From NCBI GenBank assembly GCA_964017235.1, contig OZ024933.1:61176255-61240254 (forward strand): a stretch of 64,000 nt of DNA. The letters run 5' to 3'. The notes beneath the pieces are model-generated. The model ran no database searches. It had not been told where the DNA came from and saw only the letters and a program-made list of their open reading frames with translations. Position 1 is the first letter of the stretch, and every line of letters starts with the position of its first letter. This DNA is from Sabellastarte sp. h YS-2021 (taxonomy: Eukaryota > Annelida > Polychaeta > Sabellida > Sabellidae). Made by a program: the position numbers and the translations under genes. Shown piece by piece: positions 1 to 64,000 of this stretch.

Positions 1-1069
1 TCACATAATACTGATGTTGAAGGTGTTACGTTGTACTAATCATTGTTAAAGTTGTTATTAAGGTCATTTAGTGCGATCTGAGCACTGTTAGTAAAGTTTA
101 ACATTTTATTGTATTTTAGTATTTTATAATGCATATACTTTACATTAACAGTTAATATCACATCAACATAAATTAAGCTCGATAATTACAGATCTCCTAT
201 GTCATGTAGTATATGTCAATTGTTGTTTTGCATGTAATATTATTATTTATGTGTTGCATGGTATTAATTATTAATAAACTTGTTACTAATACTCTTGCAA
301 TTTGAGGTGTCACTCCACCACTAAGGTTTTTAGTTTTTTATTTAGCTTTAAGGCGGCTGCATTGCACGAGCTACTTAAAGTGTCTTATTTAGAGCTAGGT
401 GGGTGAGAGCCCCTCAGATCGACATTAAAATCAATCAATCAATCTTTTATTGTCTTTTATTCTTTTTATTAACTACTGTTGCCATGTAACCTCTCTTTAT
501 CATATTTTATTGCATATCTCTGACCTTCAGAGGACATACGTGTATCTTATATTTCTTATATTTTCTTTTAATAGTACAATTATGGGGTATCTCCTATATT
601 TACCCTTCGTAATTAGAATAACATTAAATGGCTAGAACATAATTACCTAGAGTAAACTTTTACACAAACATACAACTAGTTGTTGCCCAACCTCAATTTA
701 TGCTGACATTAAACTCCTGCAAAACTCCACCTTAAGGCCAACCTTAAGGTTTTCTTCCTCCCTCATATTCATCTTTGACTGTCAACCTTTGAGGTTGGGC
801 CACAGCTAAGGCCACCTTAACTTTCACATGTATAAACTATCTTAAGTTCAGTAAATTAGGTAACTTGTTCAGGTGGCTTCTTTGTTAGATAGAATGTTAA
901 TATTTTAGTAATTGTTATTGTAGAATAAAAAATAGTAATCCCCAACCTCAGTCTGTTAATTCTTGACCTTCTTTGGGCAATGTAACCCTAAACCCCAAAA
1001 TTCAGGCTTAGGATTAAGACAAGCCTCAGCATTGGTGGGGAAACTGATATGAAATGGAACAGATAGCCA
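1..1069. other. No gene recognised; small (AATC)n tract
   Basis: This AT-rich stretch has no supported coding region; its open frames are short and unremarkable. A short (AATC)n microsatellite lies at about 431-444. Around 730-830 the motif CCTTAAGG and its relatives recur in both orientations, which suggests repeat-derived DNA, but I could not assign a family. Confidence 0.5.
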
Positions 1070-2330
1070 ATGAGTGCAGCCAAGAGTGACCAAATTACCA
1101 GAAGTTTGGCACTTATGTGTACATTGGATACACGCCCACTTAGCATTGTAGAAGGGGCTGGATTAGGAAATTTTGTGAGGACACTGCACCCAGATTGCAA
1201 GCTACTAGGCAGAACCACAGTAACAAAGTACCTCCACAAAATATCTTTGGATGCAAGATCGAGGTTTTAGGTGAAATTAAAGGAAAGCCTATGTCCCTGA
1301 CAAATGATATCTGGACAACATGTGCTTTGGATGGTTACATATCAGTATTACTGGCCACTTTATTGATGGCAACTGGGCACTGAAAACCATACATGAGTGC
1401 CATACAGGTGTTCATATTGCAAAAGCTATTCTGGATGTGACAACTGATTTTAAGGTAGATCCAAAAAAACATCTCCTGTCTAGTTACTGTCAATGCAACA
1501 AACATGCATGCAGCATCCAGGGAAGGACATTGTCCCTATTCCAGTACAAAAGAACTGCCAAAGGAAAAATCTCCAACTGGTAGCTAAGTCAATGTCCTGT
1601 TACATAACCTTGTGAGAAATTTAGAAACCAGTGAGTTAGATTCAGGTGTGGCACAGAAACTTAAAATATAAAATAAGAGATGGCTTCAGTAAGAGGTTTG
1701 AGATACCAAATGATGGCAAACCAACCTGAAGTAATAGTTCAAAATTCTGTTTCAATTCTTTCAATTGTGGCAATGGCCTGAGACGCAAGATATATAGGAA
1801 CATTATCAAACAAAACAAATGCATAAAATAGATGAGACAGATAGGAACCATGTTGCTGATTTCATCCCAGAAAATAAAATCAAACAGCAAAGGACAGAGG
1901 ATGATGAATCTGAAGTTAAACGGGTAAAAACCACAGAATGTTTGATGGAGTAATGGTGATTGACATCACACATAACACTTCAGTTGAACAAGAAATTATA
2001 GATTATTTCAACGAAGTTGTTAGAATTCCTGCTCCACTTGAATGGTGGAAGGTATCTTAAGTTAGATTTCTAAATTTGGCTTCTTCGGTAAAAAGATACT
2101 ATTCCTGGGACATCTAACCCAAGTGAACGAGTTTTTTTCTGTGGTTGGGCTAACAGTTACCAAGCTGGAGGCATCCTTGGATCCTAATACAGTGAATGAA
2201 ATTCTATTTTTGTACAAACATATGAATAAAACTGTAGGCCAGCTACAGAAGAAAAACTCTCACATGAGGATATTATCTCAGGAATGTGTACCACACCTGA
2301 ATCTGATTCTCAAGACAAGGTAATCCGCAA
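1070..2330 (+). pseudogene. Decayed hAT-superfamily (ZBED-like) transposase
   Basis: The remnant is spread over all three + frames. From 1070 the frame reads ITRSLALMCTLDTRPLSIVE followed by TTVTKYL. Frame changes near 1195 and 1320 continue with LTNDIWTTCA, a TGHFIDGNW segment and HECHTG. Near 2030 the translation gives PAPLEWWK, and at 2123 SVVGLTVTKLEASLDPNTV. This order (catalytic-core segments, a PLEWWK-type motif, then the C-terminal dimerisation region) is that of hAT transposases such as the ZBED1/Ac-like group. In-frame stops and several shifts mean no functional protein. The N-terminal BED zinc finger was not seen. The remnant is old, and element ends and target duplication were not identified. 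Confidence 0.85.
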
Positions 2331-2983
2331 TAGTCTTAAAATAAAGCAAAAACGTAGCTGTAAAAATAACCCCCAAGGTGCACCTTTACCTGCCTTACCA
2401 ATGTTTACATCCTTACCAAAACTCTGAAAAATTTGCTTTACTCAATACTGGACTAATTAGCCGACAGTAAGAAGTGAATAACATTTTTGAAAGACACTAG
2501 TATTGGAACGCCTACTATGCTGCTATTTCAGACATTTGATTGAAGATAACATTTTCTAATTAAGTGTTTATTGTTTTTATTGTCATCCTTTTAAAATTGA
2601 TGTGAATTGTCAAGAAAGTTTTCTGTGTGATAAAAAATAAATAATAAAACACACCTGAAAAGATTTTATTTAGCCAATAATTAAACTTCATCACTTGAGC
2701 ACACATGCATTGGTGACAACCTTAAAGGTAGAAGAACAGAGGATTACTATATTCACCTCATTCTAGTTTCATCTCCTTGACAACAGAGTACAGGTACTGA
2801 TAAGTGCTGAATATCACCTGTGTGGCTGTAAAGGGCTGGAAACTGTGTAAATTTAGCAAAATATTTGCTTTATATATCATAATAATAATAATAATAAAAA
2901 CAGACTTTTAAAGAGAATGTTGCTTTAATGTAACACAGTATTACTTGCAAATATAGAGTAAAGATTAGAGTTCTTTCCAGTAA
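2331..2983. other. Unassigned AT-rich DNA with (AAT)n tract
   Basis: No coding potential was recognised. A short (AAT)n microsatellite sits at about 2879-2896. The stretch separates the hAT remnant from the SINE that follows. Confidence 0.5.
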
Positions 2984-3200
2984 AGGCTGTCATGGTGGTG
3001 CAGTGGTAACACATTTGCCTCCCACCTCTGAGGTCAGAGTTCGAATCCCAGCTTATGTCATCACTCTGCGGCGTCTGCATACACGTCCATCTCTGCGTAT
3101 GTGTCCACATCTGCATCCACATAAACATTTTCTCCTCCTAAAGTACGGGACCCAGAGACATGCTCTTACTTTTAAAAGATACTTTATCTATTGAGGATGA
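2984..3200 (+). mobile_element. tRNA-derived SINE
   Basis: The head has a pol III box A-like motif (TGGTGCAGTGG, about 2995) and a box B-like motif (GTTCGAATCCC, about 3039) at tRNA spacing, with CCTCTGAGG between them. The same head, including the CCTCTGAGG signature, recurs at 19600 (+) and 29126 (-), so this is a dispersed family. The body after about 3060 differs from the copy at 28929-29126, which may reflect subfamilies. The right end is approximate. Confidence 0.7.
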
Positions 3201-3469
3201 TAAATCATAAAATCCACGCATACCTGTCCGTTCATCTGTTCCCCAGAGCTATTAGAAGTGAGGTACCCCCACCCAAAGTGTGAAAATTTTAACACTTTAT
3301 CACAATTTTCTCATTGACTATTGAAGGGATTTCTCTCTTATCTTGCATATATACTAGGCTACAGGTAGATTCCCTTGAGTGAGTAAAAGACCTGGATCTT
3401 TCTTAATTATTTTTAATGAATTTTTAAAATAAATTTTAATACATTTAGAGTATATTATTAAAATATGTT

Positions 3470-4390
3470 ATTCAGCTACTTTTTCCATAGCTACAACATG
3501 GTCAGTAACTTGGAAATCTACCCCTATGGCTTAGTAAGTAATAGCTACTTTCGGACTTTTCAGTAACTTCTATAATGCATAAAATCACTCGTAAACTGAA
3601 AGCCATTGCACTTAGAGAATTTATATAAATATGTTATTCAGCCACTTTTGGGTCAATTATAACATAATAAAATTTCGGACCTGTAGCTCATTGCATAGCT
3701 TAGTAATAGCTACGTTGAGGTTATCACTGTTGAGTAAATCAGTTATAACTTGAAAACTATTGCATTTAGAGTATTTGGTTTAAATAAGTTATGCACCTAC
3801 TTTTGAATCAGCTATAGCATAGTAAATTACAGACCTGTAGCTCACTGCATAGCTGAGTAATATATACTTTGAGGTTCTCACTGCTGAGTAAATTGCTTAT
3901 AACTTGAAAACTGTTGTATTTAGAGAAATTTGTTTGCATATGTTATTTACCTACTTTTCAGTCCGTTATAGCATAGTAAAATTGCAGACCTCTAGTTCAT
4001 TGCATAGCTGAGTAATAGCTACTTTGAATTAATCAATGTTGAGTAAATTAGTTGTTACTTGACATATAGAGTATTTTGTTTAAATATGTTGTTTACCTAC
4101 TTTTGAGTCAGCTAGGGCATAGCGAAATTGGAGACATGTAACTCATTGCATAGCTAGTATTGAATAGCTACTCCAGGTTCTCATTGTTGAGTAAATCAGT
4201 TGTAACTTGAAAACTATTGCATTTACAGTATTTTCTTTAAATATGTTATACACCTACTTTCCAGAGAGTGAAATTGCCCACCCGTACCTCATTGCATAGA
4301 TGAGCAATAGATACTTTCAGATTATCACTGTTGAGGAAACCAGCTATATCTTGAAAATTATTGCATTTAGACTATTTTTTAATTTTGTAA
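3470..4390. repeat. Tandem array, period about 150 bp, about 6 copies
   Basis: The phrase CTCATTGCATAGCT and relatives recur at 3687, 3841, 3996, 4142 and 4288, spacings of 146-155 bp. Each unit also holds GTTGAGTAAAT and CTTGAAAACTATTGCATTTA. An eroded first unit starts near 3470. Unit divergence is moderate, so the array is not recent. No coding potential was seen. Confidence 0.85.
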
Positions 4391-4902
4391 ACTAAAATGC
4401 TAATAAAAATAACTATAAAACTATCACAAATTATCACGTTTGAAAATCAGACGGGACCACATAGCAGCCATCAGAAACTGCCATGCAGCTTTAAATCATG
4501 CCCCCTAGTGACTAAACATTTAAACACTGGGGTGATGGAGTGATATGGTTGAAGAGAAATGCTAATTTAAAATTAGAATTTAATGATTCTTGCTGAACCG
4601 AGAAAGTTGCAGAATTCTTCCAAATAAATATTGGCCCATATATCCCATCACTACCTTTGGGCCTAAACTCATCTGACATTCAACAATAATCTATCTTTTT
4701 TAATCAATGATTTTTGAGTCTGCCGTTTGATGCCAGTTATTCTACAAAATACAGTTTTTCTTGATTATCCTTTATGTCTTATACAGTGTGCAATATATCC
4801 TGACAAGTACAGTGACATTATGTTACTTTATAATAGTTGTACAGTTATGAAAAACACAGTTGCTTTGATAAAGGAAGTCATTGTTTCTGTGGTTATCATC
4901 AG

Positions 4903-5037
4903 CATCTGAGAAGGCAGGTTCCTGCCGAGCAGTTGGGAGTTATGGAATATGTGTGGAAGAATGTTCTAGTGATTATAGTTGTCCAGGTCCTCAGAAATGC
5001 TGCTCCAATGGATGTGGTCATGTGTGTATGGATCCAA
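4903..5037 (+). CDS. WAP-domain exon, copy 1 of 3 (secreted protein)
   Basis: A 135-nt internal exon follows an acceptor (TTATCATCAG) and precedes a consensus donor (GTAAGT at 5038). Both introns are phase 1. The translation contains [30 protein letters not shown] and ends MDP, giving all eight cysteines of the WAP four-disulfide core with the adjacent CC pair. WAP domains occur in secreted protease inhibitors, antimicrobial proteins and molluscan shell proteins such as perlwapin; the substrate here is unknown. No signal-peptide exon for this gene was found, so the 5' end may lie outside the window. Downstream copies at 8107 and 16591 are phase-compatible. Confidence 0.85.
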
Positions 5038-5079
5038 GTAAGTATTTGATCATTTATTTATTTATTTTATTTATTTGGG

Positions 5080-5240
5080 TTTTGCTGGTAGTTGCTTGCC
5101 GTTGGTCGGCAGTTTACAGTACACAACCCTAGCGAACTCTATGTACTGGTTTCCTCTGCCCTTCCAACTACCCATCGTGATATGACCTGTACAGTGTTGA
5201 AAGCGACGTAAAACCACAAATAAACAATAAACAATCAACA
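5080..5240 (+). mobile_element. SINE fragment (3' body and tail)
   Basis: The fragment contains GGTAGTTGCTTGCCG, TTTACAGTA, CTGGTTTCCTC and a tail with GCGACGTAAAACCACAAATA. The same blocks occur in reverse orientation in the SINE at 28929-29126, whose head is tRNA-like. The tRNA head is absent here, so this is a 5'-truncated copy inserted in the intron just after WAP exon 1. Confidence 0.7.
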
Positions 5241-5311
5241 GAAATGAGCATTTTCAAATATACACACAGCATTTATCTCACTGTATGAACAATAGGTTCT
5301 ACCCAGAAATA

Positions 5312-5951
5312 GAGAGTTTGCGAACAACGTTTTTCATGCCCGTATCTACTTTCCGCTACGTTACACGTCATTGATTTCTGTGTGTGATGTCATTTCATAA
5401 GGTTTTAACTACACAAGGTTACGTTTTTTATGTGGCAAACGGCTTTGCCACGTAATCTATTTCCCTTGTGGCTTTATTAATTACTGGAGCAATAAAGTGT
5501 GTTATACATGTCCGTACAGAGTTCTTGAGAGACTGTAGATTATTTTTAGCAACTTTGTCAATTTTTGAAAAACCCAAGTGTACAACGACCAGCCTTTTTT
5601 CATCCCCTGTCATAAATTTTTTTGAAGTAATGCACACAATCCTCCAAAGTTTTATGTACGTTTGTTTTACAAGCTATTAAACTTGTGGGTTTATTGGCTA
5701 TTGGGTCAATACAGTTTGTAATATATATCAGTACCCAGTTCATTCAGAACTGTAGATGATTAAAACCAGTGTATTTATCTTTATTGACTTGTATAACTCC
5801 CAATATATTTAAAAGAAATACTTGTAAAATTCATGGTTCAAACGCTGTTCGCAAACAAAACTCCCCCCTAATGGCTTTCTCCCCCCCTATTGATTAATTA
5901 TGTTGCGTATTTTTGCAAGGGGCGTTTGTGAAACGTTGTTCGCAAACTCTC
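5312..5951. mobile_element. MITE, 640 bp, TA target duplication
   Basis: The ends are inverted repeats: GAGAGTTTGCGAACAACGTT at 5312 and its complement ending at 5951. Both are flanked by TA (5310-5311, 5952-5953). The second exon copy has uninterrupted sequence at the equivalent point (near 8445-8455), which shows this is an insertion. A TA duplication suggests mobilisation by a Tc1/mariner-type transposase. No coding capacity was seen. Internally, a segment near 5500-5580 is loosely repeated near 5710-5790. Confidence 0.8.
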
Positions 5952-6780
5952 TATTATGTCTACAGTGTACGTGCAAAAGACCTAACTTTAAAATAATTCA
6001 TTGCTTTCCCTTCATCTTAAATAAACAATTTAAAATACATGCAAGGCTTATATCTAATTTAAAGAGTGTGTTCAATATTGGTTTATCAAATGTTGGAATT
6101 AAATTGATGACTAGTGCTGCTGCAGCTTAACTTGCTAATATGTATTGGTATTTAGTTTATAAAGGTTTCAAATCCTCTTGCTTTTTCCTAACACAAAGTG
6201 TAAAAATATATCCACTTTTCAATTGAGAAATATAGATACTGATACAGTTTAGCAGTCTTTTCAGGATCTTTTGCTATGTAAAATATGACACCAATTTTTG
6301 ACACATAACTTGCTGTGAAAATATCAGATTCTACGAGCATGCATGCAGTTTTTAAAAGCATTCCAAATGAGACAGTGAAATCTGTAAAGAGTGCATCATC
6401 GTGTGTTTCCTGTTAAAAGTATGACTAGGACTTTCTGTATATCTGGCAGACATGTATTTTGTGATTTTGTAATGCATTAATAGTTCATTTATAAGAATCT
6501 ATATCAGATATATAACAAATACTCATTGTGTATATTTCAATAATGCTTTCTAATTGAAAAATAATAACTGTCAATTAACAAGGCTGTGTTAGGGTTAACT
6601 GAAACAATGAATCAGGGCAAATCAGAAGTATTTTTTAGAAAAAGTTTTGATAAAATTCTATTATACAGAAAATAAATGGCCCTATGCCATACTAAACCAA
6701 AACAAAACAATCCATTACAATATACCCTCTCTAGAATGAAGGTACTAATATGTGCAGAAATTAAAAAAATATGTTAATTA

Positions 6781-7735
6781 ACGCTCGACGATAGGAGAGG
6801 GTTATTGTGATCAGTTTGTTTCTGTCTGTCTGTCTGTCTTTCTGTCTGTCTGTCTGTGCACCGTTTTGCCCTTATAGCTCAAAAACTATGACATAAATCT
6901 CTCTCAAATTTGGTGGGCAGGTATTTCATGGGGTACAGACGGATTCTTCCATATTTGGTGTAATTTGTTTAAAAATTAAAGTCAGGAGAGAGTTTTTCTT
7001 ATTTTTAGTTGGGAATACACAGTGAAACTACTTCTCTTCATCACATACATAAAAAATCAATATTTTGCTTTCTGATGTCATTATACTTAATGATGTCACA
7101 ATGCAATTCTCATTGTGAGGTCACAAACCTAGCTTGTGATACTTGCTGTCTTTAAGTAAAAATATTTCTTCTCATTTTATGTCTTGAAATTGACACAAAG
7201 ATATAATAAAGAAGGGGGGGGGGGGGGGGGGGGGGTATATTCATCATTTTTATTAATTTTTATTACTTCTGTTTTTATTTTCTCTTTTTTTCTTTCAATT
7301 CCTTGACAGTCCATCACAAAAATTTACCATGAGTGATTTTCACCAAGAAGTGACTTTTAAGCTATATTTTACCTCCACCAGCAGTTTATGTTTTTGGGTG
7401 CAAATTGTTTGTCTATTTGTCTGTCTGTTTTTTGGTGTTTAGATTACTCAAGAATTAATGAACAGATCTTTATTAAAAACTTTTTGTAGGTAGGACCTGG
7501 CCAAAGAAAGAAGTTACTAATAGAAAGATCTGGATCTTATTTTGGATACAAAAAATCAAGAATTTTTCGAGGTCCCATTTCAATGTATTTTTAATGAATT
7601 TGGCTTTCTACTTGATATTTCTTCGAAAATTAATTTACATGTTTGGTTTTATTTTATTGTCTTCCTTACAATACTTTATATCACTTTAGAGACTGGTCAC
7701 ATGGAGTCGAGTGTTTTGCTCTCTCTGAGTGCATC
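6781..7735. repeat. Inserted repeat with (TCTG)n and a 22-bp G run
   Basis: This segment interrupts the first duplicated unit relative to the second. It contains a (TCTG)n tract at about 6822-6857, then text of the kind seen in other repeats here (TCAAAAACTATGAC, AAATTTGGTGGGCAGG) and an uninterrupted run of G at 7214-7235. Element ends were not resolved, and no gene was recognised. Confidence 0.55.
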
Positions 7736-8106
7736 TTGTTTTAAATTGGGTTCTGTGTTAACATTTGATGATACCGACTGATTCGAGAAAGTTGCAGAAT
7801 TCTTCCAAATAAATATTGGCTCATATCATATCATCATCATCATTGCTTTTGGACCTGAACTCATCTGGCATTCAACAATAATACATCCTTTTTAAATCAA
7901 TAATTTTTAAGTTTACAGTATGATGCCAGTTAAACTACAGAATACATTTAAGACGACTTTCATAGAATATCCTTTGTGCCTTCTTATTCTGTGATCAACA
8001 TGTGCTGCCAATATAGTGACACTATGTTATTTTATAATAGTTGTGCAGTTACGAAAAAAAATACAGTTGCTTTGATAAAGAAAATCATTGTCTCTGTGGT
8101 TATCAG

Positions 8107-8244
8107 TATCATCTGAGAAGCCAGGTTCCTGTCCAAGACCTGTGGGAATTGGAATATGTGTGGAAAGCTGTTCTGGTGATTATAGTTGTCCAGATTCTCA
8201 GAAATGCTGCTCCAATGGATGTGGTCGTGTGTGTATGAATCCAA
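8107..8244 (+). CDS. WAP-domain exon, copy 2 of 3 (shifted acceptor)
   Basis: The exon encodes [30 protein letters not shown] and MNP, with all eight WAP cysteines. The donor GTAAGT begins at 8245 and leaves phase 1. At the position of the acceptor AG used in copies 1 and 3, this copy has AT, but a new AG lies three bases upstream (8105-8106). Use of that AG makes a 138-nt exon with one extra codon and an unchanged frame, so the copy can still be spliced. Start choice rests on this inference; transcript data would decide. Flanking intron matches copies 1 and 3. Confidence 0.8.
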
Positions 8245-9309
8245 GTAAGTATTTGATCAAGGATAAAGGTACATCTGGGTGTGACAATAGGTTATCTACA
8301 CAGAAATATATTAGTATATCTGTAGTATACATGCGGAGGGCCTTTAAAAAACTTAAAATAAGTCATTGCTTTCAACTTAAATGAACATTTTGAAATACCC
8401 ATTCAGCATTTATCTCACTGTATGAAAAATGGGTTCTTCCCAGAAATATGTCATGTCTACAGTGTACATGCAAAAGACCTAACGTTAAAATAATTCATTG
8501 TTTTCCCTTCATCTTAAATAAACGACTTAAAGTACATGCAAGGCTCATATATCATTGATTGAGCATAAAATATTGCTTAATTAAATGTTATGATTGAAGT
8601 GGTGATTAGTGATGTTACAGCTTAACTTCCTAATGTGTATTGGTATTTATCTTATTAAGTTTCCAAATCCTCTTGCTTTTTCCTTAACTCAAAGTGTATA
8701 TGCCCACTTAAGGCACTCAATACATTTTCCAATTAAGAAATACAAACATAGTTTTGATATGTAAAATATGACACCAATATGCGACACAAACTTTGCTTTG
8801 AAAATATAAGATTCTACAAGAGTTCAAGGCCAAGTTTTGTTGAAACACACATAGGCATTGCAAACCAGAGAGCGAAATATGTAACAATTGCATCATTATG
8901 TGTTTCATGTTACAAGTATTACTAAGATTTACTTTATGGCTGGATTTCAGATATATAGCAGATATTCATTGTGTATATTTCAATAATGCTTTCTAATTGA
9001 AAAATAATAACTGTCAATTAACAATTTATAATGGAAACAATGAATCGGGGGGAATGGGAAACAGTATTTTGTAGAAAAACTTTTGAAAACAATTGGATTA
9101 CATAGAAATGAATCAGTCATATGCTATACTAAACCAAAACAACACACTGCATTACAATATACCCTCTGTACATAGAAATTTACAGCAAAAATGTAAAAAA
9201 AATATGTGCACAAATAAGAAAAATGAGTTACTTTTAAATTGTATTCTGTATTACAATTTGATGATACTTACTGATCCAAAAAAGGTTGCAGAATTCTTCC
9301 AAGTAAATA

Positions 9310-9461
9310 GTTGTCCTTTTATAGGTCATAGATGCCAGGTCAAAGGTTAGGGAGAAAGGTCAAAATGAGATGTACTGTTTGGGGTTTTTAGTTACATGTT
9401 AGTACAAGATTATACAATATTTAAAATTTCAGAAATAAAATGTGGGAAATTTTAAAGCCCA
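9310..9461 (-). repeat. Split direct repeat B2 of the Ngaro-like element
   Basis: This 152-bp repeat matches 10899-11050 with about five differences. It forms the 3' terminus of the minus-strand element and abuts host sequence at 9309. Confidence 0.88.
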
Positions 9462-9962
9462 CTACCTAAACAGGGGTATATAAATAACACTACCCCAACA
9501 GGGGTAACAAGAATAGTTTTATCAGTAACACGACAGTATGCATGGAAACAACATGGCAATAAGCGTCGCAGAGTTGAAGGTTTGGGTTAAAATAGTTTCA
9601 ATTCATGAAGGGGAACAAGCAAGATTCGCCTATCCCTAATACGACAACATTTTGGTAAAAACCCCTCCCCCGGGATAAGGAAGGACAAATGTTGAAGCAA
9701 CATGCTCTAAATACCCCTCTGAGTGTGGAGCAAGTAAAAACAACACAGAGGGACCCTTATTAATGCCTGGTGCGGGGATCTACCAAATCTACCAATCTAC
9801 CATGTCCCCAAAATCTCAACAGGCCACATCAATCCATTGGAGACCTCCCTGTCCATGGGACGTGGATAGGGGTCAAGACTGCTGAGGATGCCCGAGGGCA
9901 GGCTAATAATACCTAGTGGCGCCACTTACTAGGCATGTCCCCGAAAGCAACAACCTATGCTA

Positions 9963-10543
9963 TTGATCACTTGTTCAGTAAATGTGAAAAGGCAAATGTA
10001 TTATGGGAGAATGTTAAAATATGGATCCAAAATAAATTAGCAATAAATTTTAACATTACAGATAGCATGAAAATTTTGGGCTATTTAACCTATGATAAAA
10101 ACTTTTGGCCTTTAAATTTAATCCTCCTGGTTACAAGGAAATACCTTTATTGGTGTTCAAGGAATGACTTTAAAATAAATATTTATTATTTACAAAAAGA
10201 AATGAAGAAAATGTTTATAGAACAAAAGTGTTTAAATGAGATAAAGTATCAAAACAGAGAGTTTTCCAAAAAGTGGGCTGTGTGGCAAAATTTGTTTACA
10301 GGAATAGGCATCTAAAATATTTCAAGAAAGTTTTCACAAAAGACAACATTTAGTTTTTTTCTGTGTTTACTGGTTTTAATGATATTTATTTATTTTATTT
10401 TTCTTGGGTTTCTTTTGGTCTGCAATGTTCTTTATGGGAAAAATTGAATGGAAAAATATAGCTTGTGATTTGTTAAGGTATCTGTCTGTATGTATATATC
10501 CTTCAGAAAAAAAAATACAAAAAAAAAAAATAAAAAATAAAAA
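9963..10543 (+). mobile_element. 5'-truncated LINE with target duplication
   Basis: An open frame (about 9935-10315) gives the C-terminal end of a LINE reverse transcriptase: HLFSKCEKANVLWENVKIWI, later NLILLVTRKYLYWCSRND, ending FSKKWAVWQNL. A short 3' region and an A-rich tail (10507-10543) follow. The 14-bp sequence AACAACCTATGCTA flanks the insert at 9949-9962 and 10544-10557, a target site duplication of normal LINE type. The insert lies in the A2-B2 spacer of the Ngaro-like element, so it is younger than that element. No catalytic domain remains. Confidence 0.85.
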
Positions 10544-10691
10544 AACAACCTATGCTAATCCTGATGGGGAGTTCTCTACCCTGGGACAGGAGTAGGGACA
10601 GGGTTGCCATACATTTTGACCAAGTCACACTGCCCACAGGTGGTCAAACTGTGTCAGGTAAGTAATTATGTGTAGAGGAGGGATGGTGGGT

Positions 10692-10896
10692 AAAATACAT
10701 GTGTTGACTTCAATAACATAGTCAAGAATGACCAAATATTGACCACATGTTGACCAGTGTGGGCTCCAATGAAGCGTGAATGCTGGTGATTGGCTTGATT
10801 GAAAATAAACAGGATAAACAGAGGAATAGAATACCTAGGTTCCTTAAGGTAGTGTCCAACTGCTTGGACAGGCCCCTCACATGGCCATGTTACCTA
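10692..10896 (-). repeat. Split direct repeat A2 of the Ngaro-like element
   Basis: This 205-bp repeat appears identical to 16099-16303. It joins B1 through a CA dinucleotide at 10897-10898; the equivalent outer junction has TA. It contains the inverted motif CCAACTGCTTGG (about 10858). Confidence 0.9.
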
Positions 10897-10898
10897 CA

Positions 10899-11050
10899 GT
10901 TGTCCTTTTACAGGTCATAGATGCCAGGTCAAAGGTTAGGGAGAAAAGTCAAAATGAGATATACTGTTTGGGATTTTTATTTACATGTTAGTACAAGATT
11001 ATACAATATTTAAAATTTCAGAAATAAAATGTGGGAAATTTTAAAGCCCA
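10899..11050 (-). repeat. Split direct repeat B1 of the Ngaro-like element
   Basis: This is the internal copy of the 152-bp B repeat, lying directly after the recombinase coding region on the minus strand and joined to A2. In this class the B1A2 junction is thought to restore the joined ends needed for a circular intermediate. Confidence 0.88.
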
Positions 11051-11058
11051 AACCCAAA

Positions 11059-12041
11059 CTAGAAGTGAGGGGGGATTGTGGAGGCAAAGGTCTGGGGAAT
11101 AACTGAGGCTGCCATGGAGGCATTTTTGAGGTAGGTCCAAACAGCAGAGCTTCGACAGAGGCCATGAGCCATGATGTTTTGTAAAGGAACATTGTGGTTG
11201 AAGGCATATGTGGCCCCAGACCTTCTGAATGTATGGAATCCATGACCTTGCAGATGTATATTTCTAGAGGTCAAAATGGTTTTCAATGCAGCTTTAATGT
11301 GTGTGTCGATTATCTGGACAAAAGGATAGAAGTTATTAGCAAAAAGGGGTGCTGAAGGAGGAAGTGGCCTGGATGCAAAGAGATTCCTGAGTGCCCTGAC
11401 AGGGCACAGGTATATGTTTTTTGACTGGAAGTTGGATGATGTGATATGATTTGGAATCCTGAAGAGTTTTTGTCCATTTGATGATCAGGTGAGCAGATTG
11501 GTTATCAAAAACTAGGTGGTTCCTTAAGCAATGCCTTCTAGGATCAAATTTTTTGGTACTATGAGGGGCAATGTTTGACATCCTAAGAAATCCATAGAAT
11601 GCTGTTAAAAATATGGCTCTGAACAATAAGGGATCAGACAGCATATCACAGCTGATGGAAATGAGGTATAAGGTTCTACTGTTAAATATACCCCTTGGGG
11701 TTGGGAGAAATTGTGAATTAATGGATATGCTTCGAATGTACCTAGAGATAGAGCTGTCTAACAGTGAAGAATCAGGTAGGTGGTAGTATTTAGCCATTGA
11801 TGTAATTGAAGACAAGTAATTTTTTATAACTTTAGGAGAGAGGTCATTTTTGTATAAGTATTCCAGAAAAACTAAGATGTTATGTACAGTCAGAGTTACA
11901 GGCAGACCCATGAATATCATGAATGCTAAAAAAGTTCTAAAATGTCTGTAATGGGCTTCAGTGGTCGAGGGTCTGTATGTCTTCTGTATTCTAGCCCAAG
12001 CTGATTCCAATAGAGGGTGAGTCTGTGGGTTCGAACCTGAA
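11059..12041 (-). pseudogene. DIRS-type tyrosine recombinase (one frameshift)
   Basis: The minus-strand frame ending at 11336 holds an N-terminal core-binding region (LLESAWARIQKTYRPSTTEA, then FLAFMIFMGLPVTL) and the first catalytic arginine motif (AFYGFLRMSNIAP). A frameshift at about 11290-11340 moves to a second frame carrying GHGFHTFRRSGATYAF and GLCRSSAVWTYL. These supply the HxxR box and the tyrosine nucleophile typical of DIRS recombinases, so all key residues are visible across two frames. The protein would join the element's circular DNA to the genome. The frameshift makes this copy inactive unless it is a sequencing error. Confidence 0.88.
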
Positions 12042-12042
12042 A

Positions 12043-13793
12043 TCAGAATTGTAAATCCAAACTGAAGTATTGCATAGGAACAACGTCCCAAATATAGTTT
12101 TGTTTTAGATTTTCAAGTAAATGGCTATCTGCCTGTTTATCTGAGTACATTCTTGATAAGAGATCCGCCTCAATATTTTTACTGCCTTGAATATGTTCAA
12201 CTTGGATCCTTATATCATAGTGGGCACTTACAAGCCATATATTCCTAATACACGCAGCCAAACAAGGGTATTTGGTTTTGCTGGTTGTAACCACTGAACC
12301 ACCGCTTGGTTGTCACAGAAGATGTTTACTATTGAATGCTTCCAAAATTTTGCCCATAGTCTTAAAGCTATCAGAATGTTTATCATTTCAAGATGGACGA
12401 TTTTGAGGTCAAATCCAGGTATAGCCAGGATAGGGGAGCTATAAACCCTGTTGGACCAAATGCCTCCCAGACCTGTGAGGCAAGCATCCAGATGAAGGGT
12501 ATCTTGGTGGGGCAAGCTTAACTTGTGGAAGAATGTAATGCCATTAAAGTCTGGCAAAAATTTTTGAAACCATTTAATATCAAGGAAAAATTCAGGGGTG
12601 AGTTTTATTCTTTTCTTGCCAGCATTGGTTCTAAATAGGTAAAGGATCCTGTTTATAAAGATTCTGGCTGGGTGGACATATTTGTGGATGTATAGTAGCT
12701 TGCCTAAAAGAGACTGAAATTTGTGACGACTAGGGTATTTGAACTGGAGGGTGAGACAACATACCTGGTGGATTGTATATAATTTCTTCTGATCTATAGC
12801 GAGGGTGGAGTTGCCAATGTTAATGGAGATACCCAAGCATGTGAGCTCAGTAGTTGGTGGATCTACCTTATCTGGGTTTACTGATAGCCCTAGATCTGTA
12901 ATAAGGTCATAAAGTGCCTTAAAATATTGTTGCCCTTTTGATCTAGTGCAAACCCCCACAAAATCATCAATGTATGCGAAAATTTTGCAGGCCAAGTTAG
13001 CCATGATATGGACAATGGTGTCTGCCGCCATCTGGAAAGATCCGGATCCATGGATCCACCCAAACACGATTCCTAGATCCAGATAGAAGTCATTTCCCCA
13101 TTTAAGGCCAAATTTCAGAGCATCTCTGGGGTCTACCCTTAAGTTTCGGAATGCCCTTGAAATGTCAATCTTAAATATCACTGGATCTTCAGTAGCTAAA
13201 ATGGCTGTAACAATATCATCAATAGTTGAGAACAGAAGGGTAAATGATCTGTTGTCAAATGCTTTTTTATCAACATGGTCATTAAGAGAACTACCCTCGG
13301 GGTGCGAAAGATTCATTATAACCCTTCTTTTGCCATTGTCTTTTGGCCTGGTGAGCATGGGTGAACAATAAAACCTCGGATCAGGAATTTTTTGGAAGGG
13401 ACCAATCATAGCTCCAGCCTTACATTCTGTGTCGAGATACTGTTCAATTGATTGTGGGTATTGAAGGGCTGATGCATGGTTAATGACACTAGTGTCATTT
13501 AGTTCATCTGGATCCGATAATGAGAGGGGAAACCCAAATTTTAGATACTGAAATAAACATTGATCATGATAATCAGCCAGATATTTCTGCCAAACTTCTA
13601 GATTAAGATCAGATATTAAAGGTAGTCTGGCTGCAGCATAGTTAGGTTTGCCTGTTCGTTGTATTAATTTGGCGATAGCAACACATTGATTTATATCTGA
13701 AATTAAAACTGACTCCCTATCAGGGCTGATGAATGTGAACTCTGCTTTACCATGATTAAAAAAACCTTGACTTATCAGGGCAATTACTATCAA
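12043..13793 (-). pseudogene. DIRS-type reverse transcriptase-RNase H (one frameshift)
   Basis: A 521-residue minus-strand frame (13793-12228) carries RVIMNLSHPEGSSLND, FKIDISRAFRNLRVDP, the catalytic FAYIDDFVG box, and GLSVNPDKVDPPTTELTCLG. These are the reverse transcriptase palm blocks in the DIRS-specific form. RNase H follows: LHLDACLTGLGG, HLEMINILIALRLW and IFCDNQAVVQWL. The end of RNase H (NIEADLLSRM) lies in another frame at 12294-12043, so one frameshift near 12230-12290 breaks the protein. It overlaps the recombinase frame downstream, as usual in these elements. Confidence 0.9.
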
Positions 13794-13992
13794 TACTAAC
13801 TTTAGTAACTTCAGCCTGATAAGTGTTAGAGTCTACCTCTTGCATTCCTGATAACAAATCAGGATGAGTAACCCCTGGATTATTAAGTGAGAGAGACGTA
13901 AATGTGACGGTGTCGGGAAACGATGGTTCGACACAGTTGGCTTGACCAATAAGCGTATCCACAATGTTCTCCATATATGTTGTATAAGACAT
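13756..13992 (-). pseudogene. Short frame upstream of reverse transcriptase
   Basis: A 78-residue frame starts MSYTTYMENIVDTLIGQ and overlaps the start of the reverse transcriptase frame by about 38 bp in a different frame. It probably belongs to the same polyprotein, N-terminal to the reverse transcriptase. No domain was recognised. Confidence 0.45.
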
Positions 13993-14021
13993 GTTAAAAT
14001 AAGTTCTTGTCTGGTAATCTT

Positions 14022-14828
14022 TTAAGTAGTCTTGGTATGCATTTTTTGGAGAAAATTACTAGCAAATTCAACTAAGTACATGTCCATGGAGTGGGAGACC
14101 TGCAAAAACCCTTGAGGGACAGAGTTACATTTAAACAAGCTGTTTTCCCCTGCCCCCGTTGACAAGTAATACCAGCCCCATAGATCATCTTGCACTGATG
14201 CATGAATAAAGATAAGGGCTAATGTGTCAGTTACATACTCGTCTATTGCAGTAAAAATATCTACTTTATGTTTACATCCCCACTGCATTGATTCATGAGC
14301 AGTATGGCCCAAGGGGTTCCAAGCAGGGCTCCCATGCCTCCCCAGGCTACCTGTTAAATGATTATTGGCGTCTCGCACCCAAGTGGGAGCATCATTATTG
14401 CTTCCACTAAAATTATCAAAATTTTTGCTGTTTTTAAGCACTGTGTCTATGACAACATAGCATGGCATAGCAATTTGTTGAAATTCCTTATAACTGCTGA
14501 CATTTTGATAGTCATCATAATCTGTATTTACAAAACCACGATTCAGGCCATGATTATCTATAGGTGAATAACTAATTTTTGATGAACTTACCAAAGTGTT
14601 ATTAATCGCCAACGTAGTGTCAGATCCTGAATCGTGATTACATGGCAATGCAAAAGATATATTAATATGTTCACAATACATGTTAAAAGTATCACATTCA
14701 TCTATATCATTACAGTCAAATTTCTTCTTATCTGCATTGTCAAATGTCTTATTGATATCTATAAAAGTGTTAATTACCCTATCTACATGGGTGATAACTC
14801 CATTAACAGTGGCTTCAGGTGGCACCAC
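14022..14828 (-). pseudogene. Unknown protein between gag and RT of the Ngaro-like element
   Basis: This 268-codon open stretch is in the same frame as the gag zinc-finger part and is separated from it by one amber stop at 14837-14835. It is rich in Asp and Asn (for example KKFDCNDIDECDTFNMYCEH). Its C-terminal half has APTWVRDANNHLTGSLGRHG and WGCKHKVDIFTAIDEYV. I recognise neither the SGNH-hydrolase motifs of many Ngaro elements nor the methyltransferase motifs of DIRS1. It may be the C-terminal part of gag or a separate accessory protein. Confidence 0.5.
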
Positions 14829-14837
14829 GCATCCCTA

Positions 14838-15990
14838 TCTATCAATAGATTTGTCCTGTCCTCGTTTGAAGTTGCACTTAATTTCTTGGTGGTTCAAATT
14901 CCTCCCCTGGCGAGCACAGTATGAGCAAACATGCTTGTAATTGCCATGATTGGCATCATGTGAACACTGACCGTCGTTATAATATTTGCAGATTCTTTTC
15001 TGTTGTTGATGCTGAGGAAGGACTTGTGAGTTGACCAGTGAAATTTGGGATGAAGATAATCTGTTTATGGACCACTGCATTGAATCATGCCAAGAAAGTG
15101 TGCCCTGCTCGATTTCATGCATTGAGATGGCCCATGCTGATCTGACGGTTGCCCATGGAAGTGACACTGCATCCTTAAGTGATAAAATGACCTGAAGAAG
15201 TGCGTTTTTTGCAGTGGTTTGGTCCTGGATTTGTAAGATATTTGACAGCTGCCCAGCAGCCCATTCTGGGAGCGTCAGATCATCAAAAGCTACCTTCCTT
15301 CTACCATGGTAACCCTCATTAGCCCATCTACGCTCAGGGATAGCAGTAACAGTGTCAGTTGTATTGAATCTGCCAGATTTTCGTGAGGTGTTCTACCTTG
15401 AGTAGCTTTAACTTGTGATCTTCCTTCATATGACGCTAGAATACCATTCACTGCCTGCAAAATGATTGGGTTATGCCTTAGTGCGTCAAGTCCAGGAAGG
15501 ATAGCATTCCTGTGACTTGCACCGCCCACAGGGTCTTGCAAGGAAGTTCTAGATGTTCCTGCTATCGGATGGGTGATGTGCATCCCTGTACCGACTTGCC
15601 TCATATCAGTTGCTGTTGGGTTCAAGTCTGCCAAAGCGTCACCTCTTGTGTTGATGTGATGCCCCTGTGGGACGGTCGATTCGATGGAATGTGATTTCGA
15701 GCTTCTAGGGGTTGAACTAATGGAGTGGCCCTCTAGGTTGTCAACACGCTTTATAAGTTCTTGGTTCGAACTGTCAATTTTTTTCAGATATGCAAGAATT
15801 TCACCATTGGAACTTTGCTGTGAATCAGTGGAAATTACTTCATCAGCTAGGAAAGTAGTTACTGGCTTCTTTGGTACTTTGATATATGAACCAGTAAGAT
15901 CTGAATTGTCCACTGATGTCCTTGCCCGAGCCGACACTGTCACACGCTTTCTTGAGGCTGTTACTGGTGTTTTCTTCTTGTTTCCCGTTA
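14838..15990 (-). pseudogene. Gag-like protein with CCHC-like zinc finger
   Basis: The N-terminal part (about 15990-15290) is basic, then has a likely coiled-coil stretch (NGEILAYLKKIDSSNQELIK, then RVDNLEGH). After a frame change between 15290 and 15167 the second part contains WDSM-like sequence SWHDSMQWSI and a Cys/His cluster, CKYYNDGQCSHDANHGNY followed by CSYCARQGRN and a final NHQEIKC. Such a Cys/His cluster sits at the C-terminus of gag-like proteins in DIRS-order elements and is taken to bind RNA. A clear ATG start was not found. The frame change and amber stop mark it as a pseudogene. Confidence 0.7.
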
Positions 15991-16098
15991 TTATTTTCCA
16001 GTTAATACAACAATGTAAAAGTTTTGTTAAAACACTAAAAATATTATTATAAAATCCTCTTTAAATCCGTTACATAAAATCCTTGTGTTACATAAGAA

Positions 16099-16303
16099 AA
16101 AATACATGTGTTGACTTCAATAACATAGTCAAGAATGACCAAATATTGACCACATGTTGACCAGTGTGGGCTCCAATGAAGCGTGAATGCTGGTGATTGG
16201 CTTGATTGAAAATAAACAGGATAAACAGAGGAATAGAATACCTAGGTTCCTTAAGGTAGTGTCCAACTGCTTGGACAGGCCCCTCACATGGCCATGTTAC
16301 CTA
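16099..16303 (-). repeat. Split direct repeat A1 of the Ngaro-like element
   Basis: This 205-bp repeat appears identical to 10692-10896 and forms the 5' terminus of the minus-strand element. It abuts host intron at 16304. As the upstream repeat it may hold the element promoter. Confidence 0.9.
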
Positions 16304-16590
16304 TACTGGCTCATATCGTCATCATTGCCTTTGGACCCAAAACTCGTGTGACATTCAACACTTATTTATCCTTTTTGAAATTTATATTTTTTAAGTCTGC
16401 AGTTTAATGCCAGTTAATGTGTACAAAATACAGTTAATGTGACCTTTGTTGATTGTCCCTTATGTCTTCTTATTCAGTCAACAACGTGATTACCAGTATA
16501 GTGACACTATGGTACATTATAATAGTTGTACACTTATGAAAAACACATTTGCTTTGCTAAAAAAATTATTGATTCTATGGTTATCATTAG

Positions 16591-16725
16591 CATCTGAGAA
16601 ACCAGGTTCCTGCCGAAGACCTGTGCGATTTGGACCATGTGTGGATCGCTGTTCTGGTGATGATACTTGCCCAGGTATTCAGAAATGCTGCTCCAATGGA
16701 TGTGGCCATATGTGTATGAACCCAA
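16591..16725 (+). CDS. WAP-domain exon, copy 3 of 3
   Basis: A 135-nt exon lies between acceptor ATTAG (16586-16590) and donor GTAAGT (16726), phase 1 on both sides. It encodes [30 protein letters not shown] and MNP, keeping the eight WAP cysteines. The preceding intron carries the Ngaro-like element. An ATG at 16538 is in frame with this exon and would add a hydrophobic leader ([15 protein letters not shown]), so an alternative reading as a first exon is possible. The acceptor shared with the other copies makes the internal-exon reading more likely. No following exon was recognised. Confidence 0.82.
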
Positions 16726-16850
16726 GTAAGTATTTGATAAAGAAGAAAGGTGAACCTAAGGTCAGGGGTGCGAGAATAGGTTATCTACCTAGAAATATAT
16801 TGGTATGTCTGTAGTGAACATGCAGAAGACCTAGCTTTAAAATAATTCAT

Positions 16851-17111
16851 AACAATTGTATCTGTGGGAAGCAAATAGAAAGTTTTCCTTACCTATATAC
16901 TACAATATGCTAAACTACTGCTAAAAAGACTACTGCTGCTTATACTACTACTCTCATTGGAAATTGTTACATTTAAATGCTTCCTCTGGCATCATATACA
17001 GAAATGAAATAGGAATGGGTTACATTTCTCTTATATGAAGAATGAAGTATTTATCTTCGTACTATACACAGGTATGGAGTAGAAATAGGCAAAAGTGTTT
17101 ACTATTATTAG
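16851..17111. other. Unassigned intronic or intergenic DNA
   Basis: No gene, SINE or tandem array was recognised after homology with the other duplicated copies fades. Confidence 0.4.
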
Positions 17112-17290
17112 CGATCATCTGCTACTATAGCTTAGAGAGAAACACACTTGCCTAGGAGCACAGATGGCCACTTGTTTGAATCCCAGGTACAGATTCATAG
17201 TGGCTCCAATGACCACTTACAATGGTCCTATCCCCAGTAACAGGCCACAAACCATGAGGACGTTGATAAATTGAGACAATGAGACTCTGG
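17112..17290 (+). mobile_element. tRNA-derived SINE, second family
   Basis: A box A-like start (TATAGCTTAGAGAGAAACAC) and box B-like TTTGAATCCC precede a body with GTGGCTCCAATGACCACTTA, CCTATCCCCAGTAACAGGC and GAGGACGTTGATAAA. The same blocks occur at 51191-51360, so this is a dispersed family distinct from the one at 2984. No target duplication was resolved. Confidence 0.65.
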
Positions 17291-19040
17291 TTTTGGTTTG
17301 TGAATTTTAGTTACAACTTGACAACTTCTTGGACAGCCTGGTCAGCAGAATGCGGCCTATACAACTCCCACTTTAATTACCACAGTGGAATCAGAGGTAC
17401 AGTCAACTTCTAGTACCTTCTTCAAACCCACCAGTGTGGAAACAATACAGTCTAGTAACACGAAACTAGTCAACCCGGGAAGTCAAACAGACATCTGTAC
17501 TCTTCCAGCTATGAAAATGCCTGTCCACGTAAGCACCACTACCACACCTAAATTCTTCAAGGATAAGTGTCAACAGTTCCAGGTTGAAAAAATGGACATT
17601 AACACTTCTCCACACATCAAGATGGTCAATCACACCAAGATCTTACAAGGCTGAGACTCACCAGACATCAGCCCTCCCCTCACTCCTGATCTGGGTATAC
17701 CCAGTGAATATCAGGCACGAATCTGTGCATTGAACTTGCCAGATATTTTACCAGTGAATATTAAGCACGAATCTGTGCCTGGAAGTTACCTGAGGAAGAT
17801 TGCTACCAAGGACCCTCATACTCCATTACTGATGATGATCCTCTTCCACCCCACCTATCAGACACACAATTGAAGTGGGGACAAACCACCAAGCATCAGT
17901 GGCAACAAGAGTTTGGACTACTGAATTATCTAGAGAATATGTGTGCTAATATCAACCCCCCCCCCCCCCCCCCCCATCAACAGACTTTGATGGACTTTAA
18001 TCCACACTTATACTGATAAGTAATTAATTATCAATTAATTTCTTATATGACAATAACAATTGTCTATTCCAAATTTTAATCATCCAATTTGATAATTAAG
18101 CTAATACATTTTATATACCATTTAAGTATTGTTATATCGCTTATATCACTATCTGATCATTAAATGCACTATTAGTGGCAATTTTTGGAAAATAAGATTT
18201 TTTTCTTCATATACTTTATTTTAGGTTTGACACTTTAAAACCATCTTAATATAAAGTTAAAAGGGTGATTAATATGATATCTTGATTTCACCCAGTTATT
18301 TAATCAATAACACCTTTTAAATCAAGATTTTGTACAACTACCCCGAACTGCTAATTTGCCTTTTTTGCTGGAAAATCACGTCATTTTTCACATATTGCCA
18401 AATATCAACAAGGGCTAACACAAAATCTTCGAGCTAATATCAATTTTGACTTAATCAATTGATACATGAACTTCCAGTTGAAGTCTTTGGTATATACTGG
18501 TCACTAACTGGTTTGAGACATTTCTATCAAACATAGATGCGAGTCTGAGTATAGTACAATCACACACATCTAAGTGAGTTATAATAACCTGAAATTAGCG
18601 CGTTTGCATGTCTAGTACATCAACAACTGAACAATTGCTATCAAGTACCCAGAAGTCCAGACTAGCTATTGAGACAAATTAATGACTCAAGGTCCCAGTT
18701 GATATCTAACGGAGATAATAAGTTCTTGCCACCCACTATCCTACAGGACATAAATACCATAATCAAGACTGCCAAATCAATACTTAACACAGGAATAGTA
18801 TTGATTCAGTTAAAGTTGCTTTTATACTTTTATGTGCCTTCTCATGGAACATACTGACTTCTTAGATAAATAATCTAATTTTAAATCATTTTAATCCCAA
18901 TTTAACATAAAAAATTGAGATAATAGCTCTAATCCTCCCGATCCTCCATTTAGAGGCTCAATCCGGCGGATGATCAGTTCAAATTAGCGGATCATAGGGG
19001 ATAGGTATAATGCACCTTAGGACAAATGTGGGATGGATCT
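17291..19040. other. Unassigned DNA with a Ser/Thr-rich frame and a C run
   Basis: An 89-codon + strand frame (17385-17654) is Ser/Thr-rich and matches nothing I recognise. A near-repeat of GTGAATAT..GCACGAATCTGTGC occurs at about 17705 and 17755. An uninterrupted run of C lies at 17956-17975. From 18000 to about 18950 the DNA is AT-rich with no recognised feature. Part of this may be the 5' region of the Penelope-like element that follows. Confidence 0.4.
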
Positions 19041-19110
19041 TCAGCCTCTGATGAGAAAATTCAAATAATTTTCGAAATATTGCCAGCCATCTTGGTCAAT
19101 ATAGGGCAGG
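19041..19110 (+). ncRNA. Hammerhead ribozyme (type I) before a Penelope-like element
   Basis: The full catalytic core is present: CTGATGA at 19048-19054, a perfect 7-bp stem II (19055-19061 with 19067-19073, loop CAAAT), GAAA at 19074-19077, and stem III pairing TATTG (19078-19082) with CAATA (19097-19101). Its closing pair is A19077-T19102. The base before the predicted cleavage is A19103, and stem I pairs GCCT (19044-19047) with GGGC (19104-19107). Hammerhead motifs are known in Penelope-like retroelements, and this one lies about 60 bp upstream of such an element's coding remnant on the same strand. Cleavage is predicted between 19103 and 19104. Confidence 0.85.
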
Positions 19111-19170
19111 TTATCTGAGGGAATAACTACTTAGTTACTGACACCAGCACTTCTACTTACTTATTTATCT

Positions 19171-21590
19171 ATGGGTAATATGAGTGTCAGTGACACAGCT
19201 CTGTCTGCTGAATTTACTAACCTTGAGGTGAAAAGTGCAAGTACTTTCAACACATCCTTGAGTGGAACACCCATACCCACCACCACCAAGAGTAGTGAAA
19301 CAGTGTCACTACTTGATGATGTTGCCAATAGACTGAAAGATCCTGTGTCAAAGCAAGGTAAATGACTAAAAAGGAAGAGACTCCAGTCACCAGCGGCTTC
19401 GTCAGACAATTGAGGGGACTACCCAGTTGCCTCTAAACCCCTGTACCTAAAGGCCAAAACTCTGTACAGAAAGAAGCTCAATTTGGCTACCAACATCCAG
19501 TCAATCAAGAACAGTGTCAAGGTAGGCACATTCCCTGTACAGTGCAACTTTTGGAGCACCCCACCAGTCAGCACAGATGAAGACTTCAAGAAAAAGTAGG
19601 GGGCTCGGTGGTGTAGCGGTTAGAGTTCTTGCCTCCAACCTCTGAGGCCGCCAGTTTGAATCTCGGGCTGGGATCATAGCAGATAGGTAAATCACACTTC
19701 AGACCCCCATCCTTTACTTCCATTGTTCCACATTTTAAATGGTGGCAACTCCTAACATGAATCAGATTCTTGAACAAATCAAGGAGGAGGCTAATATAGC
19801 CTCTCTGGGGATTCTCCCCAAAGGGAAATCCATGGACAGTCTTATAGGTCACACAATCATCAACCTGTCTGACACCACTCTAACTGAGGCCCGGTTTCAG
19901 CCCTAGAGAAAGGATTAACTTTTTGTCCTACACCCCCCAAATTAGCAAAGTAGTAGATGAACATATTAAAGAATATGTTCCCAAAACTAAGTCTTACATC
20001 AGAGACACTCAGGATTTTAGCAATAAAATAATAGCCCGGGGACCTATTCCTGAAGGAGCCATTTTATGCACTTTAGATGTATCCTCCCTATACACCAATA
20101 TTCCCAACAATGAAGGAATATTAGCAGTAGCGGCTAAACTGAGACAGGACCCCACAAAGGGACCAATAGTTAATTTCATACTAGACTTACTTAAACTAGT
20201 ATTGCACAGTATGAACTTTACTTTCAACGGAGACCACTACCTACAAACAGGAAGCACGGCCGTGGGCACAGCCTTAGCCCCTAACTATGCTAACCTGTTT
20301 ATGGATAGATTTCAGACAAAGGCTTTGGATGGTTACCCACTCAAACCACTAACATGGAAACGCTTCATTGATGAAATTTTCATGATTTGGGCTCATGGAG
20401 AAGATTCTTTGATCAAATTCATAGAAAACTAAAACTTCTTACATGAAATCATTAAGTTCACACATGGAATGAGCTATACTCAAATTGACTTTCTAGACAA
20501 AACTGTCAAATTTACTCAGGGTAGGGGACTTATCACCACCCTGTATAACAAGCCCACAGCCACTCATCTGTATCTGGAACACTCATGAGCACATCCCAAT
20601 AGCATCCTAACCAAAGGACCCTATGGGCAATATCTCAGACTAAGGAGAATTTGTACACTAGATACTGACTTTGAGCTAAATGCCAAAAAACTTACTAGTT
20701 ATTAACTCAAAAGAGGTTATTCATTTCCCTCTCTGAAAAACACTATCGCAGAGCAAGGAAATTTAGCCAAGATGAATTGCTTGACACTGTCCCCCATCTA
20801 CAACAGATTTACCTGTCATGGTTACCCAATTTAACCCAAGGAATCCCAAAATAGGTTCTCTGGTCAAGGATAACTGGAACACACTAAAATCTTCAAAACC
20901 AACCACTAGTAGGTTATAGGAGATTACCAAAATCTCAAAGACATGCTTACAAGTAGCAGCATAGCCATATCCACCAGTACCAAAACCTCTGGTACCCCCT
21001 ACCTAGTTTTTACCTATTTGCACCAGATTGGGTAGATGCACCTACTGCCCCAAAATTGAGAAACTGGAAGAAATAACCAGTTTCCACACCAAGAAAATAT
21101 TTAAATTTCAGGCACTCCCACCCAAGCAAAAGATCACTTGTGAACTCTCTAATGCAATTTATATTATAAATTGCAACCGATGTGGTCTCCAATACACTGG
21201 AGAAAGCAAAAGGCCATTTTGAAACAGGATTTATGAACACTACAGCAGTGTTTAGAAATTCCAGCCTGAAAAGGCGACTCCAGTTTTGAGGCATTTCACA
21301 GAGAAAAATCATTCTGTGAAAAACACGGAATTCAGCATCTTACATTGGATGGGGGATCCAAGAGGCCCAAATGCAACCACCAGGCGCAACTATATTATAT
21401 TTGGGCATTCCCTACACTCCTCCCTGCAGGCATCAACTTGTTTGTATGAAGCTATGCCCTCTCATAGCACCCCTTACCCAGGTGCAACTTTCCCTTTATA
21501 TTCCCTTTATATTTTTAGTTACAAGATAGCTTGGGCTACTAGTGGAGTCAAGATGGGTCAGATAACACTTTCTGTCTTGTAGTAAATGAG
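19171..21590 (+). pseudogene. Decayed Penelope-like element (RT plus GIY-YIG)
   Basis: The longest intact frame (19923-20432) contains VDEHIKEYVPKTKSYIRDT, the reverse transcriptase block LCTLDVSSLYTNIPNNEGI, TGSTAVGTALAPNYANLFM, and FIDEIFMIW at the catalytic box, where the family norm is YIDDIFFIW. Further RT and thumb pieces continue with stops to about 20900. At 21028-21222 a Cys-rich link (GRCTYCP) leads into NAIYIINCNRCGLQYTGES, the GIY-YIG endonuclease core, and later HFTEKNHSV. The N-terminal part from 19171 is broken by a SINE at 19600. This is an endonuclease-bearing Penelope-like element of the Neptune/Poseidon/Penelope type, inactive through many stops. Confidence 0.88.
19600..19740 (+). 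mobile_element. tRNA-derived SINE head inside the Penelope-like element
   Basis: Box A-like TGGTGTAGCGG (about 19611) and box B-like AGTTTGAATCTC (about 19652) surround the CCTCTGAGG signature seen at 2984 and 29126. The copy interrupts the N-terminal coding remnant of the Penelope-like element, so it arrived later. The right end is approximate. Confidence 0.7.
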
Positions 21591-21899
21591 GTACTGAGTG
21601 TAGATATACAATAGGAAAACTTCCCGAATGACATATACAGAAAAAATATATCATGAATGAAGATGACAATATTATACAAGTGCGTAGCATGAGTATTATA
21701 TTGTTAATCTTCATGAGTGATATTCTTCATCAGTGCGGAAGGAGGACGAACAGACAGGCAAATGAGTTCTTACACATAAAACATCTGGAGTTTATTAAAA
21801 TATATTAAAATTGTAAGCACAACATCAAATATTTACAGACTGTTAGACTACCCTGCCAGTAGATAACCCATTTGTGCTCAGACTGAACCAGACGTACAG

Positions 21900-22263
21900 A
21901 GCCCCTAATAGGACATGGTAAAATAAAAATTGCACCATGTATTAAGTTGTGCACACAAGATGATCTCATGATAACGAGAAAATAAGTCGTGATTATGAGA
22001 TGATCTCATTATAATGAGATAATAAGTCGTGATAACAAGATCATCTCATGATATAAAGATGATCTGGTGATAATGAGATCATCTTGTGATATCAAGATCA
22101 TCTTGTGGTAACAAGATCATCTCGTTATCACAAGTTATTTTCTTGTGATAATGAAATAATCTCATTAGCACCACTTGTTTTCTTGATATCATAAGATCAT
22201 CTGGTGCACACAATTTAATACATTTTAATGCAATTTTTATTTTACCATGTCCTATTAGGGGCT
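21900..22263. mobile_element. MITE, 364 bp, made of repeated GATCATCT words
   Basis: About 35-bp terminal inverted repeats begin AGCCCCTAATAGGACATGG at 21900 and end as the complement at 22263. ACAG flanks both ends (21896-21899 and 22264-22267), a likely 4-bp target duplication. Between the TIRs the sequence is largely built from variants of AAGATGATCTCATGATAACG and its complement, so the transcript or single strand would fold on itself. No coding capacity. Confidence 0.8.
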
Positions 22264-22269
22264 ACAGAC

Positions 22270-22604
22270 GAATGTTTGTAGTGTAAAATACACAGTATTT
22301 CAGATTTGGACACGAATTTTGGTTGTCAGTGCGTCCATCAGGACGCGATTTTTATTTAGAAAATGTTTCAGCTTCAGAAACGAATTTCGGTTAGCAATGC
22401 AACTATTAGGATGCAATATATATGTAGAACCTAGCAAATACTTTAAAATAAGTATTGAAGGCCAGATCCCAGACTCTAATTGCATACGTGTGAATTGTTA
22501 TGATGTATAAATTTTTTATGTAGAAAATACTTCTGTTTCAGAAGTGAATTTCAGCTGGTAGTCCAATTACTAGGATGCATTATATATAGAAACTAGCAAA
22601 TACT
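22270..22604. repeat. Imperfect repeated segment
   Basis: Three related stretches share TTCAG...GAATTTYRG and a downstream AGGAYGCRAT word (about 22300-22360, 22370-22440 and 22530-22600), for example TTCAGAAACGAATTTCGGTT and TTCAGAAGTGAATTTCAGCT. The ends and family are unclear. Confidence 0.45.
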
Positions 22605-22760
22605 ATAGGAATAAAAGACATATTCGAGTGCTTTATGATGGTTTTAAACTATCGAGCGGCTGTATTAAAGCCACAAAGCCCGAAGGGCTGAGTGCTTTAA
22701 TACAGCAGATCGATAGTTTAAAACCATCATAAAGCACGAGAATTTGTCTTTTATTCCTAT
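22605..22760. repeat. Long hairpin (about 70-bp arms)
   Basis: The left arm starts ATAGGAATAAAAGAC and includes GTGCTTTATGATGGTTTTAA. The right arm returns the complement and ends GTCTTTTATTCCTAT. The tip is AGCCCGAAGGGCT. Such a structure could be a foldback element or a paired transposon end. A similar but unrelated hairpin lies at 49989-50131. Confidence 0.8.
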
Positions 22761-23171
22761 TCTAAAATGGTTACACTAATATTTTGGTCAAAATAGGCAG
22801 TAAATCTTACGCAAAATTCAAAACAAATCCAGCGCCATGTTGGCTGTTTCATTAATTAAACGTGCTTAGTGATGGATGTGCAAACAGCCTTTTGGTTAAA
22901 ATCCCCCACAGAATTCTGTAATGTCATATTTATGAGTAGTCGATCTTTAAATGAAATATTGATAAAAATCCCCACTGAATTATTTAACTCTATATTTGCT
23001 GCATATAATTTTACGTTTTATTTTACCGTGAGTGGTTTGTTTACATTTGTACGCGAAGGGATGATGTACGTAGAATTCAACAGCGTTACTTTATTTACCG
23101 TTCTATATTCGCGATTTCTGAATTGCGCAAAAGACGTGCCCAAGGTCACTGCGCAGCCTACCATTTTAGAA
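22758..23171. mobile_element. Possible MITE bounded by 13-bp inverted repeats
   Basis: ATTCTAAAATGGT near 22758 is the exact complement of ACCATTTTAGAAT near 23159-23171. The segment between has no recognised gene. It adjoins the long hairpin, and the two may be parts of one element. No clear target duplication was seen. Confidence 0.45.
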
Positions 23172-23508
23172 TTTAAAATAAGGTTTTTAAATTATCCTTT
23201 AATTTTGATGGCAAGATGCAGACTTTAGCTGCGCACATGTGAGTCGGGTTTTTTTTCATTTCTTTGACACTTTTGGGAAAATGTGTCCAACAGTGAAAAA
23301 TGTGTGGGAATATTAAAAAACTCCATTAAAGATGGACAAGATAATCTCATTTGACTTCAGTATGACTCCATAAAATTCATAGTACTTTGTGTAAGAAATC
23401 CCCAAAAGGTTGTAGGGATTTTCAAAAAATCAATTATCTGTCATAATTGATTTGCAGTTTGTGTTATTTACAAATAGCCTTTGTCAATATGAGTTTTAAA
23501 ATCTTAGG

Positions 23509-24339
23509 TTAATCATACACTTTGTGGATTTTACTATGAACCATAACACAGGACTCAGAGAAAATGATTGGGACTCCATATTTTTGAGGTGATGTAGTCT
23601 GTTGGACTCTATCTTTTCGGAGGTAGTTTGCAATCACTGTTAACAATAAATATGACTTAACGGTAGGTGTTGTAGGAGTATTTTCAAAATATGACCACAT
23701 TAGTTTGCTTCTACAAATATCATGCTGTTTTATATTTTCCAGTGCGTCACCGTAGAAAGAGAAGGGAGCACCCTGTTTACTAATAGAGAGGAACATAAAG
23801 TTATGCAGGTTCAAACCCATGGCCAGTGCAGGTGATTTCAAAATAAAATGCACTTTTAAAGATGTTAATGGGACAAGACATTCCTTTGCTTGAATTTGAA
23901 ATAAAGGAGAATATTTACTTTCGAATTTGCTTGTATTTATTAAGGCCTTCACTGGACGTAAATCCCAGTTAGACATGTGAGGTAATTGCACTGGAAGAAA
24001 TTAACCAGAACCCTGCATATTCTTTGCACAAGTCATAATGCAATGGGCACTAGGAGCATCCCAGATAACATCTCCCATTTATAAAGATTGAGTCTTATCA
24101 AACTGAACAACAGCAGCAGGGAGAAGAGAGGCAAACCAAAAGGCCAAAAAGCAACTAAAACAATCTTTTATAAACCTGGCCATTACAATATTTTCACTAT
24201 TAACACCAGCCTTTTTATTAATAACAATGTAAAAATAATGTATTTGACTCTGATTTGCCTCTTTGCGTTCATTTTGGAGAGACTGTAACATTAATTGAAT
24301 CTTTTTATGACTAAAGACATTGACAGGCCAACCATACAA
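23509..24339 (-). pseudogene. Decayed DIRS-type tyrosine recombinase
   Basis: On the minus strand, frames at 24339-24079 and 23991-23509 line up with the catalytic half of DIRS-order recombinases. The first has FSCFLAFWFASLLPAAVVQF at the position of the usual GFLRLSN region. A bridging stretch reads MGDVIW and KNMQGS, then LPHMSNWDLRPVKALI. The second frame gives HNFMFLSISKQGAPFSFYGD where an HxFRRSGA box is expected, then IKQHDICRSKLMWSYF at the tyrosine motif. Both key arginine positions appear lost and stops interrupt it. It is more decayed than, and distinct from, the copy at 11059. No split repeats were found around it. Confidence 0.7.
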
Positions 24340-24554
24340 AGCCTAGAAAAGCTTTATTACTACAATATGATTACATAATTTTTTTTCCATCCTTTCTTTT
24401 ATTGTCTTCAAAATCATATACATGCCAGTACAAAACAGTCACAAATGAACATGTTTAAAAAATCGTCAACAACAGAATTACATTTACACAAGTGAATTTT
24501 TATATTTTTTATATTTTTATGTATCCTCAGGAATATCTTCCCACAAGTGACAAA
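24340..24554. other. Unassigned AT-rich DNA
   Basis: No gene or repeat family was recognised. Confidence 0.4.
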
Positions 24555-24640
24555 TGCTGTGGGCCTGTCCCAGTATGACCCTGACAGCTGAATGGGACGT
24601 AAAACCCCCAACTTTGATCTTTGATTTTGTACTGATCCTG
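24555..24640 (+). repeat. Possible SINE tail fragment, third family
   Basis: The words GGCCTGTCCCAGTATGACCC, CAGCTGAATGGGACGTAAAA and ACTTTGATCTTTGA have relatives at about 25090-25140 and 28345-28400. A repeated CTGNCTGCTGAAYRGG..GTAAAAC tail is typical of SINE 3' ends in these genomes, but no tRNA head is seen next to any copy. Confidence 0.4.
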
Positions 24641-27600
24641 AACTAATGTAACCTATAACACTGTAAAGATACAATGTTGTCTTCATATTGTCGAACTGAT
24701 ATCTTTGGTTTGCATCTCTGTTTGAGAATCAGATAATGACTGTGTAAATGCTCATCTGTGTTAGTAAATAATAAACCCCAGTTTTGTTTGAAAGTTTTTT
24801 GGCTCAGTTCTTTGCGACACTGCTATGGTGCCACAGGGTGAGCATTCAGTTCCAATGGACCAACAAGCCATGTCGAGTGTATCCCCCAGATATTTTCACC
24901 AGTTAAAAATAATGTTCAAACTGTTCTGATAAATGCAAACACACCAGACATATATTTAAAAATTTATGACACACTGATAAAGATAAAAATGGAGGTCCTC
25001 ATTTTCCTAATGGTGAGCCAGGTTGACATTTAAATCACAGGCTGCCAACACTGTGTAGATTTGACTTTCTACAAGTGGTAATGCTGAGGACCTGTCCCAT
25101 GACTCTGGCTGTTGAGCAGAGAGAAAAACCTTTGACTATGACCTGAAATAGTATCTCCAGAAGCTGAATGAAAAGCAGGATGATCTTTAGGCATGTGCAC
25201 TAAGTTTGCATACGTTACATCTTTAGCTGTAAAATGATCAAGCAACATTGTGAAAAAAAGTGATTTTATCATCAACAGAGGGTTTTTGATTGTGTGATAA
25301 TTGTTACAAATTTTGAGCTTGTAACTCTTGGGAAAGTGTCCAGTACTGATTAGTATTGGAGATATCAGTCAACAGTGAAAACCTGCAAGTGGGGTTTACA
25401 TACAGAAAAAGCATGTCAGCCATGGATAGGGACATTAGTGATAGTCTTTTTATGACACAAGAAAATTTTCTTTAGATATGTCTTTGTCATATGACACTGA
25501 GTCAGCTATTGATGCAGTTCTTTTCTTAGGAAACCTGGAAAGTTCCAATATAATTGCTGAAACTGTTCACACATCTATACCAGACCTAGAACTGGAAGTG
25601 GATAATAAAAGTGGATATCAGTTTTCATCGATATAAGTGATGATAAGCGCTGTAAGCTACTTTAAAATGGAACAAATTATTTTGAAAGTAATACTTTCAT
25701 AGCCAAAAAAACCCTGGAAATGCCAGGGTTCCAGAGCCCAGTTAGTTGAAGAAAGAAAAGCAGAAAAGCTGTCACAAGGTAATTAAATTTTGTTATGTGA
25801 AGATTTTTATTTCATACATTTTATTTTTGCATAAAATATTGATCCTTGTGGCACTATGGCTGGCAGGTCTGCCAAATATTCTGTGGATGAACACTGGTGA
25901 ACCATTGTATCACATTAATCTTTGTAGCACCCAAGACCATTTAGAATTTTGACCATATGGCATAAACAACTTTATGTAAAATATTATCATATTCAGGTGC
26001 AAAAGATTTTACATGGTAGTCAGTAGGTTATCCCTGTCCCTATCTCCTGTATTTAGTAGGCTAACTGGGTTCCGGTTGTTGAAAACTTTGACATAAAACT
26101 AATTGACTGATCTGGAAATTTGTGTGTTACGTCAATTTTAACAGGAGAGATTAAATAGGGACAGGCCCTACCTTAATCCCAGAGTGAGCAAATACCAATA
26201 GAAACAAAGCTAAGCCCTACTAAATGAGTGGACTACTATGGGCACACTTATTAGTCATCATGTTTATTTCTAAAATGACATGATCTGGATGGAATACTAT
26301 ATGAAACAAGTTTTTACACTTATTTACATTCTTCTCACCCTCATCAAATCAACAATTAACTTAAGGACATTTTGCAAAATACCAAAGTAACCATCCATCT
26401 TTTTTAACTCAATGACAAGTTTAAAAACCAACTTGGCCAGCAAGGTAAGACACCAAAGTGAAATTTGTTTGCATGATGTTTTTTTTAAACTGTAGATTGG
26501 ATATTGTATACACCTCCCACAGTAAAACACCTCAAATGTTGCTTATTAGTGCAATAAATAAGGAATCATTAAAAATTCTTGAATTCCGACAGTGATCTGG
26601 ATCACCGTCATAAACTAATCTTCTGTTCCTTATGCCAATATTAACATTACTTGAACATTTTATCAAAATTTGCCCATAACTTTCTGAGTTATTTTGAAAA
26701 CAATCTCCGACAACCAATTAAATAGCCTCCTTAGCGATAACAAATTTGATACTTAAATATATGATCAGCTTGTTATTATTGATATTATTGTATTAAAATT
26801 ACACAAGTCACAGCTTTGTACATCAGATTTGGAGGCATATCAAATGAAAAGAAGCTTGACAAATATTATTTGCAACTTTTTAGAGAAAACACATAAAGTT
26901 AAACAATAAAATGATAAAACTTTTTAGCTTAAAAATTTTAGAACATCTCAAACCCCCAGAAAGGAGGGATTGGTAAAGGAATTCATGAAGACTGAATGAG
27001 AAGCATTTTAAACATAAATCCATTTGGTGAAGATTTTTCAGATGCCATAACTGAAGGTGAGAGTAGATTCAGAACTGTAGAAAGCACGAAAGCCATGACC
27101 TGCATGCTGAATAATAGCTTGAGAAAGGATATTTCTCAAAGTATCATAAAAATGGGCATCTATCAAAAGTGCAAAAGAATGGTTGAAACCAACAAAAAGT
27201 GGGGTACAAGTGTAAGAGTATATGAAGCTTTGAAGACACATTAACAGGTTGTGTTTGTTTGCACATTTCTCTGTACGTTGGGCCTATTTGGTGTTTGTCA
27301 AGACAGCTGGTACACAAAGATTATGTGGTTGATGCTGGAGTGTGAAACTTGGTGGTCACAAGTTGTTTTGAGTCATTTTCCAGTAGCTGGTATGAAGTGC
27401 TTGGTAAAAGTCAGTACACCATCTGCTAGAATTGCTGCAAGGACTGCTTGCTTTGCAGTAGCTATGTAGTCCCTATTTTAAATGTGTCAAATTCCTCCTC
27501 ATCCACCTTATTATTCTTTAGCATGAACAAGTTCAGAATGCCTGAAATTTTCCATAAACTCTTCCATTCAGCTGAGGAATCTCCCCCATCTCTTTTCTAA

Positions 27601-28928
27601 GGTTATGTCCCATGTGGTTGCAATTATTAAGTGACTGAGTTTTATTGCTCGGACATAATGGAGAGCTGACAAATACTGATATTTCCCATATACTGATGAT
27701 GTGTGCACATCTGAGACCCTCAATGACTGGAACCCTGTTGGGGTGACAATGTCATGGTCGAATATGTCATGCAGAATATGTCCTTTTAGCAGACCTTACC
27801 TATTATCTGTGTGAGCCATTGCTGGTTTATATCAACTCCAAAGCTCCTTTGTAAATGCTGCTCCACATAAAATTGCCATAAAGTGGTTTTTTGTGACTAC
27901 ACCTCATTCCTTATTTTTTCTGTATCTAGGTTCATCATTTCCACAAAAGTCCCTAAAAGCATGTTAGTGGGCTTCTTACCCCTCAGCCTCTTGGATCTCT
28001 CGAATGACAATAAAACCTTATTTTGTTTTAAGCAAGATTAGCTATGTAATAAAAAGGTGGAAAGATGAGTAACACAACCTAATGACCTCCATTCAACAGG
28101 CTTTCTAGACAGCATCAATCAGTAAATTTTTTGCAACACCAAATTACATATATTTAGGTGTTCCAGTATTGACTAGATTCAGCCCAAGAACAACTTTAGG
28201 AGCCGACATGCCACCCTAATATGTGTTTTACCTTTAACCCCTTGCAAACCCCAATCTGAGTGGTCAGTTTAGTTCAGATGAGTCTTTGTACGACTATTTC
28301 ATCAAGTTCGACCCTTACAGGTGAAAACGCTTAAGAACCTATCCAAATATGACCCTGGCTGCTAAACAGGATGTACAACTTAAACTTTAACTTTGATGAT
28401 TTCCCCCATCTAGGTGTAGCATGAATCTAAGAGATGCATTTTACCTTCCTTGCACGGGAGGCATCCAATTTACCAGATACGGATTTTATGACCTTCAGGA
28501 CTCAAGGTTATTTAACTTTTACCCAGATACACAGCCAAGCCGGTTAGCAAGCCCAAGGTCCACAGGTAGCTTTAAATGAATTGTACAAACTTCCAAGTTT
28601 TGCACCAGTGTGGCCATAACCGAATGCCACTTAAGTGCCACAACAGACTCTTGTGTATGTGCAGGCACCACAACAACAGTCTTTTACACCAATAATATCA
28701 CAAGTCTTTGTCAAGCTGAACAGCCAACTGCTAGTTCAGCAGTAGCAGATGACACCACAGACAAACATTAACGCAGAAGAAATGAGAAAGTGAAAGTCCT
28801 GGAAACATGTTTGGTCAGGTATTAAAGTGAACTTGTTACATCAAAGGGAAAATTTATGCAACAGTGGCATCGAAACAGTTTGTATCCATTTAATGCTGGA
28901 TTATGAAATAGCTGGTTTCAAGGTTTGG
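24641..28928. other. No supported gene in about 4.3 kb
   Basis: This AT-rich stretch holds only short frames without recognisable domains. Two + strand frames at 26996-27244 and 27251-27469 might be one decayed protein, but I see no family. A segment at about 26580-26710 resembles the dispersed repeat at 37727-38093 (GATCTGGATCACCGTC, ATTTTATCAAAATTTGCCC). SINE-tail-like pieces lie at about 25090-25140 and 28345-28400. Confidence 0.5.
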
Positions 28929-29126
28929 TAGATTTATTTGTTGTTTTACGTCGCGTTCAACGGGTAGTTTAAAGGTGGAGGAAACCAGTGCATACTGCAC
29001 TGTAAACCACCAGACATCGGCAAGTAACTACCAACTTTCCAACATGAAGCGCTCGGCCCGAGATTCGAACCGGCTGCCTCAGAGGTTGAAGGTGAGAACT
29101 TTAACCACTACACCACCGAGCCCCCT
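28929..29126 (-). mobile_element. Full tRNA-derived SINE with 13-bp target duplication
   Basis: On the minus strand it starts GGGGGCTCGGTGGTGTAGTG (box A), continues to a box B GGTTCGAATC, then a body with GGTAGTTACTTGCCG and CTGGTTTCCTCCACC, and ends GCGACGTAAAACAACAAATA. TTTCAAGGTTTGG flanks it at 28916-28928 and 29127-29139. This copy links the heads at 2984 and 19600 with the tail at 5080 as one family. Confidence 0.88.
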
Positions 29127-29139
29127 TTTCAAGGTTTGG

Positions 29140-30233
29140 CCTTTCATTATTAGAATAACACTATCAATGTCACTTTGGCCCAAGACTCAATATACTTGTT
29201 TACACCACCATGGCATACGATTTACTGAAATATATAATGCAGAAGTGTTGAAACCAACACTGCTGGACCAATCAACCAACAGGGTTGTAACGACAGAAAT
29301 TTCTCTACCTGTGTTAAAGACTTGTGAATAGAGTGATAGAAATATTATTAAGTATACTCTAAGTGCACCAATCAAAATGCAGAACTGACCTCATGCAGTC
29401 TATGTTTATTTAAGATAGAACTTACAGAGCTCCTGTTGTTGTATCAGGCAATGTACAAATTGAAATCACAAAGACACCAGTCATTTTCCTCTGTTTTTAA
29501 CTGAGATTCAAGTTTCGTAGTTAGGTTATCAGGGTAAGATATATAATACTTTATTGATTTGAAAAGGTGTACGTGACATTATATATTTAAAACCACACAA
29601 GCCCTTGCCATGGGTTATGGTGATAAAAAGACAAAAAACCTCTACCGCCACAGATGCATACTTGGTCCTTTTGTTTGGAATTTTAAAAGAGTCTCTCACT
29701 GCAACGATCACATTGTCTTCTCATTTCTGCCCCTTATCTTTTCATTTCACACCTACCTTGCTTTTTCCCATGTTATCTTGCTGTGTTGTCACCTCTCTTG
29801 TGCAATAAATAGAAAATATTTTGAATAATAAGGAAAAAATAAATTCTGGACAAAATCTGGACCCCGGTTATTGTCATATTTGATGAGGGCCAACCCATGG
29901 GTAGAAATGGGTAGAATTGTGTGAAATATTTCTCATAGTTTTCTCATAGTTTTTGTGTTATTCAAACAGACATAGAGACTCAATTACAATACTCTCGCTC
30001 ATTCCCTTCAGGGGATCAGAGCACGCATATATTTTATAAAATCCTATTATTATTAGAAAGGCAGGCATTCCCTAGCTCATTAATGTTTTTTAAAGGTCCA
30101 CAAAACACCATATTTGCACAGGTTCTTTCATTATCCGCCTATTTTGGGAATAATAATATTAATGCATGTTTTAATGTTTCTCATAAGTTTGTTTACAAAT
30201 GGTATGCTCCCACTTAAAATTATCTCCATTATT
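29140..30233. other. Unassigned DNA
   Basis: No coding region with recognisable features. The short open frames here overlap in several frames and show no domain signal. Confidence 0.4.
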
Positions 30234-31260
30234 ATCTCCCGCCTGCGACCGAAGGCCGTGGTCGGGAGATTATATAGCGCCTTCCGTACGTGCGTCCGTC
30301 CGTCCATTTTTACATAAACCTGAATATCTCATTCATTTATGAAGATATCTTCAACAAATTTACAGGCAATGTTTATGGCTATGAAAGCCTGTCTCATTTT
30401 AGCCTCATTTTAAAAACAAAATTGCTGCCATAGCTAATTGTTTGAAAATCATAAAGGTGCTCTAAATCTTGAAATATTCCAGCTAGCTTCATCAAATTTG
30501 CACAAAAGATATCTGGCTAGAAAAGCTAGCCTGATTGTAATTTCGACCTAGTTCTAAAAGGAAAATGGATGCCATATCACATGTTTAATTTCAAACAGGG
30601 TTATTCTATTAAAAGGGCCTTCTATCTCCGCCAATATTGCTCTTAGAGGTTCAAAATGTGAAAACAACTTGTAGGAAGTCATGGCCTGGGAATTTTTTAC
30701 AGGTGTTAAATTTGTCCTTTGACCCCTGCTTCAAGGTTAAATGAGGCCATCACACTAAAATGTGATTATTTCACCCTTATTATTGGTAATATGGCTTCAG
30801 AATATAAAGACAGACCATCAAAAGTCCTGGGCTTCAAATGTTTTGCCTGAGAAAAATTTTGGCCTTATTTTGAAAAACAAACTGGCTGCCATAGCCAATC
30901 ATTTAAAATTAATTAAGATGCTCTAAAACTTGAAATATTGCAGCTAGGTTCATCAAATATGTGCAAAATATATATGGCAAGAAAAATTAGGCTGATAGTA
31001 ATTTCGCCTAGTTTCGAAAACAAAATGGCTGTCTTATCATATGTTAAAGGGATGATCCTATTAAAAAGGCCTTATATCTCCCTTATCATTGCTGCTACGG
31101 GTTCGAAATGTAAAAACAACTTAAAGGAAGTAAATCCCTTTTCCAACTGCCGACTTTTACCTTTGACCCCATCTTCAATGTCAAGTGGGATTACCTTACT
31201 ACAAAGGCCTTATATCTCCTTTAGTTCTCCATTATTACTGATTCTAAGGCGGGATATAAC
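30234..31260. mobile_element. Hairpin-ended non-autonomous element, family I
   Basis: It opens with an imperfect hairpin, ATCTCCCG (30234-30241) with CGGGAGAT (30263-30270), followed by a CGTGCGTCCGTCCGTCC stretch. The interior repeats blocks such as TTGAAATATTSCAGCTAG (about 30470 and 30940) and AAAGGCCTTATATCTCC (about 31065 and 31203). A near copy of the inner arm, CGGGATAT, lies at 31250-31257 and may mark the other end. No protein is encoded. Confidence 0.55.
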
Positions 31261-31366
31261 TGTTGCGGCAGTGGCCTTGTTATTTGATCTATTATGATCA
31301 AATAAAACAGAGATTAAACAGCCTAAAAGCATTTTACAATGGTATGAGTTAAAGTTAACAAATAAG

Positions 31367-32210
31367 TGACTCCAATCTAATTTGAGACTATTCCGATAGT
31401 CTCAAATTTTGAAAAAATTTGGCACTGACACATAGAAGAATCTATTTTGCATTTTCTTGCAAGAATCAGTCGGGTAATGTAACATTTGAAGTGAGAAAAA
31501 TTCTCCCAGGGATATAATTTTTATGTTTTCACAAATGTTTGAGACATTTAGTCAACCTTTGTCATCATAGATCTAGGATTCCCAATTACAATACTAAGCT
31601 GCATATTTCACCCTCTTTTGAAAAAATTTATTCAGTGCAGCAGCGAGAATGAATTTTCATTACTTATTGTTTGACTGAATAAATTTATTCATTGCAAACC
31701 CAAAAATCCCAGTTACAACACCCAGTTACAGATTTTTAACCCTCAATCTCCTGAAACAAATTCCTTTAGCACATTGCGTGAAAAAGTTTATTCAGCACTA
31801 CAGTGAGACTCTATACATCTCTGCTGAATAAATTAATTCAGCAATTAGATGAATTGGTTTGTCTGATCTTACCTCTGAGGTTACTAGTTAAAAGCGAAAG
31901 TGTGAATGAATTTATTCAGTCAAAATATCACAGATTTCTTACTGTGCACACCTGGTTGCAAACTGAAAAAAACAGTGAAAAAATTTATTCAACACTGGTA
32001 TAAGTTTGCTGTTCTCAGAACTCTGACTGGTCTTGAATAAATTTATTCATGGATACCCCAGAGTTCCTACATCACACACCATGTTGCAAACTGGAGAAAC
32101 CAGTGAAAAAATTTATTCAACACTGGTATAAGCTTGATTAGTGTTCCCAGAACTGGAGAAACCACTCAACACAAAAATCAGAGTAGAAATTGGATGGCAC
32201 AATTTATTGA
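31367..32210 (+). repeat. Family H: hairpin plus TTTATTCA-rich repeats
   Basis: The left end is a perfect 13-bp hairpin, AATTTGAGACTAT and its complement around the loop TCCG (about 31378-31407). Beyond it, AAAAAATTTATTCA-type words recur to about 32125, in units that include TTGCAAACTGGAGAAACCAG. The same hairpin and unit occur in reverse orientation at 48250-49615. Confidence 0.75.
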
Positions 32211-32259
32211 ACAGTATCATCAAGTTGGTGTTCCACCTTTATTTTATCCTTTGCCTTTA

Positions 32260-32801
32260 ATATTTTTGTCTTGTCACCTGCCAGAGGTTATGTGATCAGC
32301 AGGGTTTGTCTGTCTGTCTGTTAGCAAGGTTACTCGAAAACTAATACATGGATTTCATTCAAATTTTCACAGAATGTCAGCATATTGGTAAGGAACGAGT
32401 CATTGAATGTTGGAGGTGGCTCTGTAACCGATGCCGATTTTAAGGCCACCTTAAAGTGAACAAAATGGCAAAAAAATGGCAAAAGTTACTCAAAAATGGA
32501 TTAGTGCATGGATTTCATTCAAATGTTAACAGAAATGTCCACATATGGGTAAGGAAGAACTCATTAAATGTTGGAATTTGTGTTGCCACCCATGTCGATT
32601 TTCAGGTCACCTTAAAGTGAAAATTGCCTTTTTTGCAACGTTGTGCATGGATTTTATTTCAAATTTTCACAGAATGCCTTCATTTGGTGAGGAACAGTTC
32701 GTTCAAGTTTTGGCCGCCACCCATGTCAATTTGAAGGCTACCTTAAAGTCCAAAAATGCCTTTTTTGCAACATTACTCGAAAAATATGCAATTTCATTTT
32801 T
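32260..32801. repeat. Dispersed repeat with internal duplication
   Basis: The block GGATTTCATTCAAATKTTMACAGAA and CACCTTAAAGTGAA recurs with a period of about 150-180 bp (about 32350, 32510 and 32650). A (TCTG)n start lies at about 32309. No gene was recognised. Confidence 0.6.
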
Positions 32802-33930
32802 AGGTGGGTTGCATGTAACCAACCCGCCTATTAGATTAATGTGTCTGACATCCGTTGACATTTTTTGTTTCCGAACTCTAACTCAAAAACGGTTTGTCCA
32901 ATCGAATTCAAACTTGCCAGGGAGATAGATCACCATCATAGCTAGGTTCCTTTCGAAATTGGTGTAATTCCATCTGTTTGTCTGTTTGTCCATCTGTCTG
33001 TCCATCCACATTTTCGTTTCCGGACTCTAACTCGAAAACATTTGTCCAATCGAATTCATACTTGACAGGGACATAGATCATCATCATAGCTAGGTTCCTT
33101 TCGAAATTGGTGTAATTCCATCTGTTCGTTTGTCCATATTTTGTCCATTTGTCCATCTGTCTGTCCATCCATATTTTCGTTTCTGGACTCTAACTCAAAA
33201 ACACTTAGTCCAATCAAATTCAAACTTTACAGGGACATAGATCATCACAGCTAGGTTGCTTTTGAAATTGGTGTAATTCTGTTTGTTCATTTGTCTGTGT
33301 GTCTGTCCATCAAAATTTCCATTTCCCGACTCTAACTCAAAAACGGTTTGTCCAATCGAATTCAAACTTGACAGAAACATAGATCACCATCATAGCTAGG
33401 TTCCTTTCGAAATTGGTGTAATTCCGCCCTCTTCGTTTGTCCGTGTTTTGTCTGTTTGTCCGTCTGTTGGTCCATATTTTTTATGGACTCTAACTCGAAA
33501 ACGGTTTGTCCAATCGAATTTAAACTTGACAGGGACATAGATCACCATCATAGCTAGGTTCCTTTCGAAATTGGTGTAATTCTGTTATTTCGTTTGTCTG
33601 TTTGTTCGTCAACATTTCACGTTTTCAGACTCTAACTCAAAAACACTTTGTCCAATCGGATTCAAACTTGACAGGGCGATACATCACCATCATAGCTTAG
33701 TTGTTTTCCAAATTGGTGTAACTCCGTTCTTTCGTTTGTCCGTTTATAGCATAGACACAATTATCTAACCTAGATTACAAGTTTTACACTTCTTAGCACG
33801 TCTAGCACATTCACCTTAACTGGGTAACCTAACATTTCTCTCCTTGTTTCTAAATGTAATTACAGCAGTTGCTAACCTTATTGCTGCCTGCACAACTCAC
33901 CTTTTGGCATCTTTGACCCTCTTGTTTTTA
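32802..33930 (+). mobile_element. Hairpin-ended tandem-repeat element, family E copy 1
   Basis: It starts with a hairpin: GGTGGGTTG (32803-32811), loop CATGTAAC, CAACCCGCC (32820-32828). It then holds about six units with GCTAGGTTCCTTTCGAAATT at 32941, 33089, 33250, 33395, 33553 and 33695 (period 142-161 bp). The right side has CAACTCACC (33893-33901), an inner-arm copy, and the conserved tail CATCTTTGACCCTCTTGTTT. Further copies are at 38584 (+) and 40883 (-). No coding capacity. The architecture resembles Helentron-associated (pearl-like) non-autonomous elements described in bivalves, by inference only. Confidence 0.75.
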
Positions 33931-36116
33931 CATTGAATTTAGATGTTACCTTGCTATAGTAGACTTGACCCTTCAAATTTTCTCTAGGCTATATTACAGA
34001 GCCTATGTGGTGTTGGACATTAAGACTTGGTTAGTACTTTAATCAGTCTGACCTTGCTGTAGTAAACTTATAAACTTACTTTAAATCTAGTCTTGGCTAT
34101 GTCTCATCCCTTATTAGAAACTGGCACCTTATTGTGGCTAGTAAATGATAAAACATATGGCCTACCAATATTATTTTCTGCACATTTATATTATTTCCAT
34201 CAGATTGAAAAGATGTTTCAACTTTCAAGTGCACGGTTTCAAGTCTGGTCTGTGACATAGCCACATCCAATTCAATTTATCAAGTGGTTTTCATTATAAA
34301 ATATTTACCGCAAAATTATTCTCCATCTTTTTATCCTTTCAATTTTACTACTTTACTTTCCATTTCTTTACTTCCGTGTCTTTATTCTAAATTTTCATAT
34401 ATATCCTGTGGAATTATTGCCGATTTAAAAGCAACAAGTCATGGAAACAACAAATGGCAACTGTGCTACACTACATATTCTTAAAATTAATATTCATTAT
34501 AGAAACTGAATCACACTTACTTGATTGACTCAATAGTCCACCAAACAGTATCTAATCCAGTATATACTTTCAAATACATGGTTAATGGTTCCAAAATTGT
34601 CTAAATGTGAATCTGTGCTAGATTTTAATCTTGACTTTATATTGCTATTTGCCTATTTCTAGTTGACCAATAACAAAAAAGGTATACTTCTCCTCTTAAC
34701 TAACTATGACTTACTAACATGAAGATTCACTTGTAAGAAAAAAAGCTAGTAAATTATATTTTCACAAACAATATATTTTCATTAGCTGAGCTGGCAACAT
34801 TTGCAGTGTACACAGAAATTATGGAGATTAAATGTTTGACATCCACTAACCACAAGAACATCTGGAAAGTATAAATGTTGAGCACTGGTTACACATTGGA
34901 ATCCAGATGTGACCCGGAGTTTATGGCATCTGATAAGTGTAGGGAGAAGCTACATGCAGCTTGATGTAGTGTGAGAAATAAAGGAGGGTTTAATTAGAAG
35001 CTTTAGGACTCTCTCATGTCCAGAAATGATTAATGTAATTGAGCACTATCTGAACACTTTCAAAGTTGCATGAAATGTTACAGTGTAAATAACCCATAGA
35101 GAGCTTAATGACTAAAAGTGCTAGTTGAATGAAATACAAGCCAAAATATTTTTATGATACTAAAAGATTGATATAATTCCTTTCTGTATTTACATATTTT
35201 GAAAAGTTTTAACTCCAATTTATAACTTTTGATTAAATTGAAGTTTACAATTTTGTGTATGACCGGAAAATAGAAATATTTTCTTATGTCACCCTTTCAT
35301 AAGTATGCTAATTGGCAAACTTACGAATGGATGAGTATAAAAGGAAATTTCTATTGAGGCAGAATGATTAAGTTAATCTGAGTAGTAAAAAAATATTATA
35401 GGCTAGCTGTGCATCAAATAATTTTATCATGATATTCTATTTGCAAATTTGTTTCATTTATAATACATTCATTTGTAAAAGTAAAACATGTATGCCAACA
35501 CCATGGGCTTATCAGCCAAAAAAGAGATTTGCATCTCTTACCATGAATTAATCCAACAGCAGTATTTCCATTGTACTATTCTTGTTAGTGTTGCTTCTTG
35601 ATATCCCCCCAGAAAATATTATCCATTATTGACCCTTAATTGATACACTGTTGACACTAACATGCTCAATTTTTTGAAAGATTAGGCAAAACATGACAAA
35701 CTTAATAAACTAACAAAAAGTTACTGTGCTCAGTTTCTTCACAATCTGTCAGAATTTACATCAAGTGAAGAATCTTGTAACACATTAAAGATAGCCTTTT
35801 TCTAAGAGAATGTTGGTTAATTAAATAGGACATGTCAGACCTCTTAAATTCACAACAGAACAGAATAATATCAGAGAAGCTAACTTTGCAGGAATATTAG
35901 TTTACTGGTGGGTTTTACTGTGCCAAAAAAAACTAACATTAAGGTAAACAATGCAACAAAATTAGTCAGTCCATGCTCTAATGATCATAATTTTGGTTCT
36001 AAAATACATTGAATTTAAGATTTGAACTTCAAGAATTCTGCTATAAACAGGATTTCAACATAATGGTACAATAAATATTGTAGTAGAAAACCTGTTTCTG
36101 ATTCTATTCATTTTTA
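33931..36116. other. Unassigned DNA between repeat elements
   Basis: AT-rich sequence with no supported coding region, no tandem array and no recognised SINE. Confidence 0.45.
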
Positions 36117-37395
36117 CCCCACGGCCTTAAAAGACTTTGGGTATTGTTTTCACCCATGGTGTCCAGTTGGGCGGGCAGTCGGGCGGCAGGAAAAATCTTG
36201 TCCAGGCCATATCTTAAAAAGTACAAGGTATAGGTTGTTCATATTTGGTATGGACATTGGTTAGGTGTAGGTGTGCAATGTCATAGTGTGACCTTGATTT
36301 GACCTTTGACCTTGCTGTGGCGACCTCGACCTTTAAAATCTTGTACCTGCCATATCTCTGAAACCGTAAGGTGTAGGAAGTTCATACTTGGTATGGACAT
36401 TGTTTAGGGGCTGTAGGTGTACAATGTCACAGAGTGACTTTGATTTGACCTTTGACCTTGCTGTAGTGATCTTGACCTTTAAAATCTTGTCTGGGCCATA
36501 TCTCAGAAACTGCAAGGTGTAGGATGTTCATATTTGGTAGGGACACTGGTTAGGGGGCGTAGATGTACATCATAGTGTGACCTTGATTTGACCTTGCTGT
36601 AGTGACCTTGACCTTTAAAATCTTGTCCAGGCCTTTTTATATTTGGTATGGACATTGGTTAGGGGTTGTAGGTGTGTAACATCAGCAGCATCCTAATAAG
36701 ACTTTGGTTAGACCTTTGACCAAGTAGTAACCTTGACCTTAAAAAGCTTGTCCGGGCCATATCTCAGATCCTGTAAAGTGCAGGATGTTGATGTTCCTTA
36801 GGGACACTGGTTAGAGGGTATAGGTGTACAACATCATATGACCTTGGTTTGACCTTTGACCTTGTCTACTGATGTTCACTTTTAAAATTTTGTACCAGCA
36901 ATATCCCAGAAACCGTAAGGTGTAGGATATTTGTATTTGGCAGGGACACTGGTTAGGGACCTTGACCTTTAAAAGTCTTGTCTATACCATATTTCAGAAT
37001 CTGCAAGGTGGGGGATGTTGATATTTAGTAAGGGCATTAATTCGGGTGTGTAGGTGCACAAGGTCATTGTGTGACATATATTTGACCTTTGTTCTTTCTG
37101 TAGTGACAGCTTTGTAATGTACGGTGTCACATGGGCGTGACTTTTGACAATGTAATAGCAATATTGCCCTTTAAAATCTTGATAACAAATTACTTCATAT
37201 GGATATTGGTTTTGGGACAGGTATATTGTGTGATATGATTCTGTGACATCTATGTGCCCTATAGCCTTCACCCTGTGATATTAAAATTATCATATCTAAA
37301 TTTCTTGAGATAGTGAATTGTATAATCTCACATTTGATGTCAAGGTGCTTATTTATGTTTCCCAAGGCTGTGGGCTCTGGGCATCTCTGATGCTA
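36117..37395 (+). mobile_element. Tandem-repeat element, family F copy 1
   Basis: It opens with CCCCACGGCCTT (36117-36128) and closes with the complement-like AAGGCTGTGGG (37364-37374). Between them are about eight units sharing CCATATCTCAGAAACYGYAA, GGACATTGGTTAGGGG and TTTGACCTTTGACCTTGCTG, with AAAATCTTGT-type words at 36192, 36335, 36481, 36617 and later (period about 125-145 bp). A shortened reverse copy is at 39954-40240. No protein is encoded. Confidence 0.75.
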
Positions 37396-37726
37396 TTTTT
37401 AAGAGATTGTTCAAAATACCACATACATACATACATAAACAAAACAATGAAAGAAGGCACCCAGTGGACATAAATTTTAGTGAAGTTTTTTGTAATCAGC
37501 TCCAACACAGAAGTGATGTTTAGTACGCATTCATGATAAATTTTCCCGTATTTTCTTAATGTTACTCATGTTGAGTAAAATTCTGAATTAACAAATAAGT
37601 GAGAATTATTTTGTAAAGTTTTGATTCTGTAAGAAGCAATATTGCAACAATAGAAGCTAAATTAAACTGAACAAGGATATACATTAACTTCATTAAGTAA
37701 AATAGGATATAACAAGAGCACTCAGA

Positions 37727-38093
37727 GAGCACAGACCTCCACCAAGCGTGGATCCAGATGATCCAGACAGTGATCGAGATCACTCCCAAAATATAATCAC
37801 TTGTTCCTTGTCCCATTTAGGACATTTCCTGAAAATTTCATCAAAATCCATCAGTAACTTTTTGAGTTATCTTTAAAAATTACATTTCATGGATCCAGAA
37901 GATCCAGATAATGATCCGGATCACTTCCAAACTTTAATCATTTCTGCCTTTTACCTTTTCAGACATATCCTGAAATTTCATCAAAATCCATTCATAGGTT
38001 TTTGAGTTATCTTGTTCACAAACAAATGGACAGACAGATGGACAAACTCAGGCAAAAACATAACCTCCTTGGCAGAGCTCCTTGGTGAAGGTA
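37727..38093. repeat. Widespread CCTCCACCAAG repeat
   Basis: It starts ACCTCCACCAAG (about 37735) and ends CTTGGTGAAGGT (about 38082), near-perfect inverted repeats. The interior doubles the block GATCCAGA..GATCCRGATCACT.CCAAA, then TTTCATCAAAATCCATY and TTTTGAGTTATCTT. A decayed relative is at 26580-26710. MITE-like; no coding capacity. Confidence 0.65.
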
Positions 38094-38583
38094 CTAAAAA
38101 TGTGGTCTGCGGTGTTGTAAAATAATAATTGGGATGCCAGCATCAACTTGACAAGTTAACTGATAAATTTGATAAACATGCTATCAGCCTTGTGCCAGGC
38201 CAGATAGTTAGTTATCAGTTTAATAAGGTGTTACATGGAGTATTCATGTTGATTTTACCCATCACTTTTATACACTAGGGGTGAACTAACAGTTTGATCT
38301 TCAAGTATGCATACAGTTTATTTATAGATAGATACTAATTTATAATGATTACAGTATCACGTGTCAGAAAAATAAAGCAAGATAAAACATTGAAGGCACT
38401 CTTTCATCTAAAATTATCTAGGGACATTATCATATAGGGTATACCACACACCTCATTAGAGTAACATCACACCAGAATTTTTAGACATCAAGTGTGAATA
38501 CTGGATTAAAAAAAATAATTGTGGAATACAAGCCAACCCAACCAAAGACCAGAAAAAAAGTTTTCACTCCAGTCACACTGGTT
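38094..38583. other. Unassigned DNA
   Basis: No gene or repeat family recognised between the CCTCCACCAAG repeat and the second family E element. Confidence 0.4.
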
Positions 38584-39910
38584 AGGCAGGTTGCGTGTAA
38601 CCATCCGGCCTTTTTGATTGATGTGTTCGACGTCCGTCCACATTTTTGTTTCTGGACTCTAACTCGAAAACAGTTTGTCCAATCGAATTCAAACTTGACA
38701 GGGTGATAGATCACCATCATAGCTAGGTTCCTTTCAAAATTGGTGTATTTCCATTTGTTCGTTTGTCCGTTTTTTGTCCGTCTGTCTGTCCGTCAAAATT
38801 TCTGTTTCCGGACTCTAATTCAACAACGGTTTGTCCAATCAAATTCAAACTTGACAGGGAGATAGATCATCATCATAGCGAGGTTCCATTCAAAATTGGT
38901 GTAATTTTGTCCATTCGTTTGTCCGTTTTTTGTTTGTTTCGAAATTGGTGTAATTTTGTCCGTTCATTTGTCCGTTTTGTTTGTCCGTTTGTCTGTCCGT
39001 CCACATTTTTGTTTCCAGACTCTAACTCAAAAACACTTAGTCCAATCAAATTCAAACTTTACAGGGACAAAGATCATCATCACAGCTAGGTTGCTTTCGA
39101 AATTGGTGTAATTCTGTTTGTTCATTTGTCTGTTTTTTGTCTGTGTGTCTGTCCGTCAAAATTTCCGTTTCCCGACTCTAACTCGAAAACAGTTTGTCCT
39201 ATCGAATTCCAACTTGACAGGGAGATAGATTCACCATCATAGCTAGGTTCCTTTTGAAATTGGTGTAATTCCATGTTTTTGTTTGTCCGTTCTGTTTGTC
39301 CATCAAAATTTCCGTTTCCATACTCTAACTCGTAAACGTTTTGTCCAATCGAATTCAACTTGACAGGGAGATAGATTCACCATCATAGCTAGGTTCCTTT
39401 TGAAATTGGTGTAATTCCATGTTTTTGTTTGTCCATTCTGTTTGTCCATCAAAATTTCCGTTTCCATACTCTAACTCGAAAACGTTTTGTCCAATCGAAT
39501 TCAACTTGACAGGGAGATAGAACACCATCATAGCTAGGTTCCTTTCAAAATTGGTGTAATTCCATCCATTCGTTTGTCCGTTTGTTTGTCCACATTTCTG
39601 TTACCGGACTCTAACTCGAAAACGGTTTGTCCAATCGAATTCAAACTTGACAGGGAGATACATCACAATCATAGCTAAGTTGCTTTCGAAATTGGTGTAA
39701 TTCCATGCTTTCATTTGTCCATTTATAGCATAGATACAGTTATGTAACCTAGATTACAAGTTTTACATTTCTTAGTATGTCTAACACATTCACCTTAACT
39801 GGGTGACTTAACATTTCTTTCCTTGTTTCTAAATGTAATTACAGCAGTCGCTAACCTTATTGCTGCCTGCGCAACCCGCCTTTTGGGGCATCTTTGACCT
39901 TCTTGTTTTA
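38584..39910 (+). mobile_element. Hairpin-ended tandem-repeat element, family E copy 2
   Basis: A decayed hairpin (GGCAGGTTG 38585-38593, CATCCGGCC 38602-38610) starts the copy. About eight units with CATAGCTAGGTTCC follow. CAACCCGCC (39872-39880) and the conserved tail CATCTTTGACCTTCTTGTTT close it. Same orientation as copy 1 and longer by about 200 bp, through extra units of which two near 39230-39500 are almost identical. Confidence 0.75.
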
Positions 39911-39953
39911 TTTTTGAGCATATTTTCATAGAACAGCATAATATAATGATAAA

Positions 39954-40240
39954 ATAGCATCAGAGATGCCCAGACCCCACAGCCTTGGGAAACATCAATA
40001 AGCACCTAGACATCAGATGTGAGAATCTATACTTCGCACACTCAAAAAATATTTACGTAGATATCATATTCACAGGGTGAAGGCTATAGGGTTAATTGAT
40101 GTCAGACTATAACATCATACAACAACACATGTAACCCCCAACCAATGTCCACATGAAGCATAAACTTTCTCATAATTTTAAATGTCAATATTGCTATGAC
40201 AATATCAAAAGTCAAACCAGAGCCAATTGTATTCCCTACC
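39954..40240 (-). mobile_element. Truncated family F copy 2
   Basis: This reverse-strand copy matches the right part of 36117-37395: CATCAGAGATGCCCAGACCC, CCCCACAGCCTT (39975-39986), CACAGGGTGAAGGCTATAGG and CAATATTGCTATGACAATAT. Most of the tandem units are missing. Confidence 0.7.
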
Positions 40241-40689
40241 TTCGTTCACACAAAGATTTTATGACCCAATTTTATTCTTCGTTAAAATTTTGGAAGTAAA
40301 TAATTTATTGAAGTACAATTTAATATCTTCCTGATAAGTATAGGACCATTAGGATAGGAATACGACCTTTAAGATAAGCTTAGGAATAAAATAAAAAAGA
40401 GTTTAACAATGGGTTTTCGATAGAAATACACACTGGTTACAATTATCTTGAACGGATAATAATTTCAAACCATTTCAAATTTTTGGGAGAAAGGCGATTG
40501 CCCCCGGATTGTCCCCGAAGGGTTAAAGAGCATCCTGGACATCACAATTGTGATCTACGAATGTTAGGACTGAAAAGATTCAATTCAGGAAGTTTCTAGG
40601 AGCACTATATTTGGTAATCTCTACACCTTCAGAATTTCACTTGTGGATAAATAACAGGCCTATGAAGGAGGATAGATCTCTTTGTTCAG
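40241..40689. other. Unassigned DNA
   Basis: No gene or repeat relation was recognised. Confidence 0.4.
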
Positions 40690-40882
40690 TTAGGGTCTTG
40701 TATTATTACAGAATTACACCAATTTTGAAAGGAACCTAGCTATGATGGTGATCTATCTGCCTGTCAAGTTTGAATTCGACTCGACGAACCGTTTTCGAGT
40801 TAGAGTCCAGAAACAGAAATTTGGTGGACAGACAAATGGACAAAAAACAGACAAACAAACGGACAGAATTACACCAAAATGT
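40690..40882 (-). repeat. Single family E unit
   Basis: This reverse-strand unit has GGAACCTAGCTATGATGGTG, CTGTCAAGTTTGAATTCGA and GTTTTCGAGTTAGAGTCCAG. It directly abuts the family E copy 3 tail. Confidence 0.7.
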
Positions 40883-41989
40883 AAACAAGAGGGTCAAAGA
40901 TGCCCCAAAAGGTGGATTGCGCAGGCAGCAATAAGGTTAGCAACTGCTGTTATTACATTTAGAAACTAGGAAAGAAATGTAAGGTTACCCAGTTAAGGTG
41001 AATGTATTAGATGTGCTAAGAAACATAAAACTTGTAATCTAGATTACATAATTGTATCTATACTATAAGCGGACAAATGAAAGGATGGAATTACACCAAT
41101 TTCGAAAGAAACTTAGCTATGATGGTGATGTATCTCCCTGTCAAGTTTGAACTCGATTGGACAAAGCATTTTCGAGTTAGAGTCCAGAAACAGAAATGTT
41201 GATGAACAAACGGACAAACACACCGACAGAATTACACCAATTTCAAAAGGAACCTAGCTATGATGGTGATCTGTGTGCCTGTCAAGATTGAATTCGATTG
41301 GACAAATTGTTTTCGAGTTACAGTCCGGAAACGAAAATGTGGATGGACAGACAGATGGGCAAATGGGCAAAAAACGGACAAACGAACAGACGGAATTACA
41401 CCAATTTCAAAAGGAACCTAGCTATGATGGTGATATATGTCCCTGGCAAGTTTGAATTCTATTGGACAAACTGTTTTCGAGTTACAGTCCGGAAACGAAA
41501 ATGTGGACGGGTGGACAAATCGGCAAAAAAATGGACAAACACCTAAACGGACAAATGAACAGAATTACACCAATTTCAAAAGGAACCTAGCTATGATGGT
41601 AATCTATGTCCCTGTCAAGTATGAATTCGATTGGACAAAGTGTTTTCGAGTTAGAGTCTGGAAATGAAAATGTGGACAGACGGATGGACAGACAAATGGA
41701 GAAAAAAAATACAGACAAATGGACAGAATTACACCGTTTTTGAGTTAGAGTCCGGAAACAAAAATGTGGACAAACAGTCGGATGGTCAAACGGACAAACG
41801 AACGGATGGAATTTCACCAATTTTGAAAGGAACCTAGCTATGATGGTGATCTATCTCCCTGTCAAGTTTGAATTCGATTGGACAAACCGTTTTGGAGTTA
41901 GAGTCCGGAAACGAAAAATGTGGACAGACAGAGAGATGGATGTTGGACACATCAATCTAATAGGCGGGTTGGTTACATGCAATCCGCCT
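40883..41989 (-). mobile_element. Hairpin-ended tandem-repeat element, family E copy 3
   Basis: On the minus strand the hairpin is at 41988-41963 (GGCGGATTG, loop CATGTAAC, CAACCCGCC). Units with CTAGCTATGATGGTGAT follow, and GGTGGATTG at 40911-40919 (plus strand) is the far arm copy next to the CCTCTTGTTT tail. Orientation is opposite to copies 1 and 2. Confidence 0.75.
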
Positions 41990-43407
41990 AAAAAGAATTA
42001 AAAATTTTTCCCTAATGTTTTTCAGATATGAGATTTTTACTAATGTACAAGTAATTCAGATATCTAAAACAGTAAATCTTATTTTAATTGTCCTTATTCT
42101 GACCAATATCTTATATTTTTCCCCCTTTGTGGTTGTCTAAAAGGTAAATTTAAGTCTTATTGTATACTTAGTGTTCAGTTATATACATGTACATATGTGT
42201 ATTCTTATGTGAGTAGCATCTAGCAACTTTAGACAATATGTCATTTGCAATGGTTATTTGCATTTTGATCTTTATCTTTCTAAAATTAATATAGAAATGA
42301 ATAATAAGCCCTCAAGGGCTGTGATGAACCTGCATACACTTTTTTAAATATTCTCATCAAATCACAGAAATAAAGTTTCTATCTATATATGTTATACACC
42401 TATATCAAAAATAAAAACTCTACAATATTTGCTTTTGACTATATGAAGAGTCAGTAGCTTCATTACTGTGATTATACCAAGGTAAATTAAGCAGTTTTAT
42501 CATCATAATAGAACCAGAAGCTATCAATTGCACTCTCTGAACACACTCTTGTAACTATTAAAAATAGCCAGGGCCAGTGCAGGGATGAGGTGGGAAAAGC
42601 ACCCAGGTGATAAACCCCATAGACTTAATCATGATAATAAACTTCACCCTCTGTACATAAAAACTAGTGCTAGCATTCCTGTGGCATTTATTGCTGTAAC
42701 ATCTGGAGGCATGCCACACTGATAAGGGCAACATAGATAATTGTGTAATGGGACTTAAATCCAGCAAGAGGGTTTTTTTTCTAGACAGTAAACTGAAGGT
42801 GAATGCATGACAGTAGGATTATATACATTACTGTATAGGGGAATGATTGGAATATAATGCTGAGTGGTATGTATTTATATGCAATTATGTTATTACAGTA
42901 GATATATTTCAGTAGGTACTTCGAATCACATGTGCGCAATACCCTATATTAAAGATATTCAATTTGAATAACTGTTGCCAGTACAAAATACTTGTTTTGA
43001 AAAAAGCATTTTAGTTTCATTTTGTTATTAGCTTGACATAAAAAAGGTTGTTTATTGGTTCAAAAGTTCTTGCAGTTTTGCTATTAAGGAGGGGAAATAC
43101 AATTTTTTTCAAATATAGGATTCATCTCAGTGATTGTATGTGGAATACATTTACATGTATAAGGAAGGTAAATTTGCTGAAGCCTTTAAGCTTTGAAAAT
43201 TTGTGGATTAAATTCATTTTAATTTATATTCATACTCAGTATTTGGCAGAACAGTACTGTAGAATTTCTAGTTGACAAAGACTGGAAACACATTGCTGTA
43301 GGTAAAATGTATAAAGTATATTTGAAACAGTTTTGTTTTATTTGCAGAGATAATATCTTTACATTGATCAAACTGATTTAGCACCTCTTTGAAAAGGGAG
43401 GCTTATT
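41990..43407. other. Unassigned AT-rich DNA
   Basis: No supported coding region, tandem array or recognisable mobile element. Confidence 0.45.
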
Positions 43408-45047
43408 GTATCCACCGGATAGCATATGGTGGATACTATGGATTACGCATGACTACGCCGCCGCCGCCACCGCAGTGTGTAGAGATTTTCTCGTTACCCC
43501 TCTAGAGACCAGGGTATTATATTTAGACTTCTCAAATTTGCAGGATATAGTCACATCCATAAAATCTTGCCTGGGAATATTTTGGGCCTCATTTTGAAAA
43601 ACAAGATGGCCGCTGTGGGCATTTTTCAACTTTTAGCAAGGAGTTTTGTTGGCCCTCTAGAACAAAGGGCATTATAGATAAAGACCTCAAATCTGCAGGA
43701 TATGTTCATCATTACAAAATCTTGACTGAAAATATTTTTGGCCTCATTTTGAAAAACAAGATGGCTGCCACAGGCGTTTCTTTTCAGTCACCGAAAGTGC
43801 TTATATCGCCCTTATTATTGGTCCTAGAGGTTTGCAATGTGAAACTAACCTATAGGAAATCATGGACTGCGAATCTTTTGATGTGGTTGGATTTGACCTT
43901 TGGCCCCTCTTCAAGGTCAAACAAGGGTAGCCAAACTTAAAAGTGCTTATAACTTGCTTATTGTTGGTCCTAGAGGTTTGGGATGATAAACAAACCTATA
44001 GGAAATCATTTGCTGTGAATCTTCCGGTGTGGTCAGACTTGACCTTGGGTCCCTCCTTCAAGGTCAAACGAGCATAGCCAAACTTAAAAGTGGTTATAAC
44101 TCGCTTATTATTGGTCCTAGAGGTTTGCAATGTCAAACCAACCTACAGGAAATCAGGGGCTGCAAATCTTTTGATGTGGTTGGATTTGACCTTGGGCCCC
44201 TCCTTCAAGGTCAAATGAGGGTAGCCAAATTTGAAAGTGCTGATAAGTCACATATTATTGGTCCTAGAGGTTTGGGATGGTAGACCAACCTATAAGACAT
44301 CATTTGCTGGGAATCTTCTGGTGTGGTCCGATTTGACCTTGGGTCCATCCTTCAAGGTCAAGCGAGGATAGCCAAACTTAAAAGTGGTTATAACTCACTT
44401 ATTATTGATCCTAGAGGTTTGGGATGGTAAACCAACCTACAGGAAACCATGGCCTGGGAATCTTCTGGTGTGGTCAGACTTGACCTTTTTTCCCTCCTTC
44501 AAGGTCAAACGAGGATAGGGAAACTTAAAAGTGGTTATAACTCAATTATTATTGGTCCTAGAGGTTTGGGATAGTAAACCAACCTATAGGAAATCATGGG
44601 CCGTGAATCTTCTGATGTGATTGGATTTGACCTTGGGCCCCTCCTTCAAGGTCAAATGAGAATAGCTAGACTTAAAAGTGGTTATTGCTGATGTATTATT
44701 GGTCCTAGAAGTTTGCAATGTGAAACTACTTGTAGAAAATCACGGGCTGTGAATCTTTTGATGTGGTTGGATTTGACCTTGGGCCCCTTCTTCAAGGTTA
44801 AATGAGGATAGCCATACTTAAAAGTGCTTATAACTTACTTATTATTGATCCTAGTGGTTTGTAATGTGAAACCAACATTTACGAAAACATGGACTGTGAA
44901 TCTTTTGATGTGGTCAGATTTGACCTTGGGCCCCTGCTTCAAGGTCAAATGAGGGTAGCCAAACTTAAAATGCTTACAACTTGCTTATTATTGAAAAAAT
45001 GCTGTTCATCTTCAAAACTATATTAGTTGGCCTATTCTGGTGGATAC
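43408..45047 (+). mobile_element. Hairpin-ended tandem-repeat element, family G
   Basis: It starts with a perfect 9-bp hairpin, GTATCCACC (43408-43416) and GGTGGATAC (43428-43436). The inner arm GGTGGATAC recurs at 45039-45047 as the likely right end. About eight units sharing TTATTATTGGTCCTAGAGG and TTTGACCTTGGGCCCCTCCT recur every 147 bp or so (43811, 43957, 44104, 44252, 44399, 44546, 44693 and 44840). A CCGCCGCCGCCACCGC patch follows the hairpin. No protein is encoded. Confidence 0.75.
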
Positions 45048-45299
45048 ATCTTGCATCTGGCCACAGATGCGTCCTTGATTTAGTTTGATTAGGATTGAAT
45101 GTTTGTATTAAGTTTTCTTAGCCATTTAAAACTAGAGGATCGCTCGCAAAAAAAAAAGATAATGTTTTTGCATAGCAAAAACAAAGCGTTCCGAAAAGGA
45201 TATAAAAGTGAGTGCTAAGAAAATTAAGAAAATGCTTCGTTTCTAGCCTTATACTGTTGTGGCAACCAAAGTCAGTGCAGTCTGCTCTATCTAGCACAG

Positions 45300-45600
45300 T
45301 TTTCAAGATATAAGCATTTTTGTCTTTTGCAAAAAATTCAAAAATTCAAAATGTCCGCTATATTTGACGAGACAAAAATATTTTGAAAACTGGCATGGCT
45401 ACTCTGCAGAGATACCCAGCAGGTCAAAAATTTTGTTGAGTTCGCTTCGTATAGCACGGTTTTCGAGATATAAGCACTTTTGTGTTTTGCAAAAACTTTG
45501 AAAATTCAAAATCGCCACCATTTTTGGGGAGGCAAAAATTTTTGTCAAGACTTCTGCCGTGGTGTGTATCTCCCGCCGAGCATTAAAGGAGAAGAAATAG
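45300..45600. repeat. Family J tandem array, first part
   Basis: Units contain GGTTTTCGAGATATAAGCA, TTTTGTGTTTTGCAA, AATTCAAAATGKCCGC and GGCATGGCTACTCTGCAGAG. The period in the main block is about 160-168 bp. The array continues at 46315 after an inserted array of a different unit. Confidence 0.7.
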
Positions 45601-45629
45601 CTTTTCCGAGATATTCACAATTTTTTATT

Positions 45630-46312
45630 TTCGTGATTGAAAGCTCTTCCAAAAGTAGGTGAATGAGTTATTTGAGAAAAATTGGCTATCTGCAATACTA
45701 TTAAGAGATAATACACATTTACTCATTTTGAGTAGGTGAATAATTAGCTATGGGTCTGAAACTTCACGGAGTGAAAGCTCTCCCAAAAGTAGGTGAATGA
45801 GTTATTTGAGAAAAATTGGCTATCTGCAATACTTTTAGAGATAATTCGCATTTACTCATTTTGAGTAGGTGAGTAATTAGCTATGGGTCTGAAACTTCAC
45901 CATGTGAAAGCTCTCCCACAAGTAGATGAATGAGTATTTGATAAAAATTGGGTATCCGCAATACTTTTACAGATAATTAGCATTTACTCATTTTGAGTAG
46001 GTGAATAAATAGCTATGGGTCTGAAACTTCACGGAGTGAAAGCTCTCCCAAAAGTAAGTGAATGAGTTTTTCGAGAAAAATTGGCTATCTGCAATACTTT
46101 TAAGAGATAATTCGCATTTACTCATTTTGAGTAGGCGAGTAATTATGTACAGGTCTGAAACTTCAAAATGTGAAAGCCCTCCCAAAAGTAGATGAATGAG
46201 TTACTTGATAAAAATTGGGTATTCGCAATAGTTTTAGAGATAATTAGCATTTACTCATTTTGAGTAGGTGAATAATTAGCTACGGGTCTGAAACTTCACA
46301 GAGTGAAAGCTC
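45630..46312. repeat. Tandem array, period about 133 bp, inside family J
   Basis: GTGAAAGCTCTCCCAAAAGT recurs at about 45638, 45771, 45904, 46036, 46170 and 46306. Each unit holds GAAAAATTGGCTATCTGCAA and CATTTACTCATTTTGAGTAG. Units are about 90% alike by eye. The array splits family J sequence. Confidence 0.8.
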
Positions 46313-47745
46313 TTTGGGATAGCTGCTCTGCAGAGATACCCTGAAGATAAAAAATTCCGTCGAAATCGCTCTATGTAGCACGGTTTTCGAAATATTAGCA
46401 TTTTTGTGTTTTGCAATTTTTGCACAAAAATTCGAAAATTCAAAATGGCCGCCATTTTTGGCAAGACAAAATTTTTTGAAAATTGGCATGGCTACTCTGC
46501 AGAGATACCCTGTGGGTCAAAAATTTCTTCGAAATTGCTCTATCTAGCACGGTTTTCGAGATATACCGTAAATGACCTATTTAGCGCACAGTGCGCTAAG
46601 GAAAGTCTATTTTTATTGAATTTTTGGTGAGAAAAAAATTCCCCTTTTAGCGCACCCATTATGAAACACTTTCCGGGATGAAGTATAGGTCAATCCGGTA
46701 AGAATAACGGTGTTTCGACATTTAGAATCTATCGAAAGAACCCACTTCCTGTAAATATGGCGGTAGATGAAAACAAACTCGAAATCCATGGCAAAAATGT
46801 CAATTTATTAAGTAAAAATACATAAATTATGTAAAAAATATGTGGATATTAAAGAAAATTGAGAAAGGTGAGATTTAAGCTGAATAATCGGTCATTATTA
46901 CCCTTTTGTAACCAACCGCGATTGTACACTGTCACTGTCTAATCGTCCACCCACTAGAAGTTGTCCAGTATATTGCTTTGAAAAGAGATAGGGTGCGGTT
47001 ACAAGGGCCGATGCGCTAAATAGGTCATTTACGGTAAGCATTTTATGTTTTGCAATTTTGCGAAAAATTCGAAAATTCAAAATGGCCGCCATTTTTTGTG
47101 AGAACATTTTTTTTTGAAAATTGGCATGGCTACTCTGCAGAGATACCCTGCGGGTCCAAAATTTCATCGAAATCGCTCTATCTAGCAGGGTTTTCGAGAT
47201 ATAAGCATTTTTATGCTTTGCAATTTTTGCAAAAAATTCGAAAATTCAAAACGGCCACCATATTTGGCAAGACAAAATTTTTTTGAAAATTGGCATGGCT
47301 ACTCTTTAGAGATACCCTGTGGGTCAAAAATTTCGTCGAAATGGCTCTATCTAGCAGGGTTTTCGAGATATAAGCATTTTTATGTTTTGCAATTTTTGCA
47401 AAAAATTCGAAAATTCAAAATGGCCGCCATTTTTGGCGTGACAAATTTTTTTTCAAAATTGGGATAACTACTCTGCAGAGATACCCTGTGGGTCAAAAAT
47501 TCCGTCGAAATCGCTCTATCTAGCACGGTTTTCGAGATATAAGCATTTTTGTGTTTTGCAATTTTTGTCAAAAATTCAAAATGGCCGCCATTTTTGGTGA
47601 AACAATATTTTTTTCAAAATTGGGATAATTACTCTGCAGAGATACCCTGTGGGTCAAAAATTTCGTCGAAATCGCTCTATCTAGCACGGTTTTCGAGATA
47701 TAAGCATTTTTGTGTTTTGCAATTTTTGCGAAAAATTCGGAGCCG
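46313..47745. repeat. Family J tandem array, main part
   Basis: Units of about 160-168 bp carry AAAATGGCCGCCATTTTTGG, GATACCCTGTGGGTCAAAAA, CGTCGAAATCGCTCTATCTA and GCACGGTTTTCGAGATATAA. A MITE at 46566-47034 interrupts one unit exactly at a TA in GAGATATAAGC. The array stops at about 47737 at GGAGCCGGCGGAGCC. Confidence 0.8.
46566..47034. mobile_element. MITE, 469 bp, TA target duplication
   Basis: About 23-bp terminal inverted repeats start CCGTAAATGACCTATTTAGC at 46566 and end as the complement at 47034, with TA on each side (46564-46565 and 47035-47036). The flanking array unit reads through when the insert is removed. Next to the left TIR lies GCGCACAGTGCGC, a small palindrome. Tc1/mariner or pogo-type mobilisation is inferred from the TA duplication. 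No coding capacity. Confidence 0.85.
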
Positions 47746-47989
47746 GCGGAGCCTGAAGGTCTCACATACACAAACAACCGTCCCTTGCGGGACGCTTAAT
47801 CAATTGAGCAACAAACATAAACTTCATCTTTTAACATATGGGGGTACTTTATGAAGGTTGTTGTGGTACAAAAATTAAAAAAATATATGGTATATATTTG
47901 AGATTGAAGTATGAGCTGTATTAATATCATGAAAGTATATCTGTTTCAAATTTGGTAATTGAATATTTTCAAGGTTATTACTATGAGAC

Positions 47990-48210
47990 AATTGGTAGCT
48001 CAGTTGGTAGATCATTTGCCCACTAATCTGTTGGCCCTAATGCCAGCGTGGCTTTTACTCCCTAGTGGTAGAAGCCACTCTGTTTCTTTAGGCATGAAAC
48101 TAAACTCAGAGTGCTTATGATGGGCTGAAGAGTTCCACTAATGTATCTAGCTGATAAATGTGGGTTGGTACCTGACCAACTCTTCGGCATGGGTTTACTC
48201 AGAATACTCC
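47990..48210 (+). repeat. Possible tRNA-like repeat
   Basis: GGTAGCTCAGTTGGTAGATC (about 47993) resembles a tRNA D-arm/box A, but no convincing box B or cloverleaf follows at the right distance, so this is not called a tRNA gene. It may be a decayed SINE of a further family. Confidence 0.3.
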
Positions 48211-48249
48211 AATTTCCTCCTACAGCTATCAGGGAAATGGACAATGGAG

Positions 48250-49615
48250 TGTGAGATTGAACATGGCAAGCAATAAGTATTGCTTTTACCAGTTTTATCA
48301 ATGGTCTCTCCAGTTTTAACCTGGTGTGTGAGGTAGGAACTTTGAGTTACCAATGGAAAACTGTATTCAAAAACAGCCAATTCTTAAACCACTGATCAAA
48401 CTTCTACAAGCCGTGTTGAATAATTTTTTTTCAGTTGCCTCTTCAGTTTGTAACCTGGTGTATAATGTAGGATCTCTGAGCTACCAATGAAAAAATTATT
48501 CAAAACCAGCCAGCTCTGAAAACTCTGATCAAACTTCTTACCAGCCGTGTTGAATAAATTTTTTCAGTAGTTTCTCCAGTTTGTAACATGGTGTGTGATG
48601 TAGGATCTCTGAGCTACCAATGAAAAAATTTATTCAAAACCAACCTGTTCTGAAAACACTAATTAAAGCTCTACCAGCAGTGTTGAATAAATTTTTTCAG
48701 TGGTCTCTCCAGTTTGTAAGCTGATGTGTGATGCATGATCTCTGGTTAACCAGTGAAAAAATTTATTCAAAACCAGCTTGTTCTGAAAACACTGATCAAA
48801 CTTCTACCAGCCGTGTTGAATAAATTTTGTCAGTGGTTTCTCCAGTTTGTAACCTGGTGTGTGATGTAGGATCTCTGGTTAACCAATGAAAAAATTTATT
48901 CAAAAACCAGCTTGTTCTGAACACACTGGTCAAACTTCTACCAGCGGTGTTGAATAAATTTTTTCAGTGGTCTCTCCAGTTTGTAACTTGGTGTGTGATG
49001 TAGGATCTCTGGTTATGTGTGGTTAACCAATGAAAAAATTTGTGCAAAACTAGCTTGTTCTGAACACACTGATCAAACTTCTACCAGCCGTGTTGAATAA
49101 ATTTTTTCGGTGGTCTCTCCAGTTTTTTAGCGTGGTGTGTGGTGTAGAATCTCTGAGCTACACTAATTAAACTTCTACCAGCCGTGTTGAATAAATTTTT
49201 TCGGTGGTCTCTCCAGTTTGTAAGCTGATGTGTGATGCATGATCTCTGGTTAACCAGTGAAAAAATTTATTCAAAACCAGCTTGTTCTGAAAACACTGAT
49301 CAAAATTCTACCAGCTGTGTTGAAAATTTTTTTTCAGTGGTCTCTCCAGTTTGTAATGTGGTGTGTGTTCTCAAAATAATGATGATATTTCTACCAGCCA
49401 AAGTTATTAAGTTAAGCTATCAAAGTTTGACTTAATAACTATCTCAGATATTAAAAATGTTGCATCCACTTAATATTTGAACAATTTTGTCACATCATTG
49501 TTACAACACAGTTAGAGAATGCAAGTGTTTTCATTCTATGAGTGGGAATGGAACAGTGCGAAAATTCTTCAAAATTTGAGACTATCGGAATAGTCTCAAA
49601 TTAGATTGGAGTCAC
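48250..49615 (-). repeat. Family H, reverse copy: about 135-bp array plus hairpin
   Basis: About nine units contain GTTGAATAAATTTTTTCAGT, GGTCTCTCCAGTTTGTAA and GAAAAAATTTATTCAAAACC, with starts at about 48413, 48550, 48683, 48818, 48948, 49093, 49188 and 49319. The right end is the 13-bp hairpin AATTTGAGACTAT, loop CGGA, ATAGTCTCAAATT (about 49573-49602), followed by AGATTGGAGTCAC. This is the reverse of 31367-32210, with which it shares units and end. Confidence 0.8.
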
Positions 49616-49988
49616 TTAAATGAAAAATCGTAAAAAAATGAATGTTTTGAATGAGGGCATTACTGATGAAGAAATAAATAACATTTTACAGGTTCAAAGT
49701 TCCTGAAACTCTGTGTTTTCTTTTTTTTTTTTTTTTTGTAGTCAGCTTTTTAAGAAATCTTTTAAAAAGGGTTTTAACATCAAAATACGCTATCTACTGA
49801 AGAGTTGAAGTATTAAAGTTTAAGTTTAGAACTATTTTGAGCATGTTTACAGTTACAGATAAACAATTGAATCAAAATATATGGTTTCCTTTGGAGTACT
49901 ACAGTTTTGTAAGAAAATGTTAGAAATAATACCATTTATGAGAACATAGGTGAATAATAATGACAAATGCAGATCTAATAATAATAGT

Positions 49989-50131
49989 AATAATGTGATT
50001 TTGCACGAGCATTACAGGTTTATACAGGCACTTCATGAATATTTACTGCCCTCGGGCCTAATGGCCCTCACACTGTGGTGATTCATGGCGTGCCTGTAAA
50101 AACCTATAATGCCCTACAAAATCGCATTATT
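49989..50131. repeat. Long hairpin (about 65-bp arms)
   Basis: The left arm starts AATAATGTGATTTTGCACGA and contains TTTATACAGGCAC. The right arm returns the complement, ending AAAATCGCATTATT. The tip is GGGCCTAATGGCCC. Arms have several mismatches. It lies about 420 bp upstream of the next gene's TATA box. Confidence 0.75.
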
Positions 50132-50549
50132 GTACTATTAATTCTCTGATATAAATTCAACTACAATACCTGTAGAATATTTACTTGCCCGATTTGCAAT
50201 TAAACTGTAAAATATTACTGAAACTGAATTACCTTTTACATGAAATGCTATGCCTAGCAACAATTTAGCAACAGATGGGAATATTCAATCAAATATCAAT
50301 ATTTGAATAACCTGGAATTTTTAATCTGATCAAATTATCAATATTACTTTCACAGAGTTTATTTTCTGGTTAGTGTTCTGATCTTATTTGTGAGGCACCA
50401 CTGTAATGTGTATTGTTTTTTGGTAGAAATGATTACTTTTATGGCACATAAAATAAAGTCTGCTGCAAGTGGTGGAGATACAAATTATATATAAATGATG
50501 GCATTTCTAAATGGAATCTACACTATTTGCTCAGCATTTGTTTTCTTGT

Positions 50550-50597
50550 AGTATATAAATGGGCAGTTTTCACAACTGACTACAACAGTCTTTCACA
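50550..50597 (+). promoter_or_regulatory. TATA-box core promoter of the gene at 50598
   Basis: TATATAAAT lies at about 50552-50560. A likely initiator (TTTTCACAACTG) follows about 20-30 bp downstream. The start codon is at 50598 in the context CACAATGG. Spacing fits a short 5' UTR. Confidence 0.7.
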
Positions 50598-50655
50598 ATG
50601 GAGAAAGTGCTAGTATTATTACTGTTTTTTGCTCTGGCTGCCCACATTAGTGCAG
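50598..50655 (+). CDS. Signal-peptide first exon of a secreted protein
   Basis: The exon encodes 19 residues, MEKVLVLLLFFALAAHISA, plus the first base of the next codon. It is a short charged start, a long hydrophobic core and an AHISA cleavage region. Donor GTAAGA begins at 50656 and leaves phase 1. This matches the phase of all WAP exons in the window, so the next exon on this strand, the WAP exon at 63910, is the obvious partner across a 13.3-kb intron that holds the LINE and Harbinger elements. The partnership is inferred. It starts a second WAP-type gene downstream of the triplicated one. Confidence 0.82.
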
Positions 50656-51190
50656 GTAAGATGTTTATTCAACCTCAGTATATAATTTTAAACATGAAGT
50701 AACTTTTCATTGTAGATTTCACCTGTGTCTCAATTATAGTGTTTCAAAGTAATCTGAAAGATTTATTCCAATCCATGCTTAAAATGGGTCATAATATATT
50801 TGTTAAACTACTTTGACTGGGCTGCCTTGTTCTTAGTGATGATGCCGAAGAGACATACAGCACATTTTAGGTGAAAAATAAATAAATTTGAGGTTCCATA
50901 ATCCCTGTTTTGGTGCCAATTCTTTTTCATCTTGAAATAAGTACCAAAATATCACACTTTGTATATGTCAGGAAGCAAAAATGAGCAGGTCGCAAAAGTC
51001 AGACAAATATGAAACATGCTTAATAATTTTAGAACAGTTGATGACTTCACTTGCCAGTTCCCAAAATCAGGATCTTCAGATCAATATATCTTAATTTCAT
51101 CAAGTCATGTGTCAGAGATTGTGATACACTCAGACCAGATCCTATTGCTGTGTAATTGTATTGGTGTTACAACAATTGTATTACAATCAT
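50656..51190. other. Start of the long intron, unassigned
   Basis: No further exon with convincing splice sites was recognised. Confidence 0.4.
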
Positions 51191-51360
51191 TATCTGCCAC
51201 TGTAGCCTAGCGGGTAGCACACTTGTCTAGGAACACAGATGATGTGGGTTCAAATACAGATACATTGTGGCTCGGATGACCACTTAAAATGGCAGTCCTC
51301 TGTCATTGGGTTCTATCCCCAGTGGCAGGCTAAAGAACCTCAAGGACGTTGATAAACAGC
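51191..51360 (+). mobile_element. tRNA-derived SINE, second family, copy 2
   Basis: Box A-like GTAGCCTAGCGGGTAGCAC and box B-like GTGGGTTCAAATAC lead into GTGGCTCGGATGACCACTTA, CTATCCCCAGTGGCAGGC and CAAGGACGTTGATAAAC. These are the same blocks as 17112-17290. Confidence 0.7.
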
Positions 51361-53523
51361 ATTTGACAGTAACGCTGTCCCCCTGGTCCGTGGCCAGTAG
51401 AATTTTCTAAGGATTTGGATAGTTTAAGCGGTGCTGGCCCCTTTTGCCAGTAGATTTCATTGAACAATTTCACCTGAGATACTGAATAAAATAGTGTGCT
51501 TTCATTTCTCAAAATTAATGACCACCACAAAATCTAAAGGACCAGTAGATATCGAGAGTTACTGGCCCTAGGGTCAAGCGTACATTTCTTGTTAGTGTCA
51601 AACACTGTCGATAAATGGTCATCTTTGAGCCTCTGTCTTCCAGTTAGGGGAATGTCAGTTACCTGTGAGTTGGGGTGGTACCTGTGCAGTTGGATGGGTT
51701 AAATAGCGCTTTGAGTCCTGTAATATATGAAGATATTGGGCTGAGTATAAAATACACAATACAGTGTAGGTTGGGGACTTACCTACCTGACATTGACTAA
51801 ATTAATGAAACTGGCTTCACCTGGCTTTATGCTTGCCACCGCCTTACCATCAATTTTATGCCCATCATTAGTATGGTTGGGAGTATGATTTCATAATGTC
51901 CTATGAGCAATCTGTTATCATATTGAAGTCAGTGAATTTCTGAATAGTTCATCTTTCTAACCATAGTGAAATCATAGAGAATTCTTATGAGTCATGGTCA
52001 AAAGTCATGGCTACTTCAAGTTCTGTTGGCATTAGTTAGGCTTGATTTGAAAAACTAATTGTATGGTTCCCCATGTAATCGCAAGTGTCAGTAGGCATTT
52101 AAATTTTCATTACATGTGTGTTATTTTTTACCCTGAGCTACCCTAAACTTAAAGCTGTGGTTTCTGTCTGGACACTCCTTTATACAGAACCAGGTCTGAC
52201 CCCCAAAGCTGTAACAAGAGAATAACACAGATGCATTTGTTGAATAATCATATTGTTTAAGTACACGTGTTCACAGGATAGGAACGTGGAACATTTGGGT
52301 TACTTAGGGTAATTAATACAGACATGTATACCAGTTTTAGCAATAAATAAAAATCAAATCTGAAGATAATGTTATAGAATATAGACCAAAATATAATAAA
52401 AGTGATTGGGTACCAGCTAAAGTGTAGCATTTCTGGTACCTATGTGCTTGGAGACTGGCAATATTTAACATTTACCGATACGTTACAAAATAATTAACAT
52501 ATATCGTATTATCATTTTGAATTTAAAGTATTTCATGGCCAGTGATAATTGTATTAGGTTAATATCTTCAGAGCCAGCAAAATCCATTCCTTGTGGCTCA
52601 AGTAAAATTAAACCCACTAAACTAATTAATATGAAAAAGGTGTGAAACCTATTCGATATTGAATGCATTGTGCTGCGGATGACTGACAAACACCTTTTGT
52701 TCAATTAGACTTGCTAATTTCCTGAGGCAGCGCAAATTGTAGTGTTTGGACACAATACCTCCCAACTTATTGGTGACCATATAAACACTGATGATTGTAA
52801 ATAACAAAATGTGAATCGCAATTTCTGCCATTTTAGTGGTTGCAGGGTTTTCGAGATTCGAGAAAAAATCTCCCCTCTCAATTTCTTGAAGCAAGATCAT
52901 ATAGGTATGTTTTGCCATTGTCCAGTTCAATCTCATCATGAAATTTATGATGACCCTAGCTGATGATATTGCAACACGCAGTATGACTTGACTCATCTTG
53001 CAAATACCCCAGAAAGTCAATCATGAATTGTAGTGGGGAAAGGTCTTTGTACTGTTGAAAGTGATTCCTGAATGTGTGGTGTGGTCACTGCTTCACTGCA
53101 TTATTTCCAGATCTATACAAACCTGGTTTTAAGTTTATCTGACACGCTGGTGCGAGGTGCTCCATGTTGTTTCTTCAGTTGAATCTGCACTTTCCTTTGT
53201 ATCTTGCCATTAGTTTTCAGATAATCATTGGATACCTATTCAGTCTATGCAGAGGTATCTGTTTAGCACAGGGATGCCTGCAATGAACTGTCTTTGGAAA
53301 TATCATCGCCAGAGTCCTCAGATGATTTGTCTCAGCATATTGGCCTTCTCAGCATAATTTTTTATGTTAATATTTTTGTGACTTTGGGGGAATTTCTTTA
53401 ATTTTTTTTTCATTTTCTGAACACAGCTGAGTAATTGTCGAATGAGTGACCCAAAGGTAGTTTCTGTTGAAACTACTGAGGCAGGTTCCATAGGCACTGA
53501 AGGCATAAGGCCATGGAAGATGG
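51361..53523. other. Intron DNA with no supported gene
   Basis: Only short frames in mixed orientation are present. A minus-strand frame at 53020-52649 and pieces to 53500 may continue the unknown minus-strand frame described next, but stops break every path. Confidence 0.4.
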
Positions 53524-54030
53524 TTACAGTTGTAGGGTCTGGTGATTATAGGCAGCTTTTATTTCGAATCTGCAGTGGTGGATCTCACTGTTGCTGTGGT
53601 GTACGTTAAAGTGGCTGTATTTGTTGTTGCATGGACTACTGCAGCATCTGCTGTTGCATCGGCTGTGACATCCACTGTTGAATGGGCTGTATATGTTGCA
53701 TGGGTTGGGGCTGAAATGTCCGCTGTGGTCGATGCTGCTGCTGGCATCTGCTGTTGTGCAAGTATTGGCTGCGTGAAAGTGACAGTGTGCCCAAAAGTGG
53801 TAAAGTTGGTTGTATGGAGTTAGATATAAGTGCAAAAATCTCCAATTAAAAATCTTTAATTGACTTCTAATCTGGAAAATTTTCTTCAGTTCGGAGTGCA
53901 GCCACTCACAGAAGGCTATTGTTGGGTCATTCTGGGTCTTCTGGTAGATCCTGTATTCTAATTTGTGTTCAGGTGCTTTCAACATCTTTCGTCTTTCCTG
54001 GGCCTCCAGCTGGAACAGGGACTCGCTCAT
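53524..54030 (-). pseudogene. Unknown minus-strand protein remnant, Gln-rich in one frame
   Basis: The 168-codon frame starts MSESLFQLEAQERRKMLKAP and includes DPTIAFCEWLHSELKKIFQ, which looks like helical, charged protein. After about residue 60 a neighbouring frame (53845-53636) makes better sense as protein, with QPQPMQHIQPIQQWMSQPMQ. A frameshift between the two is therefore likely. A basic helical start followed by a Gln/Pro-rich region suits a retroelement gag or a nuclear protein pseudogene. I recognise no family. Confidence 0.35.
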
Positions 54031-55540
54031 GGTAGGTTTTTACATGGTTGGCTGCTTGGAGGTTTTAAGAAACGTTGGGGGGAAATATCTGAAAGTCTTA
54101 GTTGTTCCTCTAATGGGCCAGGTGACCTGGAAAGGGTGGTTTTGCAGGCTGACTTGATGACACCCTTTGAATAATGATGGCGTACAATGTGGTTATTAAG
54201 TAAGCCAAAGTTCTGCCTGTTAGTCAGATGAGATGCACCCTGCCTAGATTTAATATCTGTGATCTTGCTGTAGATTGTCCTTTGGCTCTGAAACTACCTC
54301 TTACAGGCAGACTTCCCATGTCGTCAGCACAGAACTTGTTCTATAGAGCCTCTCGCTTATTTGGGTCTTTATTTATAGTCCATGAGTGTCTTGTTACAGA
54401 GAGGTTGATTTTTTCTAAGAAAGTCGAGCTTTATCTCATGTTCTTTAAAAACAGCAATCGATCTCTTGCCCTCCTGTGTACTCTCCTGTGTATATGGGGT
54501 GGAAACAGGAGTTGAGGTGAACACTCAAGGTAAAACTACTCATGAAAAAACAGTAGGTGGCCAGAGTGAATTTATTTTGTTGTCAATTAAGTGTAGGGTG
54601 GACACATTGAATGACTCTGGGGAGAGTCTATTACTTACCAAAAACTCGACTGAAGCTAAAACTGGGTAGATAATACAGGGTACAGGAGTATTCCAACGGT
54701 AAATACCAAAAAGCTATGAATTGTACGGATGACGGCATGGTATATGCGCAAGTAGCTTTTAAAAGGCTTACCATTTAACCCTGTTTGCCTGAAATTAAAT
54801 ATCGTTTATTTAACTGAAATAAACTGAGCATGGATCTTATCCCAGACAAAATTATGTCACACTCTGCAAGAGTAATGACAACATGCAACATCTCTAATTG
54901 GGCAATACCGAACTGTGCAAATGGGAAATCCCCCTGCCCCAAACCAATTCAACTGGCATCCATGAAAATATATATAAGGGGATTGTAATACTGTGTTCAA
55001 TGGAAATGTCTGAATTAACAGAGGTACCCTTTGGGAAGGATAGCTCTACAATTATACATTTTTTATTGCTATTCTTGGGCTGAGTTAACAAAGTAAAAAT
55101 ATAACTTAGGTTGGTGGTGTAGGAGCACAACTGGGGCCCAGCATGGTTCCAAATGCTCTTTCCTACAGAATATCCCTCAGAATATTCACAGTTACACGTT
55201 GTTCACATAAGTATTGGGTATTATAATAGGGGAAAACAGAATGTCAAGCATTGGATGAACTTTAAGTAAGCATTATTGTAGAGATCTTATTTCCATACTT
55301 CAATATTGCGACCAGATTTTAATGAGGATCCTAGAGAGCCAATAAAGTTAGCGACTGCCCAAAAGCCATGAATGTTATTTAAGTTAACATGAGGCCTATC
55401 TGGACCATGAACGGTGAAGGAAACATTGGAGACTGTGATGAAACCCCATTCTTTATCTGAGTAATTTTATTTCAATAGCAGAAACACGACAACAAAGGTG
55501 AGAAAAGGGATGTCTTCCCCTTGTGCACAAAAGTACTAGA
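54031..55540. other. Intron DNA with no supported gene
   Basis: Short frames only; no domain, SINE or array recognised. Confidence 0.4.
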
Positions 55541-55640
55541 CACACTGTCTGCGGATGATTCAGTTCTACTCTATTCAATATTGGTTCTAACTTCCCCTCA
55601 ACGAATCTCTATCCTTGACTCTGTTTAGAATTACCCTTGG
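55541..55640 (+). pseudogene. Possible reverse transcriptase scrap
   Basis: The translation LSADDSVLLYS at about 55547 resembles the ADD catalytic box of a LINE reverse transcriptase. Nothing around it extends the match, so this is weak. Confidence 0.25.
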
Positions 55641-55800
55641 TCACAGGGTGCTAGTCGTCCCATTCTTCTTGTAGCAGCAAGCACAAATATGTTTATAAAT
55701 GCTGTTGTCCAACTTGTGGGTACGCAAATTGTTATTGTTGTAATGTTGTGTCATTGGTTTTGTCTGAAAAGGTAAAGTTGAAACAGGTAGTACACAGTGT

Positions 55801-55837
55801 GATTGATTGATTGATTGATTAATTGATTGATTGATTG
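55801..55837. repeat. (GATT)n microsatellite
   Basis: About nine GATT units with one interruption (AATT). Confidence 0.9.
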
Positions 55838-56534
55838 GCATCCAACCATTGAAGGCAGCTTTCCTCCAACTCGTGAATTAAAACACCCTACACAACACAT
55901 ATGGAACATACTTTGAACAGCATCATGGAGTTTTCCCACAATCCAGTGTGATGCAGATTATTTGTCATGTACTACACGCCATATATTCACGCCCTGCAAC
56001 AGTTCCTTTGTCAGACCATAAAACTGTCAACGTTAAGTATCTTATGTCTTACATTAAAATCAGATCCGCATTTGTCTGCTGCGCGTATCTTGCTAGTAGC
56101 TGAGAAACAGACTAGGATACATCTAGTAACGTTTCGAGAGTGTCCAAAGAAGGAACTGCCTGATTCTAGATATTACTGATGTAGGGTGAAAAGTATCTTG
56201 ACCATTGCTTACAGAGCTCTCGGAAGAGTTCTTAAGTCTGCCAATCCCCCTCTTTCCATATCCAGCAGAAGCGACAATCTTCCTCTTGCCAGTGGTGAGA
56301 GGCATATTCTGAGGTAACAAGTTCCAAACAAAATCTGAACATGTAAAATTTTCAAAATCAATACAAAAAATGAAACTTAAGCGTAGCAACAAAATTAATG
56401 TCTAAATCTACTATATTTTAACAAAAATGTCATACAGTCTGACAGCAGGAGTTTTTAAGTGATACCAACAATTCAACGTTGGCAATACAGGATAGCTAAT
56501 GTATCACATACTTAAGGGATTGCAACTGAATTAC

Positions 56535-57576
56535 AAGCAGGACAAAAAGACTTGATGAACCTTTACAGTCTGCTTATAAACATTCCCATTCTACTCAGAC
56601 AGCTCTTTTGGAAGTCTTTAATGATATTTTCACCACAATGGATGATAAAGAACCAGTATTTCTAACAATTGTGGACTTATCAGCTGCCTTTGGCACAGCA
56701 GATCTCCATATCTGTGTAAACTGTTTGAGAAGCTGTTTTGGAATCACAGAAGGAGTAATCCAGTGGATTCAGTCATACTTCCATGATAGACATCAGAAAG
56801 TTAGTGTAAATGGTAGGGAATGTTCTCCACAGCTGCTGGAATGCTGTGTACCTCAAAGCTCATTGCTGGGGCCTTTGTTTTATTCAGACAATACCAGGCC
56901 ACTAGGTCATCTTTTGCACTAAGTTTCCAGTTTCACTTGTACGCAGATGACTCCCAGATGATTACATGAATACCTGGTGGCACCCCAACTGATCAGTCAA
57001 TAGTCATACATTTAGTCCAAAATGGAGTAAAACAAATAGATGGATGGAAAAAACAAAACAAACTAAAATTAAATGAGGAAAAGACTGAGTTCATAGTATT
57101 TGGCACTAGACGTAAACTAAAAACCTCAAAATAAACTCCTTTCTGCTAGGTGGGGATACTCTCTTGAGATCAAACAAAGCAAGAAATCGGGGAGTGATTA
57201 TGGACCAATACTTGGATATGAGTTCTCATTTGGCTTCAGTTTGAAAAGTCTGCTATCACCGCTTGAGATCAATATGGAAAATTCGCCAGTTTCCCAACAA
57301 AGAGACTACAAAAACCTTGGTTCATGCAACAGTTATTTCAAAGTAGGATTACTGCAACTCATTACTATAAGGAATAAATCAGTACCTCATAGAAAAGCTT
57401 TAAAAAGTTCAAAAGGCAGCTGCTAGATTGATTATGTAATATCATAGAACAACACACACCTCCCCTTTTCTGAAATGCACTGGTTACCAATGAAGGACAG
57501 GATCATTTTTAGTGTGGTAGTCAATGTTTTAAAAGCACTTCATGGCCAATCTCTGCAATATATTAGAAACTAATGC
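56535..57576 (+). pseudogene. L2/CR1-like LINE reverse transcriptase, 5' part
   Basis: The frame from about 56543 gives EPLQSAYKHSHSTQTALLEV, then VFLTIVDLSAAFGTADLHI, ECCVPQSSLLGPLF, and after a shift FHLYADDSQMIT, the catalytic YADD box. NKLKLNEEKTEFIVFG and a stop-ridden thumb region (KAAARLI) follow. These are the ordered blocks of Jockey-superfamily (L2/CR1-type) reverse transcriptases. The endonuclease domain is missing, so the copy is 5'-truncated. It is interrupted at 57580 by the Harbinger element and resumes at 62694. Confidence 0.85.
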
Positions 57577-57579
57577 CCC

Positions 57580-58141
57580 TGTTCCACCAAAAGATTAAGC
57601 CCCGATCCTGTCTGGGACCCTTAATCGTGCACAGTCGGTGGAAAAAAGACAAAAATGGGCGGGAATACTGGGTCGGTACTGAAGTCTGGGATTAAGAACA
57701 GATCGTCCCCAGGACGCCTCAGGACGCCTCGGGCGGCCCCAGACAGTCCCCGACTGGTCTGGGACTAAGAACCGACTAAGCCAGTTTTCAGGTCGGTTTC
57801 AACCACGATCCTGTCGTACACATACCAACTGGGCCGACTAAGCCCCGACTAACCCACGATTGTTCCACCAAAAGATTAAGCCCCGATCCTGTCTGGGACC
57901 CTTAATCGTGCACAGTCGGTGGAAAAAAGACAAAAATGGGCGGGAATACTGGGTCGGTACTGAAGTCTGGGATTAAGAACAGATCGTCCCCAGGACGCCT
58001 CAGGACGCCTCGGGCGGCCCCAGACAGTCCCCGACTGGTCTGGGACTAAGAACCGACTAAGCCAGTTTTCAGGTCGGTTTCAACCACGATCCTGTCGTAC
58101 ACATACCAACTGGGCCGACTAAGCCCCGACTAACCCACGAT
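57580..58141. repeat. 281-bp tandem duplication of the Harbinger left end
   Basis: 57580-57860 and 57861-58141 appear identical by eye, each beginning with the TIR start TGTTCCACCA. The lack of visible differences points to a recent event. Both copies contain GTCTGGGACTAAGAACCGAC-type subterminal motifs. Confidence 0.93.
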
Positions 58142-58238
58142 TAACTGCCGGCGTCCTCAGGCGTCCTCAGGCCTCCTCAGTCTTCCCCAGACCAGGATCG
58201 CCGATTCTTGTTTTCCAAAGTTGCTGGAATTTCTGGGT

Positions 58239-58250
58239 ATATATATATAA
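58239..58250 (+). promoter_or_regulatory. Likely TATA box of the Harbinger transposase
   Basis: TATATATATATAA lies about 45-55 bp upstream of the transposase start codon at 58295, at a spacing that fits a short leader. Confidence 0.55.
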
Positions 58251-58294
58251 AATTCACGATCTAATCATCATTGCTTTTCTAGGAGCACAGCAGG

Positions 58295-59585
58295 ATGCCA
58301 CCTTTTAATGGAAGACAGATTCAACAACAACTTAGGGCTTTTTTGGTTTTTATTCAGTTACAAATAATCATGTATTTCCATTTCTTACGTCGACCACAGC
58401 AACCACCACCAGCACCCATACAGAGACCTAGAAGAAGGCACAACATGTGGGTCAGGCCATGGCTACTGCAGAGAGAGGAGAGGGGGGCCTACCACAACAT
58501 TATGGCTGATCTGTATGCCACAGACATTCCAGGATTCACCAACTACATGAGGATGACCCCAGAATTCTTTGAAATGATTAAGCCCAGACTGGAACCACAC
58601 CTAGCCAGGCAGGCCACCAACTACAGAGCACCAATCAGTGTTGGGGAGAAGTTAGCCCTCACCATCAGATATCTGGCCACTGGAGAGTCCTACACATCAT
58701 TGTCCTGTCAGTTCAGGGTTGGAAGATCCACCATCTCCAAGTTTATACCAGAGGTCTGCAGGGCCATCCAGGATGAGTTCACCAGGGAGTACCTGAAGTG
58801 TCCTACTACCCCAGATCAGTGGAAAGAACTGGAGAGGGAATTCAGGATCAGGTGGAATGTTCCACATGCCCTGGGAGCTCTGGATGGGAAGCATGTGGCC
58901 CTGAAGAAGCCCAAGAACACTGGAGCCCTCTACCACAACTACAAGGGGTTCTTTTCCATTGTGATGTTGGCCCTGGTAGATGGACAGTACAAGTTTAGAT
59001 GGGTGGATGTGGGTACTGAAGGATCCTGCTCGGATGGCCAGATATTTAATGCCTCTCAGCTGAAGAGGAGGATTGAGGATGGCAGGATAGGCTTCCCTGA
59101 CCCAGCTCCTATAACCCAGGGTGGGAGAGATGTCCCCTACTTCATCCTGGCAGATGATGCTTTTGCCCTGAAGACCTGGCTCATGAAACCCTGGCAGAAG
59201 GATGTTAACCAGAGAGGAAAGGATTGCCAATTATAGAATTTCAAGGGGCAGAAGAGTGGTGGAGAACGCTTTTGGCATCCTTGTGTCAAGATTCAGGGTG
59301 ATGAGGACAACCATTGAACTACCCCCAGCAACAGTCAGGGAAGTGGTCTTGACCTGTGTTGTTCTACACAACATACTCAGAAGCCAGTATCAAGGTCAAC
59401 CTGGTGGTCAGCAGCCTGAGGAGGACGATGATGATGATGTACCTGATGATTGTGGATTGATTGGGGGTGCTGCTGGTGGTGGCCAAGACAGAAACCCTGC
59501 CAGAGAAGCCAAGAGACAGAGGGATTACCTGAAGGACTACTTCAACAATGAAGGAGCAGTGGCCTGGCAAGATGGCAGAATATAA
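58295..59585 (+). pseudogene. Harbinger DDE transposase (one frameshift)
   Basis: The first frame runs 313 residues from 58295: a proline-rich N-terminus, MTPEFFEMIKPRLEPHL, a helix-turn-helix-like YTSLSCQFRVGRSTISKFI, then GALDGKHVALKKP with catalytic D197, GSCSDGQIF, and FILADDAFALKTW with the second aspartate near 287. A one-base shift at about 59195-59205 moves to the frame ending at 59585, with REERIANYRISRGRRVVENA, which supplies the catalytic glutamate, then LTCVVLHNIL and an acidic C-terminus. All three DDE residues are present. Apart from this single shift the gene looks complete, about 430 residues, the usual Harbinger size. A sequencing error or a programmed shift cannot be excluded. 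Confidence 0.92.
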
Positions 59586-59602
59586 GTCCTGATGCAGTAA
59601 AC

Positions 59603-59643
59603 AGTCCTTTTCAGGACTAACTATAACAGTCCTTTTCAGGACT
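59603..59643 (+). promoter_or_regulatory. Tandem pair of histone-like 3' stem-loops
   Basis: AGTCCTTTTCAGGACT occurs twice, at 59603-59618 and 59628-59643, starting 17 nt after the transposase stop. Each folds as a 6-bp stem with a TTTC loop, the geometry of the metazoan histone mRNA 3' stem-loop, with A-T instead of the usual G-C outer pair. Upstream AAAC and downstream ACTACC partly resemble the histone flanks. No clear purine-rich downstream element was seen. The role is inferred. Confidence 0.5.
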
Positions 59644-59681
59644 ACCAATTATTCCAAAAACAATTAATCAGCTATGTTTGC

Positions 59682-59880
59682 TACAGACGGACAAACCCCA
59701 TGCCAAACATAACTTGTTCAGATGGACAAACAGACAAACCCCATGCCAAACATAACTTGTTCAGACGGACAAACAGACAAACCCCATGCCAAACATAACT
59801 TGTAGAGACGGACAAACAGACAAACCCCATGCCAAACATAACTTGTAGAGACGGACAAACAGACAAACACAACTTACTCA
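59682..59880. repeat. Minisatellite, period about 53-55 bp
   Basis: About four units contain ACGGACAAACAGACAAACCC, CATGCCAAACATAACTTGT and a variable TCAG/AGAG link. It lies between the two convergent Harbinger genes. Confidence 0.88.
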
Positions 59881-60685
59881 CCCAACAAACAGACAAACCC
59901 ACTGTTAAACAAAAGCCAAACACAAAGTCACACATAATATCCGAAATTGAATTATTTTTTTATATATTTTGAAATCCACATCATAATTTCACCAATTTTT
60001 TTTTGTTCATGGCTTGGAAATTTATTTGTAGCAGAAAGGTTTTCATGGAAATCTTCAATTTTAAATCTTCACTTCTAATCACAAAAATGTGGAAAATATA
60101 ACCATGGAACTAGTTTTGCTTTCAATAATGGGGGATTGTGTTTGCAAAATAGTTTGTCAGTTTGTTGGCATGGGTTCTATTTAATTTTGGGTTTTTGTGT
60201 TTCTTGGTTGGTGGTTACTGGGGTTGGGTTTATCATTGGTAGTTGGATGTTGGGTTTCTTACTGGGTTTGTTATTTGGGGGTTATGTTTGGTATTGAGTT
60301 TGTCTGTTTGTGGGTTGGCAAGTATGTAATAATCACTTTTAACTCTAGGGAAGGTGTAAGTGTTGGACTTTTCAGTTACAGATTTTAAACTATCCCATGG
60401 ATTTTACTCTAAAAATGGGCTGATTAATGGCCATATTGGGAGTTATTTTTATTTTTTTTTATGTGGCCTTTTTTGTTATGTGTGGTACCATGGGTTATTT
60501 GTTTCATGTTTGGGGTGGTGTAAGTGTTGGACTTGAACTTTTTTTTTCTTGTGATAAGTATTTGTACTGAACTTTTTTGTTTGGGGAGGGGAATTGGAAT
60601 AACATGTAGCTGAATAATTGTTTTTGGAAGATTTGGTGGCCCTGAAAAGGGCCTGGCAGGTCAAAGACCCGCCCTGACTGGATGG
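59881..60685. other. Harbinger inter-gene spacer
   Basis: T- and G-rich DNA between the convergent genes. No further gene was recognised. It must hold the 3' end of the minus-strand Myb/SANT transcript. Confidence 0.5.
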
Positions 60686-61900
60686 CTACTGAGGAGGCTG
60701 CTGCTGCTGTTGAGGCGGTGCTGAAGTGGTGATAGTAAAGAGCTGCTGCTGCGGTTGTTGCTGCTGCTGCGGCTGCTCGACGATCTGTGTTGATGTCAGA
60801 TCTGGTAGCTGGCTTAAGATTCCACTCAGATTGTGTCTGCTCCCTTCGTCCTGTACAGTTAGGACAGATGTCGGGTTGCTGAAGCCAATGGGGCTTGGTG
60901 TATAGTACACAAAACTGCTGCTAGCTGCTGCTTGAGTGGAACTAGACGCCTGTGGAGTGGTTGTTGGCAGTAGGCCGACCCTCTGGGACTCCGTGGTAAC
61001 AGTGGCTGATCTTCTGGGCAATGGCTGACGTCTGCGGTTACTCTTAATAGTTTCGATGTCTCTAAATATCTTGCCCTTTAATTCTTCAAATTCTTCTTGA
61101 GTCATCTTTTCGGCCTCTGATGCCACGTAGTCAAAGAAGGGCTGCCTGTCTGACTTCTGATGCAGAAAACCTGAGATAAGTGTCCTCATCTGCTCAAAGT
61201 GTTCGAGAATCTTGGAGTCTGTAGTTGAAACGGGCGTTGATGTAATGATGGACTGACTCCTCTCCCTCAGGACACTGGACTCGAGGTGTTCTGTATCAGT
61301 AGTTGAGCCACGTGATTCGTCCTGCCTGCTGGTATTTGGACTGGCCTCAAAACCTGAACTTCTATTGGCCCCATTTCTTCTGATGTGGGTTTTAAGAAAG
61401 CCCATCTGTTGGTACACCCAGGACTGTCTCTTGGTCATCTCCCTTGGGGCTTGGCCAGATTGGAGCTTAGACAGCTTCCCATAACGGGTTCTCTGGGACT
61501 CGAACCAACGTCTCACATCAAAGGGCTGGAGCTTGAGTTCTGCAGATATTTCTGCCCAGAGAGCCTCTCTTCTGGTCCTGTCGTGGAAACGTGAATGTTC
61601 CTTGTCATACAGTTCAGGGTGCAGCTTTACAAATTCCACAATGGAAACTTCCTGGCTGTCAGTAAAAGTGGCACACACCCTGGCTCTCTTGGCTGAAGAA
61701 TGGCATTCCGGATCTTCCTCACACCTCTCTTCTTCTTCTGCCACAGCTTCCCCAATAGCTGGATCTTCCTGAATCTCCTCCTCCTCTCTCCTCTCACTTC
61801 CTTCTTCTGTAATAACTTCACTCCTCTCCTCTACTTGACTTTCCTTCTCCCTCTCATCCATCTTTTTCCTTCCTCTCTTCCCTCCTTTCTCTTTCCTCAT
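60686..61900 (-). CDS. Harbinger Myb/SANT-MADF DNA-binding protein
   Basis: An intact 404-residue frame starts at 61900. A Lys/Glu-rich acidic N-terminus (residues 1-65) precedes KRARV, a possible nuclear signal, and a MADF/Myb-SANT domain at about 79-170: FTDSQEVSIVEFVKLHPELY, ALWAEISAELKLQPFDV, RRWFESQRTRYGKLSKL. The middle has Ser-rich sequence and EAEKMTQEEFEELKGKIF. The C-terminus is Gln/Pro-rich (QPQQQLF, PPQQQQQPPQ). Harbinger transposons carry such a protein, which brings the transposase to the nucleus and to element ends. A TATATA-containing stretch at about 61970-61985 could be its minus-strand promoter. No disabling change is visible. Confidence 0.88.
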   Translation of the reverse strand: MRKEKGGKRGRKKMDEREKESQVEERSEVITEEGSERREEEEIQEDPAIGEAVAEEEERCEEDPECHSSAKRARVCATFTDSQEVSIVEFVKLHPELYDKEHSRFHDRTRREALWAEISAELKLQPFDVRRWFESQRTRYGKLSKLQSGQAPREMTKRQSWVYQQMGFLKTHIRRNGANRSSGFEASPNTSRQDESRGSTTDTEHLESSVLRERSQSIITSTPVSTTDSKILEHFEQMRTLISGFLHQKSDRQPFFDYVASEAEKMTQEEFEELKGKIFRDIETIKSNRRRQPLPRRSATVTTESQRVGLLPTTTPQASSSTQAAASSSFVYYTPSPIGFSNPTSVLTVQDEGSRHNLSGILSQLPDLTSTQIVEQPQQQQQPQQQLFTITTSAPPQQQQQPPQ

Positions 61901-62084
61901 AATCCAGTCGACAAAATAATAAAAAATAGTAAAATGTGTCTCCTAACTGTGAAATTTGCCCTAAGCTCAAGTATATAAAATATAAAATAAAAACTGAAAA
62001 CCCCTACAAATCAGTGACACACGTCTCTCAGTAGCCAAACAGTCAGTAACAACGAGAATGTGTGCGCGGTCACTTATATAGTCC

Positions 62085-62680
62085 CAGACCCCCTCATTGC
62101 CTCGTTTTAATTTCCGACGCGCGGAAAACAGTCGGTTCTTAATTGGTAGTCCCAGGCCTCCTGGGGCGTCCTCAGGCCACCGCAGACTGAAAATGCATGG
62201 TCCCAGGCGTCCTGGGGAGGCCGGTTTGGATCGGTTAGGGTCGGTTACCCTTAGTCGGTTCTTAGTCCCAGACCTTGATTTTTGGGTCCCAGGACACCGC
62301 CGATGGTCTGAGGCTTCCGGGGACTAATGCAACCGACCCACTTTCAGACGCATGAAATTCATACGCATCATATTTGAGTCTGGGATTAACAACCGGCCTC
62401 CTGGGACTAAGCTAGGGAGGTCTGGGATTAAGGGTCGCAGGCGGCCTGGGACAACACACGACTGTGTAAATTTGGGTCTGAGGAGGCCTGAGGACGCCTG
62501 GGACTGGACATTTTGTTGACGGCGGGAAATATGAATCGGTTGTAGTCGTGTGAAATATCAAACATGTTTGATTTTTCACACGGCCCCAACCGACAACAAC
62601 CGACCCTTACAGAAGGTCTGGGACTAAGCAAATATTTCAAACCGACCCTCAAAAACCCTTAATCGGGAGCCTTAGTCGTG
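62085..62680. repeat. Harbinger right subterminal motif cluster
   Basis: Variants of TCTGGGAYTAAG and its complement occur many times here (for example about 62380, 62430 and 62615, and CTTAGTCCCAGACC near 62260), mixed with CCTCAGG/CCTGAGG and CGACCG-type words. The left end (57600-58190) has the same motif set. They are candidate binding sites for the element's Myb/SANT protein or transposase. Confidence 0.65.
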
Positions 62681-62693
62681 TGGTGGAACACCC

Positions 62694-63035
62694 ACATTAC
62701 TTTGTTATAAAAAAACAAGATTCAGTTGTTCCAATGGAACGAGTCTGTTGAAAATACCAAAATGGAACAACAAAACATATGGCAAAAAAAGTTTTTCAGC
62801 TGCAAGACCATATGAATGGACTCCCACTTTACTTAAGGCAGAAAGACACACTTAAAGATTTTACAAAGGACCTTAAAACCTACCTACTCAGAAAATCCTA
62901 TCAATGTTGTATCTACCAATTCCAATATGTATATTATCAGCCTAGTATTCATGTTCCTAAATTGTACAGAGCATAGAGCATGCTGTTTATCATTTTGCGC
63001 CATAGAAGTATGTTAACATAACATAACATAATTAT
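62694..63035 (+). pseudogene. L2/CR1-like LINE, 3' part after the Harbinger insert
   Basis: The frame at 62779 reads MNGLPLYLRQKDTLKDFTKD then LKTYLLRKSYQ, the C-terminal end of L2/CR1-type LINE proteins (WNSLP...LKTYLF pattern). In another frame TYGKKSFSAARPYEW precedes it. It continues the LINE at 56535-57576. The 3' end has an AACATAACATAACATAA microsatellite (about 63014-63030), as L2/CR1 elements often end in short tandem repeats. Confidence 0.8.
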
Positions 63036-63909
63036 TAAAATAGTGAACAAAGACATACATTCCCATGGTGCACAATGTCAAGTACAGAATTCCATCAGGT
63101 GCATTGTACGCAAGAGTCTCTATTTTCATGATGATGAATGTATCAGTCATCAGAAATGTAGCTTTGTGGTAACACGCATACATGTCTATTTAGATCTTTT
63201 TTTCGATAGTTTGAAATTTCATTTTACAAAATGTCTATGAGTCTGTTTATCAAATATATCAAAATATATTTTGAATATTTGAAGAAATTGAAGTTAAAAC
63301 TTTTATAATTTTATAGTATTAAATAGTTACTTACCACTATGATATATTCCTTTGGTAAAGTCGAGTTTTGATGTATTTTTCACGAGTCAGGACAGGCCCT
63401 CAGTAAATCTCACACATTGCCATCTGGTGAATTCAAAGAAAGAAAGCCAAGTGAACAGAAACCAAATTTCATTTAGACTCTGAGGTCTCTTTTTACCTGT
63501 AGCTTTGAGACCTCTGTTTAATAGATACATGACAAAATAAAAACTTTATGGTAAATGTAGTTTATCAACGTTATGCATTGCTATCCACCAGGCAGTTAGT
63601 ACCTCAAAATTGAAAACATTTTGATTGTCCAGACCAAGCCTTGGTATTAAAGACATGACTCAACGTTGGTTGTATGGTTCATATTTTTCTATCAAACAAA
63701 ATCCAATTACGAGCAAATTTTGTAACCAGATAATAATAATCAATAGATAATTAATAATAATAATTTGACTTAAGAAGCGTATAGTCAAATTATTCACAAT
63801 ACTATACCTTAGTCCTGAATCTCACATGCACACACTAGGCAGGTCGGTTGTGATGCAACTGAAAATATTGAAAACTTCAGTTTTTATTTTTTTTGTTTGT
63901 TTTTGCAAG
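63036..63909. other. Intron DNA before the last WAP exon
   Basis: AT-rich, with an AAT-type patch near 63730-63765. No coding region was recognised. It ends with TTTTTTTTGTTTGTTTTTGCAAG, a strong polypyrimidine tract and acceptor, described here by position 63887-63909. Confidence 0.5.
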
Positions 63910-64000
63910 ACAAAGTAGGATCTTGCCCAACTCCATTAAGAAATGGCAGATGCCTTGAAATGTGCAGCGATGATTTTGACTGCCCTAGCATTTCGAAATG
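63910..64000 (+). CDS. WAP-domain exon, truncated by the window edge
   Basis: After acceptor GCAAG (AG at 63908-63909) the phase-1 frame reads DKVGSCPTPLRNGRCLEMCS then DDFDCPSIS, with the first four WAP cysteines at normal spacing and a partial fifth codon region at the edge. It is clearly diverged from the three upstream copies. Its phase matches the signal-peptide exon at 50598-50655, so it is probably that gene's first WAP domain. The rest of the exon lies outside the window. Confidence 0.8.

What the first reader, a model, noticed from the sequence alone, without database searches (positions are those of the whole stretch)
19041..19110. Complete hammerhead ribozyme core upstream of a Penelope-like element
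Every conserved core base is present (CTGATGA, GAAA, A-T closing pair, H = A at the cleavage site). Stem II is a perfect 7-bp helix, stem III is 5 bp, and stem I pairs across the cleavage site. Hammerheads are an established feature of Penelope-like elements; finding an unmutated core beside an otherwise badly decayed coding region suggests either recent loss of the ORF or retained ribozyme function. A second copy, expected in the downstream pseudo-LTR, was not found.
Basis: partly seen in the sequence, partly recalled or inferred. Interest (0 to 1): 0.7.

Follow-up and report, generated by a model that had tools for sequence, protein, structure and literature searches.

The report
Hammerhead ribozyme in a Penelope retroelement
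The sequence is a real self-cleaving-RNA motif inside an old jumping gene of an animal-sized genome, and some other copies of that jumping gene begin where this RNA should cut itself, which hints at what the motif is for.

Summary
Confirmed and extended. Window 19041-19110 is a type I hammerhead: intact core, 4-bp stem I, 7-bp stem II, and a bulged 10-pair stem III (longer than reported). A descriptor scan finds no other in 64 kb. Rfam misses it, but it recurs in sister copies with the core best conserved and is the best conserved stretch of the 1,071 nt compared between subfamilies.

It lies in a decayed Penelope-like element, 17317-21512, flanked by a 12-bp target duplication, which explains the missing downstream copy.

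The new result concerns 5' ends. Of 66 copies sampled with DNA downstream of the ribozyme, 37 run through it and 29 are truncated within -125..+100; 8 of the 29 begin within 5 nt of the predicted scissile bond (p 5e-5; 1.6e-3 without the two copies that raised the idea). Two of the 8, L023 and L055, are complete insertions with 13- and 16-bp target duplications. I read this as ribozyme cleavage setting the 5' end of some templates. Polymerase stalling or a promoter start there is not excluded. Published Penelope hammerheads are described as minimal, lacking helix III, with unknown role.

The parts
17305..17316 (+). left target-site duplication TTTTAGTTACAA
   Evidence: exact 12-nt match with 21513-21524
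17317..19170 (+). 5' pseudo-LTR of the element
   Evidence: begins next to the target duplication; homology of copies L009 and L019 starts at 17318; 3' limit approximate
19041..19110 (+). type I hammerhead ribozyme
19044..19047 (+). stem I, 5' strand (partner 19104-19107)
19048..19054 (+). conserved core CTGATGA
19055..19073 (+). stem-loop II, 7 bp; pair 19060-19068 is T-A or A-T among copies (compensatory); the innermost pair is lost in many copies
19074..19077 (+). conserved core GAAA (last A pairs with T19102)
19077..19102 (+). stem-loop III, 10 pairs with one bulge
19103..19104 (+). predicted scissile bond, between A19103 and G19104
   Evidence: hammerhead rule (recalled); 8 of 29 truncated copies begin within 5 nt of it
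19104..19170 (+). tail region, AC-rich; in 11 other copies with target duplications the insertion ends about 55-63 nt after the scissile bond
19171..21490 (+). decayed Penelope-type ORF, broken by stops and an internal gap/insertion; first ATGs at 19171 (not kept in several copies) and 19180
19884..20432 (+). reverse transcriptase fragment
   Evidence: RVT_1 E 3.7e-4, 20.7 bits, below cutoff 29.6
21007..21222 (+). GIY-YIG endonuclease fragment
   Evidence: no Pfam GIY-YIG match itself; related pieces of L013 and L012 give PF01541 22.7 and 19.8 bits, cutoff 22.6
19598..19670 (+). SINE-like repeat inside the ORF
   Evidence: 89% inverted match at 29056-29126; no tRNA gene called
21513..21524 (+). 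right target-site duplication TTTTAGTTACAA

Best explanation
A Penelope-like element family (622 first-look candidates, 40 scored) carries a complete type I hammerhead at the end of its pseudo-LTR, with the cut 67-76 nt before the first ATGs of its ORF. Shown: motif, recurrence, conservation, element boundaries, 3' ends of 11 target-duplicated insertions about 55-63 nt past the scissile bond, and an excess of 5' ends at the scissile bond. Inferred: transcripts that run through the pseudo-LTR are cut by the ribozyme between 19103 and 19104; the 3' product (start of tail, ORF, and in some a second pseudo-LTR) then serves as template, so the new copy begins at the cut. Uncut transcripts are also used, since 37 of 66 sampled copies, the window's included, run through the ribozyme. 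Because helix III is complete, the ribozyme should be able to cut as a monomer without a tandem partner.
For: Core and stems. 75 matches in 87 held sources (22 of the sequences built the model), 52 of 75 with intact core; conservation over 61 distinct rows: core 0.964, paired 0.931, 5' flank 0.801, loops 0.761. Identity between rows of different subfamilies: ribozyme 0.885, the 100 nt upstream 0.785, 19111-19158 0.747, ORF start 0.812; of 1,002 windows of 70 nt only 3, starting at 19040-19042, reach it. 5' edges: all 66 distinct places examined; 37 through, 29 truncated, 8 within -5..+5: L057 -5, L076 -3, L029 -2, L083 -2, L055 0, L101 0, L054 +1, L023 +3; uniform-model p 5e-5, 3e-5 on the side not biased by the query, 1.7e-4 if L076 and L101 count once, 9e-4 to 1.6e-3 without L023 and L029, which raised the idea. 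Target duplications make L023 (13 bp) and L055 (16 bp) complete insertions; in L055 two head-to-head arms meet at the cut with 7 nt between them. In L077 an inverted tail arm ends exactly at the first base of the 3' product (read by eye).
Against: No cleavage was measured. Rfam does not recognise the motif. Only one base pair shows compensatory change, and the number of pairs changed on both sides does not exceed shuffles. Folding energy is ordinary. Four of the eight edges lie 2-5 nt upstream of the bond and need chance or microhomology in the AT-rich ATATA. No target duplication was found for L054, L071, L076, L077 and L083 with the flanks fetched, nor for L029; none was sought for L057 and L101. 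Inverted tail arms of L054 and L081 end near +24, not at the cut (by eye). A second cluster of edges at +49..+58 has no ribozyme explanation. In the anole element, ribozyme mutants did not change insertion in vitro and no reads ended at the cut (PMC11167929).
Confidence: 0.58

Rival explanations
1. The 5' ends pile up because reverse transcriptase stalls at the folded ribozyme; the RNA is never cut.
For: The ribozyme has three helices and truncations are common in this family (29 of 66).
Against: A stall should fall just 3' of stem I (offset +4 or more, inference); 7 of the 8 edges lie at +1 or further in.
Confidence: 0.2
2. The position is the element's transcription start, so templates begin there whether or not the RNA cuts itself.
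For: The stretch CAATATAAGGC is AT-rich and a bdelloid pseudo-LTR has a putative TATA box and initiator (PMC3846280, passages seen).
Against: The edges coincide with a bond predicted from the hammerhead rule; 37 of 66 copies carry sequence upstream of it.
Confidence: 0.13
3. The ribozyme serves RNA circularisation, as in animal retrozymes, and linear 5' ends are a side product.
For: Animal retrozymes carry type I hammerheads, and Penelope elements are proposed as their helpers (PMC7761336, passages). Short derivatives lacking the RT region are amplified here.
Against: No short tandem arrays with the motif were seen in the 36 loci of 6-10 kb.
Confidence: 0.05
4. The motif is a decayed or chance look-alike without activity in any copy.
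For: Rfam negative; ordinary folding energy.
Against: Chance scan, core conservation over subfamilies, 5' ends at the bond.
Confidence: 0.04

Closest known systems
Minimal type I hammerheads of Penelope-like elements (Cervera and De la Pena 2014, Luense 2017: neither held; described in PMC7761336 and PMC6155905, passages seen)
   Same: Type I hammerhead in the pseudo-LTR of a Penelope-like element
   Different: The known ones are described as lacking helix III or the loop-loop contact and as cleaving as dimers in tandem; here helix III has 10 pairs, 98% of cells paired, and the window insertion has one ribozyme only
PAc, Poseidon of Anolis carolinensis (PMC11167929, main-text section read)
   Same: Hammerhead at the pseudo-LTR/ORF border; insertions end in an AC-rich stretch near the ORF start
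   Different: In PAc the cut lies 26 bp inside the ORF, only stems I and II are named, cleavage needed the protein, and no reads were found at the cut; here genomic 5' ends lie at the cut, 67-76 nt before the first ATGs
Bdelloid Penelope families (PMC3846280, passages seen)
   Same: Inverted and direct pseudo-LTRs, tail, target duplications, head-to-head junctions
   Different: There palindromes at the inverted junctions were put down to self-priming; here some junctions fall at the hammerhead cut
Terminons, telomeric Penelope relatives (PMC6431247, passages seen)
   Same: Hammerhead near the 3' end; its cleavage was suggested there to preprocess RNA templates, the same idea as here
   Different: No footprint of cleavage in genomic ends is given in the passages seen
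Animal retrozymes (PMC7229834, passages seen)
   Same: Type I hammerheads in animal genomes, a mussel's among them; non-autonomous spread
   Different: Retrozymes are short tandem non-coding repeats; this is a coding element with an RT-deleted derivative

Membership tests
Type I hammerhead ribozyme | Conserved core CUGANGA ... GAAA ... UH (recalled rule) | tested here: met
Type I hammerhead ribozyme | Three helices around the core, stem I open-ended | tested here: met
Type I hammerhead ribozyme | Match to the Rfam hammerhead models | tested here: not met
Type I hammerhead ribozyme | Compensatory changes in the stems | tested here: inconclusive
   one pair only, in 17 of 41 distinct rows and 16 of 61
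Type I hammerhead ribozyme | Self-cleavage | not testable with these tools
   indirect: 5' ends at the bond
Type I hammerhead ribozyme | Loop I-loop II tertiary contact | not tested
   outer stem I pairs appear in the 81-nt window fold; not analysed
Penelope-like element | Telomerase-like reverse transcriptase | tested here: inconclusive
   RVT_1 below cutoff, E 3.7e-4; Penelope-type motifs recalled; no RT phylogeny made
Penelope-like element | GIY-YIG endonuclease | tested here: met
   one of two sister pieces reaches the cutoff: L013 22.7 bits vs 22.6, L012 19.8; the window piece itself no match
Penelope-like element | Pseudo-LTRs in direct or inverted arrangement, tail, target duplication | tested here: met
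   L023 direct; nine with an inverted ORF end at the outer side, of which L032 and L040 also hold a direct copy; target duplications of 13-17 bp; window copy has one pseudo-LTR
Minimal Penelope hammerhead | Lacks helix III | tested here: not met
   10-pair helix III, 98% of cells paired
Retrozyme | Short (150-400 bp) tandem non-coding repeats with a hammerhead | tested here: not met
   4.2-kb element with ORF, single ribozyme

The most novel reading that the evidence does not exclude
Hammerhead self-cleavage in the pseudo-LTR sets the 5' end of the RNA template of a Penelope-like element. Genomic insertions, including a target-duplicated head-to-head one whose two arms meet at the cut, would then be a footprint of what Penelope ribozymes do in vivo and would explain part of the inverted junctions of these elements.
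Probability: 0.46. Interest if true: 0.8.

Novelty: new variant of a known kind. Interest (0 to 1): 0.6.

Why it matters
[quoted passage not shown] A large family in which some copies begin at the scissile bond makes the question testable from genome sequence, by the same junction count in other genomes. The complete helix III suggests an element whose ribozyme needs no tandem partner.

Tried and rejected
Second hammerhead in the window: none found. 22778-22800 looked like a partial repeat of 19092-19108, by eye only, and was dropped. Solved-structure and NCBIfam searches with the RT and endonuclease pieces gave nothing useful. Rfam on sister copies: none. The genome-wide search with the Rfam hammerhead family did not complete, so other hammerhead families in this genome are unknown. 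An independent replicate of the 5'-end count with another subfamily (L060:102-181) did not complete either. One search scored a missing subfamily as a mismatch, so its low values outside the ribozyme were partly an artefact; redid it counting only rows with letters, and only those numbers are used. An exact repeat in L033 lies away from the tail and was not counted. L036 carried an informative truncation but was not in the lists, so it was left out. The BLAST edge caller picked spurious short matches for L057, L062, L080 and L083 and was replaced by the aligner; that caller places L071 at +21, where reading by eye gives +8, and its calls for L022, L034 and L056 look like reference divergence; all were kept as called in the 29. 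L067 and L085 are identical and both counted.

Full report
Observation. A descriptor scan of both strands finds one hammerhead in 64 kb; 60 Markov sequences gave one hit at the loosest setting and none at the stricter ones. Rfam finds no hammerhead here.

Element. The window lies in a genome of 1.79 Gb, so the motif could be compared with copies. The 101-base ribozyme region gave 40 scored matches of 622 first-look candidates; 36 loci were fetched. Comparing the surroundings shows a Penelope-like layout: a pseudo-LTR of about 1.85 kb with the ribozyme near its end, an ORF with first ATGs at 19171 and 19180, a reverse transcriptase fragment, a GIY-YIG region (seen in sister copies) and an end near 21500. 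The window copy, 17317-21512, lies between 12-bp target duplications, so I take it as a complete insertion that never had a downstream pseudo-LTR. Its ORF is broken by stops and holds a SINE-like repeat.

Insertion types. Of 41 sister copies in the alignment, 24 that seemed to end in a tail were tested for exact repeats: 10 have 13-17 bp target duplications at the tail. Six loci were extended upstream for this, and one more (L019) showed one. Nine of these 11 have the ORF end inverted at the outer 5' side and the pseudo-LTR, ribozyme and tail in direct orientation. One (L041) is a truncated pseudo-LTR, and one (L023) is direct: cut site, shortened ORF, pseudo-LTR with ribozyme, tail. The tail ends about 55-63 nt after the scissile bond, past an AC-rich stretch, recalling the anole element (PMC11167929). 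Thirteen of 36 loci share one internal deletion, window 19389 joined to about 21190, which removes the reverse transcriptase; L031 has another junction. The derivative has spread with the ribozyme.

Conservation. Over 42 sequences 26 have an intact core; over 75 matches in 87 held sources, 52. These sources were fetched by similarity, so they are not an independent find. Stems pair in 95-96% of cells, against 28-53% when slid. One pair of stem II is T-A or A-T (17 of 41 distinct rows); no other pair changes on both sides, so the covariation evidence is modest. The innermost pair of stem II is unpaired in 34 of 61 rows. Between rows of different subfamilies the ribozyme is 0.885 identical, against 0.63-0.79 upstream, 0.747 just downstream and 0.812 in the ORF start, and is the most conserved stretch of the 1,071 nt compared (23 sequences). 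Single copies decay in the ordinary way: the window copy differs at one site of 101 from the majority of 14 window-like rows.

5' ends. After L023 and L029 were seen to have ends beside the predicted cut, the test was set in the notebook: do 5' ends pile up there? Three searches with DNA downstream of the ribozyme (40 scored candidates each, 40, 41 and 43 rows) gave 66 distinct places; all 66 were examined (windows; 16 in earlier loci). By one automatic caller 37 run through and 29 are truncated in -125..+100; 8 of 29 fall within -5..+5. A uniform model expects 1.4 (p 5e-5). On the side that the query cannot bias, 8 of 17 (p 3e-5), and 7 of 16 if L076 and L101, of one subfamily, count once (1.7e-4). 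Without L023 and L029 it is 6 of 27 (1.6e-3) or 6 of 15 (9e-4). L055 has a 16-bp target duplication, its last 5 bases shared with the tail, around two head-to-head arms, tail-to-cut and cut-to-ORF-end, with 7 nt between them. By eye, inverted tail arms in L055 and L077 end at -2 and exactly at the bond; those of L054 and L081 end near +24. A second cluster of edges lies at the tail itself (+49 to +58).

Mechanism. The simplest reading is that a share of element transcripts is cut by the ribozyme and the 3' product is then copied. Stalling of the polymerase and a transcription start at the same place remain possible and are listed as rivals. No RNA was examined.

Known context. Reviews describe Penelope hammerheads as minimal variants lacking helix III or the tertiary contacts, in tandem, possibly cleaving as dimers, and of unknown role (PMC7761336, PMC6155905; passages). 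Another review suggests that cleavage may preprocess RNA templates (PMC6431247, passage), so the idea itself is not new. The anole study saw no RNA ends at the cut and no effect of ribozyme mutants on insertion in vitro. Searches joining Penelope, hammerhead and related terms listed no paper that by title, start of abstract or the passages read reports genomic 5' ends at the cleavage site; the two primary papers on Penelope hammerheads were not held.

Noticed in passing
window 11336-16060, minus strand: Reverse transcriptase (RVT_1 44 bits) followed by a phage-integrase-like N-terminal domain (below cutoff), as in tyrosine-recombinase (DIRS/Ngaro-like, recalled) retroelements.
   Followed up: no
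window 16443-16814, plus strand: WAP four-disulfide-core domain (46 bits), perhaps a host gene exon or remnant, just upstream of the Penelope-like insertion.
   Followed up: no
window 21900-22263: Perfect 35-nt inverted ends around 294 nt of repeat-rich DNA, like a small non-autonomous DNA transposon.
   Followed up: no
window 22605-22760: Hairpin with 67-nt arms, 93% complementary, loop 22 nt.
   Followed up: no
window 57580-58142: Two copies of a 281-bp unit in tandem at 100% matches.
   Followed up: no
window 60613-60658, minus strand: Histone 3' UTR stem-loop above the Rfam threshold, pointing to a histone gene.
   Followed up: no
L072-L075, L089-L092, L102, L103, L107-L109: Many nearly identical copies of one ribozyme-bearing subfamily, which suggests recent spread.
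   Followed up: partly
5' edges at +49 to +58 (L063, L067/L085, L077, L080, L082): A second cluster of 5' truncations at the tail site, where other copies have their 3' ends.
   Followed up: no
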